A stretch of DNA of 64,000 nt from Rhodoferax lacus (lineage in GTDB: Bacteria; Pseudomonadota; Gammaproteobacteria; Burkholderiales; Burkholderiaceae_C). A model generated the notes under the pieces. The model ran no database searches. It saw nothing but the letters and a program-made list of their open reading frames with translations, and was not told where the DNA came from. Position 1 is the first letter of the stretch. Each line of letters opens with the position of its first letter. Of this stretch, positions 1 through 64,000 are shown piece by piece. The stretch is from assembly GCF_003415675.1 (NCBI RefSeq), contig NZ_QFZK01000003.1:124001-188000 (forward strand), written 5' to 3'. The position numbers and the translations under genes are program-made.

Positions 1-156
1 ACCCATGTGCTCACGCACAAGGACCTGCACCTGCATGCCTGCCGTGTGCCGCTGAAAGAAACCACGCAGCTGGGCGAGGGGCGCTGGGTCAGTGCGCTGG
101 AGTGGCCTGGGCTTGGCCTGCCCGCGCCGGTGCGCAAGCTGCTGGAGCGTACCTAA
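1..156 (+). CDS. mutY: MutY A/G-specific adenine glycosylase, C-terminal fragment
   Basis: The window opens inside this gene, so only the last 51 codons and the TAA stop are present. The readable tail has the THxLTHxDLxL start of the MutY C-terminal NUDIX-like domain, then a Trp-rich stretch and the terminal [10 protein letters not shown] motif seen in proteobacterial MutY. That domain recognises 8-oxoguanine opposite the adenine the enzyme removes. The catalytic and iron-sulphur domains lie upstream of the window. The stop codon overlaps that of the convergent rapZ by four bases. The family call rests on the tail alone. Confidence 0.8.
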
Positions 157-1082
157 ACCACCCTTGCATCCATCTCGCGATGGCGCTTGAGCGTGGCCCA
201 CTGGCCTGCAAAGTGCGTTGCGAGTTGCTCCACCAGATAGACCGAGCGGTGCTGTCCACCGGTGCAGCCGATGGCCACTGTGACGTAGCTGCGGTTGTCG
301 CGCGCCAGGTCGGGCAGCCATGCTTCCAGAAAGGCGCACAGCTGTTGCAACATGCGCTGCACATCATGCTGGGCCTGTAAAAAGTCGGCCACGGGCTGGT
401 CGCGCCCGGTCAGGGCCTTCAGTTCAGGCTCGTAGTGCGGGTTGGGCAGCATGCGCACATCAAACACAAAGTCGGCATCGGTGGGCACGCCGCGCTTGAA
501 GGCGAAGGATTCGAACACCAGCGTGAGCTGGTCACTGGTGGCGGACACCAGCGCCTTTACATAACCCTGCAACTGCGCGGCGCGGATCATGCTGGAGTCG
601 ATCACATGGGCCTGCTCGCGCAGGGCGGCCAGCAGGCTGCGTTCGAGCTCAATGGCTTCCACCAGGGCGCGGCGCTCATCCGTGTCCAGTTGCGCATCGG
701 TGCCAGCGGTCCGGCGCATGCCGGCCTGCGACAGCGGGTGCTTGCGCCGGGTCTCCGAATAGCGGCGCACCAGGGTATCGGTGGTGGCATCCAGAAACAG
801 CGGCTTGACAGCAATGCCGCGTGCCCGCAAGGCATCCAGATGCTGCGGTACCTGGGGCAGGGAGGTCGCGCTGCGCACGTCCATGGCAATGGCCAGACGG
901 TGTGCCTGGTGCTGCATTTCCAGTTCCACAAAGGGCAGCAGCAGCTCTGGCGGCAGGTTGTCTACACAATAGAAGCCAGCGTCTTCCAGCGCATGCAGGG
1001 CCACCGACTTGCCGGAGCCCGACATGCCGGTGATCAGCACGATTTCCATGGGGTGGGGCTGCGCGGTGCTCACCCGGCTCAT
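153..1082 (-). CDS. rapZ: RNase adapter protein RapZ
   Basis: P-loop protein of the RapZ/YvcJ family. In enterobacteria it binds nucleotides and guides RNase E to the sRNA GlmZ, controlling glucosamine-6-phosphate synthesis. The Walker A motif GMSGSGKS lies near the N-terminus, followed by the family segment [14 protein letters not shown]. The C-terminal half carries [16 protein letters not shown] and the [14 protein letters not shown] motif. The length of 309 residues is slightly long for the family. The first ATG overlaps the recN stop (ATGA), which favours translational coupling, but an internal ATG at 1049 gives the more usual start just before the P-loop. It is the last gene of a nadK-recN-rapZ minus-strand run. 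Confidence 0.93.
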
Positions 1083-2728
1083 GCCCCGGCCTGCAGCATT
1101 TCCTTGGCATGGGCCAGGGTGGTGCTGGAGAGTTTTTCGCCGCCCAGCATGCGGGCAATCTCGCCCACGCGGGTTTCGCCCAGCACAGCGGACACGGTGC
1201 TGAGTGTGGACTTGCCTTGCAGCTGTTTGGACACCAGCATGTGGTGGTCGGCGCAGGCCGCCACCTGGGGCAGGTGGGTCACTGCCAGCACCTGGCGGTC
1301 CACACCGAGCTGGCGCATCAGGCGGCCCACGGTCTCAGCGACGGCGCCACCCACACCCGAATCCACCTCGTCAAAAATCAGGGTCTGGGCCGTGCCCAGC
1401 TGGCTGGTGGTCACCGCAATGGCCAGCGCCATGCGCGAGAGTTCACCACCCGAGGCCACCTTGCCCACCGGGCGCGGCGTGCTGCCCGCATGGCCGGCCA
1501 CCAGAAACTGCACTTCTTCCAGGCCGCTTTGCTGCGGCTGGACCAATGGCTCCAGTGCCACGGCAAATTGGCCGCCCTGCATGCCCAGGCCTTGCATGGC
1601 CTGGGTGATGGCCTTGGCCAGCTTGGGTGCGGACTTGCTGCGTTGGCTGGAAATGCTTTTGGCCTCATTCATGAAGGCAACCTGGGCCTTGCGCTCGGCG
1701 GCTTCAAGCCCTTGCAGGTCGGCTGCAGCATCCAGTTGCGCCAGCTCTTCGCGCCAGCCCGCCAGCAGCGTGGGCAGCTCGTCGGGTGCGCGCTTGTAGC
1801 GCCGCGCCAGCGACACCCACAGCGTCATGCGGGCGTCCAGCTCGGCCAGGCGCTCCGGGTCCAGCTCGGTGCGCCGGGCATAGCCGCGCAGGGTGTGGGC
1901 CACGTCCTCTACCTGGGCCACGCTGGAGGCCAGTGCGGCAATGGGGTCGGCAAACTCGGGCTCCAGATGGCCTTGGGCCTGCAGGGACTGCAGCGCACTG
2001 TGGAGGGCCTGCAGGGCGTTGCTTTCGGCATCGTCCAGCAGTTCTACCGTGGCCTGGGCGGCATCCAGCAGGGCCTGCCCGTTGGCCAAGCGGCTGTGGC
2101 TCGCGTTGAGGTCTGCCCATTCATCGGGCTGGGGGTTGAGCTTGTCGAGCTCTCCTATCTGCCAGGCCAGGCGTTCGCGCTCGCGTTGCAGCGAGTCCTG
2201 CGCCTCTGTGGCTTTGTCCAGCGCGGCTTGTGTCAACCGCCAGGCGCTCCAGCGCTTGTCCAACTCGGCTGTATTGACCTGGGCATAGGCGTCCAGCAGG
2301 CCGCGTACGGCGTCCGGTCGGGTCAGGCTCTGCCAGGCGTGCTGGCCGTGGATGTCTATCAGGTGCTCGCCAATGCTGCGCAGTTGCTGGGCCGTGGCCG
2401 GGCTGCCGTTGACCCAGGCGCGGCTCTTGCCCTGTGTGTCCACGGTGCGGCGCAGCAGCAGGGAGTCACCCGCCTCAAAGCCCGCTTCGTCCAGCAGGGC
2501 TTGCAGTCCGGCGGCGTTGTCGAATTCGGCGCTGACTTCGGTGCGTGCAGCGCCCTCGCGGATCACGCCCACATCGGCGCGCGCGCCGGTCACCAGCTGA
2601 AGGGCGTCCACCAGGATGGATTTGCCGGCACCGGTCTCACCGGTCAGCACGGTAAAGCCGCGCTCCAGATCCAGCTCCAACTCGCTGATGATGACGAAGT
2701 CCCGCAGGACGATACGCTTCAAGGCCAT
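1079..2728 (-). CDS. recN: DNA repair protein RecN
   Basis: SMC-like ATPase acting in double-strand break repair. The N-terminal half-ATPase has Walker A GETGAGKS at about residues 30-37. The centre is Gln/Glu/Arg-rich and fits the coiled coil. The C-terminal half has the [13 protein letters not shown] signature and Walker [13 protein letters not shown], then VTHLPQVAA. The 549-residue length is normal. It starts with ATG three bases downstream of the nadK stop and overlaps rapZ, so the three genes are probably one transcript. Confidence 0.96.
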
Positions 2729-2731
2729 GGC

Positions 2732-3640
2732 TTAGATGACTCCTTCATTCCAGTGCATTTTTTGCCGCAGCGTATCAAAGTAAGACCAACCCCTGGGGTG
2801 CAAAAATTTCACCTTGTGTTCGGAGCGCGTCACCACAATGCGGTCGCCGTGCATCAGCGAGGCCAGGCTTTGCGTATCGAAGCTGGCGCTGGCATCGCGC
2901 CCGGCCACAATTTCCACGGCGATCTCGCCCGCGCTGGTCAGCACCAGAGGGCGGTTGGAGAGGGTGTGCGGCGCGATCGGCACGATCACCCAGCCGTCAA
3001 TGGCCGGGTGCATCAGCGGCCCACCCGCCGACAGTGAATAGGCCGTGGAGCCGGTGGGCGAAGCGATGATCAGGCCGTCGGCCCGCTGGTTGGCCACAAA
3101 GTGCCCATCCACCTCCACCCGCAGTTCCACCATGCCGGAGCTGGCGCCGCGGTTCACCACCACGTCGTTCATGGCCAGGGCGCTGAAGACGCAGATGCCG
3201 TCGCGCATCACACGCCCACGGATCAGGCTGCGCTGGTCTTCCTCGTATTCGCCGGCCAGCATGGGCCGCAGCACGGCCTTGTACTGGTCGAAGGGGATGT
3301 CGGTGATAAAGCCCAAGCGGCCCTGGTTGATGCCGATCAGCGGCACCTTGTATTGGGCCAGTTCGCGGCCTATGCCCAGCATGGTGCCGTCGCCACCCAC
3401 CACCAGGCACAGGTCGCAGTGGCGGCCAATGTCTTCGAGGTTCAGGGTGGCATAGCGGCTCATGCCCATGTTGGTGGCGGTGTCGGCCTCCAGCACCAGA
3501 TCGCAGCCCAGGTCGAGCACGTAGTTGGCAATCTCTTCCAGTGCCTGGCGCGAGTGCGCGCCGGCTGGTCCGGAGATGGTGCTTTGGTACTTGCCCACCA
3601 GGGCGACCTGGCGGAATTGGGTCGGCGACTTCATTTCCAA
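2732..3640 (-). CDS. nadK: NAD kinase
   Basis: ATP-dependent NAD kinase, which makes NADP in the cytoplasm. The 302-residue protein has the diagnostic GGDGTML motif at about residues 82-88, the [10 protein letters not shown] segment and the second substrate loop [15 protein letters not shown]. It is the first gene of the nadK-recN-rapZ run. It is transcribed divergently from hrcA across only 32 bp that contain a short tandem repeat (3646-3664). An alternative ATG lies two codons in. Confidence 0.96.
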
Positions 3641-3645
3641 ATTAG

Positions 3646-3664
3646 ATCACTAAACATCACTAAA
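3646..3664. repeat. Tandem ATCACTAAA repeat in the nadK/hrcA divergent gap
   Basis: The 9-mer ATCACTAAA occurs twice, at 3646-3654 and 3656-3664, one base apart. The repeat period is therefore about one helical turn. It fills most of the 32-bp gap between the divergent nadK and hrcA starts, so it could touch both promoters. It does not resemble the CIRCE operator. A role in regulation is only inferred from position. Confidence 0.4.
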
Positions 3665-3672
3665 ATGATCCG

Positions 3673-4677
3673 ATGCTCGATGAACGTTCCAAGATGTTGC
3701 TGAAAGCTCTGGTGGAGCGCTACATAGCCGACGGACAGCCGGTGGGAAGCCGAACGCTCTCCAAAGCCTCGGGCCTGGAGCTGTCGCCCGCCACCATCCG
3801 CAACGTCATGTCGGACCTGGAAGAGATGGGCCTGATCGTCAGCCCCCACACTTCGGCCGGGCGCATCCCCACCGCACGCGGCTACCGCCTGTTTGTGGAC
3901 ACCATGCTCACGGTGCAGCCCACGCAGTACTCCAGCCACAGCCTGGCGCCGGACCAGCCGCAAAAGGTCATCTCCAACGCGGCCAACCTGCTGTCGAGCC
4001 TGTCGCAGTTTGTGGGCGTGGTGATCACGCCGCGCCGGTCTTCGGCCTTCCGGCATATGGAGTTTTTGCGCCTCTCGGAAAAGCGTCTGCTGGTCATCAT
4101 CGTCTCGCCCGAGGGCGATGTGCAAAACCGCGTCATCTACACCGAGGTGGACTACACCCAGGCCCAGCTCATAGAGGCCGCCAACTTCCTCAACAGCAAC
4201 TACGTGGGCCTGGACATAGACCAGGTGCGCGGGCGTCTGCAGGGCGAGGTGGAGAGCCTGCGCTCCGAGATCGCCGCCCTGATGCAGGCCGCAGTCAATG
4301 TCAGCACCGAGGCAATTGAAGACACCGAGGATGAGGTGGTGATTGCCGGCGAGCGCAACCTGCTGTCGGTGTCCGACTTCTCCAGTGACATGGGCCACCT
4401 GCGCCGCGCCTTCGATCTATTCGAGCAAAAGGCCCAACTCATGCGCCTGCTGGACATTGCCGGGCAGGCCGAGGGCGTGCGCATCTACATTGGCGGCGAA
4501 AGCCAGGTGGTGCCCTTTGAGGACCTGTCCATCGTCAGCAGCCCCTACGAGGTGGACGGCAAGGTGGTGGGAACTTTGGGCGTGATAGGCCCGACCCGCA
4601 TGCCCTATGACCGTATGATCCAGATCGTGGACATCACGTCCAAGCTGATGAGCAATGCCCTGAGTCACCATAAATAA
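3673..4677 (+). CDS. hrcA: Heat-inducible transcription repressor HrcA
   Basis: Repressor of class I heat-shock genes that binds CIRCE elements. The N-terminal winged-helix part includes [23 protein letters not shown] and the [14 protein letters not shown] motif that follows in HrcA proteins. The C-terminal dimerisation domain ends [21 protein letters not shown]. At 334 residues it is full length. I see no CIRCE inverted repeat next to it, so it does not look autoregulated here; its targets (groESL, dnaK) are outside the window. A small gene follows after three bases. Confidence 0.96.
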
Positions 4678-4680
4678 AGC

Positions 4681-5148
4681 ATGATTTCCAAGCACCCTGA
4701 CTACGTTCTGGTAAGTACCACATTCCCCATGTTCGGCGCCAACATCAAGCGCCTGTGGGGCAGCAAGGAATTCAAGCCCTATATGAAGGAACTGATCGAG
4801 GCGGCACAGAGCGGCGCCAAGCAGGGCTTCCCGCTGGATGTGCTCAAAGCCTTGCTCCGCCTGGAAGACCTGCACGGCAAGCTGCATCCCGATGAGAAGC
4901 CAAAAATGCAGGACAACGAAGACTTCCAGAAACTCAGCGCCGTGTTCCCCGTGATGGCCCAGAAGATCGACACCCTGTGGGGCGGCGCTGAATTCGCCCC
5001 CTACGTGAGCGCGGTATTGCAGTCCAGCAAGGGTGACGATGGAGCGGCTTTCCCGTTCGAGACGCTGATGTCGCTGCATGCGCTGATCGAAAAACACAAC
5101 CACGACTACGCCGGCCAGTTCGCCGCCATCAGTCTGTGGGCCGCCTGA
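4681..5148 (+). CDS. Hypothetical protein with an internal tandem duplication
   Basis: 155-residue soluble protein starting three bases after the hrcA stop, probably co-translated with it. I do not recognise a named family. Residues 14-65 and 88-139 are two copies of one unit. Both begin with (T/V)FP, continue to IxxLWGxxEFxPY about ten residues later, then a FP pair and an L-rich helix ending in His. About 16 of 52 positions are identical. There is no signal peptide or membrane segment, and both copies look helical. The function is unknown; position next to hrcA does not by itself imply a stress role. Confidence 0.8.
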   Translation: MISKHPDYVLVSTTFPMFGANIKRLWGSKEFKPYMKELIEAAQSGAKQGFPLDVLKALLRLEDLHGKLHPDEKPKMQDNEDFQKLSAVFPVMAQKIDTLWGGAEFAPYVSAVLQSSKGDDGAAFPFETLMSLHALIEKHNHDYAGQFAAISLWAA

Positions 5149-5191
5149 GGCTTTCGGTCGCTGGCTTGCCCTTACAATCTCGCCTTCGGTT

Positions 5192-5268
5192 GGGGCGTTA
5201 GCTCAGTTGGTTAGAGCAGAGGACTCATAATCCTTTGGTCGAGTGTTCAAGTCACTCACGCCCTACCA
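5192..5268 (+). tRNA. tRNA with CAT anticodon, probably tRNA-Ile2 (lysidine-modified)
   Basis: Complete 77-nt cloverleaf with encoded CCA (5266-5268). The acceptor stem pairs GGGGCGT with ACGCCCT, including one G-T pair at the end. The D stem is GCTC/GAGC, the anticodon loop CTCATAA gives CAT, and the T loop is TTCAAGT. The anticodon stem has a G27-U43 pair and the variable/T-arm region resembles E. coli ileX, which argues for the isoleucine tRNA read as AUA after TilS modification rather than elongator Met. A plausible -10 box TACAAT lies at 5173-5178. Gene presence is certain; the identity is less so. Confidence 0.9.
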
Positions 5269-5269
5269 T

Positions 5270-5449
5270 TTATTGCATCAACGCACGTTGGGCTTCATAC
5301 ATTCCAGATAGACGGCATTCAGACGCGCATGCGTTTTGTGTATCTGCTATGCAGCTGTCATCTAGACTTCGGCACGCCTCCTTGTACTTCACACCGTCCT
5401 GACGCAGACAGGCCCTCATACCGCTCGGATAGGGCGCCGCACTGTCCAT
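5270..5449 (-). other. Doubtful 59-residue cysteine-containing ORF
   Basis: On the minus strand an ATG at 5449 opens 59 codons ending right at the tRNA 3' end. The product has five cysteines spread over its centre and no signal peptide. No ribosome-binding site is visible. It might be a small gene or the remnant of a longer one brought in beside the tRNA. The rest of the tRNA-hipB gap (5269-5544) holds only the operator-like repeats listed below. Confidence 0.2.
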
Positions 5450-5489
5450 ACCCAAACGGCATCAATAGTGGTCATGGCACTTGCAAATT

Positions 5490-5505
5490 TTGACATTTAG
5501 ATCAA
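5490..5505. promoter_or_regulatory. Candidate HipB operator, distal copy
   Basis: 16-bp inverted repeat TTGA-N8-TCAA. It matches in spacing and arms a second copy at 5529-5544, with starts 39 bp apart. Both lie just upstream of the HipB-like repressor gene, as expected for autoregulation of a toxin-antitoxin operon. E. coli HipB uses TATCC-N8-GGATA, so the N8 spacing agrees although the arm sequence differs. Confidence 0.5.
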
Positions 5506-5528
5506 AAATTGGCCTCCATCCAAAAAAC

Positions 5529-5544
5529 TTGATGTAAATATCAA
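5529..5544. promoter_or_regulatory. Candidate HipB operator, proximal copy
   Basis: Second TTGA-N8-TCAA inverted repeat, ending directly against the TTG start codon of hipB. Binding here would cover the translation start region and the likely promoter. The arms can be extended one base (TTGAT/ATCAA). Confidence 0.5.
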
Positions 5545-5850
5545 TTGCAAACCCTCCAAGAACTCGGTGAATCCGTTGCCACACGGCGCAAACTGCTGGG
5601 CCTCAAGCAGGGCGATGTCGCGTCCAAGGCTGGCGTGACGGCCGAATCCCTGTCGCGCTTTGAGCGAGGCAGGGCGGCAGAGTTCGGCTCACGCAAGCTG
5701 CTGGCGGTGCTGGCTGTTCTGGGGGCCGAGCTGGACGTCATAGCCCAAGGCCAGTCGGGCAATCTCGATGAACTGCGGCGCGAACGCGCGCAGTCCAGGC
5801 TCGGGCGCAAGGTGGCCACACCGAACGACAGCGGCGAGGGCAAACGCTGA
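5545..5850 (+). CDS. hipB: HipB-like antitoxin, HTH (Xre) repressor
   Basis: 101-residue DNA-binding antitoxin. The helix-turn-helix spans about residues 8-60 (RRKLLGLKQGDVASKAGVT, then the SLSRFERG recognition-helix region). The only sensible start is TTG at 5545, because the nearest upstream ATG runs into a stop at once. The stop overlaps the hipA ATG by one base (TGATG), giving tight coupling. By family precedent it neutralises HipA and represses its own operon through the two inverted repeats upstream. The basic C-terminal tail is probably disordered. Confidence 0.88.
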   Translation: MQTLQELGESVATRRKLLGLKQGDVASKAGVTAESLSRFERGRAAEFGSRKLLAVLAVLGAELDVIAQGQSGNLDELRRERAQSRLGRKVATPNDSGEGKR

Positions 5851-7061
5851 TGCAGTTGTCCGTCTATGTGCTGGGTCGTGAGGTAGCCACGCTGGAGCAG
5901 TCTGGCGACTTCAAGAGCGTGCTCACCTACCGCCCTGACGTGGCGGCAAATGACTTTGTTTCGCTCACCATGCCAGTGCGTACCGAGAGCTATGTGTGGG
6001 ATGACCAGCTCCCACCGGTGCTGCAGATGAACCTGCCTGAGGGCTATTTGCTCCAGGTGCTGCAAGAGCAGTTCGGCCCGCACATCGGGGCAAGCCCCAT
6101 TGCGTTGTTGTCCGTGATTGGCCGCAACATGGTGGGCCGCTTGCAAGTGGCTGCACCCAGCGCAGCCCTTGATGAACCCGCCAAGCCCATAGAAGTGGCC
6201 GCGCTGCTCAAGGGCGACAACTCGGAGGCCGCCTTTGCTGCCCTGGTACGTGCGCACGCCACCAGCGGCGTATCGGGCGTGGTGCCCAAATTTCTGGACG
6301 CGCAGACTGAAGGCGTTTCGCCTTTGGCGCGGCACAAGAAAGCCAGCCTTGTTACGCGCCGCCACATCATCAAGGGCTCCAGCGCCCAACTGCCTTTCGT
6401 GGCCTTGAACGAGCACCTGTGTATGCAGGTGGCCAGTCGCGTGATGCCCACCGCAAAGACCGAAGTGTCTGATGATGGCCAGGCCTTGGTGGTCCACCGC
6501 TTCGACGTGGACGATCAGGGCCAGGCCCATTGGGGCATGGAAGATTTTTGCAGCCTGCTGGGCCTGCGCCCCGCCGCCAAGTACGACACCACCTGGGAGC
6601 GCATTGCCAAAGCCGTGCGCGACCACGTGCCTGGTACGCAGCGGCTGGATACTTACCGACAGCTCGCCACCACCATGCTGCTGACCTACGCGCTGCGCAA
6701 TGCCGATTGCCACGCGAAGAACCTGGCCCTGCTGTACACCAGCCGGGCCGACGTGCACCTGTCGCCCGCCTACGACATGCTCACCACCAGCGTCTACGCG
6801 GGTTTCGGGCACAACCCGCCGGGCATTGAATTCAGTGGCAAAAAGACCTGGGCACCGGGCAAGAATCTGCAGAAGTTCATTGCCGCCACCTTCGGCCTTC
6901 AGCCCAAGGAGCAACAGCAACTGGTGCAAGCCATCAGTGACGCTGTGGCCGATGTGGGCCCCCAAGTCCGCCGGGCGATGAAGCAACACCCCGGCTTTGA
7001 AGATATCGGTAAACGCATGCTCATGGCCTGGGCCGAAGGCGTACAGGGTCTGCGTGACTAA
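5850..7061 (+). CDS. hipA: HipA-like toxin, serine/threonine kinase
   Basis: 403-residue HipA-family kinase. E. coli HipA phosphorylates glutamyl-tRNA synthetase and induces persistence; other HipA proteins use other targets. The kinase core is intact: SGVSG at residues 139-143 (loop usually carrying the autophosphorylated Ser), ATP-binding Lys in HIIKGSS (about 175), catalytic NADCHAKN at 284-291, and metal-binding Asp in SPAYDM (309). The N-terminal subdomain is fused, as in long HipA, rather than split off as HipS. It overlaps hipB and the following methyltransferase by one base each. The toxin looks active; the target is unknown. Confidence 0.92.
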   Translation: MQLSVYVLGREVATLEQSGDFKSVLTYRPDVAANDFVSLTMPVRTESYVWDDQLPPVLQMNLPEGYLLQVLQEQFGPHIGASPIALLSVIGRNMVGRLQVAAPSAALDEPAKPIEVAALLKGDNSEAAFAALVRAHATSGVSGVVPKFLDAQTEGVSPLARHKKASLVTRRHIIKGSSAQLPFVALNEHLCMQVASRVMPTAKTEVSDDGQALVVHRFDVDDQGQAHWGMEDFCSLLGLRPAAKYDTTWERIAKAVRDHVPGTQRLDTYRQLATTMLLTYALRNADCHAKNLALLYTSRADVHLSPAYDMLTTSVYAGFGHNPPGIEFSGKKTWAPGKNLQKFIAATFGLQPKEQQQLVQAISDAVADVGPQVRRAMKQHPGFEDIGKRMLMAWAEGVQGLRD

Positions 7062-7795
7062 TGAAAACCGTGCGGCCTATACTCGCCGCCGATTTGTTTT
7101 CATTCAGACAGGACCCCTCCATGCGTGAAGCCAGTAAGTCCATGATGCGGCGTCTGCACGACAGCCGCTTTGCCACCCGTTACTTTGTGGGCGAAGGTAT
7201 CGACATCGGTGCCGGCAATGACCCCATTTCCCTGTACCGCGAACTCTTTCCATCCATGGGCCAGGTGCGCGCGTGGGACATGCCCGATGGGGATGCCCAG
7301 ATGCTGGCCGGCGTGGCTGACGAGAGCCTGGACTTCGTGCATTCCTCGCATTGCCTGGAGCACATGCGGGATCCGGCCCAGGCCCTGCACAACTGGTTTC
7401 GCGTGCTCAAACCGGGCGGGCACATGGTGTGCGTGGTGCCGGATGAAGACCTGTATGAGCAGGGTCGCTTTCCGTCCACCTTCAACGCCGACCACAAATG
7501 GACGTTTTCACTCTGGAAATCTGCTTCCTGGAGCCAGCAAAGCGTGAACCTGCTGGAGTTGCTGCCGCGCCTGGGTGCTGCTGTGCAGGTGCTCAAGCTC
7601 GAATTGCTGGATGCCAGCTTTCGCTATGCCTTGCCGCGCTTTGACCAGACGTGCACACCGGTGGGGGAGTGCGCCATAGAGATCGTGCTGCGCAAGCGCA
7701 CCGCAGCCGAACTGTCCGCCGCGGGTCGCCTCCCCGATGCCAGCAAGATGCTGACGCCCGCCGGCTTTAGCTTGCTGACCGGCCTGCGTGCCTAA
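7061..7795 (+). CDS. Class I SAM-dependent methyltransferase
   Basis: 244-residue protein with a Rossmann methyltransferase fold. Motif I is GIDIGAGND, the acidic end of strand 2 is in VRAWDMPDGD, and motif IV-V reads LDFVHSSHCLEHM followed by LKPGGHMVCVVPDE. The pattern is close to the UbiE/Methyltransf_11 group. Substrate unknown. The ATG overlaps the hipA stop (TAATG), but a second ATG at 7121 has an AGGA upstream and may be the real start. A methyltransferase is not a standard HipBA partner. Its stop overlaps that of the convergent GGDEF gene. Confidence 0.82.
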   Translation: MKTVRPILAADLFSFRQDPSMREASKSMMRRLHDSRFATRYFVGEGIDIGAGNDPISLYRELFPSMGQVRAWDMPDGDAQMLAGVADESLDFVHSSHCLEHMRDPAQALHNWFRVLKPGGHMVCVVPDEDLYEQGRFPSTFNADHKWTFSLWKSASWSQQSVNLLELLPRLGAAVQVLKLELLDASFRYALPRFDQTCTPVGECAIEIVLRKRTAAELSAAGRLPDASKMLTPAGFSLLTGLRA

Positions 7796-8430
7796 AAGAG
7801 CGGCATCATCCCGGAGGTCTTGCAGTCGTACATGGCCTGGTCGGCTACATGCAGCATGGTGTCCATGCTGGCGCCGTCGCCGGGGTAGAGCGCAAAGCCC
7901 AGGCTGCCGCCTACGCTGACTACGGTGCCCGAGTCCAGTGGCACCTTCTCGGCCAGCATGTCGATCAGCTTCTGGCCGATCTGGGCCAGTTCGCGGCGGT
8001 CTTCCACGGATTCAATAATCAGCACGAATTCATCACCGCCCAGGCGCGACACCGTGTCCGAGGCGCGCACGGTTTCCAGCAGGCGTTTGCCTATGACAAC
8101 CAAAACCTGGTCGCCTGCAGCGTGGCCATGGGTGTCGTTGATCGCCTTGAAGTTGTTCAGGTCGATCATCACCGTGGCGAAGGGCACACGGCTTCGCTTG
8201 GAGCGTTCAATGGCCAGATGAAAGCGGTCCACCAGCAGTGCGCGGTTTGCCAGTCCGGTCAGGTGGTCGTAATAGGCCCGTTCTTTGAGTGCCTTTTCGG
8301 CACTCTGCATGGAGTCCAGTGATTGCCGCAGGGTGCGTTCGATCGCACGGGCGCGTCCAAGCCTGATGGATAGGATCAGGATCGTCGCTCCCATGGCAAG
8401 TGCCACGACAATAAGTGCGTTAGTTAGCAA
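7792..8430 (-). CDS. Membrane-anchored diguanylate cyclase (GGDEF)
   Basis: 212-residue protein with one N-terminal transmembrane helix (about residues 3-24), a short linker helix and a GGDEF domain that makes c-di-GMP. The active site GGDEF is intact, and RASD lies five residues before it, matching the RxxD product-inhibition I-site. There is no sensory domain apart from the membrane anchor. The longest start is TTG at 8430; an ATG at 8394 would still keep most of the helix. It stands alone, convergent with the methyltransferase. Confidence 0.88.
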   Translation of the reverse strand: MLTNALIVVALAMGATILILSIRLGRARAIERTLRQSLDSMQSAEKALKERAYYDHLTGLANRALLVDRFHLAIERSKRSRVPFATVMIDLNNFKAINDTHGHAAGDQVLVVIGKRLLETVRASDTVSRLGGDEFVLIIESVEDRRELAQIGQKLIDMLAEKVPLDSGTVVSVGGSLGFALYPGDGASMDTMLHVADQAMYDCKTSGMMPLF

Positions 8431-8546
8431 GGCTGTAGCTGTTGTTTGTTTGTATTTTCAATGTATTGCTGCAATCGCGCCAGTGTTTCCGGTAAGCAGA
8501 TGCAATTGCAGGAATTGTGCACTGATTCATTCCAAATGGCGTTGGG

Positions 8547-9734
8547 CTACGCCTGGCGCGGCTTGGCCGCCAGGCACAGTACCGCCAGACCGCACAGTGC
8601 CGCACCGCTGTAAAACGTGAACTCAGCACCCCACCGGTCCCATAGCCAACCTGCCAATGCGCTGGCAACCAACATGGCCAGTCCACTCACCAGGTTGAAG
8701 AAGCCATACGCTGTGCCACGCAAATCGGCAGGCGCCGTATCCGCCACCATCGTGGCCAGCAAACCCTGGGTAATTCCCATGTGGATTCCCCACAACGCAA
8801 TGCCCGCCAGCAGCGCCATCCAGTGGCTGCTCGACGCCAGCACCAGGTCGGCTGCCACCAACACCAGCAAGCCCCACAACAACAATGTGCTGTGGCTTAC
8901 CCGGTCCGACAGTTTGCCAAACGGATAGGCGCTGGCCGCGTACACCAGGTTCATGGCCACCATCACCAAGGGGACCAGCGCCAGGGCCACCCCGCTTTGC
9001 TGGGCCCGCAGCACCAGAAAGGCTTCGCTGAAGCGCGCAAGGGTAAACACACCACCCACCAGTACCGTCCACCAGTAGGCGCGACCCAGACGCCGCAGGT
9101 TGCTGCGGTTGATGGGGTTGCTGCGCGGCCCTTTGTGCTGTGCTTGCGGCTCCCTGATGCCGAACAGCAGCAGCGCCACGGCCAACAGGCCAGGCACCAC
9201 GGCAGCCCAGAACACGGCGCGAAAATCATTGGCCCACAGCAGCATCAGGCCCACACCCAGCAGCGGGCCCAGAAAGGCGCCCACGGTGTCGAGTGATTGA
9301 CGCAGGCCAAAGGCCGCGCCGCGCATGGCGGGTGGTGTGATGTCGGCCACCAGAGCATCACGCGGCGCACCGCGTATGCCCTTGCCCACACGGTCCAGCA
9401 GGCGCGCCGTAACCACCAGGCCCATGGCATTGGACATGGCGAACAGGGGTTTGCTCAGGGCGCCCAGTGTGTAACCGCAGACCGCCAGGGCCTTTCGCCG
9501 GCCCAGGTAGTCACTGAGCACACCAGAAAACACCTTCACCACCAGCGCCGTGGACTCGGCCAGGCCTTCAATCACCCCGACGGTAAAGGCCGAGGCACCC
9601 AGCACCGTCACCATGAAAAGTGGCAACAGGCTGTGCACCATCTCTGAGGAGATATCCATGAGCATGCTGACGAACCCCAATACCCACACGCCTTTGGGAA
9701 TCTGCCGCAGCAACTGGAAGGAGCGGGCGGACAT
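8547..9734 (-). CDS. MFS transporter
   Basis: 395-residue major facilitator with about 12 hydrophobic helices. The conserved loop between helices 2 and 3 is present (SDYLGRRKAL), and the central DRVGKGIRGAPRDALVAD segment is typical of a drug/sugar-phosphate-like MFS subgroup. The first helix contains SMLMDISSEM. Substrate cannot be read from sequence. It starts 20 bp after the metal exporter gene on the same strand, so the two are probably one transcript, with a metal or toxic-compound export role possible but unproven. Confidence 0.88.
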   Translation of the reverse strand: MSARSFQLLRQIPKGVWVLGFVSMLMDISSEMVHSLLPLFMVTVLGASAFTVGVIEGLAESTALVVKVFSGVLSDYLGRRKALAVCGYTLGALSKPLFAMSNAMGLVVTARLLDRVGKGIRGAPRDALVADITPPAMRGAAFGLRQSLDTVGAFLGPLLGVGLMLLWANDFRAVFWAAVVPGLLAVALLLFGIREPQAQHKGPRSNPINRSNLRRLGRAYWWTVLVGGVFTLARFSEAFLVLRAQQSGVALALVPLVMVAMNLVYAASAYPFGKLSDRVSHSTLLLWGLLVLVAADLVLASSSHWMALLAGIALWGIHMGITQGLLATMVADTAPADLRGTAYGFFNLVSGLAMLVASALAGWLWDRWGAEFTFYSGAALCGLAVLCLAAKPRQA

Positions 9735-9754
9735 GTCTGTGGCGTGGGTGGCGG

Positions 9755-10735
9755 TCAGGCCTGCTTGGGCGTGCCGGGATACTGCTGGATTTCAATGGTG
9801 GCATGCACCACCTCTTCATGCACTGCCAGGCATTCGCGTATCCGGGCAGGCGTGAGTGCCGCGTCTTGCGTGACCACAGACAGCGCACACGAGTACACAT
9901 TCTTGCCAACGCGCCAGACATGCAGGTCGGTAATGCGCGTCAGGGTGCCATCGGCACCACTGGCCTGCACCACCTCGCGGATTTCTTCCACCACAGGATG
10001 GTCCATCTCGCGGTCCAGCAGCACTTTGCCGGTTTCTGCTATCAGGCCCTTGGCCCATACCGCCACCAGCAGCGCGCCCACCAGCCCCGTCACCGGGTCC
10101 AGCCACGACCAGCCAAACAGCCAACCGCCCACCAGCGCGGCAATGGCCAGCACCGAAGTGGCGGCATCGGCAATCACGTGGATATAGGCTGACTTCAGGT
10201 TCAGGTCCTGGTGCGCACCATGGGCATGACCATGGTCGTGCGCGTGGCCGTGGTGGTCATGGTGGTCGTGCCCGTGGTTGTGGGCCTTGCCCAGAATCAG
10301 GGCGCAGACCAGGTTGACCAACAGGCCCACGATGGCAATGGCAATGGCTTCCTTGTATTGAATGGCCTGGGGCGCCAACAGACGTTCGATCGAGCCGAAC
10401 ACCATCAGCGCCGCCACGCCCAACAGGAAGATGGCGCTGGCAAAACCACCCAGCACCTCGATCTTCCAGGTGCCAAAGGCAAAACGCACATCCTTTGCGT
10501 GGCGCCGGGCCGCAGCGTATGCAAAAGCACTCAGGCCAATGGCCACGGCATGGGAGCTCATGTGCCAGCCATCGGCCAGCAGGGCCATGGAGTTGTACCA
10601 CCAGCCCGCCGCAATCTCCACCACCATCATGGCAGCTGTGATCCACATCACAAGACGGGTGCTGCGCTCGGCCAAGGGGTTGGTCTGGTCAAAGCTGTGT
10701 TCGTGCATCCATTCGGAAAGATTGTCGTTTTGCAT
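9755..10735 (-). CDS. dmeF: CDF-family metal exporter, DmeF-like (Co/Ni)
   Basis: Cation diffusion facilitator of 326 residues with six transmembrane helices. The metal site in helix 2 is the family LLADGWHM signature, and helix 5 has the paired His/Asp (YIHVIADAATS). Between helices 4 and 5 is a His-rich loop with many HDH/HGH units (about residues 150-175) likely to bind metal. The N-terminus with HSFDQ and the order of motifs look like DmeF, which exports Co(II) and Ni(II); a zinc-exporting CDF is the alternative. It opens a minus-strand pair with the MFS gene and lies divergent from tRNA-Arg. Confidence 0.88.
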   Translation of the reverse strand: MQNDNLSEWMHEHSFDQTNPLAERSTRLVMWITAAMMVVEIAAGWWYNSMALLADGWHMSSHAVAIGLSAFAYAAARRHAKDVRFAFGTWKIEVLGGFASAIFLLGVAALMVFGSIERLLAPQAIQYKEAIAIAIVGLLVNLVCALILGKAHNHGHDHHDHHGHAHDHGHAHGAHQDLNLKSAYIHVIADAATSVLAIAALVGGWLFGWSWLDPVTGLVGALLVAVWAKGLIAETGKVLLDREMDHPVVEEIREVVQASGADGTLTRITDLHVWRVGKNVYSCALSVVTQDAALTPARIRECLAVHEEVVHATIEIQQYPGTPKQA

Positions 10736-10793
10736 ATCGATTCATTCTGCCACGCCAAAACCGCGAAAATGCTGTGCTATACTTCGAGGCTTG

Positions 10794-10870
10794 GCGGCTG
10801 TAGCTCAGTTGGATAGAGTACTTGGCTACGAACCAAGGGGTCGTGGGTTCAATTCCTGCCAGCCGCACCA
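10794..10870 (+). tRNA. tRNA-Arg (ACG)
   Basis: Complete 77-nt cloverleaf with encoded CCA. The acceptor stem GCGGCTG/CAGCCGC pairs fully, the D stem is GCTC/GAGT, the anticodon stem CTTGG/CCAAG encloses CTACGAA (anticodon ACG, read as ICG), and the T stem GTGGG/CCTGC closes TTCAATT. A TATACT box at 10778-10783 fits a -10 element; no good -35 is visible. A strong terminator follows. Confidence 0.97.
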
Positions 10871-10877
10871 TATCGAT

Positions 10878-10910
10878 AGCCCCGGAACAGCAATGTTCCG
10901 GGGCTTTTTC
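10878..10910 (+). terminator. Rho-independent terminator of tRNA-Arg
   Basis: Perfect 12-bp stem AGCCCCGGAACA / TGTTCCGGGGCT with a GCAA loop, followed by a T run. It begins eight bases after the tRNA CCA. Confidence 0.93.
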
Positions 10911-11462
10911 GATTTTTCAGCCGCATTGTTTTGCGCGCATCTTTCTCTACCCGCCCCATTGCATTGAATATGTGCCATTAATCGCACAATGACGTCTGCC
11001 GTGGGTGTGCAGAGCGTTTTAAAAATAGGCTGGCATATTGTGCGAATAAATGTGCATATTCATTTGCGGACGCTGGATGTGAATAATGTGCTTATCAGTG
11101 TTCAATGAAAGTGTAAGTTATCCTTACAATTGCCGAAATTACCGTGTGATATGCTTTAATTTGAAGCAGAACCCTTGAAATAAACAGCAACCCACTGAGG
11201 GTCCGGGTGGCTTTTTTGCAAATATAAATGCAGGACTACTGGAGCATTGCGTACACCTGGCAAGTACGGATGTGTTGTAAATGAATATACCAACAAGCCG
11301 GATTGGGAATGATGCAACCTATTTGCAAATACCAGGCACATTCAATATGTCTGGTATATCCATGGCCTCGCAGTGGATGCAAGTTACAGCAAACTTTGAA
11401 AATCCATAGCGGCGATTTCTTGCACTCCCGTAGTCAATGGATTTTTGGATTGAAAGACTAAT
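10911..11462. other. AT-rich intergenic region upstream of the pilin operon
   Basis: About 550 bp without a convincing gene, clearly richer in A and T than its surroundings. A minus-strand ORF of 61 codons (11156-11341) has no recognisable features or ribosome-binding site. I looked for a sigma-54 site (GG-N10-GC), which drives pilA in pseudomonads, and found only mis-spaced matches. The region probably holds the pil operon promoter, but I cannot place it. Confidence 0.6.
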
Positions 11463-11891
11463 ATGAAAATCAGGCAGGTCGGTTTCACATTAATAGAAGT
11501 CATGGTTACCGTGGCTATTATTGGCATATTGTCAGCCATCGCCATCCCCGCATATACCGACTATATTCTCAGGGGGCGCATCACGGAGTCAGTGGCGAAC
11601 CTGTCTGACATGCGCGTCAAGATGGAACAGTTTTTTCAGGATAACCGGACCTATGTCGGTGCATGCGCCAACGGTACGGTGGCGCCGCTCCCCACCGCCA
11701 CTGCGCTATTCACATTCACATGCCCCACTTTGACGGCAAGTGCCTACACGGTCACTGCGACCGGCGCAGGCTCCATGTCGGGATTTGTCTTCACCATTGA
11801 CCAGAGCAATGTGCGTGCAACCACCGGCGTCCCCACCGGGTGGACCACCAGTACTACCTGCTGGGTCGTCAAAAAAGACGGCTCATGCTAA
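11463..11891 (+). CDS. pilE: Type IV pilin PilE-like (minor pilin)
   Basis: 142-residue class IVa prepilin. The leader MKIRQVG is cut before FTLIEVM, leaving N-terminal Phe with Glu at +5, then a hydrophobic helix (to about residue 28) and the YTDYILRGR segment. The C-terminal region has Cys pairs, including one near the very end, fitting a disulphide-bonded D-loop. As first gene of a fimT-pilV-pilW-pilX-pilY1 cluster it is most likely a minor pilin of the PilE/ComP type rather than the major pilin. fimT begins inside its last codons. Confidence 0.9.
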   Translation: MKIRQVGFTLIEVMVTVAIIGILSAIAIPAYTDYILRGRITESVANLSDMRVKMEQFFQDNRTYVGACANGTVAPLPTATALFTFTCPTLTASAYTVTATGAGSMSGFVFTIDQSNVRATTGVPTGWTTSTTCWVVKKDGSC

Positions 11892-12496
11892 GACCCTGCC
11901 GCACCTTGCGCGGCTTCACTTTGATAGAGGCCATGGTCTCGCTGGCCATCTTGTCCGCACTGATTGCCTTGGGTGCGCCATCTCTTGCTTCCTATAGTGA
12001 AAACTCCAAGGTCCGTGGCATTGCCGAGAGCTTTTATGCCAGCGCCCAGCAGGCGCGCCTGGAAGCCATACGCACCAACCAAAGGGTGCAGCTGATTCTG
12101 ACCACCGACGCGCCCACGGCAGCCAACGTCAGCACCACCAATACCAGTGCCACAGCAGGCAGCTGGATGGTCCGCAGAATGAGCGACGACGCAACGCCGG
12201 TGTACACCTTTGTGGAAGGCAAAAACATCCGTGAGGGCTCCAACCGCAGTGACGGTACGTCCTCGGTGACCATCAGCGCCACGTCCAGTGCAGTGGCTTT
12301 GGCCTCTGTCACGTTCAGCGGGACAGGCACAGCCTCTTTGACGGCTCCGTGGACCGTGAACTTCGGCAGCAGCACAGGGGCTTGTGCAACCGCAGGTCCG
12401 GTGAAGTGCCTGCGGGTTGTCGTCTCGCCCGGCGGACAGGTGAAGGCCTGTGACCCTGCCGCCACCGCCGCGGGTGACACGCGCAGATGCAGTTAA
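11885..12496 (+). CDS. fimT: Minor pilin FimT/FimU (GspH family)
   Basis: About 203-residue prepilin-like protein. The ATG at 11885 overlaps the end of pilE by seven bases and puts the cleavage motif RG/FTLIEAM about nine residues in, so it is preferred to an upstream ATG at 11840. Glu +5 is present. The FSYSENSKVRG-like region after the helix and the ARLEAIRTNQRV stretch are typical of FimT/GspH proteins, which form part of the pilus tip complex. It ends in a Cys-containing tail. Confidence 0.88.
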   Translation: MLRPCRTLRGFTLIEAMVSLAILSALIALGAPSLASYSENSKVRGIAESFYASAQQARLEAIRTNQRVQLILTTDAPTAANVSTTNTSATAGSWMVRRMSDDATPVYTFVEGKNIREGSNRSDGTSSVTISATSSAVALASVTFSGTGTASLTAPWTVNFGSSTGACATAGPVKCLRVVVSPGGQVKACDPAATAAGDTRRCS

Positions 12497-12506
12497 GGCC
12501 AAAACC

Positions 12507-13010
12507 ATGAGAATACTTCCCAAAAAACAAGGCGGCATGTTGCTGGTGGAAGTGCTGGTTGCCTTGCTGCTCTTTGTGGTTGGCATTCTGGGCATGGTGA
12601 AGGCCATGGGTGTTTCCCAAGTGGCCCAGGCCGATGCGCAGAGCCGCGCAGAGGCTTCCAACTTTGCCAGCGTCATTGTGCAGACCATGCGCGTCACGGC
12701 AGACAACTCCAGTGCTGCCAATTTCAATGCGTCACTGCTGGCCTTTCAGCATCAACCCGACACCGACAGTGCCTGCGCGTTTTCCGGCACGGCCTCCACC
12801 AATGCCAGTGTGACCAGTTGGGTGGCTGATGTTCGCACGGGAGCAGGGCGCCTGCCGGGTTCCACGGCCGCCATGCAGCAAGTGCTGGTGGATACGACGG
12901 CTGGCACCGGCCACAACAAAGTCACCGTCACGATCTGCTGGCAAGGGCCCAACGACAACGCGGCGCGCCGCCACACCTACTCCGCCTATGTCAACCAAAA
13001 CTTCGACTAG
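12507..13010 (+). CDS. pilV: Minor pilin PilV
   Basis: 167-residue prepilin-like protein. Start ATG 12507 gives the leader MRILPKKQGG followed by MLLVEVLVALLLF; the residue after the cleavage Gly is Met rather than Phe, but Glu +5 is kept. The GILGMVKAMGVSQ stretch after the helix is typical of PilV. The distal half has two cysteines. PilV connects PilY1 to the pilus-tip minor pilins in other species. The pilW start follows four bases after the stop. Confidence 0.87.
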   Translation: MRILPKKQGGMLLVEVLVALLLFVVGILGMVKAMGVSQVAQADAQSRAEASNFASVIVQTMRVTADNSSAANFNASLLAFQHQPDTDSACAFSGTASTNASVTSWVADVRTGAGRLPGSTAAMQQVLVDTTAGTGHNKVTVTICWQGPNDNAARRHTYSAYVNQNFD

Positions 13011-13014
13011 CGCC

Positions 13015-14118
13015 ATGCGTCTGCATGCCAAGAGCCTGCATCGGGGAATGCGGGGCTTGTCCCTGATTGAGTTGCTGGTTGGCATGGCCTTGTCGCTGAT
13101 GGCAATTGTTGCCATCTACCAGGTCCTGGCCGTGTGGGATGGCCGCAGGCGCACCATCACGGCAGGCAGCAGCGCCCAGGTATCGGGCGGCATCGGCATA
13201 GCCGAAATTGAACGCGACATGCAACTCAGCGGCATGGGCTTTGGCAATGCCAGTGCGGCGACGATTGGCTGCACCGTGGAGGCATACAACAGTGTGCTCA
13301 CCACCCCGACCTTCAACTTTGTATTTGCGCCGGTGCTCATCACAGATAGTGCCAGTGGTGCGCCGGACGTGGTGCGTGTGCTGTATGGCAACTCGGCTTT
13401 CGTTGTCAACATCCAGAAGGTCAACGCGTCCACCAGCACCAATAAAACGCTGCAATACCGCACAGGCTTCAATGCAGGAGACTTGGTGGTGGTTGCCGGC
13501 AATACACCGCGGGCTTGCAGCCTGTTTGAAGTAACCGGCAACACGGCGGCGGACAGCGTATCCATTGAACACGGCACGGCCGCCTATACCAATGTATACA
13601 GCAACACATCGGTCACCCCGACCTTGAACTCTGGCGTGGCGGGTACCGCCTATCCGGATGGTGGAGAGATCTACAACCTGGGGCCAGGTGCCCAGCTCAC
13701 GCAGTGGGCCGTGACTGCTGCGGGCGTGCTGACCCGCACCAACCTCTTGCGGGACACCGCTGCCTCCGAAGTTACCGAGGGAGTTGTGAACTTGCAGGCC
13801 CAATACGGTGTTGACGCCAACAACAACGGGCGAGTGGACTCGACGGAATGGACCAACACGCAACCGACCGACTGGACCCTGGTTCTGGCCGTGCGCATCG
13901 CAGTGCTCGCACGCAGCAGCCAGCTTGAGAAAGACAATGTCACACCGAGGACCTCGCCGCCGACCTGGGCAGGCGGCAACTTCACCATGCTGAACCTCGA
14001 CGGCTCGGCCGGTACAGCCGCACCGGCCGCCATTGCCGATGACTGGACACGCTACCGCTACCGCGTCTACGAAACCATGGTGCCCCTGCGCAACATGATC
14101 TGGGGCAAAACATCATGA
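13015..14118 (+). CDS. pilW: Minor pilin PilW
   Basis: 367-residue PilW-family protein. Start ATG 13015 gives the leader ending MRG, cut before LSLIELLVGMALSLM, with Glu +5. Motifs EIERDMQLSGMGFG and the C-terminal Y(R/V)YRVYETMVPLRNM are typical of PilW. The stop overlaps the pilX start (ATGA). It is part of the initiation complex at the pilus tip. Confidence 0.92.
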   Translation: MRLHAKSLHRGMRGLSLIELLVGMALSLMAIVAIYQVLAVWDGRRRTITAGSSAQVSGGIGIAEIERDMQLSGMGFGNASAATIGCTVEAYNSVLTTPTFNFVFAPVLITDSASGAPDVVRVLYGNSAFVVNIQKVNASTSTNKTLQYRTGFNAGDLVVVAGNTPRACSLFEVTGNTAADSVSIEHGTAAYTNVYSNTSVTPTLNSGVAGTAYPDGGEIYNLGPGAQLTQWAVTAAGVLTRTNLLRDTAASEVTEGVVNLQAQYGVDANNNGRVDSTEWTNTQPTDWTLVLAVRIAVLARSSQLEKDNVTPRTSPPTWAGGNFTMLNLDGSAGTAAPAAIADDWTRYRYRVYETMVPLRNMIWGKTS

Positions 14119-14714
14119 AAATGCAGCGACCCAGATCCACAGCCCCACGCAAGCAGCAAGGCATTGTGCTGATCGTGGCCATCATTGCCATCGTGGCCAT
14201 GGCCTTTGCGGTGACGGCCATGCTGCGCGCCACCACCGGCAGCATGGGCATCGCGGGCAATCTGGCCTTCAAGAAAAACGCCACCTCGGCGGGCGACATG
14301 GGTGTGGAGCAGGCACGCAACTGGCTGGTGGGCCAGACCTCGCTGGCCTTGTCCGCTGACCAGGCCACGGTGGGGTATTACTCGACCTGGAACACCGCGT
14401 TTGACCCCATGACCTACAACTGGTCGGCCGGCACCAATGCGGTGGAGGCCACTTCGGATGACGGCTCGGGAAACCGCGTGCTGTACGTCATCCATCGCCT
14501 GTGCTCGATCACCGGCTCGTTCAATTTGCCGGCCCAGACCTGTGTGCGCCCCTCCAGCCTCAATGCGGTGGGTGCGGGCACCTCGCTGGGCAGTGGTGGT
14601 GGTGGTGCGGGCGGCCCCGCCATTGTGGTGGTGCCGCGTCCCTACTTTCGCATCACCACGCGCGTTGAAGGACCACGCAACACGCTGAGTTACGTGCAAG
14701 TGATCATGTATTGA
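14115..14714 (+). CDS. pilX: Minor pilin PilX
   Basis: 199-residue PilX-family protein. A basic leader ends in KQQG followed by IVLIVAIIAIVAMAF. Glu +5 is absent, which is usual for this GspK-like subunit placed at the very tip. A MLRATTGSMGIAGNLAFKKNA segment follows, as in other PilX proteins. Near the C-terminus is a Gly-rich run (GGGGAGG) before the end strand FRITTRVEGPRNTLSYVQ. Coupled to pilW; pilY1 follows after 14 bases. Confidence 0.9.
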   Translation: MKMQRPRSTAPRKQQGIVLIVAIIAIVAMAFAVTAMLRATTGSMGIAGNLAFKKNATSAGDMGVEQARNWLVGQTSLALSADQATVGYYSTWNTAFDPMTYNWSAGTNAVEATSDDGSGNRVLYVIHRLCSITGSFNLPAQTCVRPSSLNAVGAGTSLGSGGGGAGGPAIVVVPRPYFRITTRVEGPRNTLSYVQVIMY

Positions 14715-14728
14715 ATCTGGAGAGAGCC

Positions 14729-17700
14729 ATGTACCCAAAATTTACGGTGTCGTATGTATGTCGCGCCCTCATGGCTCTGCTGGCCCTGCTCCCGGCAGTG
14801 CCACTTTCTTACGCCCAAACGGACATTGCCAACAAGCCCATTGCGGGCACGACCACCGTCGATGTAAAGCCCAATATCATGCTGTTGATGGACACCTCGC
14901 AGTCCATGGGTTTCTCCCACATGCCCGATGACATCGACACGCTGAATGACAAGCTGCCGATCGGCTACAAAAGTTACCAGTGCAACACGCTGTACTACAA
15001 CCCCAACACCACCTACGGTCTGCCCAAGGACGCGTACGGGGTCAATCTGGCAACGCCCACCTTCACTGCGGCACGGTACAACTACTATTCCACGGATACG
15101 TCCACCAAGAATCTCGGCACCCAATTCCAGGCTTACGACAACGCCACCCGTGACCGTGGCAATACCGAGGCGAACGACACGCCGCAAGCCGCTTACTACT
15201 ATGTGTACTCAGGCTCGGAAGTCCTGAAGGCCACCACACTTCCGTGTACACAGCCCGATGTGGCGACGAAAGACCAGGCCGCCGGTTTTTCCACAGCTGG
15301 TGAGGGTACGTGGACACGTATCCTGGTGGGCGCCTCAGAGCAGCAAAACTTTGCCAACTGGTACACCTACTACCGCACCCGCATGGCCATGGCCAAGACC
15401 AGTGTGGGCCTGGCGTTTGCCCCCATCACCAGCCGCTACCGGGTTGGTTTTGTAACGGCCAATCCGGGTGTGCCGGTGGCGGCAGACAAGTACCTGGCCA
15501 TTGCCGATTTCACATCCGCCAACAAGGCCGCCTGGTACGCCAAGGTCAATGCCCAGGTGCCCGGTGGCTCGTCTCCCATGCGCGAAGGCTTGGCGCGGGT
15601 GGGGCGGCATTACGCAGGCAAGCAAGACGGCATCAACAAGGACATGGCCGGTGACCCGGTGCAATACGCCTGCCAGAAGAACTACACCCTGATGACCACC
15701 GACGGTTATTGGAACGTCGGTTCGGAAACCGCAGGGCCGGTACAACTGGATGGCACGACCCTGGTTGGCAACCAGGACGGCGCCTTTACCGGAGACAGCG
15801 GCTACACCCCCTACGGTGTCTGGGACGGCGGCAATACCTCCACGCGCGTAACCACCAACAAGTTCAACACCTACACCACGGCCCTGTGTGACAGCGGCTA
15901 CCGCAACAAGTCCACCGCGCAAATCACCAAGACCGAAACCAGGACCTTCCAGAACACCACGCAAGCGCTGGTGGCTACCCAGCAAAATCTGCAAAGCACC
16001 AGCCAGATCAACAAGAGCACCACCCAGACCCTGCAGTCCACCAGCATCACCAAGAAGCAGACCAAGCGCACGGATGCCACGGTGACCGAGGTCAAGCAAA
16101 GCACGGCGCAAACCGTGGACATCACGACCTGGGTGGAGAAGTACACCATCACCACGTCCCAGACGCAGACGCAACGAACCAAGTCGACCACGCAAAACCT
16201 GAAGGTCACGCAGCAGATGCGCAAGGCGACCACCCAGAATTTCCAGACCAAGCAGCGCCAGGATGAACTGACCAGCCAGCCCAAGGCGACGGTGACACAG
16301 AACTTTCAGAGCACCAGCCAGACCAAGGTCAGCACCTCACGCCAAACCGCAAGCACCCAGCAGTGGCTGCAATCCACCTCGCGCACAGACCAAACCGTCA
16401 CCCAGACGCGCCAATCCACCTCGCAGCTCAACAGCTACGATGGCAGCACCGAGCGGTCTACCCCCACGGCCAGCTGCACGCCCGGTGGAAACATTACCTG
16501 CTACACAGTCACCACCACCAATGTGCTGGTGGCCAGCTGCACGGCAGCCTCTACGCCCAACTCGGGCAACAATTACACGGTAACCACCTGTGCCACCACC
16601 ACGGTCAGCGGGCCCACGCCCGTGCAAACCTGCAGCGCCATTGAACCGGTTGCGGGCAACAACTTCCAGAAAACCACCTGTACCCCCGTGACGACTGCCG
16701 AGGCTCCGATTGCAGTCTGCGCGTCCCCGACGGCCACGTCCGGCAACTCCTGGACCACCTCCGTTTGCCGCGGTGTTTCCTCTGGCCCGACGCCAGTGCC
16801 CTCACCCTGCAGCAACGTTGCGGCCAGCGCGGGCAACAGCTATGTGGCAACCACCTGCAGTGCCGCCATCACCACCGGCCCGACCCCGATCAGTGCCGCT
16901 ACTTGTTCCAATATCGCTCCCACGTTGGCCAATAGCTATACCACCACCACCTGCACCAACTACCCCACGGGTCCGACAGCGGTGCAGACCTGCGCCGCCA
17001 GTGGTCCCAGCGGTCCCAACTGGATTACCACCACCTGCAATGCGAATCCAACCAATACCGTTGCGGTACAAAGTTGCACCGCCCAGACAGCGACCAGTAC
17101 CAACAACTGGGTGGGCATCACCTGCCCTGGCACGGTCACCACAGGCCCCACACCGGTGGCGACCTGTACCTTGCAGACCGGCAGCGCGCTCAACAACTGG
17201 ATAACCCGCACCTGCCCCGCCGTGGTGGTGACAAGCCCCCGGACTGCGGTGGCAAGCTGCACGCCGGTGACGGCCACAGGCCCCGGCTTTATCGCCACGG
17301 TGTGCGACCAGGTCACGTTCAATGACTTCGTGCCGTATGCCAGTTGCACCAACGATGCTGGCTTGACGGCGCCCGACTACATCAAGACGGTGTGCACATC
17401 CACCACCACCACTACCAACGCCGGTATTCCCAATACCTGTGCTGTCAATGCGGGCACCAGCTACCCCTACCTGAGTACCAGTTGCCCCACCCCGGTGAAC
17501 ACCGGCCCGACCAATGTGGCAAGCTGTACGGCCGGCACCAGCGCCAGCCCCAACTTTGTTGTCACCACCTGTGCCGATGCGCCAGTGAGTGGCCCCACGG
17601 TCATGGCCTGCACCGTGGGCTCCAGCACCAGCGGCACCGGCCTTACCACCACCTGCACCCAGGTCACCAGCGCAACCACGATTGTCCAGCCTGGCACCTG

Positions 17701-20700
17701 TGTGGCTGGCACGGTGGGTGGGGTAACCACTTTCTGTACCAACCGCACCGCCACCACGCCGATGCAGGCGGGAACCTGTGTCGACAATCCAGGCACCTCC
17801 GCGCCCTGGGTCAAGCACGTCTGCCAGATCAACACCACGGGGCCCACAGCCGTAGCCACTTGTGCGCCGGTGACTGCCGTCGCGCCATCGTGGACGGCAA
17901 CCACCTGTTCAGCCATTCGCACGGTGAGCGGCCCCACAGCCGTGGATACCACGGTTACCGCTTGCCCCGCCGGCTTTAACGCAACGACCGGATTCACAAC
18001 CACCTGCACGCCGGTCAATTCGGCCATCACCGCGGTGGACCCCACGACCTGCACCAATATTCCGGCCAGCAGCACCAACAACTACACAGCGACGGTGTGC
18101 ACGTTCACAACTACCGGCCCCACCGGTGTGAATCCTTCGACCTGCACCACCAATATTGCGCCCACGTCCGGGAACGGCTGGAAGACGACCACCTGCGCGG
18201 CCAACAACACCGGCCCGACCCCCGCTGCGCCTACAGCGGCGGGCTGCACGGCCGCTGTCGGCGGCAGTGGCAACCAATGGCGGACCACCCTCTGCCCGGC
18301 CACCACCACCGGGCCCACACCCGTAGAAACCTGTACGCCGATAACGGCCGTCTCGCCCAACTGGGTTACCACAAGCTGCTCGGTGAACAACACGCCGCCC
18401 ACACCCACCTCGGCCTGTTCACGCATCGAAAAATCAGCCGGCAACAATTACGTGCTGACCACTTGCACCACCAGCAACACCGGGCCCACGGTTGTGGCGC
18501 CCAACGCCACCAATTGCCCCGCCAACCCCAATGGTGGCGCGCCCAACTACATCCAGACCACCTGCACCACACCCGCCCCCATCATTGCGCTGACAGACCA
18601 ATGCCAGTTGTCGTCGGCCAATGTGGCCCCCTATGTGGAGACGGCTTGCTCAACCTTGTCCACAGGCCCGGACCTGGTGCCGGTTGCCAACTGCACCGCA
18701 GCAGCTGCATTGCCAGGTGTGCTGCTGGGCGGCAACAACTACACCTCCACCAGCTGTGATGTGGTGAATGGCAACAAGTTCCAGATAGCCACCACCACCT
18801 CGGTCCTGACCGAGTACCTGAGTGGCAGCACGGTTGTTACCAACCCGCCCAGCGAACCCCCTGTCGTCACCACCACCACGGCGACTGACGTGGACGGCAT
18901 GTGCTACGCCCCGGGTGTTGCCGTGCAACCTGCAACACCGACGGCACAGCCCACCTTGCCCACAGGATGCAGCGGCTGGCCCTGTGTCGTGAACTCGCCC
19001 AATGTGGCTGGCGGCTCGACCAATTCGCTGGCCGACGTGGCGCAGTACTACTACGTGACCGATTTGCGCACAGGCCCCGGATTTGAGAACCCGGCAGCTA
19101 CTCTGGGTACCCAGCCTCTGGATGACAGTGCCCCCTGGCAGCATATGACCACCTTTGCGCTGGGCCTGGGCGTCTCGGGCACCTTGAATTACCAGTCCGA
19201 CTACATGACCAGCCCGACCGGTGATTTCTCACGTATCCGTCCCCCCGTGGTAGTGCCCCCGGCCATACCCCCCACGGCCACTTTGAACTGGCCTGCCTGG
19301 CCCAACATCGACACCAGCAAGGCCAAGCCTTATGACGATCCCAGGTCGATTGATGACTTCTGGCACGCCGCAGTGGATGGCCGGGGTCGGTACTTCAGCG
19401 CCAGCAATACAGCGGCTGTGGTGGACGGCTTGGCTGCTGCGCTGAATCGCATTGACACCGAGGCGGGTTCCGGTGGCGGCGCCGGGCTGACCACCAGCAC
19501 GCCGGTTGCCAACAACAACCAGGGTTTCATCACCAGCTTCAAGACCAAGGAATGGACCGGCAATGTCACGGCGCAGAAAATTGATGTCATTACCGGCACC
19601 ATTTCCAGCACCCAGGATTGGTCTGCACAGGACAAGCTCGATGCCCTGACCTTTGCCGCCTGTGACAACCGCACCATTGTCATGCGCAAGGCGGGCGCCA
19701 CCAACAACCTGACCAACTTCAGCTGGAATACCAAGGCCTGTGTTTCAGGCTTGCCTGCCGGCGCGGCAGATACCGGACTGGATGCGACGCAACAGGCCAT
19801 GTTTGGATCGGTGGCCGTGGCCAGCCTGGGCCAGTATCCGACGATGACCAACGGTGGCGCCAATGACCAGCGCGTGCCTGCGGCGGGTGCCAACATGGTC
19901 AACTTCATCCGCGGCCAACGCGGCTTTGAAGTTCCCACCGAAGCCTTTGTTCCCAACAACCCCAGCTACCTGTACCGCAAGCGCGAACATGTGCTGGGCG
20001 ACATCGTGGGCTCGGTGGCGACCTTTGTGGGCAGCCCCGGGTTTTCCTATGCGGATACCGGCTACGGTGCCTACAAGACGGCCAATGCGGCGCGCACACC
20101 CATGATTTACGTGGGAGCCAACGACGGCATGCTGCATGCCATCTACGCACCGATTGTGTCTACGGATCCCAACTACGCCAACGCCGGTGCCGAGGCCTGG
20201 GCCTATGTGCCCCAGGCGGTGATACCCAACCTGTACCAACTGGCCGACGTGGACTACAAGGCCAACCACCGGTTCTTTGTGGACGGAACGCCTGCCTATG
20301 GCGATGTGTATGACACCACCGCCTCTGCCTGGAAGACGATTCTGGTGGGTGGCCTGAACGCTGGCGGCAAGAGCTACTACGCGCTGGATGTGAGCGACCC
20401 GGTGCACCCCAAGTCGCTGTGGGAGTTCAGCCAGGGCAGCAATTGCTTTGATGCCGCCAGCGCCAGCACCAGCACCACGGGCACCGACTGCCATTTGGGC
20501 CTGTCCTTTGGCCGCCCCATCATTACCAAACTGGTGGACGGAACCTGGGTTGTGCTGCTGACCTCGGGCTACAACAACATGGGCTCGCCCACCGGCTCGG
20601 GTGATGGCCACGGCTATCTCTATGTGCTCAATGCGATCACCGGGCAGATCATCAGCAAGCTCGATACCGGCGTGGGCACCTCCACCAGCCCCAGTGGCCT

Positions 20701-21493
20701 GCGTGAGCTCAACAACTACGTAGCCAACGGTGCGCTGGACAACACCACGCTGCGCGTATACGGCGGCGACCTGTACGGCAACATCTGGCGCTTTGACGTC
20801 AATGACAATCTGGCGCCCGTGGGCAAGGAGGCCACGCTGGTGGCCACGGCCAAGGACGCGTCGGGCGTTGCCCAGCCCATCACCACCCGCCTGCAACTGG
20901 CCGAGGTCAATGGCAACACGATGGTCGTGGCCGCCACCGGGCAGCTGCTGGGTAGCAGCGACACCAGCACCACGCAGGTTCAATCCATCTACGGTTTTGT
21001 GGACCTGCTGGCTGCCACCTCCCCCTACACCGACCTGCGGGGCTCCTTGCGCACGGTGAGCCTGACCAAGAGCGGCACCACCCGCAGCACCAGCTGCTCG
21101 GGGTCTGCCGCCAATTGCGCACTGACCAATGGCTGGGTGGTTGACCTGCCAGATTCGGGCGAGCGCATCAATGTGGACCCCTTCATCGTGGCCGGTACCC
21201 TGGTGTTTGTCAGCAACGTGCCTTCCAACTCCGCCTGCCAGGCCGGTGGCTACAGCTGGATCAACTTCCTGGGCCTGTTGACGGGACTGGCGGCCGCGTC
21301 CAGCCCTGATGACGTGGCCTCGATGTTCCTGGCCGATTCCCTCAGTGTGGGTGTTGGCTTCGTGGTACTGCCCGATGGCCGTGTGATCGCAACCAGTGTG
21401 GGCTCGGACGCCTCTGTCACCCAGAAGCAAGTGCCCGTGGAGCCACCCAACCCGATTGGGCGGCGCGTGAGCTGGCGCGAAATCAAGAAGTAG
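14729..21493 (+). CDS. pilY1: Giant PilY1-like pilus tip adhesin
   Basis: Predicted 2254 residues, about twice the usual PilY1 size (1000-1200). ATG 14729 has a good GGAGAG upstream; an in-frame TTG at 14711 is less likely. Order: signal peptide (about 1-30, ending SYA); von Willebrand A-like domain with the MIDAS motif DTSQS near residue 57; a Thr/Gln/Ser-rich stretch of 14-residue repeats (about 395-570); some 26 cysteine-pair repeats (about 583-1350); then the conserved PilY1 C-terminal beta-propeller, with DDFWHAAVDGRGRYF, REHVLGDIVGSV, YVGANDGMLHA, FFVDGTPAYGD and GDLYGNIWRFD. The usual calcium loop (DxDxDGxxD) is not obvious. PilY1 supports pilus extension and surface adhesion. Confidence 0.93.
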   Translation: MYPKFTVSYVCRALMALLALLPAVPLSYAQTDIANKPIAGTTTVDVKPNIMLLMDTSQSMGFSHMPDDIDTLNDKLPIGYKSYQCNTLYYNPNTTYGLPKDAYGVNLATPTFTAARYNYYSTDTSTKNLGTQFQAYDNATRDRGNTEANDTPQAAYYYVYSGSEVLKATTLPCTQPDVATKDQAAGFSTAGEGTWTRILVGASEQQNFANWYTYYRTRMAMAKTSVGLAFAPITSRYRVGFVTANPGVPVAADKYLAIADFTSANKAAWYAKVNAQVPGGSSPMREGLARVGRHYAGKQDGINKDMAGDPVQYACQKNYTLMTTDGYWNVGSETAGPVQLDGTTLVGNQDGAFTGDSGYTPYGVWDGGNTSTRVTTNKFNTYTTALCDSGYRNKSTAQITKTETRTFQNTTQALVATQQNLQSTSQINKSTTQTLQSTSITKKQTKRTDATVTEVKQSTAQTVDITTWVEKYTITTSQTQTQRTKSTTQNLKVTQQMRKATTQNFQTKQRQDELTSQPKATVTQNFQSTSQTKVSTSRQTASTQQWLQSTSRTDQTVTQTRQSTSQLNSYDGSTERSTPTASCTPGGNITCYTVTTTNVLVASCTAASTPNSGNNYTVTTCATTTVSGPTPVQTCSAIEPVAGNNFQKTTCTPVTTAEAPIAVCASPTATSGNSWTTSVCRGVSSGPTPVPSPCSNVAASAGNSYVATTCSAAITTGPTPISAATCSNIAPTLANSYTTTTCTNYPTGPTAVQTCAASGPSGPNWITTTCNANPTNTVAVQSCTAQTATSTNNWVGITCPGTVTTGPTPVATCTLQTGSALNNWITRTCPAVVVTSPRTAVASCTPVTATGPGFIATVCDQVTFNDFVPYASCTNDAGLTAPDYIKTVCTSTTTTTNAGIPNTCAVNAGTSYPYLSTSCPTPVNTGPTNVASCTAGTSASPNFVVTTCADAPVSGPTVMACTVGSSTSGTGLTTTCTQVTSATTIVQPGTCVAGTVGGVTTFCTNRTATTPMQAGTCVDNPGTSAPWVKHVCQINTTGPTAVATCAPVTAVAPSWTATTCSAIRTVSGPTAVDTTVTACPAGFNATTGFTTTCTPVNSAITAVDPTTCTNIPASSTNNYTATVCTFTTTGPTGVNPSTCTTNIAPTSGNGWKTTTCAANNTGPTPAAPTAAGCTAAVGGSGNQWRTTLCPATTTGPTPVETCTPITAVSPNWVTTSCSVNNTPPTPTSACSRIEKSAGNNYVLTTCTTSNTGPTVVAPNATNCPANPNGGAPNYIQTTCTTPAPIIALTDQCQLSSANVAPYVETACSTLSTGPDLVPVANCTAAAALPGVLLGGNNYTSTSCDVVNGNKFQIATTTSVLTEYLSGSTVVTNPPSEPPVVTTTTATDVDGMCYAPGVAVQPATPTAQPTLPTGCSGWPCVVNSPNVAGGSTNSLADVAQYYYVTDLRTGPGFENPAATLGTQPLDDSAPWQHMTTFALGLGVSGTLNYQSDYMTSPTGDFSRIRPPVVVPPAIPPTATLNWPAWPNIDTSKAKPYDDPRSIDDFWHAAVDGRGRYFSASNTAAVVDGLAAALNRIDTEAGSGGGAGLTTSTPVANNNQGFITSFKTKEWTGNVTAQKIDVITGTISSTQDWSAQDKLDALTFAACDNRTIVMRKAGATNNLTNFSWNTKACVSGLPAGAADTGLDATQQAMFGSVAVASLGQYPTMTNGGANDQRVPAAGANMVNFIRGQRGFEVPTEAFVPNNPSYLYRKREHVLGDIVGSVATFVGSPGFSYADTGYGAYKTANAARTPMIYVGANDGMLHAIYAPIVSTDPNYANAGAEAWAYVPQAVIPNLYQLADVDYKANHRFFVDGTPAYGDVYDTTASAWKTILVGGLNAGGKSYYALDVSDPVHPKSLWEFSQGSNCFDAASASTSTTGTDCHLGLSFGRPIITKLVDGTWVVLLTSGYNNMGSPTGSGDGHGYLYVLNAITGQIISKLDTGVGTSTSPSGLRELNNYVANGALDNTTLRVYGGDLYGNIWRFDVNDNLAPVGKEATLVATAKDASGVAQPITTRLQLAEVNGNTMVVAATGQLLGSSDTSTTQVQSIYGFVDLLAATSPYTDLRGSLRTVSLTKSGTTRSTSCSGSAANCALTNGWVVDLPDSGERINVDPFIVAGTLVFVSNVPSNSACQAGGYSWINFLGLLTGLAAASSPDDVASMFLADSLSVGVGFVVLPDGRVIATSVGSDASVTQKQVPVEPPNPIGRRVSWREIKK
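15911..16438 (+). repeat. 14-residue Thr/Gln/Ser repeats in PilY1
   Basis: Twelve or so degenerate units of 14 codons (42 bp). They start mostly with TTQ or TSQ and often end LQS or FQS, for example TSQINKSTTQTLQS, TTQALVATQQNLQS and TSQPKATVTQNFQS. The stretch is almost free of Cys, Gly and Pro, rich in Lys/Arg, and inserted between the VWA-like part and the Cys repeats. It may form an extended or stalk-like spacer. Confidence 0.8.
16475..18775 (+). repeat. About 26 cysteine-pair repeats in PilY1
   Basis: Degenerate units of about 28-30 codons. Each has the form C-x(12-16)-C, the first half often ending N(N/S)(W/Y)xxTTC and the second carrying TTGPTPV or a variant before the next Cys. Counting first cysteines from 16475 to about 18720 gives 26 units. 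Codons vary freely between copies, so this is an old protein repeat, not a recent DNA duplication. Each unit could form one disulphide-closed loop in the periplasm or outside. Confidence 0.85.
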
Positions 21494-21533
21494 GCAGAGC
21501 CCTGGCCATGCGTGTTGAAAGGCAGGGGGACTG

Positions 21534-22139
21534 TTGAAGCTGGTGCATGCCTTTTGGATGTCGGTGGGCATGCACGCTGCGGGTTTTGCCCTGGTGCACT
21601 ATGCGCAGGCCAGTCTGGACAACGCTGGCCTGGCCCAGCCGCCGGTGTCCAGCCTGCAAGCCCGCCTGTTTACCTATGAAGCAGGGCAGGGCCAGCGCAG
21701 CCTGGCCACGGCAGACCCGGACCCCGGCGCAGTGCAGGCCGAGCCTGTGGCTGTGCCCGCCGTGGCCCCATTGCCGACCTTGCAGGCCGCAGCTGCGGCG
21801 CCCGCGCCCCTTGCAACGGAGCGGGTCTACAGCGACTCGGAGCTGGACGCCTCACCCACCGTGGTGTCTTCGGTAACACTGGAATATCCGCTGGCTGCCA
21901 ACAACCGCGAAGGCACAGTGACGCTGGCCATCGTGGTGGCCGGCAACGGCACGGTGGAAGACGTGAGCGTTGTCAGCGCTGTGCCGCCTGGCTTCTTTGA
22001 GGCCGCTGCCATTGCGGGTTTCAAACAAGCCCAATTCAGCCCGGGCCTGTTGGGTGGCTTGGGCGTGAAGAGCCGCCTGGTGGTGCAGGTGGAGTTCATG
22101 CCCATGAACCGGGGCGGCAGCGTGGCGGGGCAACGCTAG
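21534..22139 (+). CDS. TonB C-terminal-like (energy transducer) protein
   Basis: 201-residue protein at the end of the pilus operon. It has a short hydrophobic N-terminus (about 5-25), an Ala/Pro-rich linker (about 60-95) and a C-terminal TonB-like domain with LEYPLAANNREGTVTLAIVV, then VSVVSAVPPGFFEAAAIAGF. The start is TTG 21534 with GGCAGGGGGA upstream; the nearest ATG opens only a very short ORF, and an internal ATG at 21558 would cut the anchor. The linker is short compared with true TonB. A link to pilus function is inferred only from position. Confidence 0.78.
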   Translation: MKLVHAFWMSVGMHAAGFALVHYAQASLDNAGLAQPPVSSLQARLFTYEAGQGQRSLATADPDPGAVQAEPVAVPAVAPLPTLQAAAAAPAPLATERVYSDSELDASPTVVSSVTLEYPLAANNREGTVTLAIVVAGNGTVEDVSVVSAVPPGFFEAAAIAGFKQAQFSPGLLGGLGVKSRLVVQVEFMPMNRGGSVAGQR

Positions 22140-22157
22140 GCCGCAGCCAAGCCTGGG

Positions 22158-23540
22158 CTATTGGCCCAGTGAAGTGACGTTTTGCATGGCCTTCTTGAGG
22201 GCCTCAAAGCAGTCCGCATCCAGCGCCGTGCCCACCGTCTTTTGCATCATGTCCAATGTCTGGTCCACCGGCACCGCGCCACGGTAGGGGCGCTCGGCGG
22301 TGATGGCATCAAAAATATCGGCGGTGGTGATGATGCGGGTCTCCATGGCGATGTCAGCGGCCTGCAGCCCATGCGGGTAGCCACCTCCATCGAGCCGCTC
22401 GTGGTGCGCACCGGCAATGCGCGCGAGTTCGCTGAAGGCGCCAATGCGCGACAGGATGGATTCGGTCAGGGCGGCGTGGCCGCGCACTTCGGCCCACTCG
22501 GCCTCATCGAGTTTGCCGGCCTTGTCCAACACGCTGTTGCTCACGCCCAGCTTGCCCACATCGTGCAGCAAGGCGCCGCGCTTGAGCCAGCGCCTGCGTG
22601 CCGGGTCCAGCCCCAGGGTTTCGCCAATCAGGTCGGTGTAGAGCGCCACGCGTGTGCTGTGGCCGCTGGTGTAGGGGCTCTTGGAGTCCACCACCTGGCC
22701 AAAGGCGGTGGCAATGTCGTCCAGGTAGTCGTCGTCCAGCGGCACCTCGTACTGGCTGGGCTCCAGCGCCTGCACAGCCTGGTCGATGGTGTCGGACTGC
22801 AGGGTGCGCCAGAACCCTTCCTGCGCGTCCAGGCGCTGCAGGGCGGCCACCAGGGCCGGGTCAAACCACTGGCCGCTGCGGTTGGCGGCCTCGGCCAAGG
22901 CAGCCTCCTTGTTGCCGCCGGTGTAGAACACATCCACCACCTGGGCCAGCAGGGCGATGCGTGCGTACACCGGGATGTCTGTGCCCGCCACACCACCGGG
23001 CTTGCCCTGGCCGTTCCAGTGTTCGTCCAGGTTGTAGATGCCCTGCGCAATGCCTTCGGAAAAACGCAGCAGGCGCGCAATTTCGGCGCCGCGCTGGCAG
23101 CGGGTCTGGACCAGTTGGCGTGAAATCTCGGTGCCGTTTTTGAGGATGTTGAGCACGCCCTTGAAGCGCTCAGCCAGACCCGCCTTCAGACCCGTGTGCT
23201 GCAACACAAAACGCACCACCTGCGAGAGGTTGTCACCCACCTGCTTGAAGTCGTGCTTGAAGCTCAGGTCATCGGTCATGTAGAGCTCGCAGATGCGTGC
23301 GGCATTGCTGCTGCAGCCCAGGTCCTTGAGCAGCAAGGTGTAGTACAGCTCCCAGAGCTGCTGCTCCTGCAGGCCGATCTCGCGGCCTATGTGCATGCCG
23401 ATCCAGCAGCAGCGCACACAGTGGCCCACGGGCTGACCCTCGGTTACATCCAGCGCGTGGCTCAGGGCGCTGATCAGCTCTGATAGTTTGAGGCCACCGG
23501 CTTGGGTGGTGAAGTGGATCAGCGGTTTTTGCATGGGCAT
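22158..23540 (-). CDS. HD-GYP c-di-GMP phosphodiesterase with a degenerate first HD copy
   Basis: 460-residue cytoplasmic protein from ATG 23540 (CAGGTC upstream; a longer ORF runs to 23606). The C-terminal half is an intact HD-GYP domain: SGHSTRVALY, HDVGKLGVSNSVL, HHERLDGGGYPHG and ADIFDAITAERPYR. Such domains hydrolyse c-di-GMP. The N-terminal half repeats the same order in decayed form: VGHCVRCCWIGMHIG, then LKDLGCSSNAARI where HDxGK is expected, and DEHWNGQGKPGG where the GYP stretch is expected. The first copy is therefore unlikely to be catalytic. Divergent from the GGDEF-EAL gene. Confidence 0.9.
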   Translation of the reverse strand: MPMQKPLIHFTTQAGGLKLSELISALSHALDVTEGQPVGHCVRCCWIGMHIGREIGLQEQQLWELYYTLLLKDLGCSSNAARICELYMTDDLSFKHDFKQVGDNLSQVVRFVLQHTGLKAGLAERFKGVLNILKNGTEISRQLVQTRCQRGAEIARLLRFSEGIAQGIYNLDEHWNGQGKPGGVAGTDIPVYARIALLAQVVDVFYTGGNKEAALAEAANRSGQWFDPALVAALQRLDAQEGFWRTLQSDTIDQAVQALEPSQYEVPLDDDYLDDIATAFGQVVDSKSPYTSGHSTRVALYTDLIGETLGLDPARRRWLKRGALLHDVGKLGVSNSVLDKAGKLDEAEWAEVRGHAALTESILSRIGAFSELARIAGAHHERLDGGGYPHGLQAADIAMETRIITTADIFDAITAERPYRGAVPVDQTLDMMQKTVGTALDADCFEALKKAMQNVTSLGQ

Positions 23541-23682
23541 GACCTGTATCGTTGGCTTGAATCTACCACCGGATAGCCCCTGCCAAGTGCAGTGCGGCTT
23601 CACCAATGTGGTGCGGAAGTTGCTTGTCCTTCAACATCTCAACACGCGTTGGACCTCGTGTGAGAACCATAAGGACGGTTGC

Positions 23683-26600
23683 ATGCTGAAGAAGGTATCG
23701 GGGTGGTTGGGCAAGCTGAGTGTGGGACAGAAGCTGACGCTGATTTATCTGCTGGATCTGACGGCGGTGATCTATGTGTCCAGCATCCTGATTCAGGAAA
23801 AATACCTGGCCATCGACTTCGCCCGCAAGGAAATTGTGGGCGCCAGCTATACCGATGCGGTGCGCCTCAATCTGCTCAGTGTGTTCATGGACTCACCGCC
23901 CATGCCAACCGCCGCGGCTCAGGCCGAACTGCAAAAGGCGCGTGAGGAAAGTGATGTGAACTTTCGCACCGGCAACCTGGCGCAGCGCTTTGTGAGTGCA
24001 CTGGGCAGCAGCCGCACCGAAGCCCAGAAGGCCACCACCCTGACCCTGGGGCGCGACCTGCTGACCACGGTGGGCAACCAGTCCAACCTGATCCTCGACC
24101 CGGACCTGGACAGCTACTACGTGATGTCGCTATCCATCCTGCGCTTTCCCGAACTGCTGCAGGTGCTGCATGAAACCCGGCAGTTCATGCAGAGCCGCGT
24201 CTGGAAGTCCAATGCCCAGGCCCAGGCGGCACAGCAGCTCACCCTGGTGGGGCGTCTGGATGTGGTGCTGCAGGGGCTGGAGTCGGACTACGAGCAGGTG
24301 GCGCTGGCCGGCACGCCGCAGCTCAATGCAGCGCTGCATGACACGCGCCAGCGCCTGCTGGAACAAGGGCGCTTTTTTCAGCAAGCGGTCAAGGACTCGG
24401 TGGAAAGTGAGCCCACCTTCAGCCAGTCAGCGCATCTGGATGCGGCTTACCAAAGCACGGTCTTGGCGCTGGACCAGTCGTGGGATGTTTGCATTGTCGA
24501 ACTCAAGGGCCTGCTGCAGCGCCGGGTGGAGGGGCTGTTCACGCGCATGTGGATCCATCTGGGCACGGCGCTGGTTTTGCTGTGCGGCATCCTGAGCCTG
24601 GTCTATCTGGTGGCCAGCCAGATTGCCAGGCCGCTGCAAAGCCTGGCCCGTGTGGCAGACCTGGTGCGCCGCTCCACCGATTACACGCACCGTGCCAGCT
24701 GGCACAGCAAGGACGAGATTGGCCAGCTCTACACCGCCTTCAACGGCATGCTGGCCCAGTTGGACCAGGACCGCCTGACCCAGCAGGAGCTGATCGCCAA
24801 TGCCCGCGCTTCGGCCGCGCAGATGGAGCTGGTGGAGGCCCTGCCCATTCCCGTGCTGGTCACATCCATCCCCGAACATGACGTGCTGCATGCCAACAAC
24901 CCGGCACTGCCCTGGCTCAACGGCAGCAGCAAGGACCCGTGGCGGGCCGGTCTGGACGCCGGTGCACGCGGCCGCTTTTTTCAGCGCCTGGCCGACTCGG
25001 GCGTGGTGGATGAATTCGAGGTGCGCTGGATGGGAACGGCCACGCCTTCCTGGGCTGTGCTGTCAGCCAGACGGCTCAAGTTCCAGGGGCAGGACGCGGT
25101 GCTCACCGCCTTCACCCCCATCAACAAGCTCAAGCAGATGGAGCAAAGGCTGGAGCTGTGGGCCAAGGTGTTCGAGGCCTCCAGCGAGAGCATCATCATC
25201 ATGGACGAGGCGCGCAAGATCATCAGCGTGAACCGCGCCTTCTGCCGCTCCACCGCCTACGATTTCCACGAAGTGGTGGGCGAGGACCTGGCACTGTTGC
25301 TGGGCGACGAGGTGGACGCCATCTGGTCGGTGCTCAGGGACAAGGAATCCTGGCAGGGCGAAGTGCATATGCGCCGTTTGAACGGCGGCCTGTACCCGGC
25401 CTGGCTGATGATCTCGGCCGTGCACAAGAACGCCACCGCAGGCGAGGTGGTCAACTACATCGGCATCTCGATCGACATCACCGACCGCAAGGCCAAGGAG
25501 GAGCGCATCCGCTTCCTGGCCCAGCATGATGTGCTGACCGAACTGCCCAACCGCGCCCTGTGCCACCAACGCCTGAGCGAGGCCATTGCAGAGGCCCAGT
25601 TCAGCGGCGAAAAGCTGGCTGTGCTGTTTGTGGACCTGGACCGCTTCAAGCTCATCAACGATACGCTGGGCCACCACATCGGCGACGGACTGCTGCGCAC
25701 TGTTTCGCGCCGCTTGGTGCAGTCGGTGCGCGCCGAAGACACGGTGTGCCGCCTCGGTGGTGACGAGTTCGTGGTCATCATGCGGCATGTGGCCGGGCGC
25801 GAGGAGCTTGACGTCACCGTCAACCAGCGCCTCATTCCAGCCCTGCGCCAGACCACGGTGGTGGAGGGCAACACGCTCAACGTGTCCTGCAGCGTGGGCG
25901 TGGCCATGTACCCGGACGATGCCACCGAGCAAAGCGAGCTGCTGCGCCTGGCCGACGCTGCCATGTACGAGGCCAAGTCGGCCGGGCGCGACACCTCGCG
26001 CTTCTTTTCGCTGGAGACCAACAACCGCGTCATGGCCCGCCAGGTCATGGAGGCGCAGCTGCGTCAGGCGCTGGACCACCACGAGTTCACGCTGCACTAC
26101 CAGCCGCGCATCAACGCCAAAACGCGCCAGGTGCAGGGGGCAGAAGCCCTGCTGCGCTGGAGCAACCCGGTGCTCGGCCAGGTGCCGCCGGGGCAGTTCA
26201 TCCAGTTGGCCGAAGAGACCGGCCTGATCAAGAGCATAGGCCTGTGGGTGCTGCGCGAGGCCTGCCGCCAATGGATGGCGTTTGAGGCCGAGGGCCTGTT
26301 CACCGGGCTGGAGCTGTCGGTCAACCTGTCGGCCGCCCAGCTGGCCGATGCCGATCTGGTGGACCAGATCGGCCAGGTGCTGCGCGAGACACACATGCCT
26401 GCCAACCGGCTGGAACTGGAGCTGACCGAATCGCACCTGATGGATAACCCCAGCTCGGCGCAGGAGAAGCTGTCGGCCCTCAAACGCCTGGGCGTGAACA
26501 TCGCCATTGACGACTTTGGCACCGGCTACTCCAGCCTGGCCTACCTCAAGCGTTTCGAGATCGACAAGCTCAAGGTGGACCAGTCGTTTGTGCTGGGCAT

Positions 26601-26835
26601 GCTGGACGACAGCGCCGACGCCGCCATCGTGCATGCCGTCATCGCCCTGGGCCATACGCTGGGCCTGTCGGTGGTGGCCGAGGGCGTAGAGAGCGGACCC
26701 ATGGCGCAGTCGCTGATTGCGTTGGGCTGCGACGAGCTGCAGGGGTACTGGTTCAGCCGTCCGCTGGCCGTACCCGACTTCGTGCAATGGATCAAGGGGC
26801 AGCCCGAGGGGGCGGAGCGCAGAAAGGCGCGCTAA
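23683..26835 (+). CDS. Membrane HAMP-PAS-GGDEF-EAL protein
   Basis: 1050-residue c-di-GMP enzyme. ATG 23683 with AAGGACGG upstream is preferred over a longer reading frame overlapping the divergent gene. Order: TM helix at about 18-38; periplasmic helical sensor region; TM helix near 290-312; HAMP; a weak PAS (about 385-480); a second PAS (about 496-600); GGDEF (intact GGDEF near 690, RAED five residues before as an I-site); EAL (about 790-1040, with EALLRW, ELTESHLMDN and IDDFGTGYSSLAYLKR). Both catalytic motifs look complete, so it may be bifunctional. Divergent from an HD-GYP gene. Confidence 0.93.
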   Translation: MLKKVSGWLGKLSVGQKLTLIYLLDLTAVIYVSSILIQEKYLAIDFARKEIVGASYTDAVRLNLLSVFMDSPPMPTAAAQAELQKAREESDVNFRTGNLAQRFVSALGSSRTEAQKATTLTLGRDLLTTVGNQSNLILDPDLDSYYVMSLSILRFPELLQVLHETRQFMQSRVWKSNAQAQAAQQLTLVGRLDVVLQGLESDYEQVALAGTPQLNAALHDTRQRLLEQGRFFQQAVKDSVESEPTFSQSAHLDAAYQSTVLALDQSWDVCIVELKGLLQRRVEGLFTRMWIHLGTALVLLCGILSLVYLVASQIARPLQSLARVADLVRRSTDYTHRASWHSKDEIGQLYTAFNGMLAQLDQDRLTQQELIANARASAAQMELVEALPIPVLVTSIPEHDVLHANNPALPWLNGSSKDPWRAGLDAGARGRFFQRLADSGVVDEFEVRWMGTATPSWAVLSARRLKFQGQDAVLTAFTPINKLKQMEQRLELWAKVFEASSESIIIMDEARKIISVNRAFCRSTAYDFHEVVGEDLALLLGDEVDAIWSVLRDKESWQGEVHMRRLNGGLYPAWLMISAVHKNATAGEVVNYIGISIDITDRKAKEERIRFLAQHDVLTELPNRALCHQRLSEAIAEAQFSGEKLAVLFVDLDRFKLINDTLGHHIGDGLLRTVSRRLVQSVRAEDTVCRLGGDEFVVIMRHVAGREELDVTVNQRLIPALRQTTVVEGNTLNVSCSVGVAMYPDDATEQSELLRLADAAMYEAKSAGRDTSRFFSLETNNRVMARQVMEAQLRQALDHHEFTLHYQPRINAKTRQVQGAEALLRWSNPVLGQVPPGQFIQLAEETGLIKSIGLWVLREACRQWMAFEAEGLFTGLELSVNLSAAQLADADLVDQIGQVLRETHMPANRLELELTESHLMDNPSSAQEKLSALKRLGVNIAIDDFGTGYSSLAYLKRFEIDKLKVDQSFVLGMLDDSADAAIVHAVIALGHTLGLSVVAEGVESGPMAQSLIALGCDELQGYWFSRPLAVPDFVQWIKGQPEGAERRKAR

Positions 26836-26925
26836 GGCGTGCACCGTACTTGCGGCAGACCGGCATCCTGGGTCCGTCGCTGGTGACCCGTCTGAGCGAG
26901 AGGGGCACCGTCGAACGGCAGGTTT

Positions 26926-27924
26926 TCAAGCGTGCCGCACGCCAGCCATTGGGGGGCGGTGAAGGGCCGCCAGCAGTGCGTCCTGTGCATGCGGCGGCAA
27001 CACACCCAAGCGCAGGTAGCCTGGCAGATCGAACGAGGTGGTGTCGCGCAGCTTGATCCCCTGTGCGCGCAATTCGGCACACAGGGTTGGGGCGTCGATT
27101 TCCAATGCAGGGCGTGCACAAAAAAAGGGGGTGACGCTTGGCTCCACATGCCAGTGCATGGCCTGCAGCAGCCCGACCTGTCGCAACTTCCAGGCACGCA
27201 GGGTCTGCAGACTTTGCTGCAACCAGGCCTGGGTGTCGGCTTCTACCCAGGCCAGCAGCATGGCCACACCATGTGCACCTACCGGCCATGACGGTGCCAA
27301 GGCCTCAAGTTGCTGCGCCGCCTGCTGCCCATTGAGCGGCGCAATGGCATAGGCTGCGCGCACGCCGGTCAAGCCCAAGGCCTTGTTGGGAGAAAACATC
27401 TGCCACAGGCAATCTTGCTGGCTGGCCGTAGCGCGGGATGTGCCCTCCAGTCGCAGCGGCGCGTAGGCGCAGTCGCACACCCGTTGCCCCTTGTGCAAGG
27501 GCCATGCGTCAAATGTCTGCCCCAAGGGACTCGACGGGTCGCAGACCCAAACCAGGTCGGCCGTCTCGGGTGTTGACGCCACCTGCAGGCCCCAGCTGCG
27601 CGCTGCGTGTGCGTAGTCGCCATAGGCATGCTGCGGCAACCACACACTGCGGCCTCCCTGCTGCACCGTCCAGGCCGTCATGCGAAAGATGAACTCGCTG
27701 GCACTTCCGGCCAATACAACACGCCAGCTGTCCACTCCGTGGAATGCGGCCAGTTGCTCGCGCACCGCGGTGTAGCTGGCATCCGGGTAGCGCGTGGCAT
27801 TGGCGGCCTGCACCGCGGCCATGGCCTGCGGGCAGGGCCCGCAGGAGTTGCTGTTGGTAGAGAAGTCATACAAGGGCACGCCCAGGGCGTCAGGCCCGCC
27901 ATGGATGCGAGGCGCGGAGGTCAT
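26926..27924 (-). CDS. cobC: Threonine-phosphate decarboxylase-like (cobalamin arm synthesis)
   Basis: 332-residue PLP enzyme of the fold-type I aminotransferase group, called CobC (or CobD in Salmonella naming). It makes aminopropanol phosphate, the linker of the cobalamin nucleotide loop. ATG 27924 overlaps the cbiB stop (ATGA). The family segments are LYDFSTNSNSCGP at the N-terminus, VWVCDPSSPLGQ in the middle and the PLP-Lys region FSPNKALGLTGVRAAY. The last gene of the riboswitch-controlled operon. Confidence 0.9.
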   Translation of the reverse strand: MTSAPRIHGGPDALGVPLYDFSTNSNSCGPCPQAMAAVQAANATRYPDASYTAVREQLAAFHGVDSWRVVLAGSASEFIFRMTAWTVQQGGRSVWLPQHAYGDYAHAARSWGLQVASTPETADLVWVCDPSSPLGQTFDAWPLHKGQRVCDCAYAPLRLEGTSRATASQQDCLWQMFSPNKALGLTGVRAAYAIAPLNGQQAAQQLEALAPSWPVGAHGVAMLLAWVEADTQAWLQQSLQTLRAWKLRQVGLLQAMHWHVEPSVTPFFCARPALEIDAPTLCAELRAQGIKLRDTTSFDLPGYLRLGVLPPHAQDALLAALHRPPMAGVRHA

Positions 27925-28898
27925 GCGCAGGCCCCAACGGCTGTCCCGATCAGGGCGATGGCTACGATGGCCACCAGGTAGCGCAAGGCCCTCGATGCAT
28001 AGCCAATGGCGGCTGACACATCGCCGGACTCCACCGCACGCCCTGGCGCATTCAGTGTGTAAACGCCGGGTTTGCACAGTGCCACATTCAGCTTGAGCGC
28101 CATGGCCGCCATGGGCCAGCCGCTGTTGGGTGAGGGGGTATGGCGTGCCTCGGTCCCCAGCCGGGCCAACAGCGCCAACCCGGGCCCGCCACGGGCTGCC
28201 AGCAACAGCAGCGCCGTGATGCGCGCCGGTACCCAACTGAGCAGGTCGTCGGCCCACGCCGCCCATTTGCCAGCCCATTCCCAGTTCTGCCCTTTGTAGA
28301 TGCCACGGTAGCCCCACATGGCGTCGGCCGTGTTCGCAAAGCGGTAGACCGCTGCGCCCGGAAGGCCCAAGAGCACAAACCAGAAGATAGGGGCCACCAC
28401 GGAGTCGTTGAGATTTTCTGCCAGTGACTCGATGGCGCTTTCGCGCACCTGGGTTGCGCTGAGCTGACCCACGTCGCGGCTCACCACCCACGACAGCCGC
28501 TCACGGCCGGTGGCTAGCGAACGGCCCAAGGCGTGCTCCACGGCCTGCACTTCGCTCTTCAACATGTTCCAGGCCAGCATGGGCTTGAGCAGCAGGCCCA
28601 GCAGCAGGCTGGCGCACCACCAGGGCAGGCCTTGCAGCATCCACACGCATGCGCAGGACATGCCCAGCACGACCAGTGCCAGCGCACACCAGGCGAGTGC
28701 CCCAAGCCCACAGGCGGTGTAGTCCGTGTTGTCCACGCGCTGGCTGGCCAGGCGCTGCAGCCCTTGACCCGCCCAGCCCAGTGCGCGCCCCATCCATACC
28801 ACCGGGTGCAAGCGCACCGGCGGCTCACCCCACCATGTGTCCACGGCCAGCGCCAGCAGCAATGCGACCAGCGCAGACAGGGCCGGCCACTCACTCAT
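27921..28898 (-). CDS. cbiB: Adenosylcobinamide-phosphate synthase CbiB
   Basis: 325-residue integral membrane protein (also called CobD) that joins aminopropanol phosphate to adenosylcobyric acid. ATG 28898 starts the family sequence; earlier in-frame codons lie inside the DUF1636 gene. Recognisable parts: DTWWGEPPVRLHPVVWMG near the N-terminus, RDVGQLSATQVRESAIESLAEN in the middle, and DAMWGYRGIYK. Several hydrophobic helices. It overlaps the genes on both sides by four bases. Confidence 0.93.
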   Translation of the reverse strand: MSEWPALSALVALLLALAVDTWWGEPPVRLHPVVWMGRALGWAGQGLQRLASQRVDNTDYTACGLGALAWCALALVVLGMSCACVWMLQGLPWWCASLLLGLLLKPMLAWNMLKSEVQAVEHALGRSLATGRERLSWVVSRDVGQLSATQVRESAIESLAENLNDSVVAPIFWFVLLGLPGAAVYRFANTADAMWGYRGIYKGQNWEWAGKWAAWADDLLSWVPARITALLLLAARGGPGLALLARLGTEARHTPSPNSGWPMAAMALKLNVALCKPGVYTLNAPGRAVESGDVSAAIGYASRALRYLVAIVAIALIGTAVGACA

Positions 28899-29290
28899 GC
28901 CGGGCCCGCACCGACCGGCGGCAAGCGCGCAAGCATGCCGCTTTGCAGACGCTCGGGCCGCGCATTGCGGGCCAGGGAACCATCGCCACTGGCGCCATAC
29001 AGTTGGGCGCAGGCAATCAATTGCTCTGCGGTCTCGGCATCCGCGACCAGATCGCCAAAGTAGTAGGTGAATTTTCCGGGTGCCTGCAAGGCGACGGTGC
29101 AGGCACGCGAACAGCCGCTCATGCACGCCAGGCCACGCAGCTGCAGATCCAGGGGCTGCGCACCATCGCCTTCACGCGCCAGCAGTGCGTCCTGCACCGC
29201 TTCAAAGAGGGTGAGGCCGTGGGCCGGCAACTCGCGCGACGCACCAGGTGGGCGGCAGGTCGTGCAAACAATCATTTCGGTAGTGGGCAT
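28895..29290 (-). CDS. DUF1636 small metal-binding protein
   Basis: 131-residue soluble protein from ATG 29290. It starts TTEMIVCTTCRPPG and later has CMSGCSRACTVAL, giving a CxxC and a CxxxCxxxC cluster like thioredoxin-type [2Fe-2S] proteins. It matches DUF1636, a family often found beside cobalamin or CobW genes. Role in B12 metabolism is unproven; the sequence suggests a bound iron-sulphur cluster. It sits between btuF and cbiB in the B12 operon. Confidence 0.82.
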   Translation of the reverse strand: MPTTEMIVCTTCRPPGASRELPAHGLTLFEAVQDALLAREGDGAQPLDLQLRGLACMSGCSRACTVALQAPGKFTYYFGDLVADAETAEQLIACAQLYGASGDGSLARNARPERLQSGMLARLPPVGAGPA

Positions 29291-29377
29291 CAGGGTCGTC
29301 CGGTTCAAGCAGTTATCGTCGATTCCAAACGGCGCGGAGTTGCCGGTCTGGAGGGCATTCACAGGGTCAGCAGCGGA

Positions 29378-30274
29378 TCAGGGCCTCTGGTTGGCAAGGC
29401 AACTGGCCATCACCCGCGCGGCCTGTGCCATGCGGGGCCCGGGCCGCACGATGAGATCGGAATCTGCGACGGCGAACACACACACACGGTGGTCTTTGAT
29501 GGCGCGTATATGGCTCCAGCCGGGTCGGCCTTCCATGCCCGCATGGTTGCGCTCGCCGACCATGATGAGGTCCGGATTGGCCAGCACCACGTACTCCGGG
29601 TTGAGGCGGGGAAAGGGGCCCATCCGGGTGGGCACAATGTTTTTGACGCCCAGCCGGGACAGGGTCTCACCAATAAAGGAAGACTCGCCAGCGGCAAACG
29701 GGCCGCGGTTCACTTCAAAGTAGACCCGAACCTTCTTGACGCTGGCCGGCAGGGACTGGGCCGCGGCAGAGACGCCCGCATCGATGGCGCGCCAGACGCG
29801 TTGTGCATCTGGCACCTCCAGCAACTGGCCGAGTTTTTCCAGAATGCGACGCACGTCGGCGTGCGTCTTGGTCTCGAAAACCAGCACCGGTATGCCCAGG
29901 GCGCGCAGGCGTTCGCTGGCCCGGGAGTTGGGTGCGGCCAGCACCACATCGGGTTTGAGCATCACGATGCCTTCGACGTTGGGGTCCATGCCACCGCCGA
30001 GTTGCGGCAGGCTCAGCACGCTCTGCGGAAAGTTGGAGTACCGGTCCACCCCTACCAGCAGATTGCAGCGGTCCAAGGCACACACGGTTTCGGTCAGCGA
30101 GGGAAGCAGGCTCACGATGCGCTGCGGCGTCTGGGTGAATGCCACCCGGGTCCCCCGGTCGTCCGTGATCTCCAGAGCCAACGCCGGGGCAACCCATGCC
30201 GACAGCATCCACAGGGCGCCGCAGGCCATGGCCCGCACGCAGGAACCCTTCAGCGCGCTCATGAGGGAACGCAT
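29378..30274 (-). CDS. btuF: BtuF-like cobalamin-binding periplasmic protein
   Basis: About 298-residue substrate-binding protein of the helical-backbone (class III) type. A Sec signal peptide ends near APALAL. Then come ITDDRGTRVAF, PQRIVSLLPSLTETVCAL and LKPDVVLAA, as in BtuF. ATG 30274 overlaps the cbiA end by 16 bases; an ATG at 30262 gives an ATGA overlap and is an equal candidate. No btuC or btuD permease/ATPase genes are in the window, so the partner transporter is elsewhere or absent. Confidence 0.85.
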   Translation of the reverse strand: MRSLMSALKGSCVRAMACGALWMLSAWVAPALALEITDDRGTRVAFTQTPQRIVSLLPSLTETVCALDRCNLLVGVDRYSNFPQSVLSLPQLGGGMDPNVEGIVMLKPDVVLAAPNSRASERLRALGIPVLVFETKTHADVRRILEKLGQLLEVPDAQRVWRAIDAGVSAAAQSLPASVKKVRVYFEVNRGPFAAGESSFIGETLSRLGVKNIVPTRMGPFPRLNPEYVVLANPDLIMVGERNHAGMEGRPGWSHIRAIKDHRVCVFAVADSDLIVRPGPRMAQAARVMASCLANQRP

Positions 30275-31638
30275 GCTACGGTTCTCGGGGCAAACAGATC
30301 CGCTGCGGCGTCCGGGCAGGAGGCAAACCAGGCGTGGAAATAGCTGGCCATCACCGATCCCTGCTGCCACACCGCCTCGCCCATATACGACGGGTCCACG
30401 CCGTGTGGACGCTGGGTGCGCAACAGGGGCGTCAGCACAGACTCGGTGGTGGAGTAATGGAAGGTGTGGCCGCGCAGGGTGCCGCCTGGCAGCGCCAGTT
30501 GCTGAGGACCCAAGCCCGCCAGTCGCTTGTGCATGGTCACCCGGCCGGGCAGCACGCCCCACTGCGCGATCTCCTCGCCGGAGGCTGTGACCAGCGTGTC
30601 AAACAGCGCCATCATGCCCCCGCACTCGGCCCACACGGGTTTGCCCGCAGCCACATGCTGCTGCAGGCTGTTTCGCAGCGACCCATTGTCGGCAAGGGTC
30701 CGGGCATGCAACTCCGGGTAGCCACCCGGCAGCCACAGCGCATCGCAGTCCGGCAGAGCCGCGTCCTGCAGCGGTGAAAAGAATTTCAACCGGGCACCCA
30801 GGTGCTCCAGGCAATCCAGATTGGCGCTGTAGATAAAACAGAACGCCGCATCACGCGCAACGGCTATCGTCACACCCGCCAGGCGCTGCTGATTGGGCAG
30901 GCTGTCGCCGCAGGCAGGATCCGCTGGCGGCAGAGCGTTGTCACAGGGCCCGAAGTTCACGCTCCACCGGCCAAGGTCTTGCAGCGTCATCTGGCCCAGG
31001 GGCGTGGTGGCCAGTGCGTCGGCCGCAAGGTCCAGTCGCTGCAGGCCGTCGCTGACCTCGCTGGCCACCGTCAGGCCCAGGTGGCGTTCGGGCAGCTTGA
31101 TGCCTTCATCGCGCATCAAGGCGCCCATCCATTGGGAAGGATTTTTCAGGCTGGTCTTGAGCATCTCGGCATGGCCGGCACTGGCCACGCGGTTGGCCAG
31201 AACCCCGGCCCAGGGCAGATCGTCCAGGTAGTGCTGCAGCCCGAAGGCCAGGGCCCCAAACGTTCCAGCCATGGCGGAGGCATCCACCACCGCCAGCACC
31301 GGAATGCCCAAGAGCTTGGCCAGGTCCGCAGCACTGGGCGTGCCATCGAAGAGGCCCATCACCCCTTCCACAATGACCAGGTCCGCCTGGGCTGCGGCGG
31401 CTGCCAGGCGGTTGCGGCAGTCCTGCTCGCCGGTCATCCACAGATCGAGCTGGTAGACCGGTGAGCCGCTGGCCATGGTGTGCCAAAACGGATCCAGAAA
31501 ATCCGGCCCGCATTTGAAAACCCGGACCCGGCGGCCCTGGCGCGCATGCAAGCGCGCCAGGGCCGCCGTGACGGTGGTCTTGCCTTGGCCGGAAGCCGGG
31601 GCCGCGATCAGGATGGCTGGGCAGATGGATTGCGCCAT
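30259..31638 (-). CDS. cobB: Cobyrinic acid a,c-diamide synthase (CbiA/CobB)
   Basis: 459-residue glutamine-dependent amidase acting on the a and c carboxyls of the corrin ring. ATG 31638, one base after the btuB stop, gives an N-terminal P-loop domain (APASGQGKTTVT), KCGPDFLDP and VEGVMGLFDG. The C-terminal class I GATase-like domain has LPGGYPELHA and the nucleophile Cys in WAECGGMM, plus a His in SYFHAWF. Complete. Presence without other ring-building genes nearby fits salvage of imported corrinoids or genes elsewhere. Confidence 0.93.
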   Translation of the reverse strand: MAQSICPAILIAAPASGQGKTTVTAALARLHARQGRRVRVFKCGPDFLDPFWHTMASGSPVYQLDLWMTGEQDCRNRLAAAAAQADLVIVEGVMGLFDGTPSAADLAKLLGIPVLAVVDASAMAGTFGALAFGLQHYLDDLPWAGVLANRVASAGHAEMLKTSLKNPSQWMGALMRDEGIKLPERHLGLTVASEVSDGLQRLDLAADALATTPLGQMTLQDLGRWSVNFGPCDNALPPADPACGDSLPNQQRLAGVTIAVARDAAFCFIYSANLDCLEHLGARLKFFSPLQDAALPDCDALWLPGGYPELHARTLADNGSLRNSLQQHVAAGKPVWAECGGMMALFDTLVTASGEEIAQWGVLPGRVTMHKRLAGLGPQQLALPGGTLRGHTFHYSTTESVLTPLLRTQRPHGVDPSYMGEAVWQQGSVMASYFHAWFASCPDAAADLFAPRTVACVPS

Positions 31639-31639
31639 G

Positions 31640-33535
31640 TCAGTTGGACCAGACCATGGAGACAAACAGATTGCGCCCTGGCATGCTGTAGCCATTGGCC
31701 AACATGTAGGACGTGTCCGTCGCGTTGTTCAGACGCGCCAGGAGTTTGACGTCTTTGCGTACCTTCCAGTCGGCCCCCACATTCAGGGTGGCATAGCCCG
31801 GCAGGGTTTCGCGGCCACTGCCAACCACCTTGGCATCTTCCCGCTCGCTGGAGAGGTTGAACTCTGCAAATACGTGGAAGGCATTGATCCGGTGGTTGAC
31901 GCTGCCCTTCAGCACGTTTTGCGCCACCCGCACCAGGCGCAGGTTGTTGAGCGAGGGCGTGGCGGAGTATGAGCGCGGGTCGGCGTAGTCATAGGACGCG
32001 GCATACGTCGTATCCCCGGCGTCGATTTGCGCGCTCAGCGTTGCGCCCTGCAGCACGGCCTTGGAGCTCTGGACGTTGGTTGCCGGATCGATGAAGCCCT
32101 GGACCTCGTTGTAGTAGGTGATGGCGGACCACGACAGGTTGGCCGCGTCGTATTTCAGCCCCAGCTCCGAGGCCCGGTTGCGTTGGGGTGTCAATGCGGG
32201 ATTGCCAGCAAAGCTTGGCGTACTCGGGTAGTACAACTGGTTGAACGTGGGGGCCTGGTAGCTGGTGCCCAGACTGGCCACCGTGCGCAGGCCCTCAGCG
32301 ACTTTGTAGCCACCGGACAGTGCCCAGTCCACAAAGCTGCCGAACTGGGAGTTCTCATCCTCCCGCAGCACCGCCAACACGTTCCATACGGGTCGATTCC
32401 AGGCATAGGACAACATGGTCCCGCTGATATCCCGCTGGGATACCTTGTACGCAGTCGAACTGTCCACCGATTCATTGCGCGCATCCAGAATGGCCGTGAG
32501 AACATCGTTGCCGATGTGCAGGCTGTTTTGCCAGCTGACCTGGTTTCTGTGCGTGTTGAATTTGGTGCTGCCGCCAAAAGCACCATCGGAGAGACGGAAA
32601 TACTCGGTCACCGACTGGTCGTCGGCGGTACCAAGGGACACGGTGGACGTCCAATCAGAAGTCCACTTGGCGTCCCATTTCAAGGCCACATCGTTCAGCA
32701 CAGGTTTGGACCAGGCGTCCGAGCTGGCCTTGGTCAGACCCAGGGGATTGGGAGACGGTATCGCGTCGAATTGGTAGCTGGTCTGGCTCTGGATGGTGCT
32801 GAGTGTCACGGTCTGGTCTGTGTTCAGGCGGGCAATCAACTTGGCATCCCAGCTGAGGCTGTTGAACCCATCGGCATCCGCGTTGAATCCGCTGGAGGCG
32901 GGATTGATGTTGGTGCTGATGCCGGTCGCCTTCTCCTGGGTCACACCCAGACCGTAAGAAAAAATTCCAGTGGTCGCGCTCAGGGCCGCAGCAGACTTCA
33001 ATTGCCCATTGGACCCGGCACCCACGGTGACACTGGCTTGCAGGTCCTGCGTGGGATTCTTGGTGAAGATCTGGATCACGCCGCCCACGGCGTCCGGGCC
33101 ATAGAGGGCAGAGGCTGCACCACGCAAAATTTCGATATGGTCAATGCGGTCCAGGGGGATGTTTTCAATCGCGGCGGTGCCTTGCGTGGCGGAGCCGATA
33201 CGAATGCCATCCACCAGCACAATCGATTGGCTGGGAGAGGCGCCTCTGAGGTAGATGCCTGTTGATGAGCGATAGCTGCCGCTGCCAAACCACTGAACTC
33301 CGGGTTGCTGGCCCAGCACCTCGCGCAAGGAGGTCTGGCCTGCCCGGTCCAGGGTTTCCCGGTCGATGGTGGTGACATCGGCTGTCACATCGGTGATGGG
33401 TGTTTCCACGCGGCTGGCAGTGACAACCACGTCACGCATAGTGGGGTTGGTTTGGGCAAACGTGGCTATGGAACATGCGGTCAGCGAAAGTGCGCTGAGC
33501 ATGACCTGGCACGCACGGGACGTACGGGTTTTCAT
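31640..33535 (-). CDS. btuB: TonB-dependent vitamin B12 receptor BtuB-like
   Basis: 631-residue outer-membrane receptor. ATG 33535 opens a signal peptide (ending near TFAQ); further upstream in-frame codons lie inside the riboswitch and are not coding. The TonB box region is MRDVVVTASR, followed by the plug (GVQWFGSGSY, LRGASPSQSIVLVDGIRI, LRGAASALYGPDAVGGVIQI) and a 22-strand barrel ending with an aromatic NLFVSMVWSN. First gene of the operon under a cobalamin riboswitch, so corrinoid uptake is the expected role. Confidence 0.94.
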   Translation of the reverse strand: MKTRTSRACQVMLSALSLTACSIATFAQTNPTMRDVVVTASRVETPITDVTADVTTIDRETLDRAGQTSLREVLGQQPGVQWFGSGSYRSSTGIYLRGASPSQSIVLVDGIRIGSATQGTAAIENIPLDRIDHIEILRGAASALYGPDAVGGVIQIFTKNPTQDLQASVTVGAGSNGQLKSAAALSATTGIFSYGLGVTQEKATGISTNINPASSGFNADADGFNSLSWDAKLIARLNTDQTVTLSTIQSQTSYQFDAIPSPNPLGLTKASSDAWSKPVLNDVALKWDAKWTSDWTSTVSLGTADDQSVTEYFRLSDGAFGGSTKFNTHRNQVSWQNSLHIGNDVLTAILDARNESVDSSTAYKVSQRDISGTMLSYAWNRPVWNVLAVLREDENSQFGSFVDWALSGGYKVAEGLRTVASLGTSYQAPTFNQLYYPSTPSFAGNPALTPQRNRASELGLKYDAANLSWSAITYYNEVQGFIDPATNVQSSKAVLQGATLSAQIDAGDTTYAASYDYADPRSYSATPSLNNLRLVRVAQNVLKGSVNHRINAFHVFAEFNLSSEREDAKVVGSGRETLPGYATLNVGADWKVRKDVKLLARLNNATDTSYMLANGYSMPGRNLFVSMVWSN

Positions 33536-33624
33536 GAGAAGGATGCAATTCAACAAAGCCCTCACCGTCTTCCCCGACAGTGCATGGGCGTAAAGAAGGC
33601 ACATCTGTGACGTGACTCCACCGT

Positions 33625-33832
33625 ATTGGCCGGTATCCGGGCTGGTGGACAGACTTCCATCGCCTTCCCAAATGTCTGTGCAGACACTCAGTGGCCGTGA
33701 TGGAAGCGGAATACAGGATTCGTCCACTTACCGTTGCGGGGGCAGCTCAGGTTAGGTCGCGCCTTGCGGGGTACAACCCTCCTGATTCCCGTTGAACTGC
33801 GGTGTGTGAACCACACCGCGAGCACCAACGGG
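33625..33832 (-). promoter_or_regulatory. Cobalamin (B12) riboswitch
   Basis: On the minus strand this leader has the consensus blocks in order. A GGTGCTCGCGGTG-like start is near 33830. The core GCTGCCCCCGCAACGGTAAG lies just below 33745. The B12 box GCCACTG is at 33695-33689, GGGAAGGCG at 33669-33661, and a closing AGCCCGGATACCGGCC-like end around 33640-33628. About 90 nt of expression platform separate it from the btuB ATG. By family precedent adenosylcobalamin lowers expression of the operon. Confidence 0.94.
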
Positions 33833-34017
33833 CGGAAGTGTACGTCAATTCAGGACGGGCTTCGGGCTGGGTCCACTGCGTTCAAAATGCCTGGGCCCTT
33901 GCATCTGGAAGGCAGGTGTTTTCATGTGCCGATTCCCTTCGGGTTGGCTGCCGGGCCTGCCCCTTGTCGCCCCGCCCCCGCAGCGCCATACTTTGTCCAA
34001 CCCTTGAAAGGCTTGCC
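33833..34017. other. Gap between the B12 riboswitch and the MoaD-like gene
   Basis: About 185 bp expected to hold the divergent promoters of the B12 operon and of the MoaD-like gene. I see no gene and no clear promoter boxes. Confidence 0.5.
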
Positions 34018-34287
34018 ATGGTCACTGTGGAGTTTGCATCCAGCCTGCGTCGCCACGTGGAGTGTGCGCCGCAGAGCGTGCCTGCGGGCAGCTTGCGTGC
34101 CGTATTGGAGGCCGCCTTGTTGGCCGCCCCGGCCTTGGCCCCCTATGTGTTTGACGACCAGCGCGGCATACGCAAGCATGTGGCCGTATTTATCAACCAG
34201 ACCCTGGTGCTGGACCGCCAGAATCTGGAGCGGCTGCTCCAGCCCGGTGACCGCGTGCTGGTGATACAGGCGCTGACGGGCGGCTAG
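34018..34287 (+). CDS. MoaD/ThiS-like beta-grasp protein with C-terminal GG
   Basis: 89-residue ubiquitin-like protein: VTVEFASSLRRHV start, RLLQPGDRVLVIQALTGG end. The terminal Gly-Gly is exposed as in MoaD, ThiS and ubiquitin-like modifiers that are adenylated or thiocarboxylated. It is not the thiamine ThiS, which is at 50189. No E1-like (MoeB/ThiF) gene lies nearby. It is followed by a BNR-repeat protein gene; I recall this pair from other proteobacteria but cannot verify it here. Sulphur carrier or protein modifier are both possible. Confidence 0.82.
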   Translation: MVTVEFASSLRRHVECAPQSVPAGSLRAVLEAALLAAPALAPYVFDDQRGIRKHVAVFINQTLVLDRQNLERLLQPGDRVLVIQALTGG

Positions 34288-34366
34288 ACCGCAGGCTGCA
34301 AGCACCAGCAAAGCAACAACCAAAGCCAAAGCCAAAACCAATTGAACAGAAGCGAAAGGACTGCCC

Positions 34367-35467
34367 ATGCAAACCCTGCTGGTAGCAAGCCGCAAAGGCC
34401 TGCTGGTACTGCGCGGCGCGGGCGCCGCCTGGTCCCTCACCGCCCACCATTTTGCCGGCGACCCGGTCACACAGGCCATGACCGACCCGCGCACCGGCCA
34501 CTGGTACGCCGCCCTGCGCCTGGGCCACTTTGGCGCCAAGCTGCGCAAAAGCACGGACCAGGGCCGCAACTGGTGTGACATCGCCACACCAGCCTTTCCA
34601 CCCAAGCCGCAGAGCGGCCCGCTGGCCAACGACCCCACGCCCTGGAACGTGGAACTGGTCTGGAGCCTCACACCCGGTGCCGCCACCACACCCGGCACCT
34701 TGTGGGTCGGCTGCATGCCCGCGGGCCTGTTCAAGTCGGAAGACGGCGGCCAGAGCTGGGCCCTGTGCCGCGCGCTCTGGGAGGACCCGCGGCGCCTGCA
34801 GTGGATGGGTGGTGGCAATGACTACCCCGGCATGCACTCGGTGCTGGTGGATCCGCGTGATCCGCAGCACATCCGCGTGGCTATTTCCTGCGGCGGGGTC
34901 TGGCAGACCCGGGACGCCGGTGCCAGTTGGGCGCTGATGGCCGACGGCATGGTGGCCGACTACCTGCCCGCTGGCAGCGCGCAAGACCCCAACACCCAGG
35001 ACCCGCACCGCATGCTGCAGTGCGCCGCGCACCCCGATGTGCTGTGGGTGCAGCACCACTGCGGCATGTACCGCTCCACCGATGGCGGGCGGCTGTGGAC
35101 CGGCCTGGTGCCACCCGTTCCCTCGGCCTTTGGTTTTGCCGTGGCCTGCGATCCACAAGACCCGCTGCGGGCCTGGTTCGTGCCGGCCCAGTCGGATACC
35201 CACCGCTATCCGGTGGGGGCACGCATGGTGGTCACGCGCACCGATGATGGTGGCAAAAGCTTTACCTTGCTGCACCAGGGCCTGCCCCAGAGCGATGCCT
35301 ACCACCTGGTCTACCGCCATGGCCTGGAATTGGCCCCGGACCGGCAAACGCTGGCCATGGCGTCCACCACCGGCGGGCTGTGGATCAGCCCGGATGCGGG
35401 TGAGCAATGGCACTGCATCTCGCGCGACCTGCCGCCGGTGGCGGCGTTGGCCTGGGAGCGGACGTGA
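34367..35467 (+). CDS. BNR/Asp-box beta-propeller protein (sialidase-like fold)
   Basis: 366-residue protein with six Asp-box motifs (SxDxGxxW type): STDQGRNW, SEDGGQSW, TRDAGASW, STDGGRLW, TDDGGKSF and SPDAGEQW. They are spread evenly, so a six- or seven-bladed propeller is expected. No signal peptide is seen; it starts MQTLLVASRKGLLVL and is probably cytoplasmic. It lacks an obvious sialidase arginine triad, so enzyme activity is doubtful. AAAGGA lies before the ATG. The next gene overlaps it by four bases (GTGA). Confidence 0.85.
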   Translation: MQTLLVASRKGLLVLRGAGAAWSLTAHHFAGDPVTQAMTDPRTGHWYAALRLGHFGAKLRKSTDQGRNWCDIATPAFPPKPQSGPLANDPTPWNVELVWSLTPGAATTPGTLWVGCMPAGLFKSEDGGQSWALCRALWEDPRRLQWMGGGNDYPGMHSVLVDPRDPQHIRVAISCGGVWQTRDAGASWALMADGMVADYLPAGSAQDPNTQDPHRMLQCAAHPDVLWVQHHCGMYRSTDGGRLWTGLVPPVPSAFGFAVACDPQDPLRAWFVPAQSDTHRYPVGARMVVTRTDDGGKSFTLLHQGLPQSDAYHLVYRHGLELAPDRQTLAMASTTGGLWISPDAGEQWHCISRDLPPVAALAWERT

Positions 35468-36279
35468 CAACCCGGCAGCCTGTGAACTGGGTCGCACTCG
35501 GGGCCGGCCTGGTTTCCTTTGGCACCGTGGCCCTGGTGCTGCTGGGCTACGGTGTGTCACTGGCGGTAGAGAGCACCTTTGCCATCCCGCATGCCGCGGT
35601 TTTTGAATCGACTTTCGAGCTGATGGACCTGGCCAGCATCGCCATGCTGGAGATGATCCCTGCGCTGACACAAGCACTTGCGGACGGCTCCCTGATCCTG
35701 CGTGTCTACCGGTCTTTCGCGCCTTTGCTGGGTGTCATCGTCGGATTGCTGGTGCTGTTGGGCGGCATTGGCTGGTTCTGCGAGCCACCCAGGAAGCCGG
35801 ACCCACAGGCCACGCCCGCCAGGTCCACCAAGCCAGCGAGCCGTTTGCATTGGGGCCTTACGGCCAGGCACTACCTCATGCGCTACGCGCTGCTGGGTTT
35901 GTGGGTTCTGCTTTCGCCGCTGCTGTCGCTTTTGGGTATTTTGGCCACGGTGTTGCTGGCAGCGGTACTGGCCATCGTTCCTGTCATCGGGATGAGCGCG
36001 GGCAAGGCCCACATCGAGAAGTGGGTGCTGGGCCCGGCGCAGTGCCGCCCCGTCCAAACGCTGGATGCCCTGCGCCGCAGTACCAGGCTGGCGGCAGACT
36101 CCAGTGCGTCCGCTCCCCGGTATGCAGACTGCGTCGCACTCACCAAGGATGCAGCGCGCATCGCCGCTGGCCGGGTGATTTTCTACACCTCCAAGGCGGT
36201 GGTGCTGGTGGATGACACGGGAAGGGCCAAGCGGGTTCCTACCGGCGATGTCGTGGTCGAAGTGATTGATGCCCTGTAA
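35464..36279 (+). CDS. Hypothetical membrane protein with four hydrophobic segments
   Basis: 271 residues from a GTG that overlaps the BNR gene stop. Hydrophobic helices are at about 10-33, 82-104, 135-158 and 160-180; a soluble C-terminal part (about 190-271) contains ALTKDAARIAAGRVIFYTSKAVVLVDDTG. I recognise no family. Translational coupling with the BNR protein suggests shared function, perhaps a membrane anchor. Confidence 0.75.
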   Translation: MTTRQPVNWVALGAGLVSFGTVALVLLGYGVSLAVESTFAIPHAAVFESTFELMDLASIAMLEMIPALTQALADGSLILRVYRSFAPLLGVIVGLLVLLGGIGWFCEPPRKPDPQATPARSTKPASRLHWGLTARHYLMRYALLGLWVLLSPLLSLLGILATVLLAAVLAIVPVIGMSAGKAHIEKWVLGPAQCRPVQTLDALRRSTRLAADSSASAPRYADCVALTKDAARIAAGRVIFYTSKAVVLVDDTGRAKRVPTGDVVVEVIDAL

Positions 36280-36328
36280 CCCGCAACGCCAAACCACGCT
36301 TGCGATACCGGTGCCACTGTCCCCTGCA

Positions 36329-37384
36329 TCATGCGGCCTGACGCAGTGGCAAAGCTCCTGGCGCTGCGGGCAGGGCAAATTGCCTGGCCGCAAAGGCCCA
36401 GATCATGCGTGAGGCGTCGGGGCCTTTGGGGTCGGAGTAGGCCTGGCTTGCGGCGCCGCCGCTCCAGGCGTGGCCCAGCCCGTCAATCTCGCACAGGGTG
36501 CTCACCAGCCGACCCCGGGTGAAAAAGTCGGTCACCGTCACAGGGTAACGGGCACCGCGTTGCAGCGTGCGTGGGCGTCCGGGCGTCGCATCTTCGTGTG
36601 TCGCCCAGAGTTGTGCCGCTTTGGCGCCATTGACCGGTGCCACGATGGGGTCCGACCCGCCCTGTATGACCAGCAGCGCGGGCAGATGTTGGTCCGCCGC
36701 AAGTGCCGCCAACGGCTCCGCGATGTGCAGGCCGCGCATGGCGCCCAAGGCACTTGCCGTGGAGTGGGCCAGGCCCGGGGCGATGCCCGAGTGCATGGCA
36801 ACGGCCCGCAAGCGCTGCGGGTGGCGGGTTGCCACCAGTGCAGCCATTCCGGCCCCGGCCGAGAGCCCTGCCAAAGCGATGCGCTCCGGGTCGATGGCCT
36901 GGGTGCGGCAGATGTGGTCGATGGCCAACACAATGGCGTCCGCCTCCAACTGGGCTTTGCCGGTGTTGGTCTGGAACCAGTTCCAGCAGCCCTGCAGATT
37001 GGACAGGCGGTCCTGCTCGGGGTAGAGCACGACAAAGCGCTCGCGGGTCGCAAGCTGGTTCATGCGCGTGCTGGTGGCCAGCGCCTGCGCATCCTGTGTG
37101 CACCCGTGCAGCATCACCATCAGGGGCAGGCGTTCGCCGCGCCGCATGTCGGCGGGCACAAAAAGCCGGTAACGCAAACCACCAGCGATGCCGCTCACCA
37201 GGACCGGGTTCTTGCGGGCAGGAGCACGCAGCGGCTTTTTGACGAGCACTTTTTTGGCAGCTGCCCTTTTGGGGATGTGCAGCGCCTGTGTGATGGCCTT
37301 GGCGGCCGCGCGCACCGCTGTGCGGGTAGCCGCAGCCAGGGTGCGCTTCAAGGAGCGGCTGGAGAGGGGGCGTAGCAGGCGCAT
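36329..37384 (-). CDS. PHB depolymerase-family esterase
   Basis: 351-residue alpha/beta-hydrolase of the esterase PHB depolymerase (LpqC/Fes-like) family. Oxyanion region LMVMLHGCTQDAQ, nucleophile elbow GLSAGAGM, a catalytic Asp near GGSDPIV, and His in DGLGHAWSGG. The first 60 residues are strongly basic and Ala-rich (KRAAAKKVLVKKPLRAPARK) with no Sec signal, unusual for this family and more like a polymer- or nucleic-acid-binding tail. Intracellular polyhydroxybutyrate or another ester could be the substrate. Confidence 0.87.
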   Translation of the reverse strand: MRLLRPLSSRSLKRTLAAATRTAVRAAAKAITQALHIPKRAAAKKVLVKKPLRAPARKNPVLVSGIAGGLRYRLFVPADMRRGERLPLMVMLHGCTQDAQALATSTRMNQLATRERFVVLYPEQDRLSNLQGCWNWFQTNTGKAQLEADAIVLAIDHICRTQAIDPERIALAGLSAGAGMAALVATRHPQRLRAVAMHSGIAPGLAHSTASALGAMRGLHIAEPLAALAADQHLPALLVIQGGSDPIVAPVNGAKAAQLWATHEDATPGRPRTLQRGARYPVTVTDFFTRGRLVSTLCEIDGLGHAWSGGAASQAYSDPKGPDASRMIWAFAARQFALPAAPGALPLRQAA

Positions 37385-37396
37385 GGCATCGAAGCG

Positions 37397-38230
37397 CTAC
37401 GTCCGCGCCACAGCGACCGGGCTCGCGTCGGCCTTGCTGGCATGCGGGTGCGGCAGCAGCCGGTCGCATTCTTCCTTGACTGCCCGGTAGCACTCGCAGG
37501 CGCGCGCCTCCAAATGCGGGCGGTCCACTACGGTGATGCTGCCACGGGCATAGCTGATGATGCCGTCCTTTTGCAGCCCCCCTGCGGCCAGGGTGATGCT
37601 TTCGCGCCGCACACCCAGCAGCAGCGAAATCTGTTCCTGGGTGACCGTCATCTTGTTGCCCTGCAGCCGGTCCATGCTCATGAGGATCCAGCGCGAAAAC
37701 CGCTGCTCCACGGTATGGTGCTGGTTGCATACCGCCATCTGCGATGTCTGCACGATCAGCGCCTGTGTGTACAGCAGCGCCAGGTGCTGGAGCTGGCCGC
37801 CCAGCGCAAATTCGCGCTTCATCACATTGCGGCTCAGGCGATAGGCCTCGCCCGCACATTGCACTTCAGTGCTGGTGGGCAGGCTCTCGCCGCCCATATA
37901 GATGGAGATGCCGATCAGGCCCTCATTGCCAACCAGCGCAATCTCGCTGGACGATCCATCTTCCAGCGCATAGATCAGCGAAACAATGCCCGAGGTGGGG
38001 AAGTGCAGATAGTTCACATGGTCGCCGGACTCCGACATGGTCCAGCGCCGCGGCAGCTGCACGCGCTCCAGGTCGGGCAGCAAGCGCGCGTAGTCGGCAG
38101 CCGGCAACGCGGCAAGAATCTGGTTGAGAAGCGGATTGGGCGCGGCTGTGGACGGTGCTTTGGTCAAGAAATCTTTCTGTTGGTTTGCGGGGCACCCTTG
38201 AATACAAGCAGCGCCTGTCCGGTGCACCAT
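37397..38230 (-). CDS. Crp/Fnr-family transcription regulator
   Basis: About 277 residues from ATG 38230; a TTG at 38167 is an alternative nearer the conserved part, and a longer frame reaches 38290. A cyclic-nucleotide-binding-like domain (FPTSGIVSLIYALEDGSSSEIALVGNEGLIG) precedes a winged helix (VTQEQISLLLGVRRESITLAAGGLQ). No Fnr-type Cys cluster and no exact CAP cAMP pocket, so the signal is unknown. The carboxyl tail is Cys/His-containing. It lies 12 bp before the esterase gene on the same strand and may control it. Confidence 0.85.
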   Translation of the reverse strand: MVHRTGAACIQGCPANQQKDFLTKAPSTAAPNPLLNQILAALPAADYARLLPDLERVQLPRRWTMSESGDHVNYLHFPTSGIVSLIYALEDGSSSEIALVGNEGLIGISIYMGGESLPTSTEVQCAGEAYRLSRNVMKREFALGGQLQHLALLYTQALIVQTSQMAVCNQHHTVEQRFSRWILMSMDRLQGNKMTVTQEQISLLLGVRRESITLAAGGLQKDGIISYARGSITVVDRPHLEARACECYRAVKEECDRLLPHPHASKADASPVAVART

Positions 38231-38262
38231 GGGTGCTCCAGATGTCCTCCATTGCACTCTGC

Positions 38263-38312
38263 ACCGACAGCCCTGTCGGTATGCCAGCACACATAGCGGG
38301 CAAGCCGCTATG
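38263..38312. repeat. Two adjacent perfect palindromes between gntR and the Crp/Fnr gene
   Basis: ACCGACA-GCCC-TGTCGGT at 38263-38280 and CATAGCGG-GCAAG-CCGCTATG at 38292-38312. Both can form hairpins, but neither has a T run, so they are not classic terminators. They lie upstream of the Crp/Fnr start and downstream of gntR; an operator or an RNA structure at the gntR 3' end are options. Confidence 0.45.
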
Positions 38313-38329
38313 CCACCCTGCTGCAGCCC

Positions 38330-39055
38330 CTACTTGCCTTGCCGCGCCATGAACACCTCGTGCAGGGTGATCTTGCGCACCTCGGCCTGGCTGGTCGCTA
38401 TGTGTGTGCGCAGCAGCAGCGTGGCCTGGTCGCCGCGCTGGCGCCCGATGGCCTTGAGGATCTTGGCGTGTTCGTCGTAGGTTGCGTCTATGCGGGCCTG
38501 CTTGGTGAAGTCCAGGCGGCGCAGGATGCGGATGCGGTCAGTCACGTCGCGGTGCACGCGGGCAATCTCCTGGTTGCCGCTGGCCTCCACCAGCGCGCAG
38601 TGGAAGTCCTCATCCCATTGGCTGACCTGCACGGTGTCGCTGCTGCGCTCGTCTGCTGGCACCAGCCAGATGGCGGCCAGGGCGTCTATGCGTGCCTGGC
38701 CTTTTGGACTGCGCGCCACGCCGGCATCGCACAAGCGGTCCACGGCGGCGGACTCCAGCAGCAGGCGCAGGTCGTAGAGCTGCTCGAACTTCTCGAAGTC
38801 AAAGGGAAGGATGCGCCAGCCGCTGCGAAACAGCACCTCCACATAGCCCTCCTGCTGCAGGCGGTAGAGTGACTGGCGCACCGGTGTGCGCGACACATTC
38901 AGGCGCAGGCTGAGCGCGCTTTCGGTAATGCGGTCGCCCGGAATGAGGCGGAACTCGGCAATGTCCTTCTTGATTTCTTCATACACATCGTCGGCAGCGG
39001 AACGCCGCTGCACAGTCACCTTTTTGACAGGTGTTTTCTTGGGAGCAGGTTTCAT
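38330..39055 (-). CDS. GntR-family regulator, FCD (FadR-like) type
   Basis: 241 residues from ATG 39055. The N-terminal winged helix includes ITESALSLRLNVSRTPVRQSLYRLQQEGYVE; the C-terminal all-helical FCD ligand domain has the metal-binding set (DEDFHCALVEASGN and later His residues). A Lys-rich head (about 1-15) precedes it. It is the last gene of the nitrogen-compound cluster and the likely regulator of the palindromes at 45374 and 48779. Confidence 0.9.
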   Translation of the reverse strand: MKPAPKKTPVKKVTVQRRSAADDVYEEIKKDIAEFRLIPGDRITESALSLRLNVSRTPVRQSLYRLQQEGYVEVLFRSGWRILPFDFEKFEQLYDLRLLLESAAVDRLCDAGVARSPKGQARIDALAAIWLVPADERSSDTVQVSQWDEDFHCALVEASGNQEIARVHRDVTDRIRILRRLDFTKQARIDATYDEHAKILKAIGRQRGDQATLLLRTHIATSQAEVRKITLHEVFMARQGK

Positions 39056-39092
39056 GGCCGGGAACTCTAACACCGGCCTTGCCTGCGCAGCA

Positions 39093-39764
39093 TCAGCCCA
39101 GCACCGCCAACAGTTCCTCGCTGGCAGCCGTCCAGCCGACGATGGCGCCTTGGGCATGCACCATGGCGATGGTGGCGGCCTTGAAGGCGGGGAAGTAGCT
39201 CTCGGTGCAGTCGGTCAGCAGCAGGCCGTCGTAGCCGCGGTCATTGGCTTCGCGCATGGAGGTCTGCACGCAGACTTCGGTGGTCACGCCCATGAAGATC
39301 AGGTGGCTGATGGCACGGCCCTTCAGTATTTCGTGCAGCGCGGTGCCATAGAACATGCCCTTGCCCGGCTTGTCGATCACGATCTCGGAGGCCAGCGGCG
39401 TGAGCTCGGGGATGATCTGGTTGCCCGGCTCACCGGACACCAGGATGCGGCCCATGGGGCCCACATCACCAATGCGCAGGCTGGGGTTGCCGCGTGTGCG
39501 CTTGGCCGGTGGGCAGTCCGACAGGTCGGCCTTGTGCGCCTCACGCGTGTGCACCACCAGACCGCCGTGGGCGCGCCAGGCCGCCAGCACGCGTTGGCAG
39601 GCCGGGATGATAGGGCGCAGCAGACCCACGTCATTGCCCAAGGTCTCGCCAAAGCCGCCGGGCTCCACAAAGTCGCGCTGCATATCGATGATGACCAGGG
39701 CTGTGTGCTTGACCTCAAAGGGAAAGGCAAAGGGCGTGGCGGGTAGGGAAAGGTTTGCTGCCAT
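39093..39764 (-). CDS. Isochorismatase-fold cysteine hydrolase, candidate triuret hydrolase
   Basis: 223 residues from ATG 39764, which has GGAG about six bases upstream. The catalytic triad of the family is visible: Asp31 in IDMQRDF, Lys132 in IDKPGKG and Cys165 in TTEVCVQTS. It is a paralogue of the BiuH-like protein encoded at 41446. In Herbaspirillum a relative, TrtA, hydrolyses triuret to carboxybiuret; that assignment here is inferred from context. Ureidoacrylate or another amide remain possible. No gene symbol given for that reason. Confidence 0.85.
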
Positions 39765-39811
39765 GGGGGCTCCGGTGGTGGGCTGTGCGGGCAATATGGA
39801 CGATGGCCTGG

Positions 39812-41449
39812 CTAGTGGTGGCCGCCGCCCATGTGGGCGCCCAGCTGCTGGCGGTCGGCCTGTGCGGCCGTGGTCTCAAACACGATGCGGCCTTCGCTCA
39901 TCACCACAATGCGGTCGGACAGCTCCAGCAGTTCGTCCAGGTCTTCGCTGACCAGCAGCACACCGGCGCCGCGCGTGCGCACCTGCACGATGCGCTCGTG
40001 GATGTCGCGCACGGCCGCAAAGTCCAGGCCGAACACCGGGTTGGCGGCTATCAGCACCTTGATGTCTCCTGCGAGTTCGCGGGCCAGCACGGCGCGCTGC
40101 ACATTGCCGCCCGAGAGGCTGCGGATGGGCGCATTCTCGCCCTGGGTCTTGACGCCGTATTCGGCAATCCAGTCACGTGCGCGGCTGCGCCAGGCAGCAA
40201 ACTGCAACAGGCCGCCCAGGAAGCGGCTGCGGCTCAAGGGGGGTTGGTCAAAGTCGCGCAGCGCCATGTTCTCAGCCACCGACAGGTCGCCCACACAGGC
40301 ATTGCGCAGCGGCTCCTCGGGCAGGCTGCGCACATACAGGCGCCGGTTCTGCTCGCGCGTGGCGGCATAGGGCTGGCCCGAAACCTGCACCGTGCCGGAG
40401 GCGCGTGCACGCTGGCCCACCAGGGCCTCTACCAGCTCGCGCTGGCCATTGCCCGAGACGCCGGCCACACCCAAAATTTCTCCGGCCTGCACCTGCAGGC
40501 TGATGCCATGCAGGGCCATGGTGCCGCGGTCGCCCATCGCTGATAAGGCTTGCACGTGCAGTGCGGGCGGCGTGCTGCTTGTGAGGTCTGCCGTGGTGCT
40601 TGCGGCCTCGGGCGCCGGGGCAGTTGGCGTTGTCATCGGTGCGGCTGCTTCGGCCGGCGCTGCCGCCGCCTGTACGCGCGGCTCGGCGCTTTCGCCCATC
40701 ATGGCGCGCGCCAGCAGCTCCGGGTTGGAGTCGGCCACCTGCGCATGGTGCACGGCGCAGCCCTTGCGCAGCACGGTCACAGTGTCCGCATAGGCCATGA
40801 CCTCGCGGAACTTGTGCGTGATGATGATGACCGAGCAGGCGCCACTGCGCGCAATCGCGCGCACATGGCCCAGCACCTCGTCGGCCTCCTGCGGCGTGAG
40901 CACCGAGGTGGGCTCGTCCAGTATCAAGAGGCGCGGGCGCAGGTAGAGCTGCTTGAGCAATTCGAGCTTCTGCTTTTCTCCGGCGGCCAGCTCCGAGGGC
41001 TTGGCATCCAGGTTCAGGCTGAAGGGTGTGGTGGCCAGAAAGGCCTGCAGCTCGGCACGCTTGGTTTTCCAGTCAATCAGCGCGGGTACGCTGTTGCCGG
41101 CCAGCAGCAGGTTCTCGGCCACGCTCATGCCCGGGGCCAGCGTGAAGTGCTGGTACACCATGCCTATGCCCAGGGCGCGCGCCACCACCGGGTTGGCAAT
41201 GTCCTGCTCGCGCCCGTCAATCAGAATGCTGCCCTCTTCGGCCCTTTGAAACCCGGCCACGCATTTCACCAGCGTGCTCTTGCCCGCGCCGTTTTCACCC
41301 AGCAGCGCGTGCACGCTGCCGGGCTCCACGCGCATGGTGACGCTGTCCATGGCGGTGAAGCTGCCAAAGCGCTTGGTGAGTTGGTAGGTCTCCAGCGTGA
41401 GCGCGCCGGTGTGCGCCTTTTGCGGGGGGATCAAGTCGGATGCGCTCAT
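39812..41449 (-). CDS. ABC importer ATPase with two nucleotide-binding domains
   Basis: 545 residues. The N-terminal ATPase has Walker [11 protein letters not shown]-loop, signature [13 protein letters not shown] and Walker [16 protein letters not shown]. An Ala/Pro-rich linker (about 262-300) leads to a second ATPase whose Walker A is changed to [10 protein letters not shown] and Walker B to [12 protein letters not shown], as is normal for the second half of RbsA/NupO-type ATPases. It works with the two permeases and BMP protein upstream in the operon. The biuH stop lies before its ATG with a four-base overlap. Confidence 0.92.
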
Positions 41450-42144
41450 TGCAACGCCTGCAGCAGTTCAGCAGACGTGGCATGTGCGCCGAACACGCCG
41501 CCCTGCATGGTGATCATCTTCAGCGCGGCCAGGTGGTTTCCTACGTCGGTGGCGGCGGTGCAGTCGGAGAGCAGCAGGCATTCAAAGCCGCGGTCGTTGG
41601 CGTCGCGCATGGTGGTGTGCACGCAGACGTCGGTGGTAATGCCGGCCAGGATCAGGTTGGCAATGCCGCGTGTGTGCAGCACCATCTCGAGGTCGGTGGC
41701 GTAGAACGAGCCCTTGCCCGGTTTGTCGATGACCACCTCGCCGGGCAGCGGCGCCAGCTCGGGGATGATTTCCCAGCCCGGCTCGCCGCGCACCAGGATG
41801 CGCCCGCAGGGCCCGGCGTCGCCAATGCCCACACCGTTGGTGCCAATCTGGCGCGAACGCCAGCGCTTGTTGGCCGGCAGGTCTGACAGGTCGGGGCGGT
41901 GTCCCTCGCGCGTGTGCATCACCAGGTAGCCCAGCTCTCGCATGCGCGCCATCAGGGTTTGCAGCGGGGCAATCGGCGCGCGGGTCAGGCCAATGTCATA
42001 GCCCATCTTGTCCACATAGCCGCCGGGCCCGCAAAAGTCGGTCTGCATGTCGATGACGATCAGGGCGGTGTTATCCGGCCGCAAGTCGCCATTGAAAGGC
42101 CAGGCGTAGGGGTTGGCGGCAACGGCTTGGGCGGGGTGCGTCAT
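41446..42144 (-). CDS. biuH: Biuret amidohydrolase BiuH-like
   Basis: 232-residue isochorismatase-fold hydrolase. Catalytic Asp36 (IDMQTDF), Lys141 (IDKPGKGSF) and Cys174 (TTDVCVHTT) fall within one residue of the positions I recall for Rhizobium BiuH. Extended stretches also match BiuH, such as [32 protein letters not shown] and [16 protein letters not shown]. BiuH converts biuret to allophanate and ammonia. Product use by an allophanate hydrolase-like protein in the same cluster supports the call. It overlaps the ABC ATPase gene by four bases. Confidence 0.88.
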
Positions 42145-42153
42145 GGTGCGGCT

Positions 42154-43074
42154 TTATCGGGTGTTGGAGAGTTCGCCCGGGCTGCCCACGGCCACGGCAC
42201 CGGGCTTGCAGGTCAGCACCAGGATCAGCAGGGTGAGCACATAGGGCACGGTGTTGAACAGGTGGTAGCCCCAGCTCACGCCCACCGACTGCAGGGCCGG
42301 GCCAATGGCACCGGCGCCGCCAAACAGGGCGGCCGCGCCTATGCAGCGCAGCGGACTCCAGCGCGCAAAAATCACCAGCGCCACGGCAATCAAGCCCTGG
42401 CCGCTGGAGATGCCCTCATTCCAGCTGCCGGGGTAGAAGAGGGTGAGCGACGCCCCGCCCAACCCGGCAATCATGCCGCCCACGCTGGTGGCGATCAGGC
42501 GTATGCCGCCCACCGAATAGCCCAGTGCACGCGCCGCATGTGACGAGTCACCCGTCAGGCGCACCAAGAGGCCGTAGCGGGTGCGGCCAAAGGCCCACCA
42601 CAGGGCCACGGCAATCAGCAGGCCCACCGGCAGCAAGGCGTTGATTTGCAGGGCTGCACGCACGGCCGGCGAATCGCTCCAGTTGCCCAGCTCAATGGCC
42701 GGAATCTGCGGGGCCTGCGGCTGCATCAGCGGCTTGCCCAGGTAAAACGCCAGGCCCGTGCCCAGCAGCATGAGGGCAATGCCGGTGGCCACGTCGTTCA
42801 CGCGCGGCAGCGAACACAAAAGGCCGTGGAGTGCGGCCAGCAGGCCGCCGGCCACTGCACCGGCCAGCACGCCCAGCCAGGCATTGCCGGTGAGGTAAGC
42901 GCCGCCAAAAGAGGCCATGGCGGCCAGCACCAGCACGCCTTCCAGGCCGAGGTTGATGCGGCCGGATTTTTCGGTCAGGCATTCGCCCAGGCTGACGAAC
43001 AGAAACGGCACGCCCACGCGCAGGGCGCCGCCGCCAATGCCTGCGGCCAGCGATATCCACATATCCGGGGTCAT
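42154..43074 (-). CDS. ABC transporter permease (BMP/nucleoside type)
   Basis: 306-residue inner-membrane permease with about eight to ten hydrophobic helices. The segment SGRINLGLEGVLVLAA is the family signature of the branched-chain/nucleoside permease group (Pfam BPD_transp_2). It pairs with the permease encoded directly upstream (overlap ATGA). Part of the importer with the BMP-type binding protein. Confidence 0.92.
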   Translation of the reverse strand: MTPDMWISLAAGIGGGALRVGVPFLFVSLGECLTEKSGRINLGLEGVLVLAAMASFGGAYLTGNAWLGVLAGAVAGGLLAALHGLLCSLPRVNDVATGIALMLLGTGLAFYLGKPLMQPQAPQIPAIELGNWSDSPAVRAALQINALLPVGLLIAVALWWAFGRTRYGLLVRLTGDSSHAARALGYSVGGIRLIATSVGGMIAGLGGASLTLFYPGSWNEGISSGQGLIAVALVIFARWSPLRCIGAAALFGGAGAIGPALQSVGVSWGYHLFNTVPYVLTLLILVLTCKPGAVAVGSPGELSNTR

Positions 43075-44162
43075 AGGTGTATCTCCTTCTCGCCCATCAC
43101 CGCCACCGGCCTGCGCCAGCGCAGCAGGGGGGTGAGCACAATCTGCTTCCAGTCCAGGTCGCGCAGCGCCTCGCTGGCCAGGATGAGCACAAAGGCAATG
43201 CCTTGCAGCACCTGCACCGAGGCATCGGGCAGGCCCAGGCGGCGCTGCAGCAGGCTACCCGCTGCGCCAAAGCCGCCAAACAGAATCGCCACGGGGATCA
43301 CGGCAAAGGCGTTTTGGCGCGAAATAAAAGCCACCAGAATCCCGGCATAGCCATAGCCCGTGATGAGCGACGCATTGGCATTGGTGTGCACCGCTGCTAC
43401 CTCCACGGCACCGGCCAGGCCGGCGCAGGCACCACCCACGGCACAGGCTATCAGCACCAGCTGCGAGGCCGGCAGGCCCACCAGCTGCGCGGTGCGCGGG
43501 TTGCCGCCCACCACACGCACGGCAAAGCCCGAGGCCGTCTGGCGCAACCACAGGCCGCAGGCCAGGCAGGCCAGCACGCCCAGCACCAGGCCCCAGTGGA
43601 TGTCCGAGCCGGCAATGCCGCCCAGGCGCATGCCCTCACTCAGGGCGTAGGTAGAGGGCTTGTTCAGGCTGGCCGGGTCGCGCAGCACGCCTTCCACCAG
43701 ATGCTTGAACAGGCCAATGGCGATATAGGCCATGAGCAGGCTGCTGATGGTCTCGTTGATGCCGCGGTACTGGCGCAGCCAGCCCACCAGCGCAATCCAC
43801 AGCGCACCCGCCAGAGCCCCTGCGGCAAACACCAGCGTGGTGCCCACGATGTTGTCGGGCAGGGGCACGGCATAGGGCAGGGCAGCACAGGCCAGGCCCC
43901 CCAGCACCAGCGCGCCCTCGCCGCCAATCACCACCAGGCCGGCGCGTGCCGGCACCACCACGCACAGGGCGGTGAGCATCAGGGGCGCGGCGCGCTGCAA
44001 GGTGTTCTGCCAGGAGAACCAGTCGCCAAACGCGCCCTTGAACAGGATCACCCAGACGTCGACCGGGTTCACACCCGAGAGGCTGACAAAGCCGCCGAAG
44101 ACCAGCAAGGCTGCTGCGATGGCCAGCACCGGCAGCAGGATGTCTTTGAGGGATTCGCGCAT
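43071..44162 (-). CDS. ABC transporter permease (BMP/nucleoside type)
   Basis: 363 residues from ATG 44162; a much longer reading frame upstream overlaps the binding-protein gene in another frame and is not coding. It has about nine hydrophobic helices and the BPD_transp_2 segment RAGLVVIGGEGALVLGG. Forms a heterodimer with the next permease by family precedent. Starts about 30 bp after the binding-protein stop. Confidence 0.92.
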   Translation of the reverse strand: MRESLKDILLPVLAIAAALLVFGGFVSLSGVNPVDVWVILFKGAFGDWFSWQNTLQRAAPLMLTALCVVVPARAGLVVIGGEGALVLGGLACAALPYAVPLPDNIVGTTLVFAAGALAGALWIALVGWLRQYRGINETISSLLMAYIAIGLFKHLVEGVLRDPASLNKPSTYALSEGMRLGGIAGSDIHWGLVLGVLACLACGLWLRQTASGFAVRVVGGNPRTAQLVGLPASQLVLIACAVGGACAGLAGAVEVAAVHTNANASLITGYGYAGILVAFISRQNAFAVIPVAILFGGFGAAGSLLQRRLGLPDASVQVLQGIAFVLILASEALRDLDWKQIVLTPLLRWRRPVAVMGEKEIHL

Positions 44163-44191
44163 GGCGGGGTGCCTCTGCAGGTGGTGAGGCT

Positions 44192-45310
44192 TTAGATGGA
44201 GCCGATCACGCCTTCGACCAGGTAGTTCATCTTCTCCAGCTCGATGTCGGTCTGCGCAAAGGTCTTGCCTGCGGGCACCACGATGTTGCCCTTGTTGTCT
44301 TTGAGCGGGCCCTTGAAGATGTCGAACTTGCCGGCAACCATCTTGGCCTTCACGTCGTCGGCCTGCTTCTTGGCGGCGTCCGTCACCATGGCGCCATAAG
44401 GCGACATCTTCACGTAGCCTTCCTTCAGGCCGCCGCGGATGAAATTGGGGTGCGGCTTGCCACTTTGTGCGGCTTCGATCACGGCCTTGTAGGCGGTGAG
44501 CCAGTTCCATTCGGCTCCGGTCAGGTAGGCGTTGGGGGCTAGCTTGGCCTGGCTTGCGTGGTAGCCGCAGACCATCTTGCCGCGCTTGGCCGCGGTTTCC
44601 ACAATCACCTTGGGGCCGTCCACGTGCATGGTGATCACGTCCACGCCCTGGTCGCACAGGCTGTTGGTGGCCTCGGCTTCTTTGACGGCGATGGACCAGT
44701 CACCGGTGAAGATCACCGAGCAGGTGATGCCGGGCTTGACCGAGCGCGCGCCCATCAAAAAGGAGTTGATGTTGCGCAGCACCTGGGGGATGGGCTTGGC
44801 CGCCACAAAGCCGATCTTGCCGCTCTTGCTCATGTGGCCGGCGATCACGCCGTTGAGGTACTGGCACTCGTCGATGTAGCCAAAGTAGCTGCCCACGTTC
44901 TTGGGGTGCTTGCCCTCGGTCCACATGCCGCCGCAGTGGGCAAAGCGCACGTCGGGGTATTTGCCGGCCAGGGCCAGGATGTGGGGGTCAAAGTAGCCGA
45001 AGCTGGAGGGGAAGAGCACGCTGGCACCGTCCTGCGCAATCATGCCGGCCATGGACTTTTGCACGGCGGCGGTTTCGGGCACGTTCTCTTCTTCCACCAC
45101 CTTCACGCCCGGCATTTTCTTGATGGCAGCAGCGGCTTCGGCCTGGGCCTGGTTGTAGCCGTAGTCGTCCTTGGCACCCACATAGATGCAACCCACGGTG
45201 ATGGGCTTCTGGGCCAGCGCCAGGGTGCTCCAGGAGCCCAGCGTGCTGGCGGCGCCCAGTGCGGCGATGGTCTTGATGGAATCTCGGCGGTTGGGGTTCT
45301 GCAGTGTCAT
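44192..45310 (-). CDS. BMP-family ABC substrate-binding protein
   Basis: 372 residues from ATG 45310 with AGGAAC upstream. The signal peptide has a twin arginine followed by a hydrophobic stretch (NRRDSIKTIAALGAAS) and a SxALA-type cleavage site, so Tat export is possible. Mature protein: ITVGCIYVGAKDDYGYNQAQ, FGYFDPHILALAGKYPDVRF, GSYFGYIDECQYLNGVIAGHMS, typical of BMP/Med proteins that bind nucleosides or purine-like compounds. Given the neighbours, biuret, triuret or another amide is a likely ligand. A palindrome at 45374 sits 64 bp upstream. Confidence 0.9.
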   Translation of the reverse strand: MTLQNPNRRDSIKTIAALGAASTLGSWSTLALAQKPITVGCIYVGAKDDYGYNQAQAEAAAAIKKMPGVKVVEEENVPETAAVQKSMAGMIAQDGASVLFPSSFGYFDPHILALAGKYPDVRFAHCGGMWTEGKHPKNVGSYFGYIDECQYLNGVIAGHMSKSGKIGFVAAKPIPQVLRNINSFLMGARSVKPGITCSVIFTGDWSIAVKEAEATNSLCDQGVDVITMHVDGPKVIVETAAKRGKMVCGYHASQAKLAPNAYLTGAEWNWLTAYKAVIEAAQSGKPHPNFIRGGLKEGYVKMSPYGAMVTDAAKKQADDVKAKMVAGKFDIFKGPLKDNKGNIVVPAGKTFAQTDIELEKMNYLVEGVIGSI

Positions 45311-45370
45311 GGTCTGGGTTCCTGGTGGCGGGTTGAGGGAGGTCCAAAACAGTGCGGAAAATCCACGACT

Positions 45371-45387
45371 ATTCTTGGATACAAGAT
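45371..45387. promoter_or_regulatory. Palindromic operator upstream of the ABC importer operon
   Basis: Core CTTGGATACAAG (45374-45385), arms CTTG/CAAG with four bases between. The flanked 17-mer read on the minus strand is identical in 16 of 17 positions to the one at 48777-48793. The arrangement resembles FadR-type GntR operators (TTGTATxCAA). It sits about 64 bp before the binding-protein ATG. Confidence 0.6.
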
Positions 45388-45425
45388 GGTGTGCAAATTC
45401 TGTGCCGGTTTTTTCGGCGGCGGTT

Positions 45426-45809
45426 TCAGGGCGCGGCTTCGAGCAGGCTGACATGGGCACTGACCACCTTCCAGCCTGCGGGCGTGCGCATCCAGGTCTG
45501 GCTTTGGCGGCCGCTGCGGCTGGCACCTGTGCGCTGGAATTCGATGTTCACCGTGGCAAAGTCATGCCCGTAAGTGGTGATGCAGGTGCGCAAAACAGTG
45601 CGCGCCAGGCCGGTGGATGGGCGCGCCGCGCGAAAGGCCTGGATGGCCGCATAGCCGTACAGGTTCTCGCCCACGCCATAGCGCAGCGTGTGCTCGCTGT
45701 TCCAGAACAGCGTGTCCAGCACGGCCACATCGTTGCCCACCAGGGCGGCCTCGTACTGGTCGCTGATGGACTGCAGCTCTTGCAGCACGTGGGGGATATT
45801 GATGTCCAT
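45426..45809 (-). CDS. atzH: AtzH-like protein (DUF3225, SnoaL-type fold)
   Basis: 127-residue cystatin/NTF2-like protein: [29 protein letters not shown], then [38 protein letters not shown], matching the DUF3225/AtzH pattern. In the cyanuric acid pathway AtzH deaminates 1,3-dicarboxyurea to allophanate. The gene begins one base after the AtzE-like stop. Family identity is good; the reaction is inferred from context. Confidence 0.85.
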
Positions 45810-45810
45810 G

Positions 45811-47208
45811 TCAGAGCTTCACGGTTTTGAGGTGTGCAATGCCTGCGTCCTGCAGGCTCTGGGCGGCGCGCAGGGCCAGGTCTTCGCGCCAAGGGGCGGC
45901 AATCAGCTGCACGCCGATGGGCATGCCGCCAGTGCCGCTGGGCCACAGCGGCGCCGTCACCACCGGGCAGCCGGAAAACGAGATGGGCTGCGACAGCAGG
46001 CCAATTGACGGGCGACAGGGCATCTGCTGCCCGTTGATGTCCAGCCACTCTGCACCCAGGAGCGGCGCGCTCAAGGGTGTAGCCGGGGCGACCAGCACAT
46101 CCCAGTCCTTGAAGAGCGCCAGCACGCGTTCGCGGTAGATGCGGCGGAATTGTTGGGCGCGCAGGTACCAGGCAGTGGGCTGCAGGGCACCGGCCAGAAA
46201 GCGGTCCACCGACAGCGGCTCAAAGTCGTCCAGGCGGGTTTTCAGATCCGCCAGGTGCAGGCGCCCGCCTTCGCTGGCGGTGATGATGAAGGCGGCCGCG
46301 CGCGCCAGTGCGGCGTCCGGCCAGAGTGCTATTTCCGGGGTGTTGAGCGTGCGTGCGGCGGTGGTTGCGGCCTCGGTGGCAGATGGCGTGGCCAGCTCTT
46401 CAAAGTAGCCGCCCAGGCGCGCGATGCGCAGGCCCTGGCTGCCCCGGCCCAGCATTTGGCCCACGGGCTGCACGCGCAGCGCGTGGCAGCCGGGGTCTTG
46501 GGAGTCGGGCATCTGGAGGGCGTCATAGGCCAGGGCCAGGCCCTCCACCGAATCGGCCAGCGGGCCCAGGTGGTCAATGCTGTGCACAAAGGGGTAGCTG
46601 CCCCGGCGCGAGAGGCGTCCGAACGTGGGCTTGAGGCCCCACACGCCGCAAAATGAAGCTGGTACACGGATGGAGCCATTGGTGTCGGAGGCCAGGGCAA
46701 TCGGCACCTGGCCTGCGGCCACGGCCGCCCCCGAGCCGCCCGAGGAACCACCGGCCGTGCACGCCAGCTTGTGCGGGTTGTGGCTGGGGCCGTAGTGGGA
46801 GTTTTCGGTGGTGAAGCCGTAGGCGTACTCATCCATATTGAGCGTGCCCACCAGCACGGCACCGGCCTTCTGCATTTGCGTGATCAATGCCGCATCGGCC
46901 TGTGCAGGCGGCATGCCCTGGTTGACCTTGGAGCCGGCCAGGGTGACCAGGCCTTCCACATCAAACAGGTTCTTCACGGCATAGGGCACTCCGGCCAGGG
47001 AGGGCAGGACGGCGCCCGACTGGCGCAGGGCGTCCACCGCATCGGCCTCGCGCCGTGCACGCGCATGGGTGTGGTCGATGAAGGCGTTGACCTGGGGGTT
47101 GGTGGCTTCAATGGTTTGCAGCGTGGCCTCCAGCACCTCGCGTGCACTGCGCTCGCCGCTGGCAATGGCGCGTGCCAGTTGCACGGTGGTGGGGGTGGCT
47201 GCGCTCAT
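45811..47208 (-). CDS. atzE: AtzE-like amidase (1-carboxybiuret hydrolase subunit)
   Basis: 465-residue amidase-signature protein from ATG 47208, overlapping the AtzG-like stop (ATGA). The Ser-cisSer-Lys triad is Lys79 (PYAVKNLF), Ser155 (TAGGSSGGS) and Ser179 (DTNGSIRVP). AtzE with the small subunit AtzG hydrolyses 1-carboxybiuret to 1,3-dicarboxyurea. Plain Asp/Glu-tRNA amidotransferase GatA is unlikely because an AtzG-like partner, not GatC/GatB, is adjacent. Confidence 0.88.
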
Positions 47209-47432
47209 GGGGCGCTCCGGTAGTCGCTGTCGCGCAGCGCAGGAAATTCGGCCGGGCAAAAGATCTCGCTGGGCTCTTCCTGGAGTGCCATGGGGAAGGC
47301 TTCGAGCTGGCGCGCCAGCAGCAGGGTGCGGCCCAAATGACCGGCTACCGCGTGCGCTCGCGCGTCGTCCAGCGGCAGTTGCAAAAGCGTCGCGGCAGCT
47401 TTCACATAGGCCAAAACATCGGCGTCGTTCAT
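47205..47432 (-). CDS. atzG: AtzG-like small subunit (DUF4089)
   Basis: 75-residue helical protein: NDADVLAYVKAAATLLQL and GHLGRTLLLARQLEAFPM, as in DUF4089/AtzG, a GatC-like partner that stabilises AtzE. Four-base overlaps with the genes on both sides imply equal production with AtzE. Confidence 0.85.
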   Translation of the reverse strand: MNDADVLAYVKAAATLLQLPLDDARAHAVAGHLGRTLLLARQLEAFPMALQEEPSEIFCPAEFPALRDSDYRSAP

Positions 47433-48763
47433 GCGGGGCTCCAGGGCGTGGTGTCGATATGGGGGATGGTGGTGGGTGCGGGCAGCGGCGTGGCCAGTGC
47501 GCCTTGCAGCATGCCCGTGGCATGGTGGTAGCGCTGACCCAGTTCGGCCAGCTGCCAGTCACTGGCGCAGGGGCCCACCAGGGTGATGCCAAAGGGCAGG
47601 CCGTCGGGGCGGATTTCGCTGGGCACCGACAGCGCCGCATAGTCCAGCAGGTTGACGAAGTTGGTGTAAGTGCCCAGGTTGCGGTTCAGGGCCACCGGGT
47701 CGGCCTGCATCTGCTCTATGGTGTAGTGCGTAGGGGCGGTGGGCAGCAGCAGCACATCGATATCGGTCCACATGGTGTGGGCCTGCTGGCCCAGGGACTG
47801 CAACTGCGCCTGCGCCTGAAATACGTCGGCCGCGCTGTACTGGCGGCCGCTGGCAATGATGCTGCGCACCGGCTCCATCACTTCCTTTTCATGTGCGTCG
47901 AAAAAGCTGCGGATGGCGGCGTAGCGTTCGGCCACGAGGGCGCTTTCATAGAGCAGGGCGGCGGCCTGGGCCAGCGGGGCATAAGCCACAGTCACCGGCC
48001 TGCCGCCCAGAGCCTGCAACTGGCGCACGGCGCGGGCAAAGGCCTGCTCGGCCAGTGCGTCGCCAAAGAACTGCAGCACATCGGGCACGCCAAAGGCAAA
48101 GGCCTCTGGGAAGGGCCTGCTCAAGAGCCGCAGGACGCGTGAATAGGGGTCTTTGGCATCATGCCCCATGGCCACAGCCAGTACCTCTGCGGCCAGGCCC
48201 ACGCTGCGCGCAAAGATGGACACGCAGTCCGCACTCTGCGCCGCAGGCAGCACGCCCCGGGTGCTGATCAGCCCCTTGCTGGGCTTGAGGCCGACGATGT
48301 TGTTCAGGCCCGCCGGCACCCGGCCCGAACCGGCCGTGTCGGTGCCCAGCGCAAAGTCCACCTGGCCGGTGGCCACCACATAGGCCGAGCCGGAGCTGGA
48401 GCCACCTGATACGTAGTCTGGGTGAAAGGCATTGGGCACCGCGCCATAGGGCGAGCGCGTGCCGTTGAGGCCACAGGCAAACTGGTCCAGGTTGGTCTTG
48501 CCCAGAACCTGTGCACCGGCCTGCTGCAGCCGTGTGACCACGGTGGCACTCTCCTGGGGCAGGTGCGCAAAGGCCGGACAGGCCGCCGTGGTGGGCAGGC
48601 CGGCCACGTCGATGTTGTCCTTGACGGCAAAGGTCAGGCCGCTCAGCGGTCCCTGCGCCACCAGGGGTGCGCTCGCCTGCACGCGGCTGATCCAGGCATG
48701 GGCGGCCAGATCGGCGGGGGCTTGCTGGGCAGTCGAGATGGCGGTCGAGAGGGCTTGCACCAT
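47429..48763 (-). CDS. atzF: Allophanate hydrolase-like amidase, short form
   Basis: 444 residues from ATG 48763. The amidase domain is that of allophanate hydrolase: LSGLTFAVKDNIDVAGLPTT with Lys48, YVSGGSSSGSAYVVA with Ser122, and GTDTAGSGRVP with Ser146, then NNIVGLKPSKG. Known AtzF/DUR1-type enzymes are about 600 residues and carry a C-terminal domain of about 150; this one ends after the amidase domain. The amidase domain alone is the part that deaminates allophanate. First gene of the atz-like half, 16 bp after a palindrome. Confidence 0.83.
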   Translation of the reverse strand: MVQALSTAISTAQQAPADLAAHAWISRVQASAPLVAQGPLSGLTFAVKDNIDVAGLPTTAACPAFAHLPQESATVVTRLQQAGAQVLGKTNLDQFACGLNGTRSPYGAVPNAFHPDYVSGGSSSGSAYVVATGQVDFALGTDTAGSGRVPAGLNNIVGLKPSKGLISTRGVLPAAQSADCVSIFARSVGLAAEVLAVAMGHDAKDPYSRVLRLLSRPFPEAFAFGVPDVLQFFGDALAEQAFARAVRQLQALGGRPVTVAYAPLAQAAALLYESALVAERYAAIRSFFDAHEKEVMEPVRSIIASGRQYSAADVFQAQAQLQSLGQQAHTMWTDIDVLLLPTAPTHYTIEQMQADPVALNRNLGTYTNFVNLLDYAALSVPSEIRPDGLPFGITLVGPCASDWQLAELGQRYHHATGMLQGALATPLPAPTTIPHIDTTPWSPA

Positions 48764-48776
48764 ATTCAGGCATCCA

Positions 48777-48793
48777 ATCTTGTATCCAAGGAT
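48777..48793. promoter_or_regulatory. Palindromic operator upstream of the atz-like genes
   Basis: Core CTTGTATCCAAG (48779-48790), the exact reverse complement of the core at 45374-45385. It begins 16 bp upstream of the AtzF-like ATG, close enough to block transcription or the start region. Proposed binding site of the GntR protein encoded at 38330. Confidence 0.6.
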
Positions 48794-48847
48794 GCGATGC
48801 AAGAGCTATGCCACAGGCCTCGCGTACATCGCTTACACTGCGCGTGC

Positions 48848-48940
48848 TTGTCGGGGCGCCCAAGACGAAAGTCGGGGCTGAGACCACTGTTTTTGTGGAA
48901 CCCGCTGAACCTGATCGGGGTCATTCCCGCGTAGGGAACA
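48848..48940 (+). promoter_or_regulatory. TPP riboswitch (thi box)
   Basis: Leader of the thiOSGE operon with the conserved GGGGCTGAGA, CCGCTGAACCTGATC and CCCGCGTAGGGAA blocks in correct order. The terminal TAGGGAA also supplies the Shine-Dalgarno sequence for the thiO TTG start ten bases on. Closing the final helix on TPP binding would hide it, so translational control is likely. Confidence 0.95.
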
Positions 48941-48947
48941 ACGCAAC

Positions 48948-50192
48948 TTGGCACCGGCCCATTCCTGGCGTTTGACGCACAGCACCACCGGTCGCCCAGG
49001 CAGGCTCCACCTTGATCCGGAGATCGCCTTGCACCCAAACGCTTCAGCTACCCAAGCCCCGCAACGCACCTTTGCGGGTCCGCGCACGCCGGTAGCAGGC
49101 GCGGCCTTGGGTGGGCTGCACGTGGCCATTGCCGGTGCCGGTCTGGCCGGGCGCCTGCTGGCCTGGCGCCTGCTGCGCGCGGGCTGCCGCGTCACCTTGC
49201 TGGATGTGCGCAGCCGCGCGGCGCAGGACACAGCGTCCATGGTGGCTGCAGCCATGCTCTCGCCGTTGGCAGAGCTGGCCGTGTCGGACGCCGTGGTGTT
49301 TGAACTGGGCCAGCGCTCCATGGCGCTGTGGCCGCAGTGGATTGAAGAGCTGCAGGCCAGCAGCCCGGCTGCTGCGGCGTCACCGGTGTATTACCGCCAG
49401 CAGGGCTCGCTGGTGGTGGCCCACGCGCCGGACCAGAGTTCGCTGGCCCACTTCACGCGGCTGTTGCAGCACAAGCTGCCGGCGGCCTTCCAGCAGCAGG
49501 TGCAAAGCCTGGACGCAGCACAACTGGCCACGCTGGAGCCCGCCCTGGCCGGGCGCTTTGGCCATGGCCTGCATTTGCAGGGCGAAGGCCAGCTGGCCAA
49601 CGACCAGTGGATGGTGGCGCTGGCACACGCGCTGGACCGCTTGGGCGTGGTGTGGCATGAGGGCGTGACTGTGCACACCCTGCAGGCCAACCGACTGCTT
49701 GCCACCCGTGGCCCAGAGGCATTGGAGATTGCGGCGGACTTGGTGGTGGACGCCCGCGGCGTAGGCAGCAAGCCGCTGCTAGGCGAACTGCGGGGCGTGC
49801 GCGGCGAGGTGTTGCGCGTCGAATGCCGTGGCGTCGTACTGCAGCGCCCGGTGCGCCTGATGCACCCGCGCTACCAGCTGTATGTGGTGCCGCGCCCCGA
49901 CAACGTCTTTGTGGTGGGGGCCACGGAACTGGAGTCCGAGGACAGCGGCCCCATCACGCTGCGCTCCATGCTGGAGCTGGGCAGCGCCCTCTACAGCCTG
50001 CACCCCGCCTTCGGCGAAGCCCGTGTGCTGCAGGCCTCTGCCGCCCTGCGCCCGGCCCTGGACAACGACCAACCCGCCTGCACCCTGCGAGACGGTGTCT
50101 GGCACATCAACGGCCTGTACCGCCACGGCTACCTGTGCGCACCGGCCCTGGTGGAATCTTTGATGCACACACTGGAGAAACTGAGTCCATGA
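48948..50192 (+). CDS. thiO: Glycine oxidase ThiO
   Basis: FAD-dependent amine oxidase making the iminoglycine needed for the thiazole ring of thiamine. The TTG at 48948 is supported by AGGGA in the riboswitch 3' end; 414 residues result, with a head of about 55 residues before the FAD motif VAIAGAGLAGRLLAWRLL. The C-terminal part has RPVRLMHPRYQLYVVPRP and GLYRHGYLCAPALVE, typical of ThiO. A later start nearer the FAD motif cannot be excluded. It overlaps thiS by four bases. Confidence 0.9.
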   Translation: MAPAHSWRLTHSTTGRPGRLHLDPEIALHPNASATQAPQRTFAGPRTPVAGAALGGLHVAIAGAGLAGRLLAWRLLRAGCRVTLLDVRSRAAQDTASMVAAAMLSPLAELAVSDAVVFELGQRSMALWPQWIEELQASSPAAAASPVYYRQQGSLVVAHAPDQSSLAHFTRLLQHKLPAAFQQQVQSLDAAQLATLEPALAGRFGHGLHLQGEGQLANDQWMVALAHALDRLGVVWHEGVTVHTLQANRLLATRGPEALEIAADLVVDARGVGSKPLLGELRGVRGEVLRVECRGVVLQRPVRLMHPRYQLYVVPRPDNVFVVGATELESEDSGPITLRSMLELGSALYSLHPAFGEARVLQASAALRPALDNDQPACTLRDGVWHINGLYRHGYLCAPALVESLMHTLEKLSP

Positions 50193-50398
50193 ACCCCCAT
50201 GACATCTACGTCAACGGCGCACCGGTGCAAACCCGGGCTGCCCATTTGCAGGCCTTGTTGCAAGAGCGCGGCCACCAGCTCAATGCTGCCTTTGCCTGCG
50301 CCATCAACAACACCTTCGTGCCGCGCACGCAGTGGGCCCAGCGCGCCCTGCAGAGCGGCGACCGGGTGGATGTGATCGCACCCATCACCGGAGGCTGA
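50189..50398 (+). CDS. thiS: Sulphur carrier protein ThiS
   Basis: 69-residue ubiquitin-like protein with the start NGAPVQT and terminal [10 protein letters not shown]. The Gly-Gly end is thiocarboxylated before sulphur transfer to the thiazole. ATG overlaps the thiO stop; thiG starts one base after the stop. Order and overlaps are those of a thiOSGE operon. Confidence 0.95.
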
Positions 50399-50399
50399 C

Positions 50400-51233
50400 A
50401 TGCAAACTCCCTCGACACCAGCGGCCGACACCTTGAACCCTGTGGCCACCGGCCCCTGGACGGTGGGTGGCGTCACCCTCAGCAGCCGCATGCTGCTGGG
50501 CACTTCCCACTACCCCTCGCTGCAGGTGCTCAGCGAGGCAGTGGCCGCCAGCGGCACCGAGGTGCTGACCGTGGGCCTGCGCCGGCTGCAGCCCGAGAGC
50601 GGTGGCGGCAACCACTTCTGGCAGCGCGTGCAATCGCTGGGCTGCCACGTGTTGCCCAACACCGCCGGTTGCCACAGCGCCGACGAGGCCGTCACGCTGG
50701 CCCAGATGGCGCGCGAGATTTTTGGCACGCCCTGGATCAAGCTCGAAGTCATTGGCGATGACTACACCCTGCAGCCCGATCTGGCGGCCACGCTGGACGC
50801 CGCCACGCGTCTGGTGCGCGAAGGCTTTGCCGTTTTTGCCTACACCACCGATGACCTGGTCACGGCGCAGCGCCTGCATGGCGCGGGCTGCGCTGCTGTC
50901 ATGCCCTGGGCCGCGCCGATTGGCAGCGGCCGTGGCCCCATGAACCCCTATGCGCTGGAGACTTTGCGCAGGCGCCTGCCCGATGCTGTGCTGGTGGTGG
51001 ACGCCGGTCTGGGCCGCCCATCGCACGCCACGCAGGTGATGGAGTTCGGCTTTGATGCGGTGCTGCTCAATACCGCCGTGGCACAGGCCGGTGACCCGGT
51101 GCGCATGGCGCGTGCCTTTGCAGAGGGCGTATCCGCCGGCCGCAACGCATATCTCTCCACACCCATGCCCGAGCGCAGTTCCGCCCAGGCATCCACCCCC
51201 ACCGTAGGCATGCCCTTCTGGCATGCGCCCTGA
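50400..51233 (+). CDS. thiG: Thiazole synthase ThiG
   Basis: 277-residue TIM-barrel enzyme that forms thiazole phosphate from deoxyxylulose phosphate, dehydroglycine and ThiS thiocarboxylate. Motifs: [48 protein letters not shown] (reactive Lys), and [13 protein letters not shown]-terminal [14 protein letters not shown]. Full length. Confidence 0.97.
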
Positions 51234-51241
51234 GGAAACCC

Positions 51242-51919
51242 ATGCCGCTCACCACACCCGAAACACCCTTTGCATCCTTGACCGCGCGCCTGGGCTTTTA
51301 CCCGGTGGTGCCTGACGCCACCTGGGTGGCGCAGCTGCTGCAATGGGGCGTGCGCACCGTGCAGCTGCGCTTCAAACCGCTAGACACAGGCGAAGACGCA
51401 GACCACCGGGCGGCGGCCATACAGCAGCAGGTTCGTGCAGCCGTAGCCGCCGGTCGCGCCACGCCCGGAGCGCAGGTTTTCATCAACGACCACTGGCGCG
51501 AGGCCGTGGCCGAGGGCGCCTACGGCGTGCACTTGGGGCAGGAAGATTGGGCCGCCCTGAGCGATGCCGAGCGCGCCACCTTGCGCAGCTCCGGCCTGCG
51601 CCTGGGGCTGAGCACCCACACCCCGCAAGAGCTGTCACTGGCCAGCCTGGCCCAGCCCTCGTACCTGGCCATTGGCCCGGTGTACCCGACCACACTCAAG
51701 GTCATGCCCTATGCCCCGGTGGGTCTGGAGCAGCTGCGGGTGTGGACGCAGGGCGTCAGCCCCTGTCCCGTCGTGGCCATAGGCGGCATATCGCTGGAGC
51801 GCCTGCCCGGCGTGATGGCCTGTGGGGTGAACGGCGTGGCCGTGGTCAGCGCCGTGACGCAGGCCAGCAATCCGCAGGAGGCGGCTCTCTGTGGCTTGCG
51901 CCTGGCAGGCCCGGCCTAG
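51242..51919 (+). CDS. thiE: Thiamine-phosphate synthase ThiE
   Basis: 225-residue TIM-barrel enzyme joining pyrimidine diphosphate and thiazole phosphate. Motifs: FYPVVPD start, [55 protein letters not shown] and VVAIGGIS. Spaced eight bases from thiG. Last gene of the TPP-controlled operon; its stop overlaps that of the convergent chemoreceptor gene. Confidence 0.94.
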
Positions 51920-53514
51920 CTGCGCGCTTGCGCGGCCCCGGCCAGTTTGAACACCGACACGGTTTGCACCAACTCCTGCGCCAGGGTGTTGAGGCTGCCG
52001 GCTGCCGCCGCCATTTCTTCCACCAGTGCCGCGTTTTGCTGGGTGGCCTCATCCATTTGCGAAATGGCCTGGCCCACTTGCATGACGCCGCTGGCCTGCT
52101 CGTTGCTGGCGGTGGTGATGGCGGCCATGATGTCGGCCACGCGTTGGATGGAGTCCACCACCTCGGTCATGGTGGCTCCGGCCCGGTCCACCAGTTCGCT
52201 GCCCTGTTCCACCTTGTCCAGGCTGGTCTGGATGAGGGCCTTGATCTCCCGGGCGGCACTGGCACTGCGTCCGGCCAGCGAGCGCACCTCCGAGGCCACC
52301 ACGGCAAAGCCGCGGCCCTGTTCACCGGCACGCGCGGCTTCCACCGCCGCATTGAGCGCCAGGATGTTGGTCTGGAAGGCAATGCCGTCAATCACGCTGA
52401 TGATGGCCGATATCTGGTGGGACGATTCGTTGATGCCGCGCATGGTGGACACCACCTGGCCCACCACGGCGCCACCGCGTTCAGCGACCTGCGTGGCATT
52501 GGCTGCCAGTTGATTGGCTTCGGTGGCCGAAGCGGCGTTTTGCCGCACGGTAGCACCCAGTTGTTCCATGGACGAAGCAGTCTCCTCCAGCGCTGCAGCT
52601 TGCTGCTCGGTGCGGGCCGAAAGGTCGTGGTTGCCCTGCGCAATTTCTGCACTGGCAATCGCAACACCTTCCGAGCCATGGCGTACCTTGGCCACAATCT
52701 GCGACAGGCTGGTTTGCATCAAACCCAGCTGGGCCATCATGCTGTGGTCATCCTGGGGCTTGAGGCGGATAGGGGTGTCGAGTTCTCCTGCGGCTACCCG
52801 CTTGGCCAATTCGGTGGCCTCCGAGGGTTCGGCACCCAGTGAGCTCAGCTGGCTGCGCACGATGGCGCCAATGGCAAAAAACAGCACGATCTGCAGCAAG
52901 CCCTGGCCCAACCACAGCAGCAGGTTGATGTGGCGCAGGCTCTCGCGGTCGGCCTGAATATCCGAGGTGATGCTGACCACGCCCAGCACCGCACCTTCAT
53001 CCACGCCATGGCACTCCAGGCATTTGGAGCCGCGGAAATTTTTGCGGGCGATGTAGGGAATCACGGCGCGCAGGGTGGTGGCACCGGCCTGGCTGTCATC
53101 CATGCGGTAGGCCGTCACGCCGCTGGCCAGCACGCTGCGGTCCATGTCATCCACCGGCGCCTGGTTGGGCAGGCCGGGGCCGAATTCGTCGATCACGCCC
53201 TTGCCGCGCACCACGCGCAACTCCTTGAGTCGTTCGGACTCACCCATTTTGCGGATAAAGAGTTCACGCACCTTGGGGTCGTCAATCACATCGTGGCCTT
53301 CGACTTTGGTGGACATCAGGGTGTTGAGCGCATTGATCACGCCATCGGCCACGGTGGCGGTTCGGTCTTCGGCTGCCCGCAGGGAGCGGTGCTGGATGGC
53401 GTCGGATATCCAGTATTGGGCAGCCAGCAGGATGACCAGCAAAATGCCCTGGATCAGGAGTTGCAGCTTGCGTTGCAGGCCCAGGCCGGACCAGCGTGAG
53501 GAAGAAATGTGCAT
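51916..53514 (-). CDS. Methyl-accepting chemotaxis protein with periplasmic CxxCH haem motif
   Basis: 532 residues. TM helix at about 17-37; periplasmic domain (about 40-195) with CLECH at 165-169, a c-type haem attachment motif, close to the second TM helix (about 196-220). Cytoplasmic part: HAMP-like, then the signalling tip [37 protein letters not shown] with methylation helices. The sensor fits the DUF3365/Tll0287-like haem domains. Redox, oxygen or NO sensing is inferred. No C-terminal CheR pentapeptide. Confidence 0.92.
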
Positions 53515-53599
53515 GGCTTGATATTGCCGGCTACCTCTGGGATATCGCCGATATGGCGATGTGAATCAACCGGTAAACGCCATGCTAGGCCACACGGCT

Positions 53600-53863
53600 T
53601 CAGCCGGGTGAACTATTGCGGGGGCTCTTGATGTGCATCAGATCTTCTTGCGGCTGTGGCTGGGGCTGTGGTTTTAGGCGCATGGGGTTGAGCATGGCAT
53701 CGGCTTCTTTTTGTGCGGCCTTGCGGCCTTGCTGGTCCAGCTCGAACTGCCAGTCCTTGAGGGTCAGGCTCAGTGTGACCAGCGCATCGCGCATGTCGAG
53801 CAGCTCTTGCACCAGATTCCTGCTCAGCTGGTTGCGGTCGGGCGGTGTGGAGGGCGTGTTCAT
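53600..53863 (-). CDS. Small hypothetical protein with a PQ-repeat tail
   Basis: 87 residues. GGAG precedes the ATG at 53863 by about eight bases. A helical centre (NLVQELLDMRDALVTLSLTLKDWQFELDQQG) is followed by a KPQPQPQPQ run. No recognised family, no signal or membrane segment. It stands between the chemoreceptor and an acyltransferase gene. Confidence 0.7.
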   Translation of the reverse strand: MNTPSTPPDRNQLSRNLVQELLDMRDALVTLSLTLKDWQFELDQQGRKAAQKEADAMLNPMRLKPQPQPQPQEDLMHIKSPRNSSPG

Positions 53864-54088
53864 GGGGTACTCCTTGGGGCGGTTTGGCAGTCTTGTGCTG
53901 CCTGGTTGTGGCTTGGAGTGCCCACTATGGTTTCACGCATGGCCCCATGCTTTGCGTATTGTCCGCATTCATACATTCATCCGCCAGCAGCCAAGTCGTG
54001 GCTGAGGGAATGGCGGGCACAATGTTTGCGACAATCAGCCCATGCCTTCAGCCTGAGGGCGCTTGGCTGACTTTCTGGGGTTGTCTAC

Positions 54089-54994
54089 ATGTTGGGTTTT
54101 TTGCCACCGGCGGTTCGCGGTGCCCTGTCGTTTCTGGTGCTGACCATCAACACCTTGTTCTGGTGTCTGCTGCTGTTTGTGCTGGCGCTGTGCAAGGCTG
54201 TGCTGCCGTTTGAGGCTGCGCTGTCGCGCCTGGACCCTTTGATCAACGGCATTGCCTCGGCCTGGACGCGCTGCAACAGCGCCTGGATGCGCCTGGCCCA
54301 CCGCACCGACTGGACCATCGAGGGCGTGGAGAGCCTGCGCTACAACGACTGGTACCTGGTGAACTGCAACCACCAGTCCTGGGTGGACATCTTTGTGTTG
54401 CAGGACGCGCTCAACGGCCGCATACCGGTGTTGAAGTTTTTTCTCAAGGCCGAACTGTTCTATGTGCCGGTGATCGGCCTGGCCTGGTGGGCGCTGGACT
54501 TCCCCTTCATGAAGCGCCATTCGCGCGCGGCCCTGCGCAAGAACCCCAACCTGCGCAACGACGACCGTGACAGCGCGCGCCGCGCCTGCGCCAAGTTTGC
54601 CCGCACGCCTACCTCGGTGATGAACTTTGTGGAAGGCACGCGCTTCACGCAAGACAAGCACGATACCCAGGCCTCGCCCTATGTGCACCTGCTCAAGCCC
54701 AAGGCCGGCGCCATGGCCATGGCACTCAATGCCATGGGCGCGCAGTTCCATTCCCTGGTGGACGCCACCATTGCCTACCCCGACGGTATTCCGACCTTCT
54801 GGCAGTACCTGTGCGGTCAGTCCTCACGTGCGGTGCTGCGGGTGCGGCAGGTGGAGATTCCACTGGAGTTCTGTACTGGCGACTACGAGAACGACCGGGC
54901 GTTGCGCAAGTCTTTCCACCGCTGGTTGGACGAAGTCTGGCAGCACAAGGATGCGGAGTTGGGCGCGATGTTGGCGGGGGCCAGGCGCGTCTGA
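54089..54994 (+). CDS. 1-acyl-glycerol-3-phosphate acyltransferase-like (YihG/PlsC family)
   Basis: 301-residue membrane acyltransferase. One or two N-terminal hydrophobic helices (about 10-42), the HX4D motif NHQSWVDIF and the acceptor motif FVEGTRF, then PKAGAMAMAL. The pattern is that of E. coli YihG, a membrane lysophospholipid acyltransferase. The next gene is convergent; an intergenic region with two hairpins follows. Confidence 0.88.
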   Translation: MLGFLPPAVRGALSFLVLTINTLFWCLLLFVLALCKAVLPFEAALSRLDPLINGIASAWTRCNSAWMRLAHRTDWTIEGVESLRYNDWYLVNCNHQSWVDIFVLQDALNGRIPVLKFFLKAELFYVPVIGLAWWALDFPFMKRHSRAALRKNPNLRNDDRDSARRACAKFARTPTSVMNFVEGTRFTQDKHDTQASPYVHLLKPKAGAMAMALNAMGAQFHSLVDATIAYPDGIPTFWQYLCGQSSRAVLRVRQVEIPLEFCTGDYENDRALRKSFHRWLDEVWQHKDAELGAMLAGARRV

Positions 54995-55027
54995 GTCCGG
55001 GTTCCTTGTGTGCCTGCGGGTGGGTGC

Positions 55028-55097
55028 GCAGGTGGGGCAAGGGCGAGCTCCTCATGGTGGAGTACCACAAATCGTCGCCCGCCCTTGCCCCACCTGC
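55028..55097. repeat. Hairpin element A, 21-bp stem with conserved 28-nt loop
   Basis: Arms 55028-55048 and 55077-55097 pair in 20 of 21 positions (GCAGGTGGGGCAAGGGCG against its complement). The 28-nt loop read on the minus strand is GACGATTTGTGG-TACT-CCACCATGAGGA, with an inner GTGG/CCAC stem. It shares 24 of 28 loop positions with element B in opposite orientation, while the outer stems are unrelated in sequence. Confidence 0.85.
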
Positions 55098-55217
55098 TCA
55101 CTGGAGCGTTGCTGCGCTTGCCGGTGAATACCGAACGCCGGGTACCCACAGCTCAACCTGCCAATGGTCCTAACCGGCGCGCGATGTCTTGCAACGCTGG
55201 TTCACACGGGGACGCGC

Positions 55218-55285
55218 GGGAAGGGGGTATGCCGGGCGCCGATTTGCGGTACTCCGCCATGAGGTGCCCGGCATACCCCCTTTCC
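55218..55285. repeat. Hairpin element B, 20-bp stem with conserved 28-nt loop
   Basis: Arms 55218-55237 and 55266-55285 pair in 19 of 20 positions (GGGAAGGGGGTATGCCGGGC against its complement). The 28-nt loop on the plus strand is GCCGATTTGCGG-TACT-CCGCCATGAGGT. The inner stem is GCGG/CCGC where element A has GTGG/CCAC, a compensating change. The element therefore conserves structure and loop, not stem sequence. A 13-bp piece of the stem recurs at 56667. Confidence 0.85.
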
Positions 55286-55340
55286 GTGCAGCGAGAGAGA
55301 AAATGCCACCGCAGCGACACACAAACAAGCACCCAAAAAA

Positions 55341-55367
55341 AAGAGGCCTTGCGGCCTCTTGTGGTTT
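55341..55367. terminator. Bidirectional terminator after the nitronate monooxygenase-like gene
   Basis: Stem AAGAGGCC (55341-55348), loop TTGC, stem GGCCTCTT (55353-55360). On the minus strand the stem is followed by a run of eight T; on the plus strand by TTTTT after four bases. It lies directly behind the minus-strand gene ending at 55368. Confidence 0.88.
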
Positions 55368-56639
55368 TTACGCTTTGACCAGCTCCGGCATCTCCGGCAT
55401 GGCAATTTCGTTGTTCACACTGAACTGGTAGTCGCGGAAGATGTGCTCCGCACTGAGCTCCATATACGTTCCATCCGGCAGCTTGTAGGTCGTGTCCTTG
55501 AGCCGGTTGGTGGTGCTGCCGCAGGTCCAGCAGTTGTAGTTGCGCATGTGGGTGCACAGACAGGTCTTGTCCACCACCGAGATGTTCTTGCCATCCGGAT
55601 GGATCTTGATCTGCTCGTTGTAGGCGTTGATGTAGGCGCAACCGCCGTTGCCGTCCAACAGGTAGCCGTAGGCCTCGCAGTTGGGGCGAATGCCGGAGCC
55701 AATGGCGGGCGTACTTTTCAGCATGCGCATGGGGTAGCCAGTGGGCGATACCGTGTTGACGATGATGTCTTCCTCGCTGGCGCGGAAGTACTCCTGCTTG
55801 ACCTTGGAGGGCAGACCGCATTCGTGGGCCACGGTGAAGCGTGTGGCCACCTGCACGGCCGAGGCGCCGATTTCCATGAAGTTCACCGCGTCGGTGCCGG
55901 TGAAAATGCCACCGGCTGCCACCAGCGGAATGTCGAGCTTCTCGGTTTCCAGATAGAGCTTGATTTCCTTGACGATGGTGGCCAGGTCGAACTGCGCCCA
56001 GTCCAGGCCAAAGCCCAGGTGACCGCCGGCCAGGGGCCCTTCGATGATGATGAAGTCGGGCAGGCGGTTCAGGCGCGAGGTCTTGCGCAGGAACAGTTGC
56101 AGCGCGCGCACCGAAGACACGATGATGCCCAGCTTGGCATCGCGAAAGCGCGGGTGGTCGGCCATCAGGGCAAACGAGCCCAGGTGCAGACCGGCACTCA
56201 AGGTAATGCCGTCAATGCCAGCATCCAGCGAGGAGTTCAGGCGCACCTGCAGGGTCTCTTTGGGCCCGTTCATGGTCAGCTTTTCCATGCAGTTCACAAA
56301 CACCATGCCCGGGCCTTTTTTGGCCTGCATGGTCTTGCCCACGTGCAGCTTGGTGGCCTCGGCCAGGCGGCCCAGGTCGAATTGCACCAGGCTCTTGTCG
56401 GAGTTGTCGATGTTGTGCTTGTAGAGCTTGGTCTTTTCCTTGACGAAGCTGGTGTCAAAGCGGCGGTCCGACACGTCCTGCACCATGGCGTCAGAAATGT
56501 GGCCTATGCCGCCCAGGCGGGCGGCTTCCAGGGCCAGCTCGGCCGTGGAGATGTCCACGCCCATGCCGCCAATCATGATGGGCACCAGTTCCTGTTTGCC
56601 AAAGCGCAGCCGAAAATCATCTAGTCGTTTCATTGCCAT
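55368..56639 (-). CDS. Nitronate monooxygenase-like flavoprotein with Cys-rich tail
   Basis: 423-residue FMN enzyme of the nitronate monooxygenase/FabK fold: PIMIGGMGVDISTAELA, GHISDAMVQDVSD, PLAGGHLGFGLDW with the FMN-binding AAGGIFTGTDAV and AVQVATRF. An extra C-terminal part (about 330-400) has six cysteines, including GGCAYIN, TCLCTHMRNYNCWTCG, which may bind a metal or cluster. The specific substrate is unknown. Start ATG 56639; a second ATG lies two codons on. Confidence 0.85.
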   Translation of the reverse strand: MAMKRLDDFRLRFGKQELVPIMIGGMGVDISTAELALEAARLGGIGHISDAMVQDVSDRRFDTSFVKEKTKLYKHNIDNSDKSLVQFDLGRLAEATKLHVGKTMQAKKGPGMVFVNCMEKLTMNGPKETLQVRLNSSLDAGIDGITLSAGLHLGSFALMADHPRFRDAKLGIIVSSVRALQLFLRKTSRLNRLPDFIIIEGPLAGGHLGFGLDWAQFDLATIVKEIKLYLETEKLDIPLVAAGGIFTGTDAVNFMEIGASAVQVATRFTVAHECGLPSKVKQEYFRASEEDIIVNTVSPTGYPMRMLKSTPAIGSGIRPNCEAYGYLLDGNGGCAYINAYNEQIKIHPDGKNISVVDKTCLCTHMRNYNCWTCGSTTNRLKDTTYKLPDGTYMELSAEHIFRDYQFSVNNEIAMPEMPELVKA

Positions 56640-56833
56640 CCCGTTCGGGGTCTCAAAATGCGGTTCAAGGGGGTATGCCCGGTTTTCCGGTCGCCAATCA
56701 TGCGGCCATACCGGATTATCAGGCAGGCCGTTGCCTGTACAGGCGTAGTTGGATCAATAGACCATTTTATGACCCCGGTTGCAAGCTTGGGTCCCCCGTG
56801 TTTTCCTGGGTGGTCGCTGCTACAGTCCATGCC

Positions 56834-57394
56834 ATGAGCAAGGCCTTTACCAAAGAGTCCGACGATACGGACGAAGACGAACTGCAACTGCCCGCAATAC
56901 CCTCGGGCGGCAAAAACTACATCACGCCGCAGGGCTATGCCACGCTCAAGGCCGAGCTGCTGGACCTGATAGACAACGAGCGCCCCAAGGTGGTGGAGGT
57001 GGTGCACTGGGCCGCCAGCAACGGCGACCGCTCGGAGAACGGTGACTACCTGTACGGCAAGAAGCGCCTGCGCGAGATCGACCGGCGCATCCGCTTCCTG
57101 ACCAAACGCATGGAAATCGCCGAGATTGCCGACCCGGCCGTGCACCACGGCAATGAGCAGGTCTTCTTTGGCGCTACCGTCACCTATGCGGATGACGCCG
57201 GGGTGGAGCGCACGGTGCGCATCATCGGCATCGACGAGGCCGACAGTTCCAAGGGGGAGGTGAGCTGGATTTCACCGATTGCACGCACACTGCTCAAGGC
57301 AAGGGTGGGTGATGAGCTCAAACTGGTCATGCCCGACCGGGTGGGCAACATCGAGGTGCTGGCCGTGCAGTACCCGGCTCCCGTCCCAGGCTGA
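56834..57394 (+). CDS. greB: Transcription elongation factor GreB
   Basis: 186 residues from ATG 56834; a longer frame upstream has no support. An acidic head (DDTDEDE) precedes NYITPQGYATLKAELLDL, the coiled-coil domain that enters the RNA polymerase secondary channel (GDRSENGDYLYGKKRLREIDRRI, with basic face as in GreB). The C-terminal FKBP-like part has GDELKLVMPDRVGNIEVLAVQY. It rescues arrested polymerase by transcript cleavage. Confidence 0.94.
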   Translation: MSKAFTKESDDTDEDELQLPAIPSGGKNYITPQGYATLKAELLDLIDNERPKVVEVVHWAASNGDRSENGDYLYGKKRLREIDRRIRFLTKRMEIAEIADPAVHHGNEQVFFGATVTYADDAGVERTVRIIGIDEADSSKGEVSWISPIARTLLKARVGDELKLVMPDRVGNIEVLAVQYPAPVPG

Positions 57395-57423
57395 GGAGAC
57401 GCCGGTGCCAGGCTGGCCCGGTA

Positions 57424-59682
57424 TCAGGTTTCGTTGCCGCTCCCATTGTTTGCGCTGCCACTGCGCACCGCCTTGAGCACGCTTTGCGCGCGGCGCAGGT
57501 TGCGCAGTGCCACCTCCAGGTGGGCGGTATCGCGCACGGCCACCAGAAAGCGCAACTCGCGCGCCTCCTGGCCGCCTTCCTGTCCCATGTCGATGTCGAT
57601 GATGTCGGCTTCGGCCGCGGCCAGGGCCGTAGCCATACGGGCCAGCATGCCCTTGCCGTTGCTGCAGGTGACGGTCACACCAGTCTTGAAGGAACGCACC
57701 GGGTCTTCGGCCCAGTCCACGCCGATAAAACGCTCGGCGTCCTTGGCCTTGAGTTTGCGCGCCACGGGGCAGTCGTGCTGGTGCACCACCAGACCCTCGC
57801 CGCGCCCCAGGTAGCCCAGAATCTTGTCGCCGGGAATAGGGCGGCAGCATTGGGCAAACTGAACCGAAGCGCTCTCGCTGCCGTCCAGTGTGATGGCGCC
57901 GCTGGTGCCGGACTCATGGGCGGTAAAGCGCTCGCGCGTGAGCAGCAGGGCGTCGGGCTTGTGGCCGGCCTCAGAAAGCAGCAGCACCAGGCGCTTGGCC
58001 ACGATGTTGGCAATGCGTTTGCCCAGGCCAATGTCGGTGAGCAGCTCCAGGCGCGTCTTGTTGCCGGTGAAGCGCAGCAGCTTGTCCCACGTGGGCGTGT
58101 AGGTCGGATCCGTTTCGGGCAGGAACTCAAAACCTTCGGAGCGCAGGGCCTGCTGCAGCAGGCGCTCACCCAGGCTCTCGGACTCGGTCTGCTCCATGGT
58201 CTTGAGGTGGTGGCGGATCTTGGAGCGGGCGCGGCCGGTGCGCACAAAGTCCAGCCAGTTGGGGTTGGGCGAGGACACCTGGGCCGTGACCACCTCCACC
58301 ACATCACCGTTTTTCAGTTCGGTGCGCAGGGGCACCTGCTCGCCATTGATGCGCGCGGCAATCGTGCGGTCGCCCACGTTGCTGTGGATGGCATAGGCAA
58401 AGTCCACCACCGTGGCGCCGCGCGGCAGGGCCAGGATTTGCGTCTTGGGCGTGAACACATAGACCGCATCCGGGAACAGGTCCACCTTGACGTGGTCCCA
58501 GAACTCGGCGGCGTCACGGGTCTCGTCCTGGATGTCCAAGAGCGACTGCAGCCACTGGTTGCCGGTGCGGTCCGCACTCAGGTCGTTGGGGTGGCTGGCC
58601 TTGTAGAGCCAGTGCGCAGCTACGCCCGACTCGGCCACCAGGTGCATGGCCTCGGTGCGCATCTGGAACTCCACATTGATGCCGGCCGGGCCCACCAGCG
58701 TGGTGTGCAGCGACTGGTAGCGGTTGACCTTGGCAATGGCGATGTGGTCCTTGAACTTCCCCGGCACGGGCTTGTAGAGCTGGTGCAGGATGCCCAGCGC
58801 CTTGTAGCAGTCGATCACCGTAGGCACCAGCACGCGCAGGCCGTAGATGTCGGTCACCTGGGCAAAGCTCAGGTGCTTGGACTGCATCTTGCTGAAAATC
58901 GAATACAGCGTTTTTTCACGCCCGGCGATGCGCACCGGCATGTCGGCGGCGGCAAACACGGCTTCCACTTCTTTTTGCACTTTCTGGATCAGGTCGCGGC
59001 GGCGGCTGCGCGCCTTGGCCACGGCCTTGCTCAGAATGGCGTAACGCCAGGGCTTGAGGTGTTTGAAGGACAGGTCCTGCAGCTCGCGGTAGGTGCTGTT
59101 GAGGCCCAGGCGGTGCGCAATCGGCGCGTAGATGTCCAGGGTCTCCGAGGCAATGCGGTTCCATTTGGACTTGGGCATGTCCGACAGGGTGCGCATATTG
59201 TGCGAACGGTCGGCCAGCTTGATCAGGATGACGCGCACATCGCGCGCCATGGCCAGCAGCATCTTGCGGAAGGACTCGGCCTGGTTTTCTTCGCGGGTGT
59301 TGAACTGCAGTTTGTCGAGCTTGGTCAGCCCGTCCACCAGTTCGGCCACGGGGGAGCCAAAGCGCTCAATCAATTCCACCTTGGTCACGCCACAGTCTTC
59401 CATGGCGTCGTGCAGCAGGGCGGCCATCAGGGCCTGCGCGTCGAGCTTCCACTCGGTGCACTGCAGGGCCACGGCAATCGGGTGGGTGATGTAGGGCTCG
59501 CCGTTGTTGCGCATCTGGCCCAGGTGGGCCTGGTCGGCAAAACGGTAGGCCATGCGCACCTGTTCCACGTCGCCCGCCGACAGGTAGTCCAGGCGCGCGG
59601 TGAGGCCGGCAAAACTGGCGGACGCGGCATTGGCGACCGCCGTACTGACGGCAGGTGGCTTGGAAGTAATCGCGTTGCCCAT
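57424..59682 (-). CDS. spoT: Bifunctional (p)ppGpp synthetase/hydrolase SpoT
   Basis: 752 residues from ATG 59682; the earlier in-frame codons run through the rpoZ terminator. Order: HD hydrolase domain with intact LLHDAMEDCG; synthetase domain with YQSLHTTLVGP; TGS (VYVFTPKTQILALPRGATVVDFAYAIHSNVG); helical/zinc-finger region (QFAQCCRPIPGDKILGYL) and C-terminal ACT. Intact HD and synthetase motifs indicate both activities. Follows rpoZ on the minus strand after a terminator. Confidence 0.96.
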   Translation of the reverse strand: MGNAITSKPPAVSTAVANAASASFAGLTARLDYLSAGDVEQVRMAYRFADQAHLGQMRNNGEPYITHPIAVALQCTEWKLDAQALMAALLHDAMEDCGVTKVELIERFGSPVAELVDGLTKLDKLQFNTREENQAESFRKMLLAMARDVRVILIKLADRSHNMRTLSDMPKSKWNRIASETLDIYAPIAHRLGLNSTYRELQDLSFKHLKPWRYAILSKAVAKARSRRRDLIQKVQKEVEAVFAAADMPVRIAGREKTLYSIFSKMQSKHLSFAQVTDIYGLRVLVPTVIDCYKALGILHQLYKPVPGKFKDHIAIAKVNRYQSLHTTLVGPAGINVEFQMRTEAMHLVAESGVAAHWLYKASHPNDLSADRTGNQWLQSLLDIQDETRDAAEFWDHVKVDLFPDAVYVFTPKTQILALPRGATVVDFAYAIHSNVGDRTIAARINGEQVPLRTELKNGDVVEVVTAQVSSPNPNWLDFVRTGRARSKIRHHLKTMEQTESESLGERLLQQALRSEGFEFLPETDPTYTPTWDKLLRFTGNKTRLELLTDIGLGKRIANIVAKRLVLLLSEAGHKPDALLLTRERFTAHESGTSGAITLDGSESASVQFAQCCRPIPGDKILGYLGRGEGLVVHQHDCPVARKLKAKDAERFIGVDWAEDPVRSFKTGVTVTCSNGKGMLARMATALAAAEADIIDIDMGQEGGQEARELRFLVAVRDTAHLEVALRNLRRAQSVLKAVRSGSANNGSGNET

Positions 59683-59740
59683 GCTCCAAATGTAGCGCAG
59701 GGACAGTGGCCCTGCAGTGCGCAAAGTCCCAAGCGAAAAA

Positions 59741-59761
59741 AAACACCGCAAGCGGTGTTTT
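59741..59761 (-). terminator. Terminator between rpoZ and spoT
   Basis: Stem AAACACCG (59741-59748), loop CAAG, stem CGGTGTTT (59753-59760), flanked by A and T runs so that the minus strand ends in a string of T (complement of 59736-59743). It lies 20 bp behind rpoZ, so spoT may need its own promoter or read-through. Confidence 0.82.
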
Positions 59762-59780
59762 TGGTTGGTGCCTGATGTGC

Positions 59781-59984
59781 TTACAGGGGCACTTTTTTCA
59801 GCATCTCGATACCCACCTTGCCGGCAGCGATTTCGCGCAGGGCGGTCACGCCGGGCTTGTTCTTGCTTTCGATCTTGGCGGTGTGGCCTTGGCTGAGCAT
59901 GCGCGCGCGGTAGGTGGCGGCCAGGACGAGCTGGAAGCGATTGGGGATTTTTTCCAGGCAATCTTCAACGGTAATACGGGCCAT
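59781..59984 (-). CDS. rpoZ: RNA polymerase omega subunit
   Basis: 67 residues from ATG 59984, with GGAGA upstream: [29 protein letters not shown] is diagnostic of omega. It helps assemble the beta' subunit and, with DksA, the ppGpp site. Lies 15 bp after gmk and upstream of spoT, a conserved order. Confidence 0.96.
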
Positions 59985-59999
59985 GAATGTCTCCAATAC

Positions 60000-60626
60000 T
60001 TAAGGGATGTGCAATGCTTTGAATGTTTCGGCCCGGGCACGACGCTGCGCCGAAAACTTGAGCCGCTGGGAGTGAACAATGGCTTTCAGATCGAATAGCG
60101 CACGGTCAAACAACTCGTTGATTATAACGAAGTCGAATTTATCGGCATGAATCACCTCGGCCTGTGCGTTTTTCATGCGCAGTTCGATGATGTCGGGGGC
60201 GTCCTCGCCACGCCGCTCCAGCCGTGCGCGCAACTCGTCCCAGCTGGGTGGCAGGATGAAGATGCACACCGCGTTGGAGAAGATGTTCTTGATCTGCAGC
60301 GCGCCCTGGAAGTCGATTTCCAGGATCACGTCTGCACCCTGTGCCATGCGCTCTTCAATCGCCTTCTTGGAGGTGCCATAGCGCTGGTTATGCACATGGG
60401 CCCATTCCACAAAAGCGTCGTTGGCCACCATGGCGTCGAACTCGCTGCCGGACACAAAAAAGTACTCGCGCCCGTGTTTTTCCTGGCCGCGAGGCGCTCG
60501 GGTGGTGTGGGACACCGAGGGCTGTACGTGGGAGTCGAGCTCCAGCAAGGCTTTGACCAGGCTGGACTTGCCCGCCCCGCTGGGGGCTGCGACGACAAAA
60601 AGATTACCGGGATAGTCCATGGACAT
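60000..60626 (-). CDS. gmk: Guanylate kinase
   Basis: 208-residue kinase converting GMP to GDP. P-loop [10 protein letters not shown] near residue 14; GMP-binding [33 protein letters not shown] second ATG lies two codons on. Part of the yicC-gmk-rpoZ run. Confidence 0.97.
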
Positions 60627-60655
60627 GGCTTTTGCTGCGGGTGGCTGGAGTCGGC

Positions 60656-61573
60656 CTATTCTATGTTCTGAACCTGCTCGCGCATCTGTTCGATCAGCAC
60701 CTTCATGTCCACCGAAATATGGGTCAGCTCCAGCGCAGTGGACTTGGAGCCCATGGTGTTGGCCTCGCGGTGCAGCTCCTGGATCAGGAAATCCAGGCGT
60801 TTGCCGACCTCGCCGCCTTTTTTCAGCAGGCGCTCGATCTCATCCAGGTGCGAGTTCAGGCGGGTGATCTCCTCGGCCACGTCGATGCGGATGGCAAAGG
60901 CGGTGGCCTCGGTCAGGGCGCGGTCCTGGGCGGCTTCGGGCAGGGTGCTGCCCTCGGTCAGGGCCATGGCTTCCTTCCAGCGGTCCAGAAAGCGCTGGCG
61001 CTGTTGCTCCACCAGTTGAGGCACCAGCGGTGTGGCCTGTGCGGCCAGGGCGCGCAGCTGCTCCAGGCGTTCGCTCAGCATGCTTGAGAGGCGCCCACCT
61101 TCGCGCTGGCGTGCGCCCAGCAACTCTTTCACCACGGTTTGGGCCAGCGGCATCAGGTCTTCGCTCCAGTCACGCACGCCCGACTGCTCGCTGGCGGCAA
61201 AGCGCAGCACGTCGGCCACGCTCAAGGGCGAGGCCAGCGGCAGCCAGGACTTGATGCTGTCCTGCGCGCTGTTGAGGCGCTGCAGCAGTTTGGGGCTGGC
61301 CTCGGGCACGCCGCTGGCGTTGGTTGTCTCAATGGAAGCACGCACCTCGACCTTGCCGCGCTTGAGCTTGCCAATGATCAGGTCGCGCAGCGTGGGCTCA
61401 AACTGGCGCAGGTCTTCGGGCAGGCGAAAGGTCAGGTCCAGAAAACGGCTGTTGACGGAGCGGATTTCCAGTCCCAACTGGGCTGCGGCAGGACCGCGGC
61501 TGTCGGCATTGGGCAGGGCGTTGGCTGTGCTGTGCTGTGCACTGGCATAGCCAGTCATGCTGTAAACTGGCAT
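60656..61573 (-). CDS. yicC: YicC-family endoribonuclease-like protein
   Basis: 305 residues from ATG 61573. Starts [33 protein letters not shown] is the YicC signature; C-terminal [20 protein letters not shown] belongs to DUF1732. YicC proteins have been reported as RNases acting on some small RNAs. Divergent from the kinase gene at 61680. Confidence 0.93.
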
Positions 61574-61679
61574 TGCGGGTTCTCGGGTCAAAGGGAGGGC
61601 CCCGAGAATAACCTGATTTGGATCGCAGCCCGTCTCACCAGCCCACAGAGTCAGCCAGAACACGCAGCCCTATCAATTC

Positions 61680-62684
61680 ATGTCCAAGGTCAAGCCCTCT
61701 CCTCTTCCGCCCGATACCGTCGTAGGGGGCTACCGCATCATTCGCAAGGTGGCCGCAGGTGGCTTTGGCTTGGTGTACCTGGCACTGGACCCGGAAGGCC
61801 AGCAGGTGGCCATCAAGGAATACCTGCCCTCGTCCCTGGCCACACGCGCCCCTGGCGAGTTGATGCCCCAGGTGCAACCTGAAAAACTCTCGCTGTACCG
61901 CCTGGGCCTCAAGAGCTTTTTTGAAGAAGGCCGCTCGCTGGCACAGATCTCCCACCCCTCGGTGGTCAGCGTGCTGAACTTCTTCCGCGAAAACGAAACC
62001 GTCTACATGGTGATGAACTACCTGGAAGGCGCCGCCCTGCAGGACTTCATCGTCACCGCCCGCGAACTCAAGCAGACCAAGGTGTTCCGCGAGTCCACCA
62101 TCCGTTCGCTGTTTGATGAAATATTGCGCGGGTTGCGCATCGTGCACCAGCACAAGATGCTGCACCTGGACATCAAGCCCGCCAATGTGTTCATCACCGA
62201 CGACAACAAGTCCGTGCTGATTGACTTCGGCGCCGCCCGCGAGGTGCTGAGCAAGGAAGGCAACTTCATTCGCCCCATGTACACGCCGGGCTTTGCCGCC
62301 CCCGAGATGTACCGGCGCGACTCCTCCATGGGCCCCTGGACCGACATTTACGCCATTGGCGCCTGCATGTATGCCTGCATGCAGGGCTATCCGCCCAACG
62401 AGGCGCCGCAGCGCCAGGAGAAAGACCGCATTGCCATTGCCCTGGCGCGTCTGCGCGGGGTGTACTCCGACAACCTGATCGAGGTGGTGGAGTGGTGCAT
62501 GTCGCTGGACGCACTCTCCAGGCCGCAATCGGTGTTTGCCCTGCAAAAGGAACTCAGCCGCGAAGGCGAGCGCCGCTACACCAAGCTCAGCGTGGCCGAG
62601 AAGGTGCGCATGCAGTTTGACAACATGGTGGCCGACACCAAGAAGCCCGTCACCATGCCCGCCATGGGCGCCAAACCCAAATGA
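61680..62684 (+). CDS. Serine/threonine protein kinase (Hanks type)
   Basis: 334 residues. Gly-rich loop VAAGGFGLVY, catalytic Lys in VAIKEYLPS, HRD region as HLDIKPANVF (Arg replaced by Leu, still with the catalytic Asp), and DFG as DFGAAR. No membrane segment or sensor domain; a short C-terminal tail follows the kinase fold. The stop overlaps the phosphatase start (ATGA), so kinase and phosphatase are coupled. Confidence 0.92.
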   Translation: MSKVKPSPLPPDTVVGGYRIIRKVAAGGFGLVYLALDPEGQQVAIKEYLPSSLATRAPGELMPQVQPEKLSLYRLGLKSFFEEGRSLAQISHPSVVSVLNFFRENETVYMVMNYLEGAALQDFIVTARELKQTKVFRESTIRSLFDEILRGLRIVHQHKMLHLDIKPANVFITDDNKSVLIDFGAAREVLSKEGNFIRPMYTPGFAAPEMYRRDSSMGPWTDIYAIGACMYACMQGYPPNEAPQRQEKDRIAIALARLRGVYSDNLIEVVEWCMSLDALSRPQSVFALQKELSREGERRYTKLSVAEKVRMQFDNMVADTKKPVTMPAMGAKPK

Positions 62685-63595
62685 AGTTTTCGGTTTTCCA
62701 GATCAGCCGCAAAGGTGGGCGCGAAAAAAACGAAGACCGCATGGGCTATTGCTATACCAATAGCTCGGCCCTGTTCCTGCTGGCCGACGGCATGGGCGGT
62801 CACCCCGAAGGCGAAGTGGCGGCGCAGCTCGCCCTGCAAACCATCTCCGCCCTGTACCAGAAGGAAGCCAAGCCCGAGCTGCAGGATGTCAAGAGCTTCT
62901 TCAACACCGCCATCATTGCGGCGCACCGCCAGATCCTGCGCTATGCGGCCGATGGCGGCCTGAACGATACGCCGCGCACCACCCTGGTGGCAGCCGTTGT
63001 CCAGGGAGGTGTGGCGCACTGGATGCACTGCGGCGATTCGCGCCTGTACTTTGTGCGCGATGGCGAAATGCTGGCCCGCACGCGTGACCATTCCTACCTC
63101 GAGCAGCACCAGGGCTCGTCCAAGCCGCCCACGCTGCCTGCGGGCATCAACCGCAACGTGCTCTACACCTGCCTGGGTTCACCCACCAAGCCAATCTATG
63201 AAGTCACCGGCCCGGTGCCACTGCAGCAGGGCGACAAGGTGTTGCTGTGCTCGGATGGTCTGTGGGGCAGCCTGCCGGATGTAGACATCGTCTTCCATTT
63301 GGGGCAAAAGCCGGTGTCGGTGGCCGCCCCGGAACTGGCAGAGCGTGCCCTGCTCAAGGCCGGAGCCAGCAGCGACAACGTCACCTTGGTGGCCATGGAG
63401 TGGGAAACGCCGGACGTGTTCGAGTCCACACGCGGCAGCATCTCCACCGAGAACATGGACAACGCGGTGTTTGCCTCGACCGTGCAGACGGGCTCTCTGG
63501 ATGCGTCGGATGACGATCTGGACGACGCCGCCATTGAGCGCTCGATTGCCGAAATCAACGCAGCCATACGCCGCACCGCCACCCGCAAGTCCTAG
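62681..63595 (+). CDS. PP2C-family serine/threonine phosphatase
   Basis: 304 residues. The metal-binding motifs are present: [34 protein letters not shown] and [10 protein letters not shown] with [10 protein letters not shown]. An acidic C-terminal tail (about 240-300) ends [11 protein letters not shown]. With the upstream kinase it forms a reversible phosphorylation pair. Target unknown. Confidence 0.93.
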
Positions 63596-63635
63596 CCTCG
63601 GGCGGCTTGCTGCTTTTTCAAAAAGAGAGTTTGTC

Positions 63636-64000
63636 ATGACCGCATTCACGCGCACCCAGAACCGTGCCGCCAACGCCCTGCGTCCGATCAAGATCACCCG
63701 CGGCTACACCGTGCATGCCGAGGGCTCGGTGTTGATTGAGTTTGGCGCCACCAAAGTGTTGTGCACTGCCTCCGTGGAAGAAAAAGTGCCGCCGCACAAG
63801 CGTGGCAGCGGCGAGGGCTGGGTTACCGCCGAATACGGCATGCTGCCGCGCGCCACGCACACCCGCAGCGACCGCGAGGCCGCGCGTGGCAAGCAAAGCG
63901 GGCGCACCCAGGAAATCCAGCGCCTGATCGGCCGCTCGCTGCGCGCCGTGTTTGACCTGAAGCTGCTGGGCGAGCGCACGATCCAGCTCGACTGCGATGT
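63636..64000 (+). CDS. rph: Ribonuclease PH, N-terminal part
   Basis: The window ends after 121 codons. ATG 63636 starts [22 protein letters not shown], then [20 protein letters not shown] and [21 protein letters not shown], diagnostic of RNase PH, which trims tRNA 3' ends with phosphate. The rest lies beyond the window. Confidence 0.96.

Follow-up and report, generated by a model that had tools for sequence, protein, structure and literature searches.

A Rhodoferax lacus operon joining atzGEH to trtA, biuH and atzF is predicted to serve the use of triuret and biuret under nitrogen starvation

Introduction

What do the atzG, atzE and atzH genes do in genomes that lack atzD? The available text of PMC6219798 left their role open for many such genomes, and the question is raised again by a locus of Rhodoferax lacus. 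We analysed it within a stretch of 64,000 nt (GCF_003415675.1, NZ_QFZK01000003.1, 124,001 to 188,000), hereafter the window, whose numbering is used for all positions. The initial annotation had described at 39093..48763 a cluster fitting a combined biuret, triuret and carboxybiuret pathway, with two isochorismatase-fold hydrolases, AtzE/AtzG/AtzH/AtzF-like proteins and a BMP-type importer. Here, we report a computational analysis of this locus and of its relatives.

Results

The cluster is real: every gene named was found intact on a single strand, and its coordinates are correct. It forms part of one operon, on the minus strand from 48763 to 38330, that encodes AtzF, AtzG, AtzE, AtzH, a BMP-type ABC importer, BiuH, TrtA and a GntR regulator. 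All genes of the operon are intact and in the same orientation, with short gaps or overlaps between them; the regulator gene (39055-38330), which lies beyond the span initially annotated, is a member too. The features are, with their basis in brackets:

48798..48813, minus: sigma-54-type (-24/-12) promoter-like site preceding atzF, TGGCATAGCTCTTGCA (position-restricted comparison)
47429..48763, minus: AtzF-type allophanate hydrolase, 444 aa (TIGR02713, NF006043)
47205..47432, minus: AtzG, small partner subunit of AtzE (PF13318 AtzG-like; 44% identity to AtzG-ADP)
45811..47208, minus: AtzE, putative 1-carboxybiuret hydrolase (TIGR02715; PDB 6C62; trees)
45426..45809, minus: AtzH, putative 1,3-dicarboxyurea decarboxylase (PF11533, NF033625; PDB 6BJT; residues 22/46/73)
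45392..45407, minus: sigma-54-type (-24/-12) promoter-like site in the atzH-bmp gap, CGGCACAGAATTTGCA (position-restricted comparison)
44192..45310, minus: BMP-type solute-binding protein (PF02608; best PDB match AtzT 6PI5)
43071..44162, minus: ABC permease 1 (PF02653)
42154..43074, minus: ABC permease 2 (PF02653)
41446..42144, minus: BiuH, putative biuret hydrolase (NF050097; identity to 6AZO; signature positions)
39812..41449, minus: importer ABC ATPase (PF00005, 2 stretches)
39093..39794, minus: TrtA, putative triuret hydrolase; TTG start, in-frame ATG at 39764 (PDB 6XIX; signature)
38330..39055, minus: GntR-family regulator, last gene (TIGR03338 90 bits, under cut-off)

Among the 131 loci examined, the order bmp-perm-perm-biuH-atpase-trtA is kept in 82/82 loci that have a cognate bmp and trtA, intervening other genes being ignored, and this arrangement is therefore not due to chance. 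Of these 131, L138 was retrieved as a TrtA locus but does not carry TrtA residues; it was excluded from the order-level TrtA count, which leaves 50 loci. The named loci and those with G handles appear to share some genomes (e.g. L080 and L180, whose contigs are equally long), so counts were not summed across samples. A homologue of the GntR regulator is found in 78/80 named TrtA loci.

The first of the two hydrolases had been called BiuH-like, which is borne out: it scores 417 bits with NF050097 (cut-off 370), is 71.5% identical to the 6AZO chain and agrees with it at 14/14 positions, including Y, Y, D, T and V at 35, 41, 160, 187 and 205. For the second (39794-39093), the best solved structure is TrtA (6XIX; 286 bits, E 2.4e-84), BiuH chains scoring 187-218 bits. 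It is 61% identical to this crystallised triuret hydrolase and identical to it at 13/14 active-site and specificity positions (DFFNEKKMTECYQI vs DFFNEKKATECYQI), position 134 being M. The catalytic D24/K129/C162 are all kept, as are F35, N41, E160, Y187, Q202 and I205, to which the TrtA paper ascribes the setting or holding of triuret specificity. Among the changes reported at position 134 of TrtA, A134S was tolerated; M is not one of them. Hydrolases of fewer than 190 residues or below 100 bits were left out of the signature alignment. An identity as BiuH was rejected for the second hydrolase (254 bits with NF050097, below the cut-off of 370, and wrong residues), as was RutB, which is distant (101 bits vs a cut-off of 378). 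Judging from its near-identical active site, this protein looks like TrtA, which would convert triuret to 1-carboxybiuret. The earlier proposal of a triuret hydrolase is supported, and no clustering with ureidoacrylate or other hydrolases was seen.

AtzF scores 555 bits with TIGR02713 (cut-off 511) over positions 22-426 of the 563 of the profile, and is also above the cut-off of NF006043. It is about 50% identical to AtzF-ADP and restricted to the amidase domain. The C-terminal domain of the 600-residue allophanate hydrolase is missing from it, so its product probably decays unaided; a second AtzF, of full profile length, is encoded elsewhere in the genome. The absence of AtzD, already noted in the initial annotation, extends to the whole genome, in which the pADP-1 protein gave 0 matches at 1e-10, the same query matching 1/11 other genomes (597 bits). 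PF09663 also gave 0 matches in the genome, its control likewise matching nowhere.

AtzE (668 bits with TIGR02715, 697 bits with PDB 6C62) shows 67% identity to its counterpart in Pseudomonas sp. ADP. AtzG passes PF13318 (31.1 bits, cut-off 24) with a modest similarity to AtzG-ADP, while AtzH is above the cut-offs of PF11533 and NF033625, is 62% identical to AtzH-ADP and keeps Tyr22/Arg46/Arg73. The ADP homologues are reported to convert carboxybiuret to 1,3-dicarboxyurea (AtzEG) and the latter to allophanate (AtzH). In our trees, from which AtzE fragments shorter than 380 residues were excluded (none was dropped from the second tree), the window AtzE, which has an adjoining AtzG, groups with AtzE-ADP. 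It is set apart, with full support, from an AtzE clade neighbouring gamma-glutamyltransferase (family f58 rows, the neighbour being confirmed in L147 only). An assignment to oxalurate HpxXYZ was rejected, the window AtzE lying outside this clade. The AtzH set retained 131/187 rows after removal of near-duplicates. The AtzE of the atrazine plasmid nests within mostly TrtA-linked AtzEs, and the relatives of the operon point to a common lineage of one or more genes of the atrazine-degradation plasmid with genes of triuret/biuret operons.

Across 382 genomes, assumed to be a subset of 399, AtzE and TrtA (threshold 1e-70) occur together in 64, AtzE only in 15, TrtA only in 32 and neither in 271; within the family, TrtA is thus present in 64/79 AtzE genomes vs 32/303 genomes without AtzE. 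Counted by genus (141 genera), the same four classes hold 42/11/14/74. TrtA is also encoded no more than about 9 kb from AtzE in 54/80 loci picked by AtzE alone. Nine of the 80 named TrtA loci carry atzGE(H)-trtA without biuH. Clusters free of biuH occur in Hydrogenophaga palleronii and Hylemonella gracilis, and clusters of the window type in Rhodoferax, Curvibacter and Polaromonas relatives. In these nine genomes, the BiuH query found nothing (0/9) beyond TrtA itself as best match, at 49-53% identity, the BiuHs of other named loci being 71-91% identical; AtzF is present at 65-75% in 8/9.

AtzGEH adjoins AtzD, which like TrtA yields 1-carboxybiuret, in pADP-1, in two further Pseudomonas plasmids and in locus G1197. 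AtzD is found 3-8 kb from trtA in 3/80 named loci and adjacent to it in 1/51 order loci, so cyanuric acid may be a further substrate for the clusters of some relatives. A search for AtzD in 11 AtzE genomes that lack TrtA found it in one, leaving ten with neither; AtzGEH therefore has at least one further partner. Conversely, 20/50 TrtA-signature loci of the order-level sample, some on short contigs, have no BiuH, cognate bmp, AtzE or AtzH nearby, and TrtA thus does not need AtzGEH.

Sigma-54-type sites with at least 9/11 matches precede 68/87 atzF genes and 82/125 bmp genes, vs 2.8 and 3.3 expected from shuffles that preserve single-base composition only, and are much rarer before trtA or atzE. 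Over the entire window, the pattern with up to two mismatches occurs at chance level (68 vs 69.9), so the promoter claim rests on the position-restricted comparison.

Discussion

Taken together, the comparisons make it likely that this operon allows the use of triuret and biuret under the control of nitrogen starvation. The BMP-type ABC importer would take up planar ureides, triuret and/or biuret. TrtA would deaminate triuret to 1-carboxybiuret, AtzEG would deaminate the latter to 1,3-dicarboxyurea and AtzH would decarboxylate it to allophanate, as expected from the ADP homologues. BiuH would supply allophanate by deaminating biuret that is either taken up or arises when carboxybiuret decarboxylates spontaneously, and AtzF would deaminate allophanate. 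RpoN-type promoters before atzF and bmp are predicted to turn on the two halves of the operon under nitrogen shortage. Of the initial interpretation, the gene identities and this double route to allophanate find support in residues, phylogeny and comparative genomics; the novelty of the importer class does not. The route through TrtA, AtzEG, AtzH and AtzF gains support from the biuH-free clusters, the co-occurrence of AtzE with TrtA and the nesting of AtzE-ADP.

BMP/PnrA proteins often bind nucleosides, and it is conceivable, if unlikely, that the importer carries purines or nucleosides and that the role of the operon is in purine breakdown generally. AtzT (6PI5), the best PDB match of the window protein with 40% identity, binds guanine at 110 nM according to the available part of PMC6834077, and such bmp-nup genes are termed nucleoside transporter in the accessible text of PMC12625717. 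However, the pocket reads YSFQQNWHD vs YSFTENWNN in AtzT, and Glu165, Asn218 and Asn220, which contact guanine in AtzT, are replaced by Gln, His and Asp. These are near-invariant in cognate BMP rows (Q in 126/128, H in 128/128, D in 128/128), and the importer genes alternate with biuH and trtA in all loci that have both bmp and trtA. We thus favour a candidate triuret/biuret importer. Its class had been considered new for such substrates, but the annotation of AtzT from Pseudomonas sp. ADP already places that protein in the BMP family, and bmpA-nupABC beside biuH/trtA/atzF was reported in 2025 (PMC12625717, portion consulted).

It is distinctly improbable that AtzGEH is carried along in the operon while acting on another substrate, such as an oxalurate-type ureide (HpxXYZ), triuret being used only through TrtA, spontaneous decarboxylation, BiuH and AtzF. 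AtzH does exceed the HpxZ cut-off, although the pADP-1 AtzH is itself annotated hpxZ; moreover, some AtzE genomes lack both TrtA and AtzD, and AtzE is missing from many TrtA loci. Against this, biuret would be a dead end in the nine TrtA-AtzGE(H) genomes in which no BiuH was detected, AtzE groups with AtzE-ADP away from the gamma-glutamyltransferase-neighbour clade, and AtzGEH adjoins both carboxybiuret-making enzymes.

That the second hydrolase acts on guanylurea or another ureide instead of triuret is very unlikely: its fold covers many specificities with few substrate residues and its position 134 deviates, but its identity to TrtA and its specificity residues argue for triuret, RutB is far off, and an isochorismatase-fold hydrolase of a wastewater Pseudomonas plasmid, which we take to be a possible guanylurea hydrolase, has Y132 and E202 where the window protein has K and Q.

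A link with TrtA offers a concrete, testable substrate for atzGEH clusters without atzD, a natural origin for part of a well-known pathway of pollutant degradation, and a suggested second way of handling the TrtA product without TrtB. On balance, we lean towards metabolism of the unstable, TrtA-derived carboxybiuret as the chief and original role of atzGEH in Burkholderiales. The atzGEH of atrazine/cyanuric-acid plasmids would then come from triuret operons of this type, AtzD having replaced TrtA as the supplier of carboxybiuret, and the linked BMPs would form a ureide branch with a Gln/His/Asp pocket.

Among known systems, the triuret operon trtA-biuH-atzF of Herbaspirillum sp. BH-1 and R. 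leguminosarum (PMC7948467) shares TrtA, BiuH and AtzF with the window. In that pathway as published, decarboxylation is spontaneous or due to the decarboxylase TrtB, whereas the window adds AtzGEH, which would fill the place of TrtB. Two proteins of relatives are TrtB candidates, an isolated and distant AtzH-like protein in Ideonella and a cupin in Rhizobium, neither being present in the window. A Rhizobium lentis plasmid and an Enterobacter plasmid carry bmp-perm-perm-(formamidase)-biuH-atpase-trtA, in the same order as in the window. The nitrifier biuH/trtA/atzF/bmpA-nupABC contigs, in the part of PMC12625717 that describes them, have TrtA, BiuH, AtzF and a BMP-type ABC importer in common with the window, but TrtB or no decarboxylase and no AtzGEH.

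The cyanuric acid operon atzDGEHF of Pseudomonas sp. ADP (PMC6219798, available text) shares the order atzG-atzE-atzH, AtzF and a nearby BMP-type importer. It differs from the window, which lacks AtzD, has TrtA and BiuH, and encodes an AtzF without the C-terminal domain. Finally, the same text described in 2018, with no substrate given there, the layout atzF-atzGEH-ABC-'amidase' for Rhodoferax and Variovorax, among others. Matched by the gene order it gives, these clusters are probably the same kind of locus as that of the window, and their 'amidases' are probably the TrtA and BiuH of such loci.

Operon organization and the two hydrolases

Eleven genes lie end to end on the minus strand of the window, and their order, established by family and structure searches, is listed here with two promoter-like sites:

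48763-38330, minus strand: atzF, atzG, atzE, atzH, gene for a BMP-type binding protein (bmp), two permease genes, biuH, ABC ATPase gene, trtA, gntR
48813-48798, minus strand: -24/-12-type promoter-like site before atzF (10/11 positions)
45407-45392, minus strand: -24/-12-type promoter-like site before bmp (10/11 positions)

The second hydrolase had been proposed in the initial annotation to convert triuret to carboxybiuret. According to excerpts of PMC7948467, TrtA and BiuH are set apart by F35, N41, E160, Y187 and I205 around Q202, which is common to both, and Ser is tolerated in place of A134 of TrtA. From an alignment of 248 isochorismatase-fold sequences, 14 positions were taken for each row; they are DFFNEKKMTECYQI in this hydrolase and DFFNEKKATECYQI in TrtA of structure 6XIX; the first hydrolase reads DFYYEKKSTDCTQV, identical to BiuH 6AZO. 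The exact TrtA string occurs in 99/248 rows (PDB row counted), the TrtA string except for M at 134 in 34/248 (window counted) and the BiuH string in 92/248 (6AZO and window counted). Classed by key residues, the alignment contains 137 TrtA-type, 97 BiuH-type and 14 other rows. The residue strings of the window and of this alignment make a strong case, at the sequence level, for TrtA identity of the second hydrolase, whose activity on triuret is a prediction.

The AtzF encoded in the operon has 444 residues and ends at the point at which 600-residue enzymes enter their C-terminal domain; an isolated AtzF amidase-domain fragment retained amidase activity (PMC3944691, in part). About 109 kb off on the same contig there is a second AtzF, which matches the profile from position 2 to 563 of 563. 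We take the large frame adjoining the full-profile-length AtzF to resemble urea carboxylase. Elsewhere in the same genome, beyond the window, a region of locus L143 (8598-18885; G000:C40, ~51-62 kb) contains the gene for a third hydrolase of TrtA/BiuH-like type. Its signature is DFYLEKYATECSEI, in which Y replaces K132 and E replaces Q202. A full-profile-length AtzF lies near it, and its other neighbours are presumably a creatininase-like gene, ABC transporter genes and a large urea-carboxylase-like frame. A protein encoded on a plasmid of a Pseudomonas from wastewater (L256) also has both Y132 and E202.

Many clusters have a formamidase gene, absent from the window, between the second permease gene and biuH (L140 7760-8764, L009, L013, L027 and others); a homologue is present in 37 of the 80 loci that we selected by TrtA (named loci). 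Neither an AtzE match (1e-150) nor a TrtA match (1e-70) occurs in the four same-genus genomes listed (0/4), and the operon therefore looks accessory within Rhodoferax.

Association of AtzGEH with TrtA

All 80 named loci have the TrtA residues, 48 have AtzE and 67 have BiuH. In a second, order-level sample, 56/399 genomes gave a TrtA match at 1e-50, and 51 loci were taken from 50 of these 56 (match above 225 bits): AtzE was found in 17/51, BiuH in 24/51 and the TrtA residues in 50/51, with none of BiuH, cognate bmp, AtzE or AtzH around TrtA in 20 of these 50.

Nine named loci carry G-E-(H)-trtA without biuH (H uncalled in two), and seven of them have a different, AtzT-like BMP gene. When the nine genomes were queried with BiuH, the best match was the TrtA gene itself (49-53% identity), at positions coinciding with the TrtA loci found separately; in the 67 other named loci, BiuH shares 71-91% identity with its counterpart in the window. 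AtzF was found in 8/9. Biuret would likewise be a dead end in these nine genomes, by analogy with Pseudomonas sp. ADP, which is unable to degrade it (PMC6219798, in part). Six order-level loci have AtzE and AtzH beside trtA and lack BiuH at the locus itself.

Selection by AtzE gave a complementary sample. AtzE of Pseudomonas sp. ADP (AtzE-ADP) has a match at 1e-150 in 83/399 family genomes, three of which were already covered; in the 80 newly fetched loci, TrtA lies within ~9 kb of AtzE in 54 and AtzD in one (two plasmid loci left out). Nineteen genomes of the 26 loci without local TrtA were checked: eight have TrtA elsewhere and 11 have none, and AtzD is present in only one of these 11 (L176). 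Family-wide counts are as follows; the p values take no account of relatedness, and the AtzE-only class includes some genomes with broken assemblies:

Co-occurrence of AtzE and TrtA (Fisher p values)
382 genomes: both 64; AtzE alone 15; TrtA alone 32; neither 271; p 6e-34
141 genera: both 42; AtzE alone 11; TrtA alone 14; neither 74; p 6e-14

Genomes that gave no TrtA hit and have atzF, AtzE-type genes and gntR were also observed (L192, L181, L194, L201, L202, L203, L226 and others); L192, the one such locus checked for it, has an SsuA-type ABC transporter.

Origin of the atrazine-plasmid genes

In a tree of 92 AtzEs, a sample picked largely via TrtA, AtzE of pADP-1 falls inside a fully supported 22-row group whose remaining 21 rows are TrtA-linked. 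A second tree of 101 rows was built from the AtzE-selected sample by a quick method, with SH-aLRT support only. Here AtzE-ADP pairs with the sole AtzD-linked family member, and this pair, together with the two other AtzD-linked plasmid sequences, lies within a supported 36-row group (21 TrtA-linked, 11 without TrtA found, 4 AtzD-linked). The second large branch of the family contains TrtA-linked AtzEs as well. Read most simply, linkage to TrtA came first in this family and linkage to AtzD arose from it, a direction that we infer; the AtzH tree, with few columns and little resolved, does not conflict with it. The AtzEs of L155 and L171, one AtzD-linked and one TrtA-linked, are neighbours in a branch that comes from elsewhere in the phylum, and thus AtzE switched partner there too. 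One member (L147) of a separate AtzE clade, f58, has a confirmed gamma-glutamyltransferase neighbour.

Further plasmid arrangements were observed:

L174 6944-11795 and L175, Pseudomonas plasmids: second cyanuric-acid-type operon, ring-opening amidohydrolase-atzF-G-E-H-solute carrier 23
L140 (Enterobacter plasmid) and L257 (Pseudomonas oryzihabitans plasmid): triuret/biuret module atzF-bmp-perm-perm-formamidase-biuH-atpase-trtA-gntR

Among the matches listed, TrtAs of the same identity (64.2%) occur on Klebsiella, Enterobacter and Citrobacter plasmids. A gene for a TrtA-like hydrolase is also present on Escherichia plasmids (78/291 matching records), and its products there, again among the matches listed, are ~59-60% identical to that of the window.

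A distant AtzH-like protein is encoded after trtA, or after an atzF that follows trtA, in six clusters (L141 13475-13876, L082, L083, L085, L086, L095), in none of which AtzE was found. These proteins form a separate, fully supported clade and are candidates for the TrtB decarboxylase.

Predicted control and importer specificity

Promoter-like sites were compared within ~300 bases upstream of each gene, with expectations from single-base shuffles. Sites with at least 9/11 positions precede atzF in 68/87 genes (2.8 expected) and bmp in 82/125 (3.3 expected); the figures are 19/187 for trtA (6.0 expected, a threefold excess) and 5/147 for atzE (4.1 expected). Sites with at least 10/11 number 56, 46, 2 and 1, respectively. 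In Pseudomonas sp. ADP, expression of the atz operons depends on sigma-54 and is turned on by nitrogen starvation (PMC6834077, in part). The predicted sites before atzF and bmp support a role in nitrogen scavenging and a division of the operon into two transcription units.

The nearest solved structure to the BMP protein of the window is AtzT, annotated as BMP family on pADP-1. At nine of the guanine-contact positions given in PMC6834077, AtzT reads YSFTENWNN and the window protein YSFQQNWHD. All 128 cognate BMP rows, a set that contains the window twice and probably some genomes twice as well, have Tyr45, Trp194, His218 and Asp220, and 126 of them have Gln165. Judged from these residues, the pocket retains the aromatic sandwich and has altered polar contacts, a pattern that would fit some planar ligand that is not guanine.

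Comparison with described systems

TrtA, BiuH, AtzEGH and AtzF are already known enzymes. In the literature searched, we found no paper uniting AtzGEH and TrtA as one pathway in one genome. In the excerpts considered, atzF-atzGEH-ABC-amidase clusters are described with no substrate assigned (PMC6219798), bmpA-nupABC is placed next to biuH, trtA, atzF and trtB in nitrifiers (PMC12625717), and AtzEG of Pseudomonas sp. ADP is mentioned as working on the intermediate that TrtA yields (PMC7948467).
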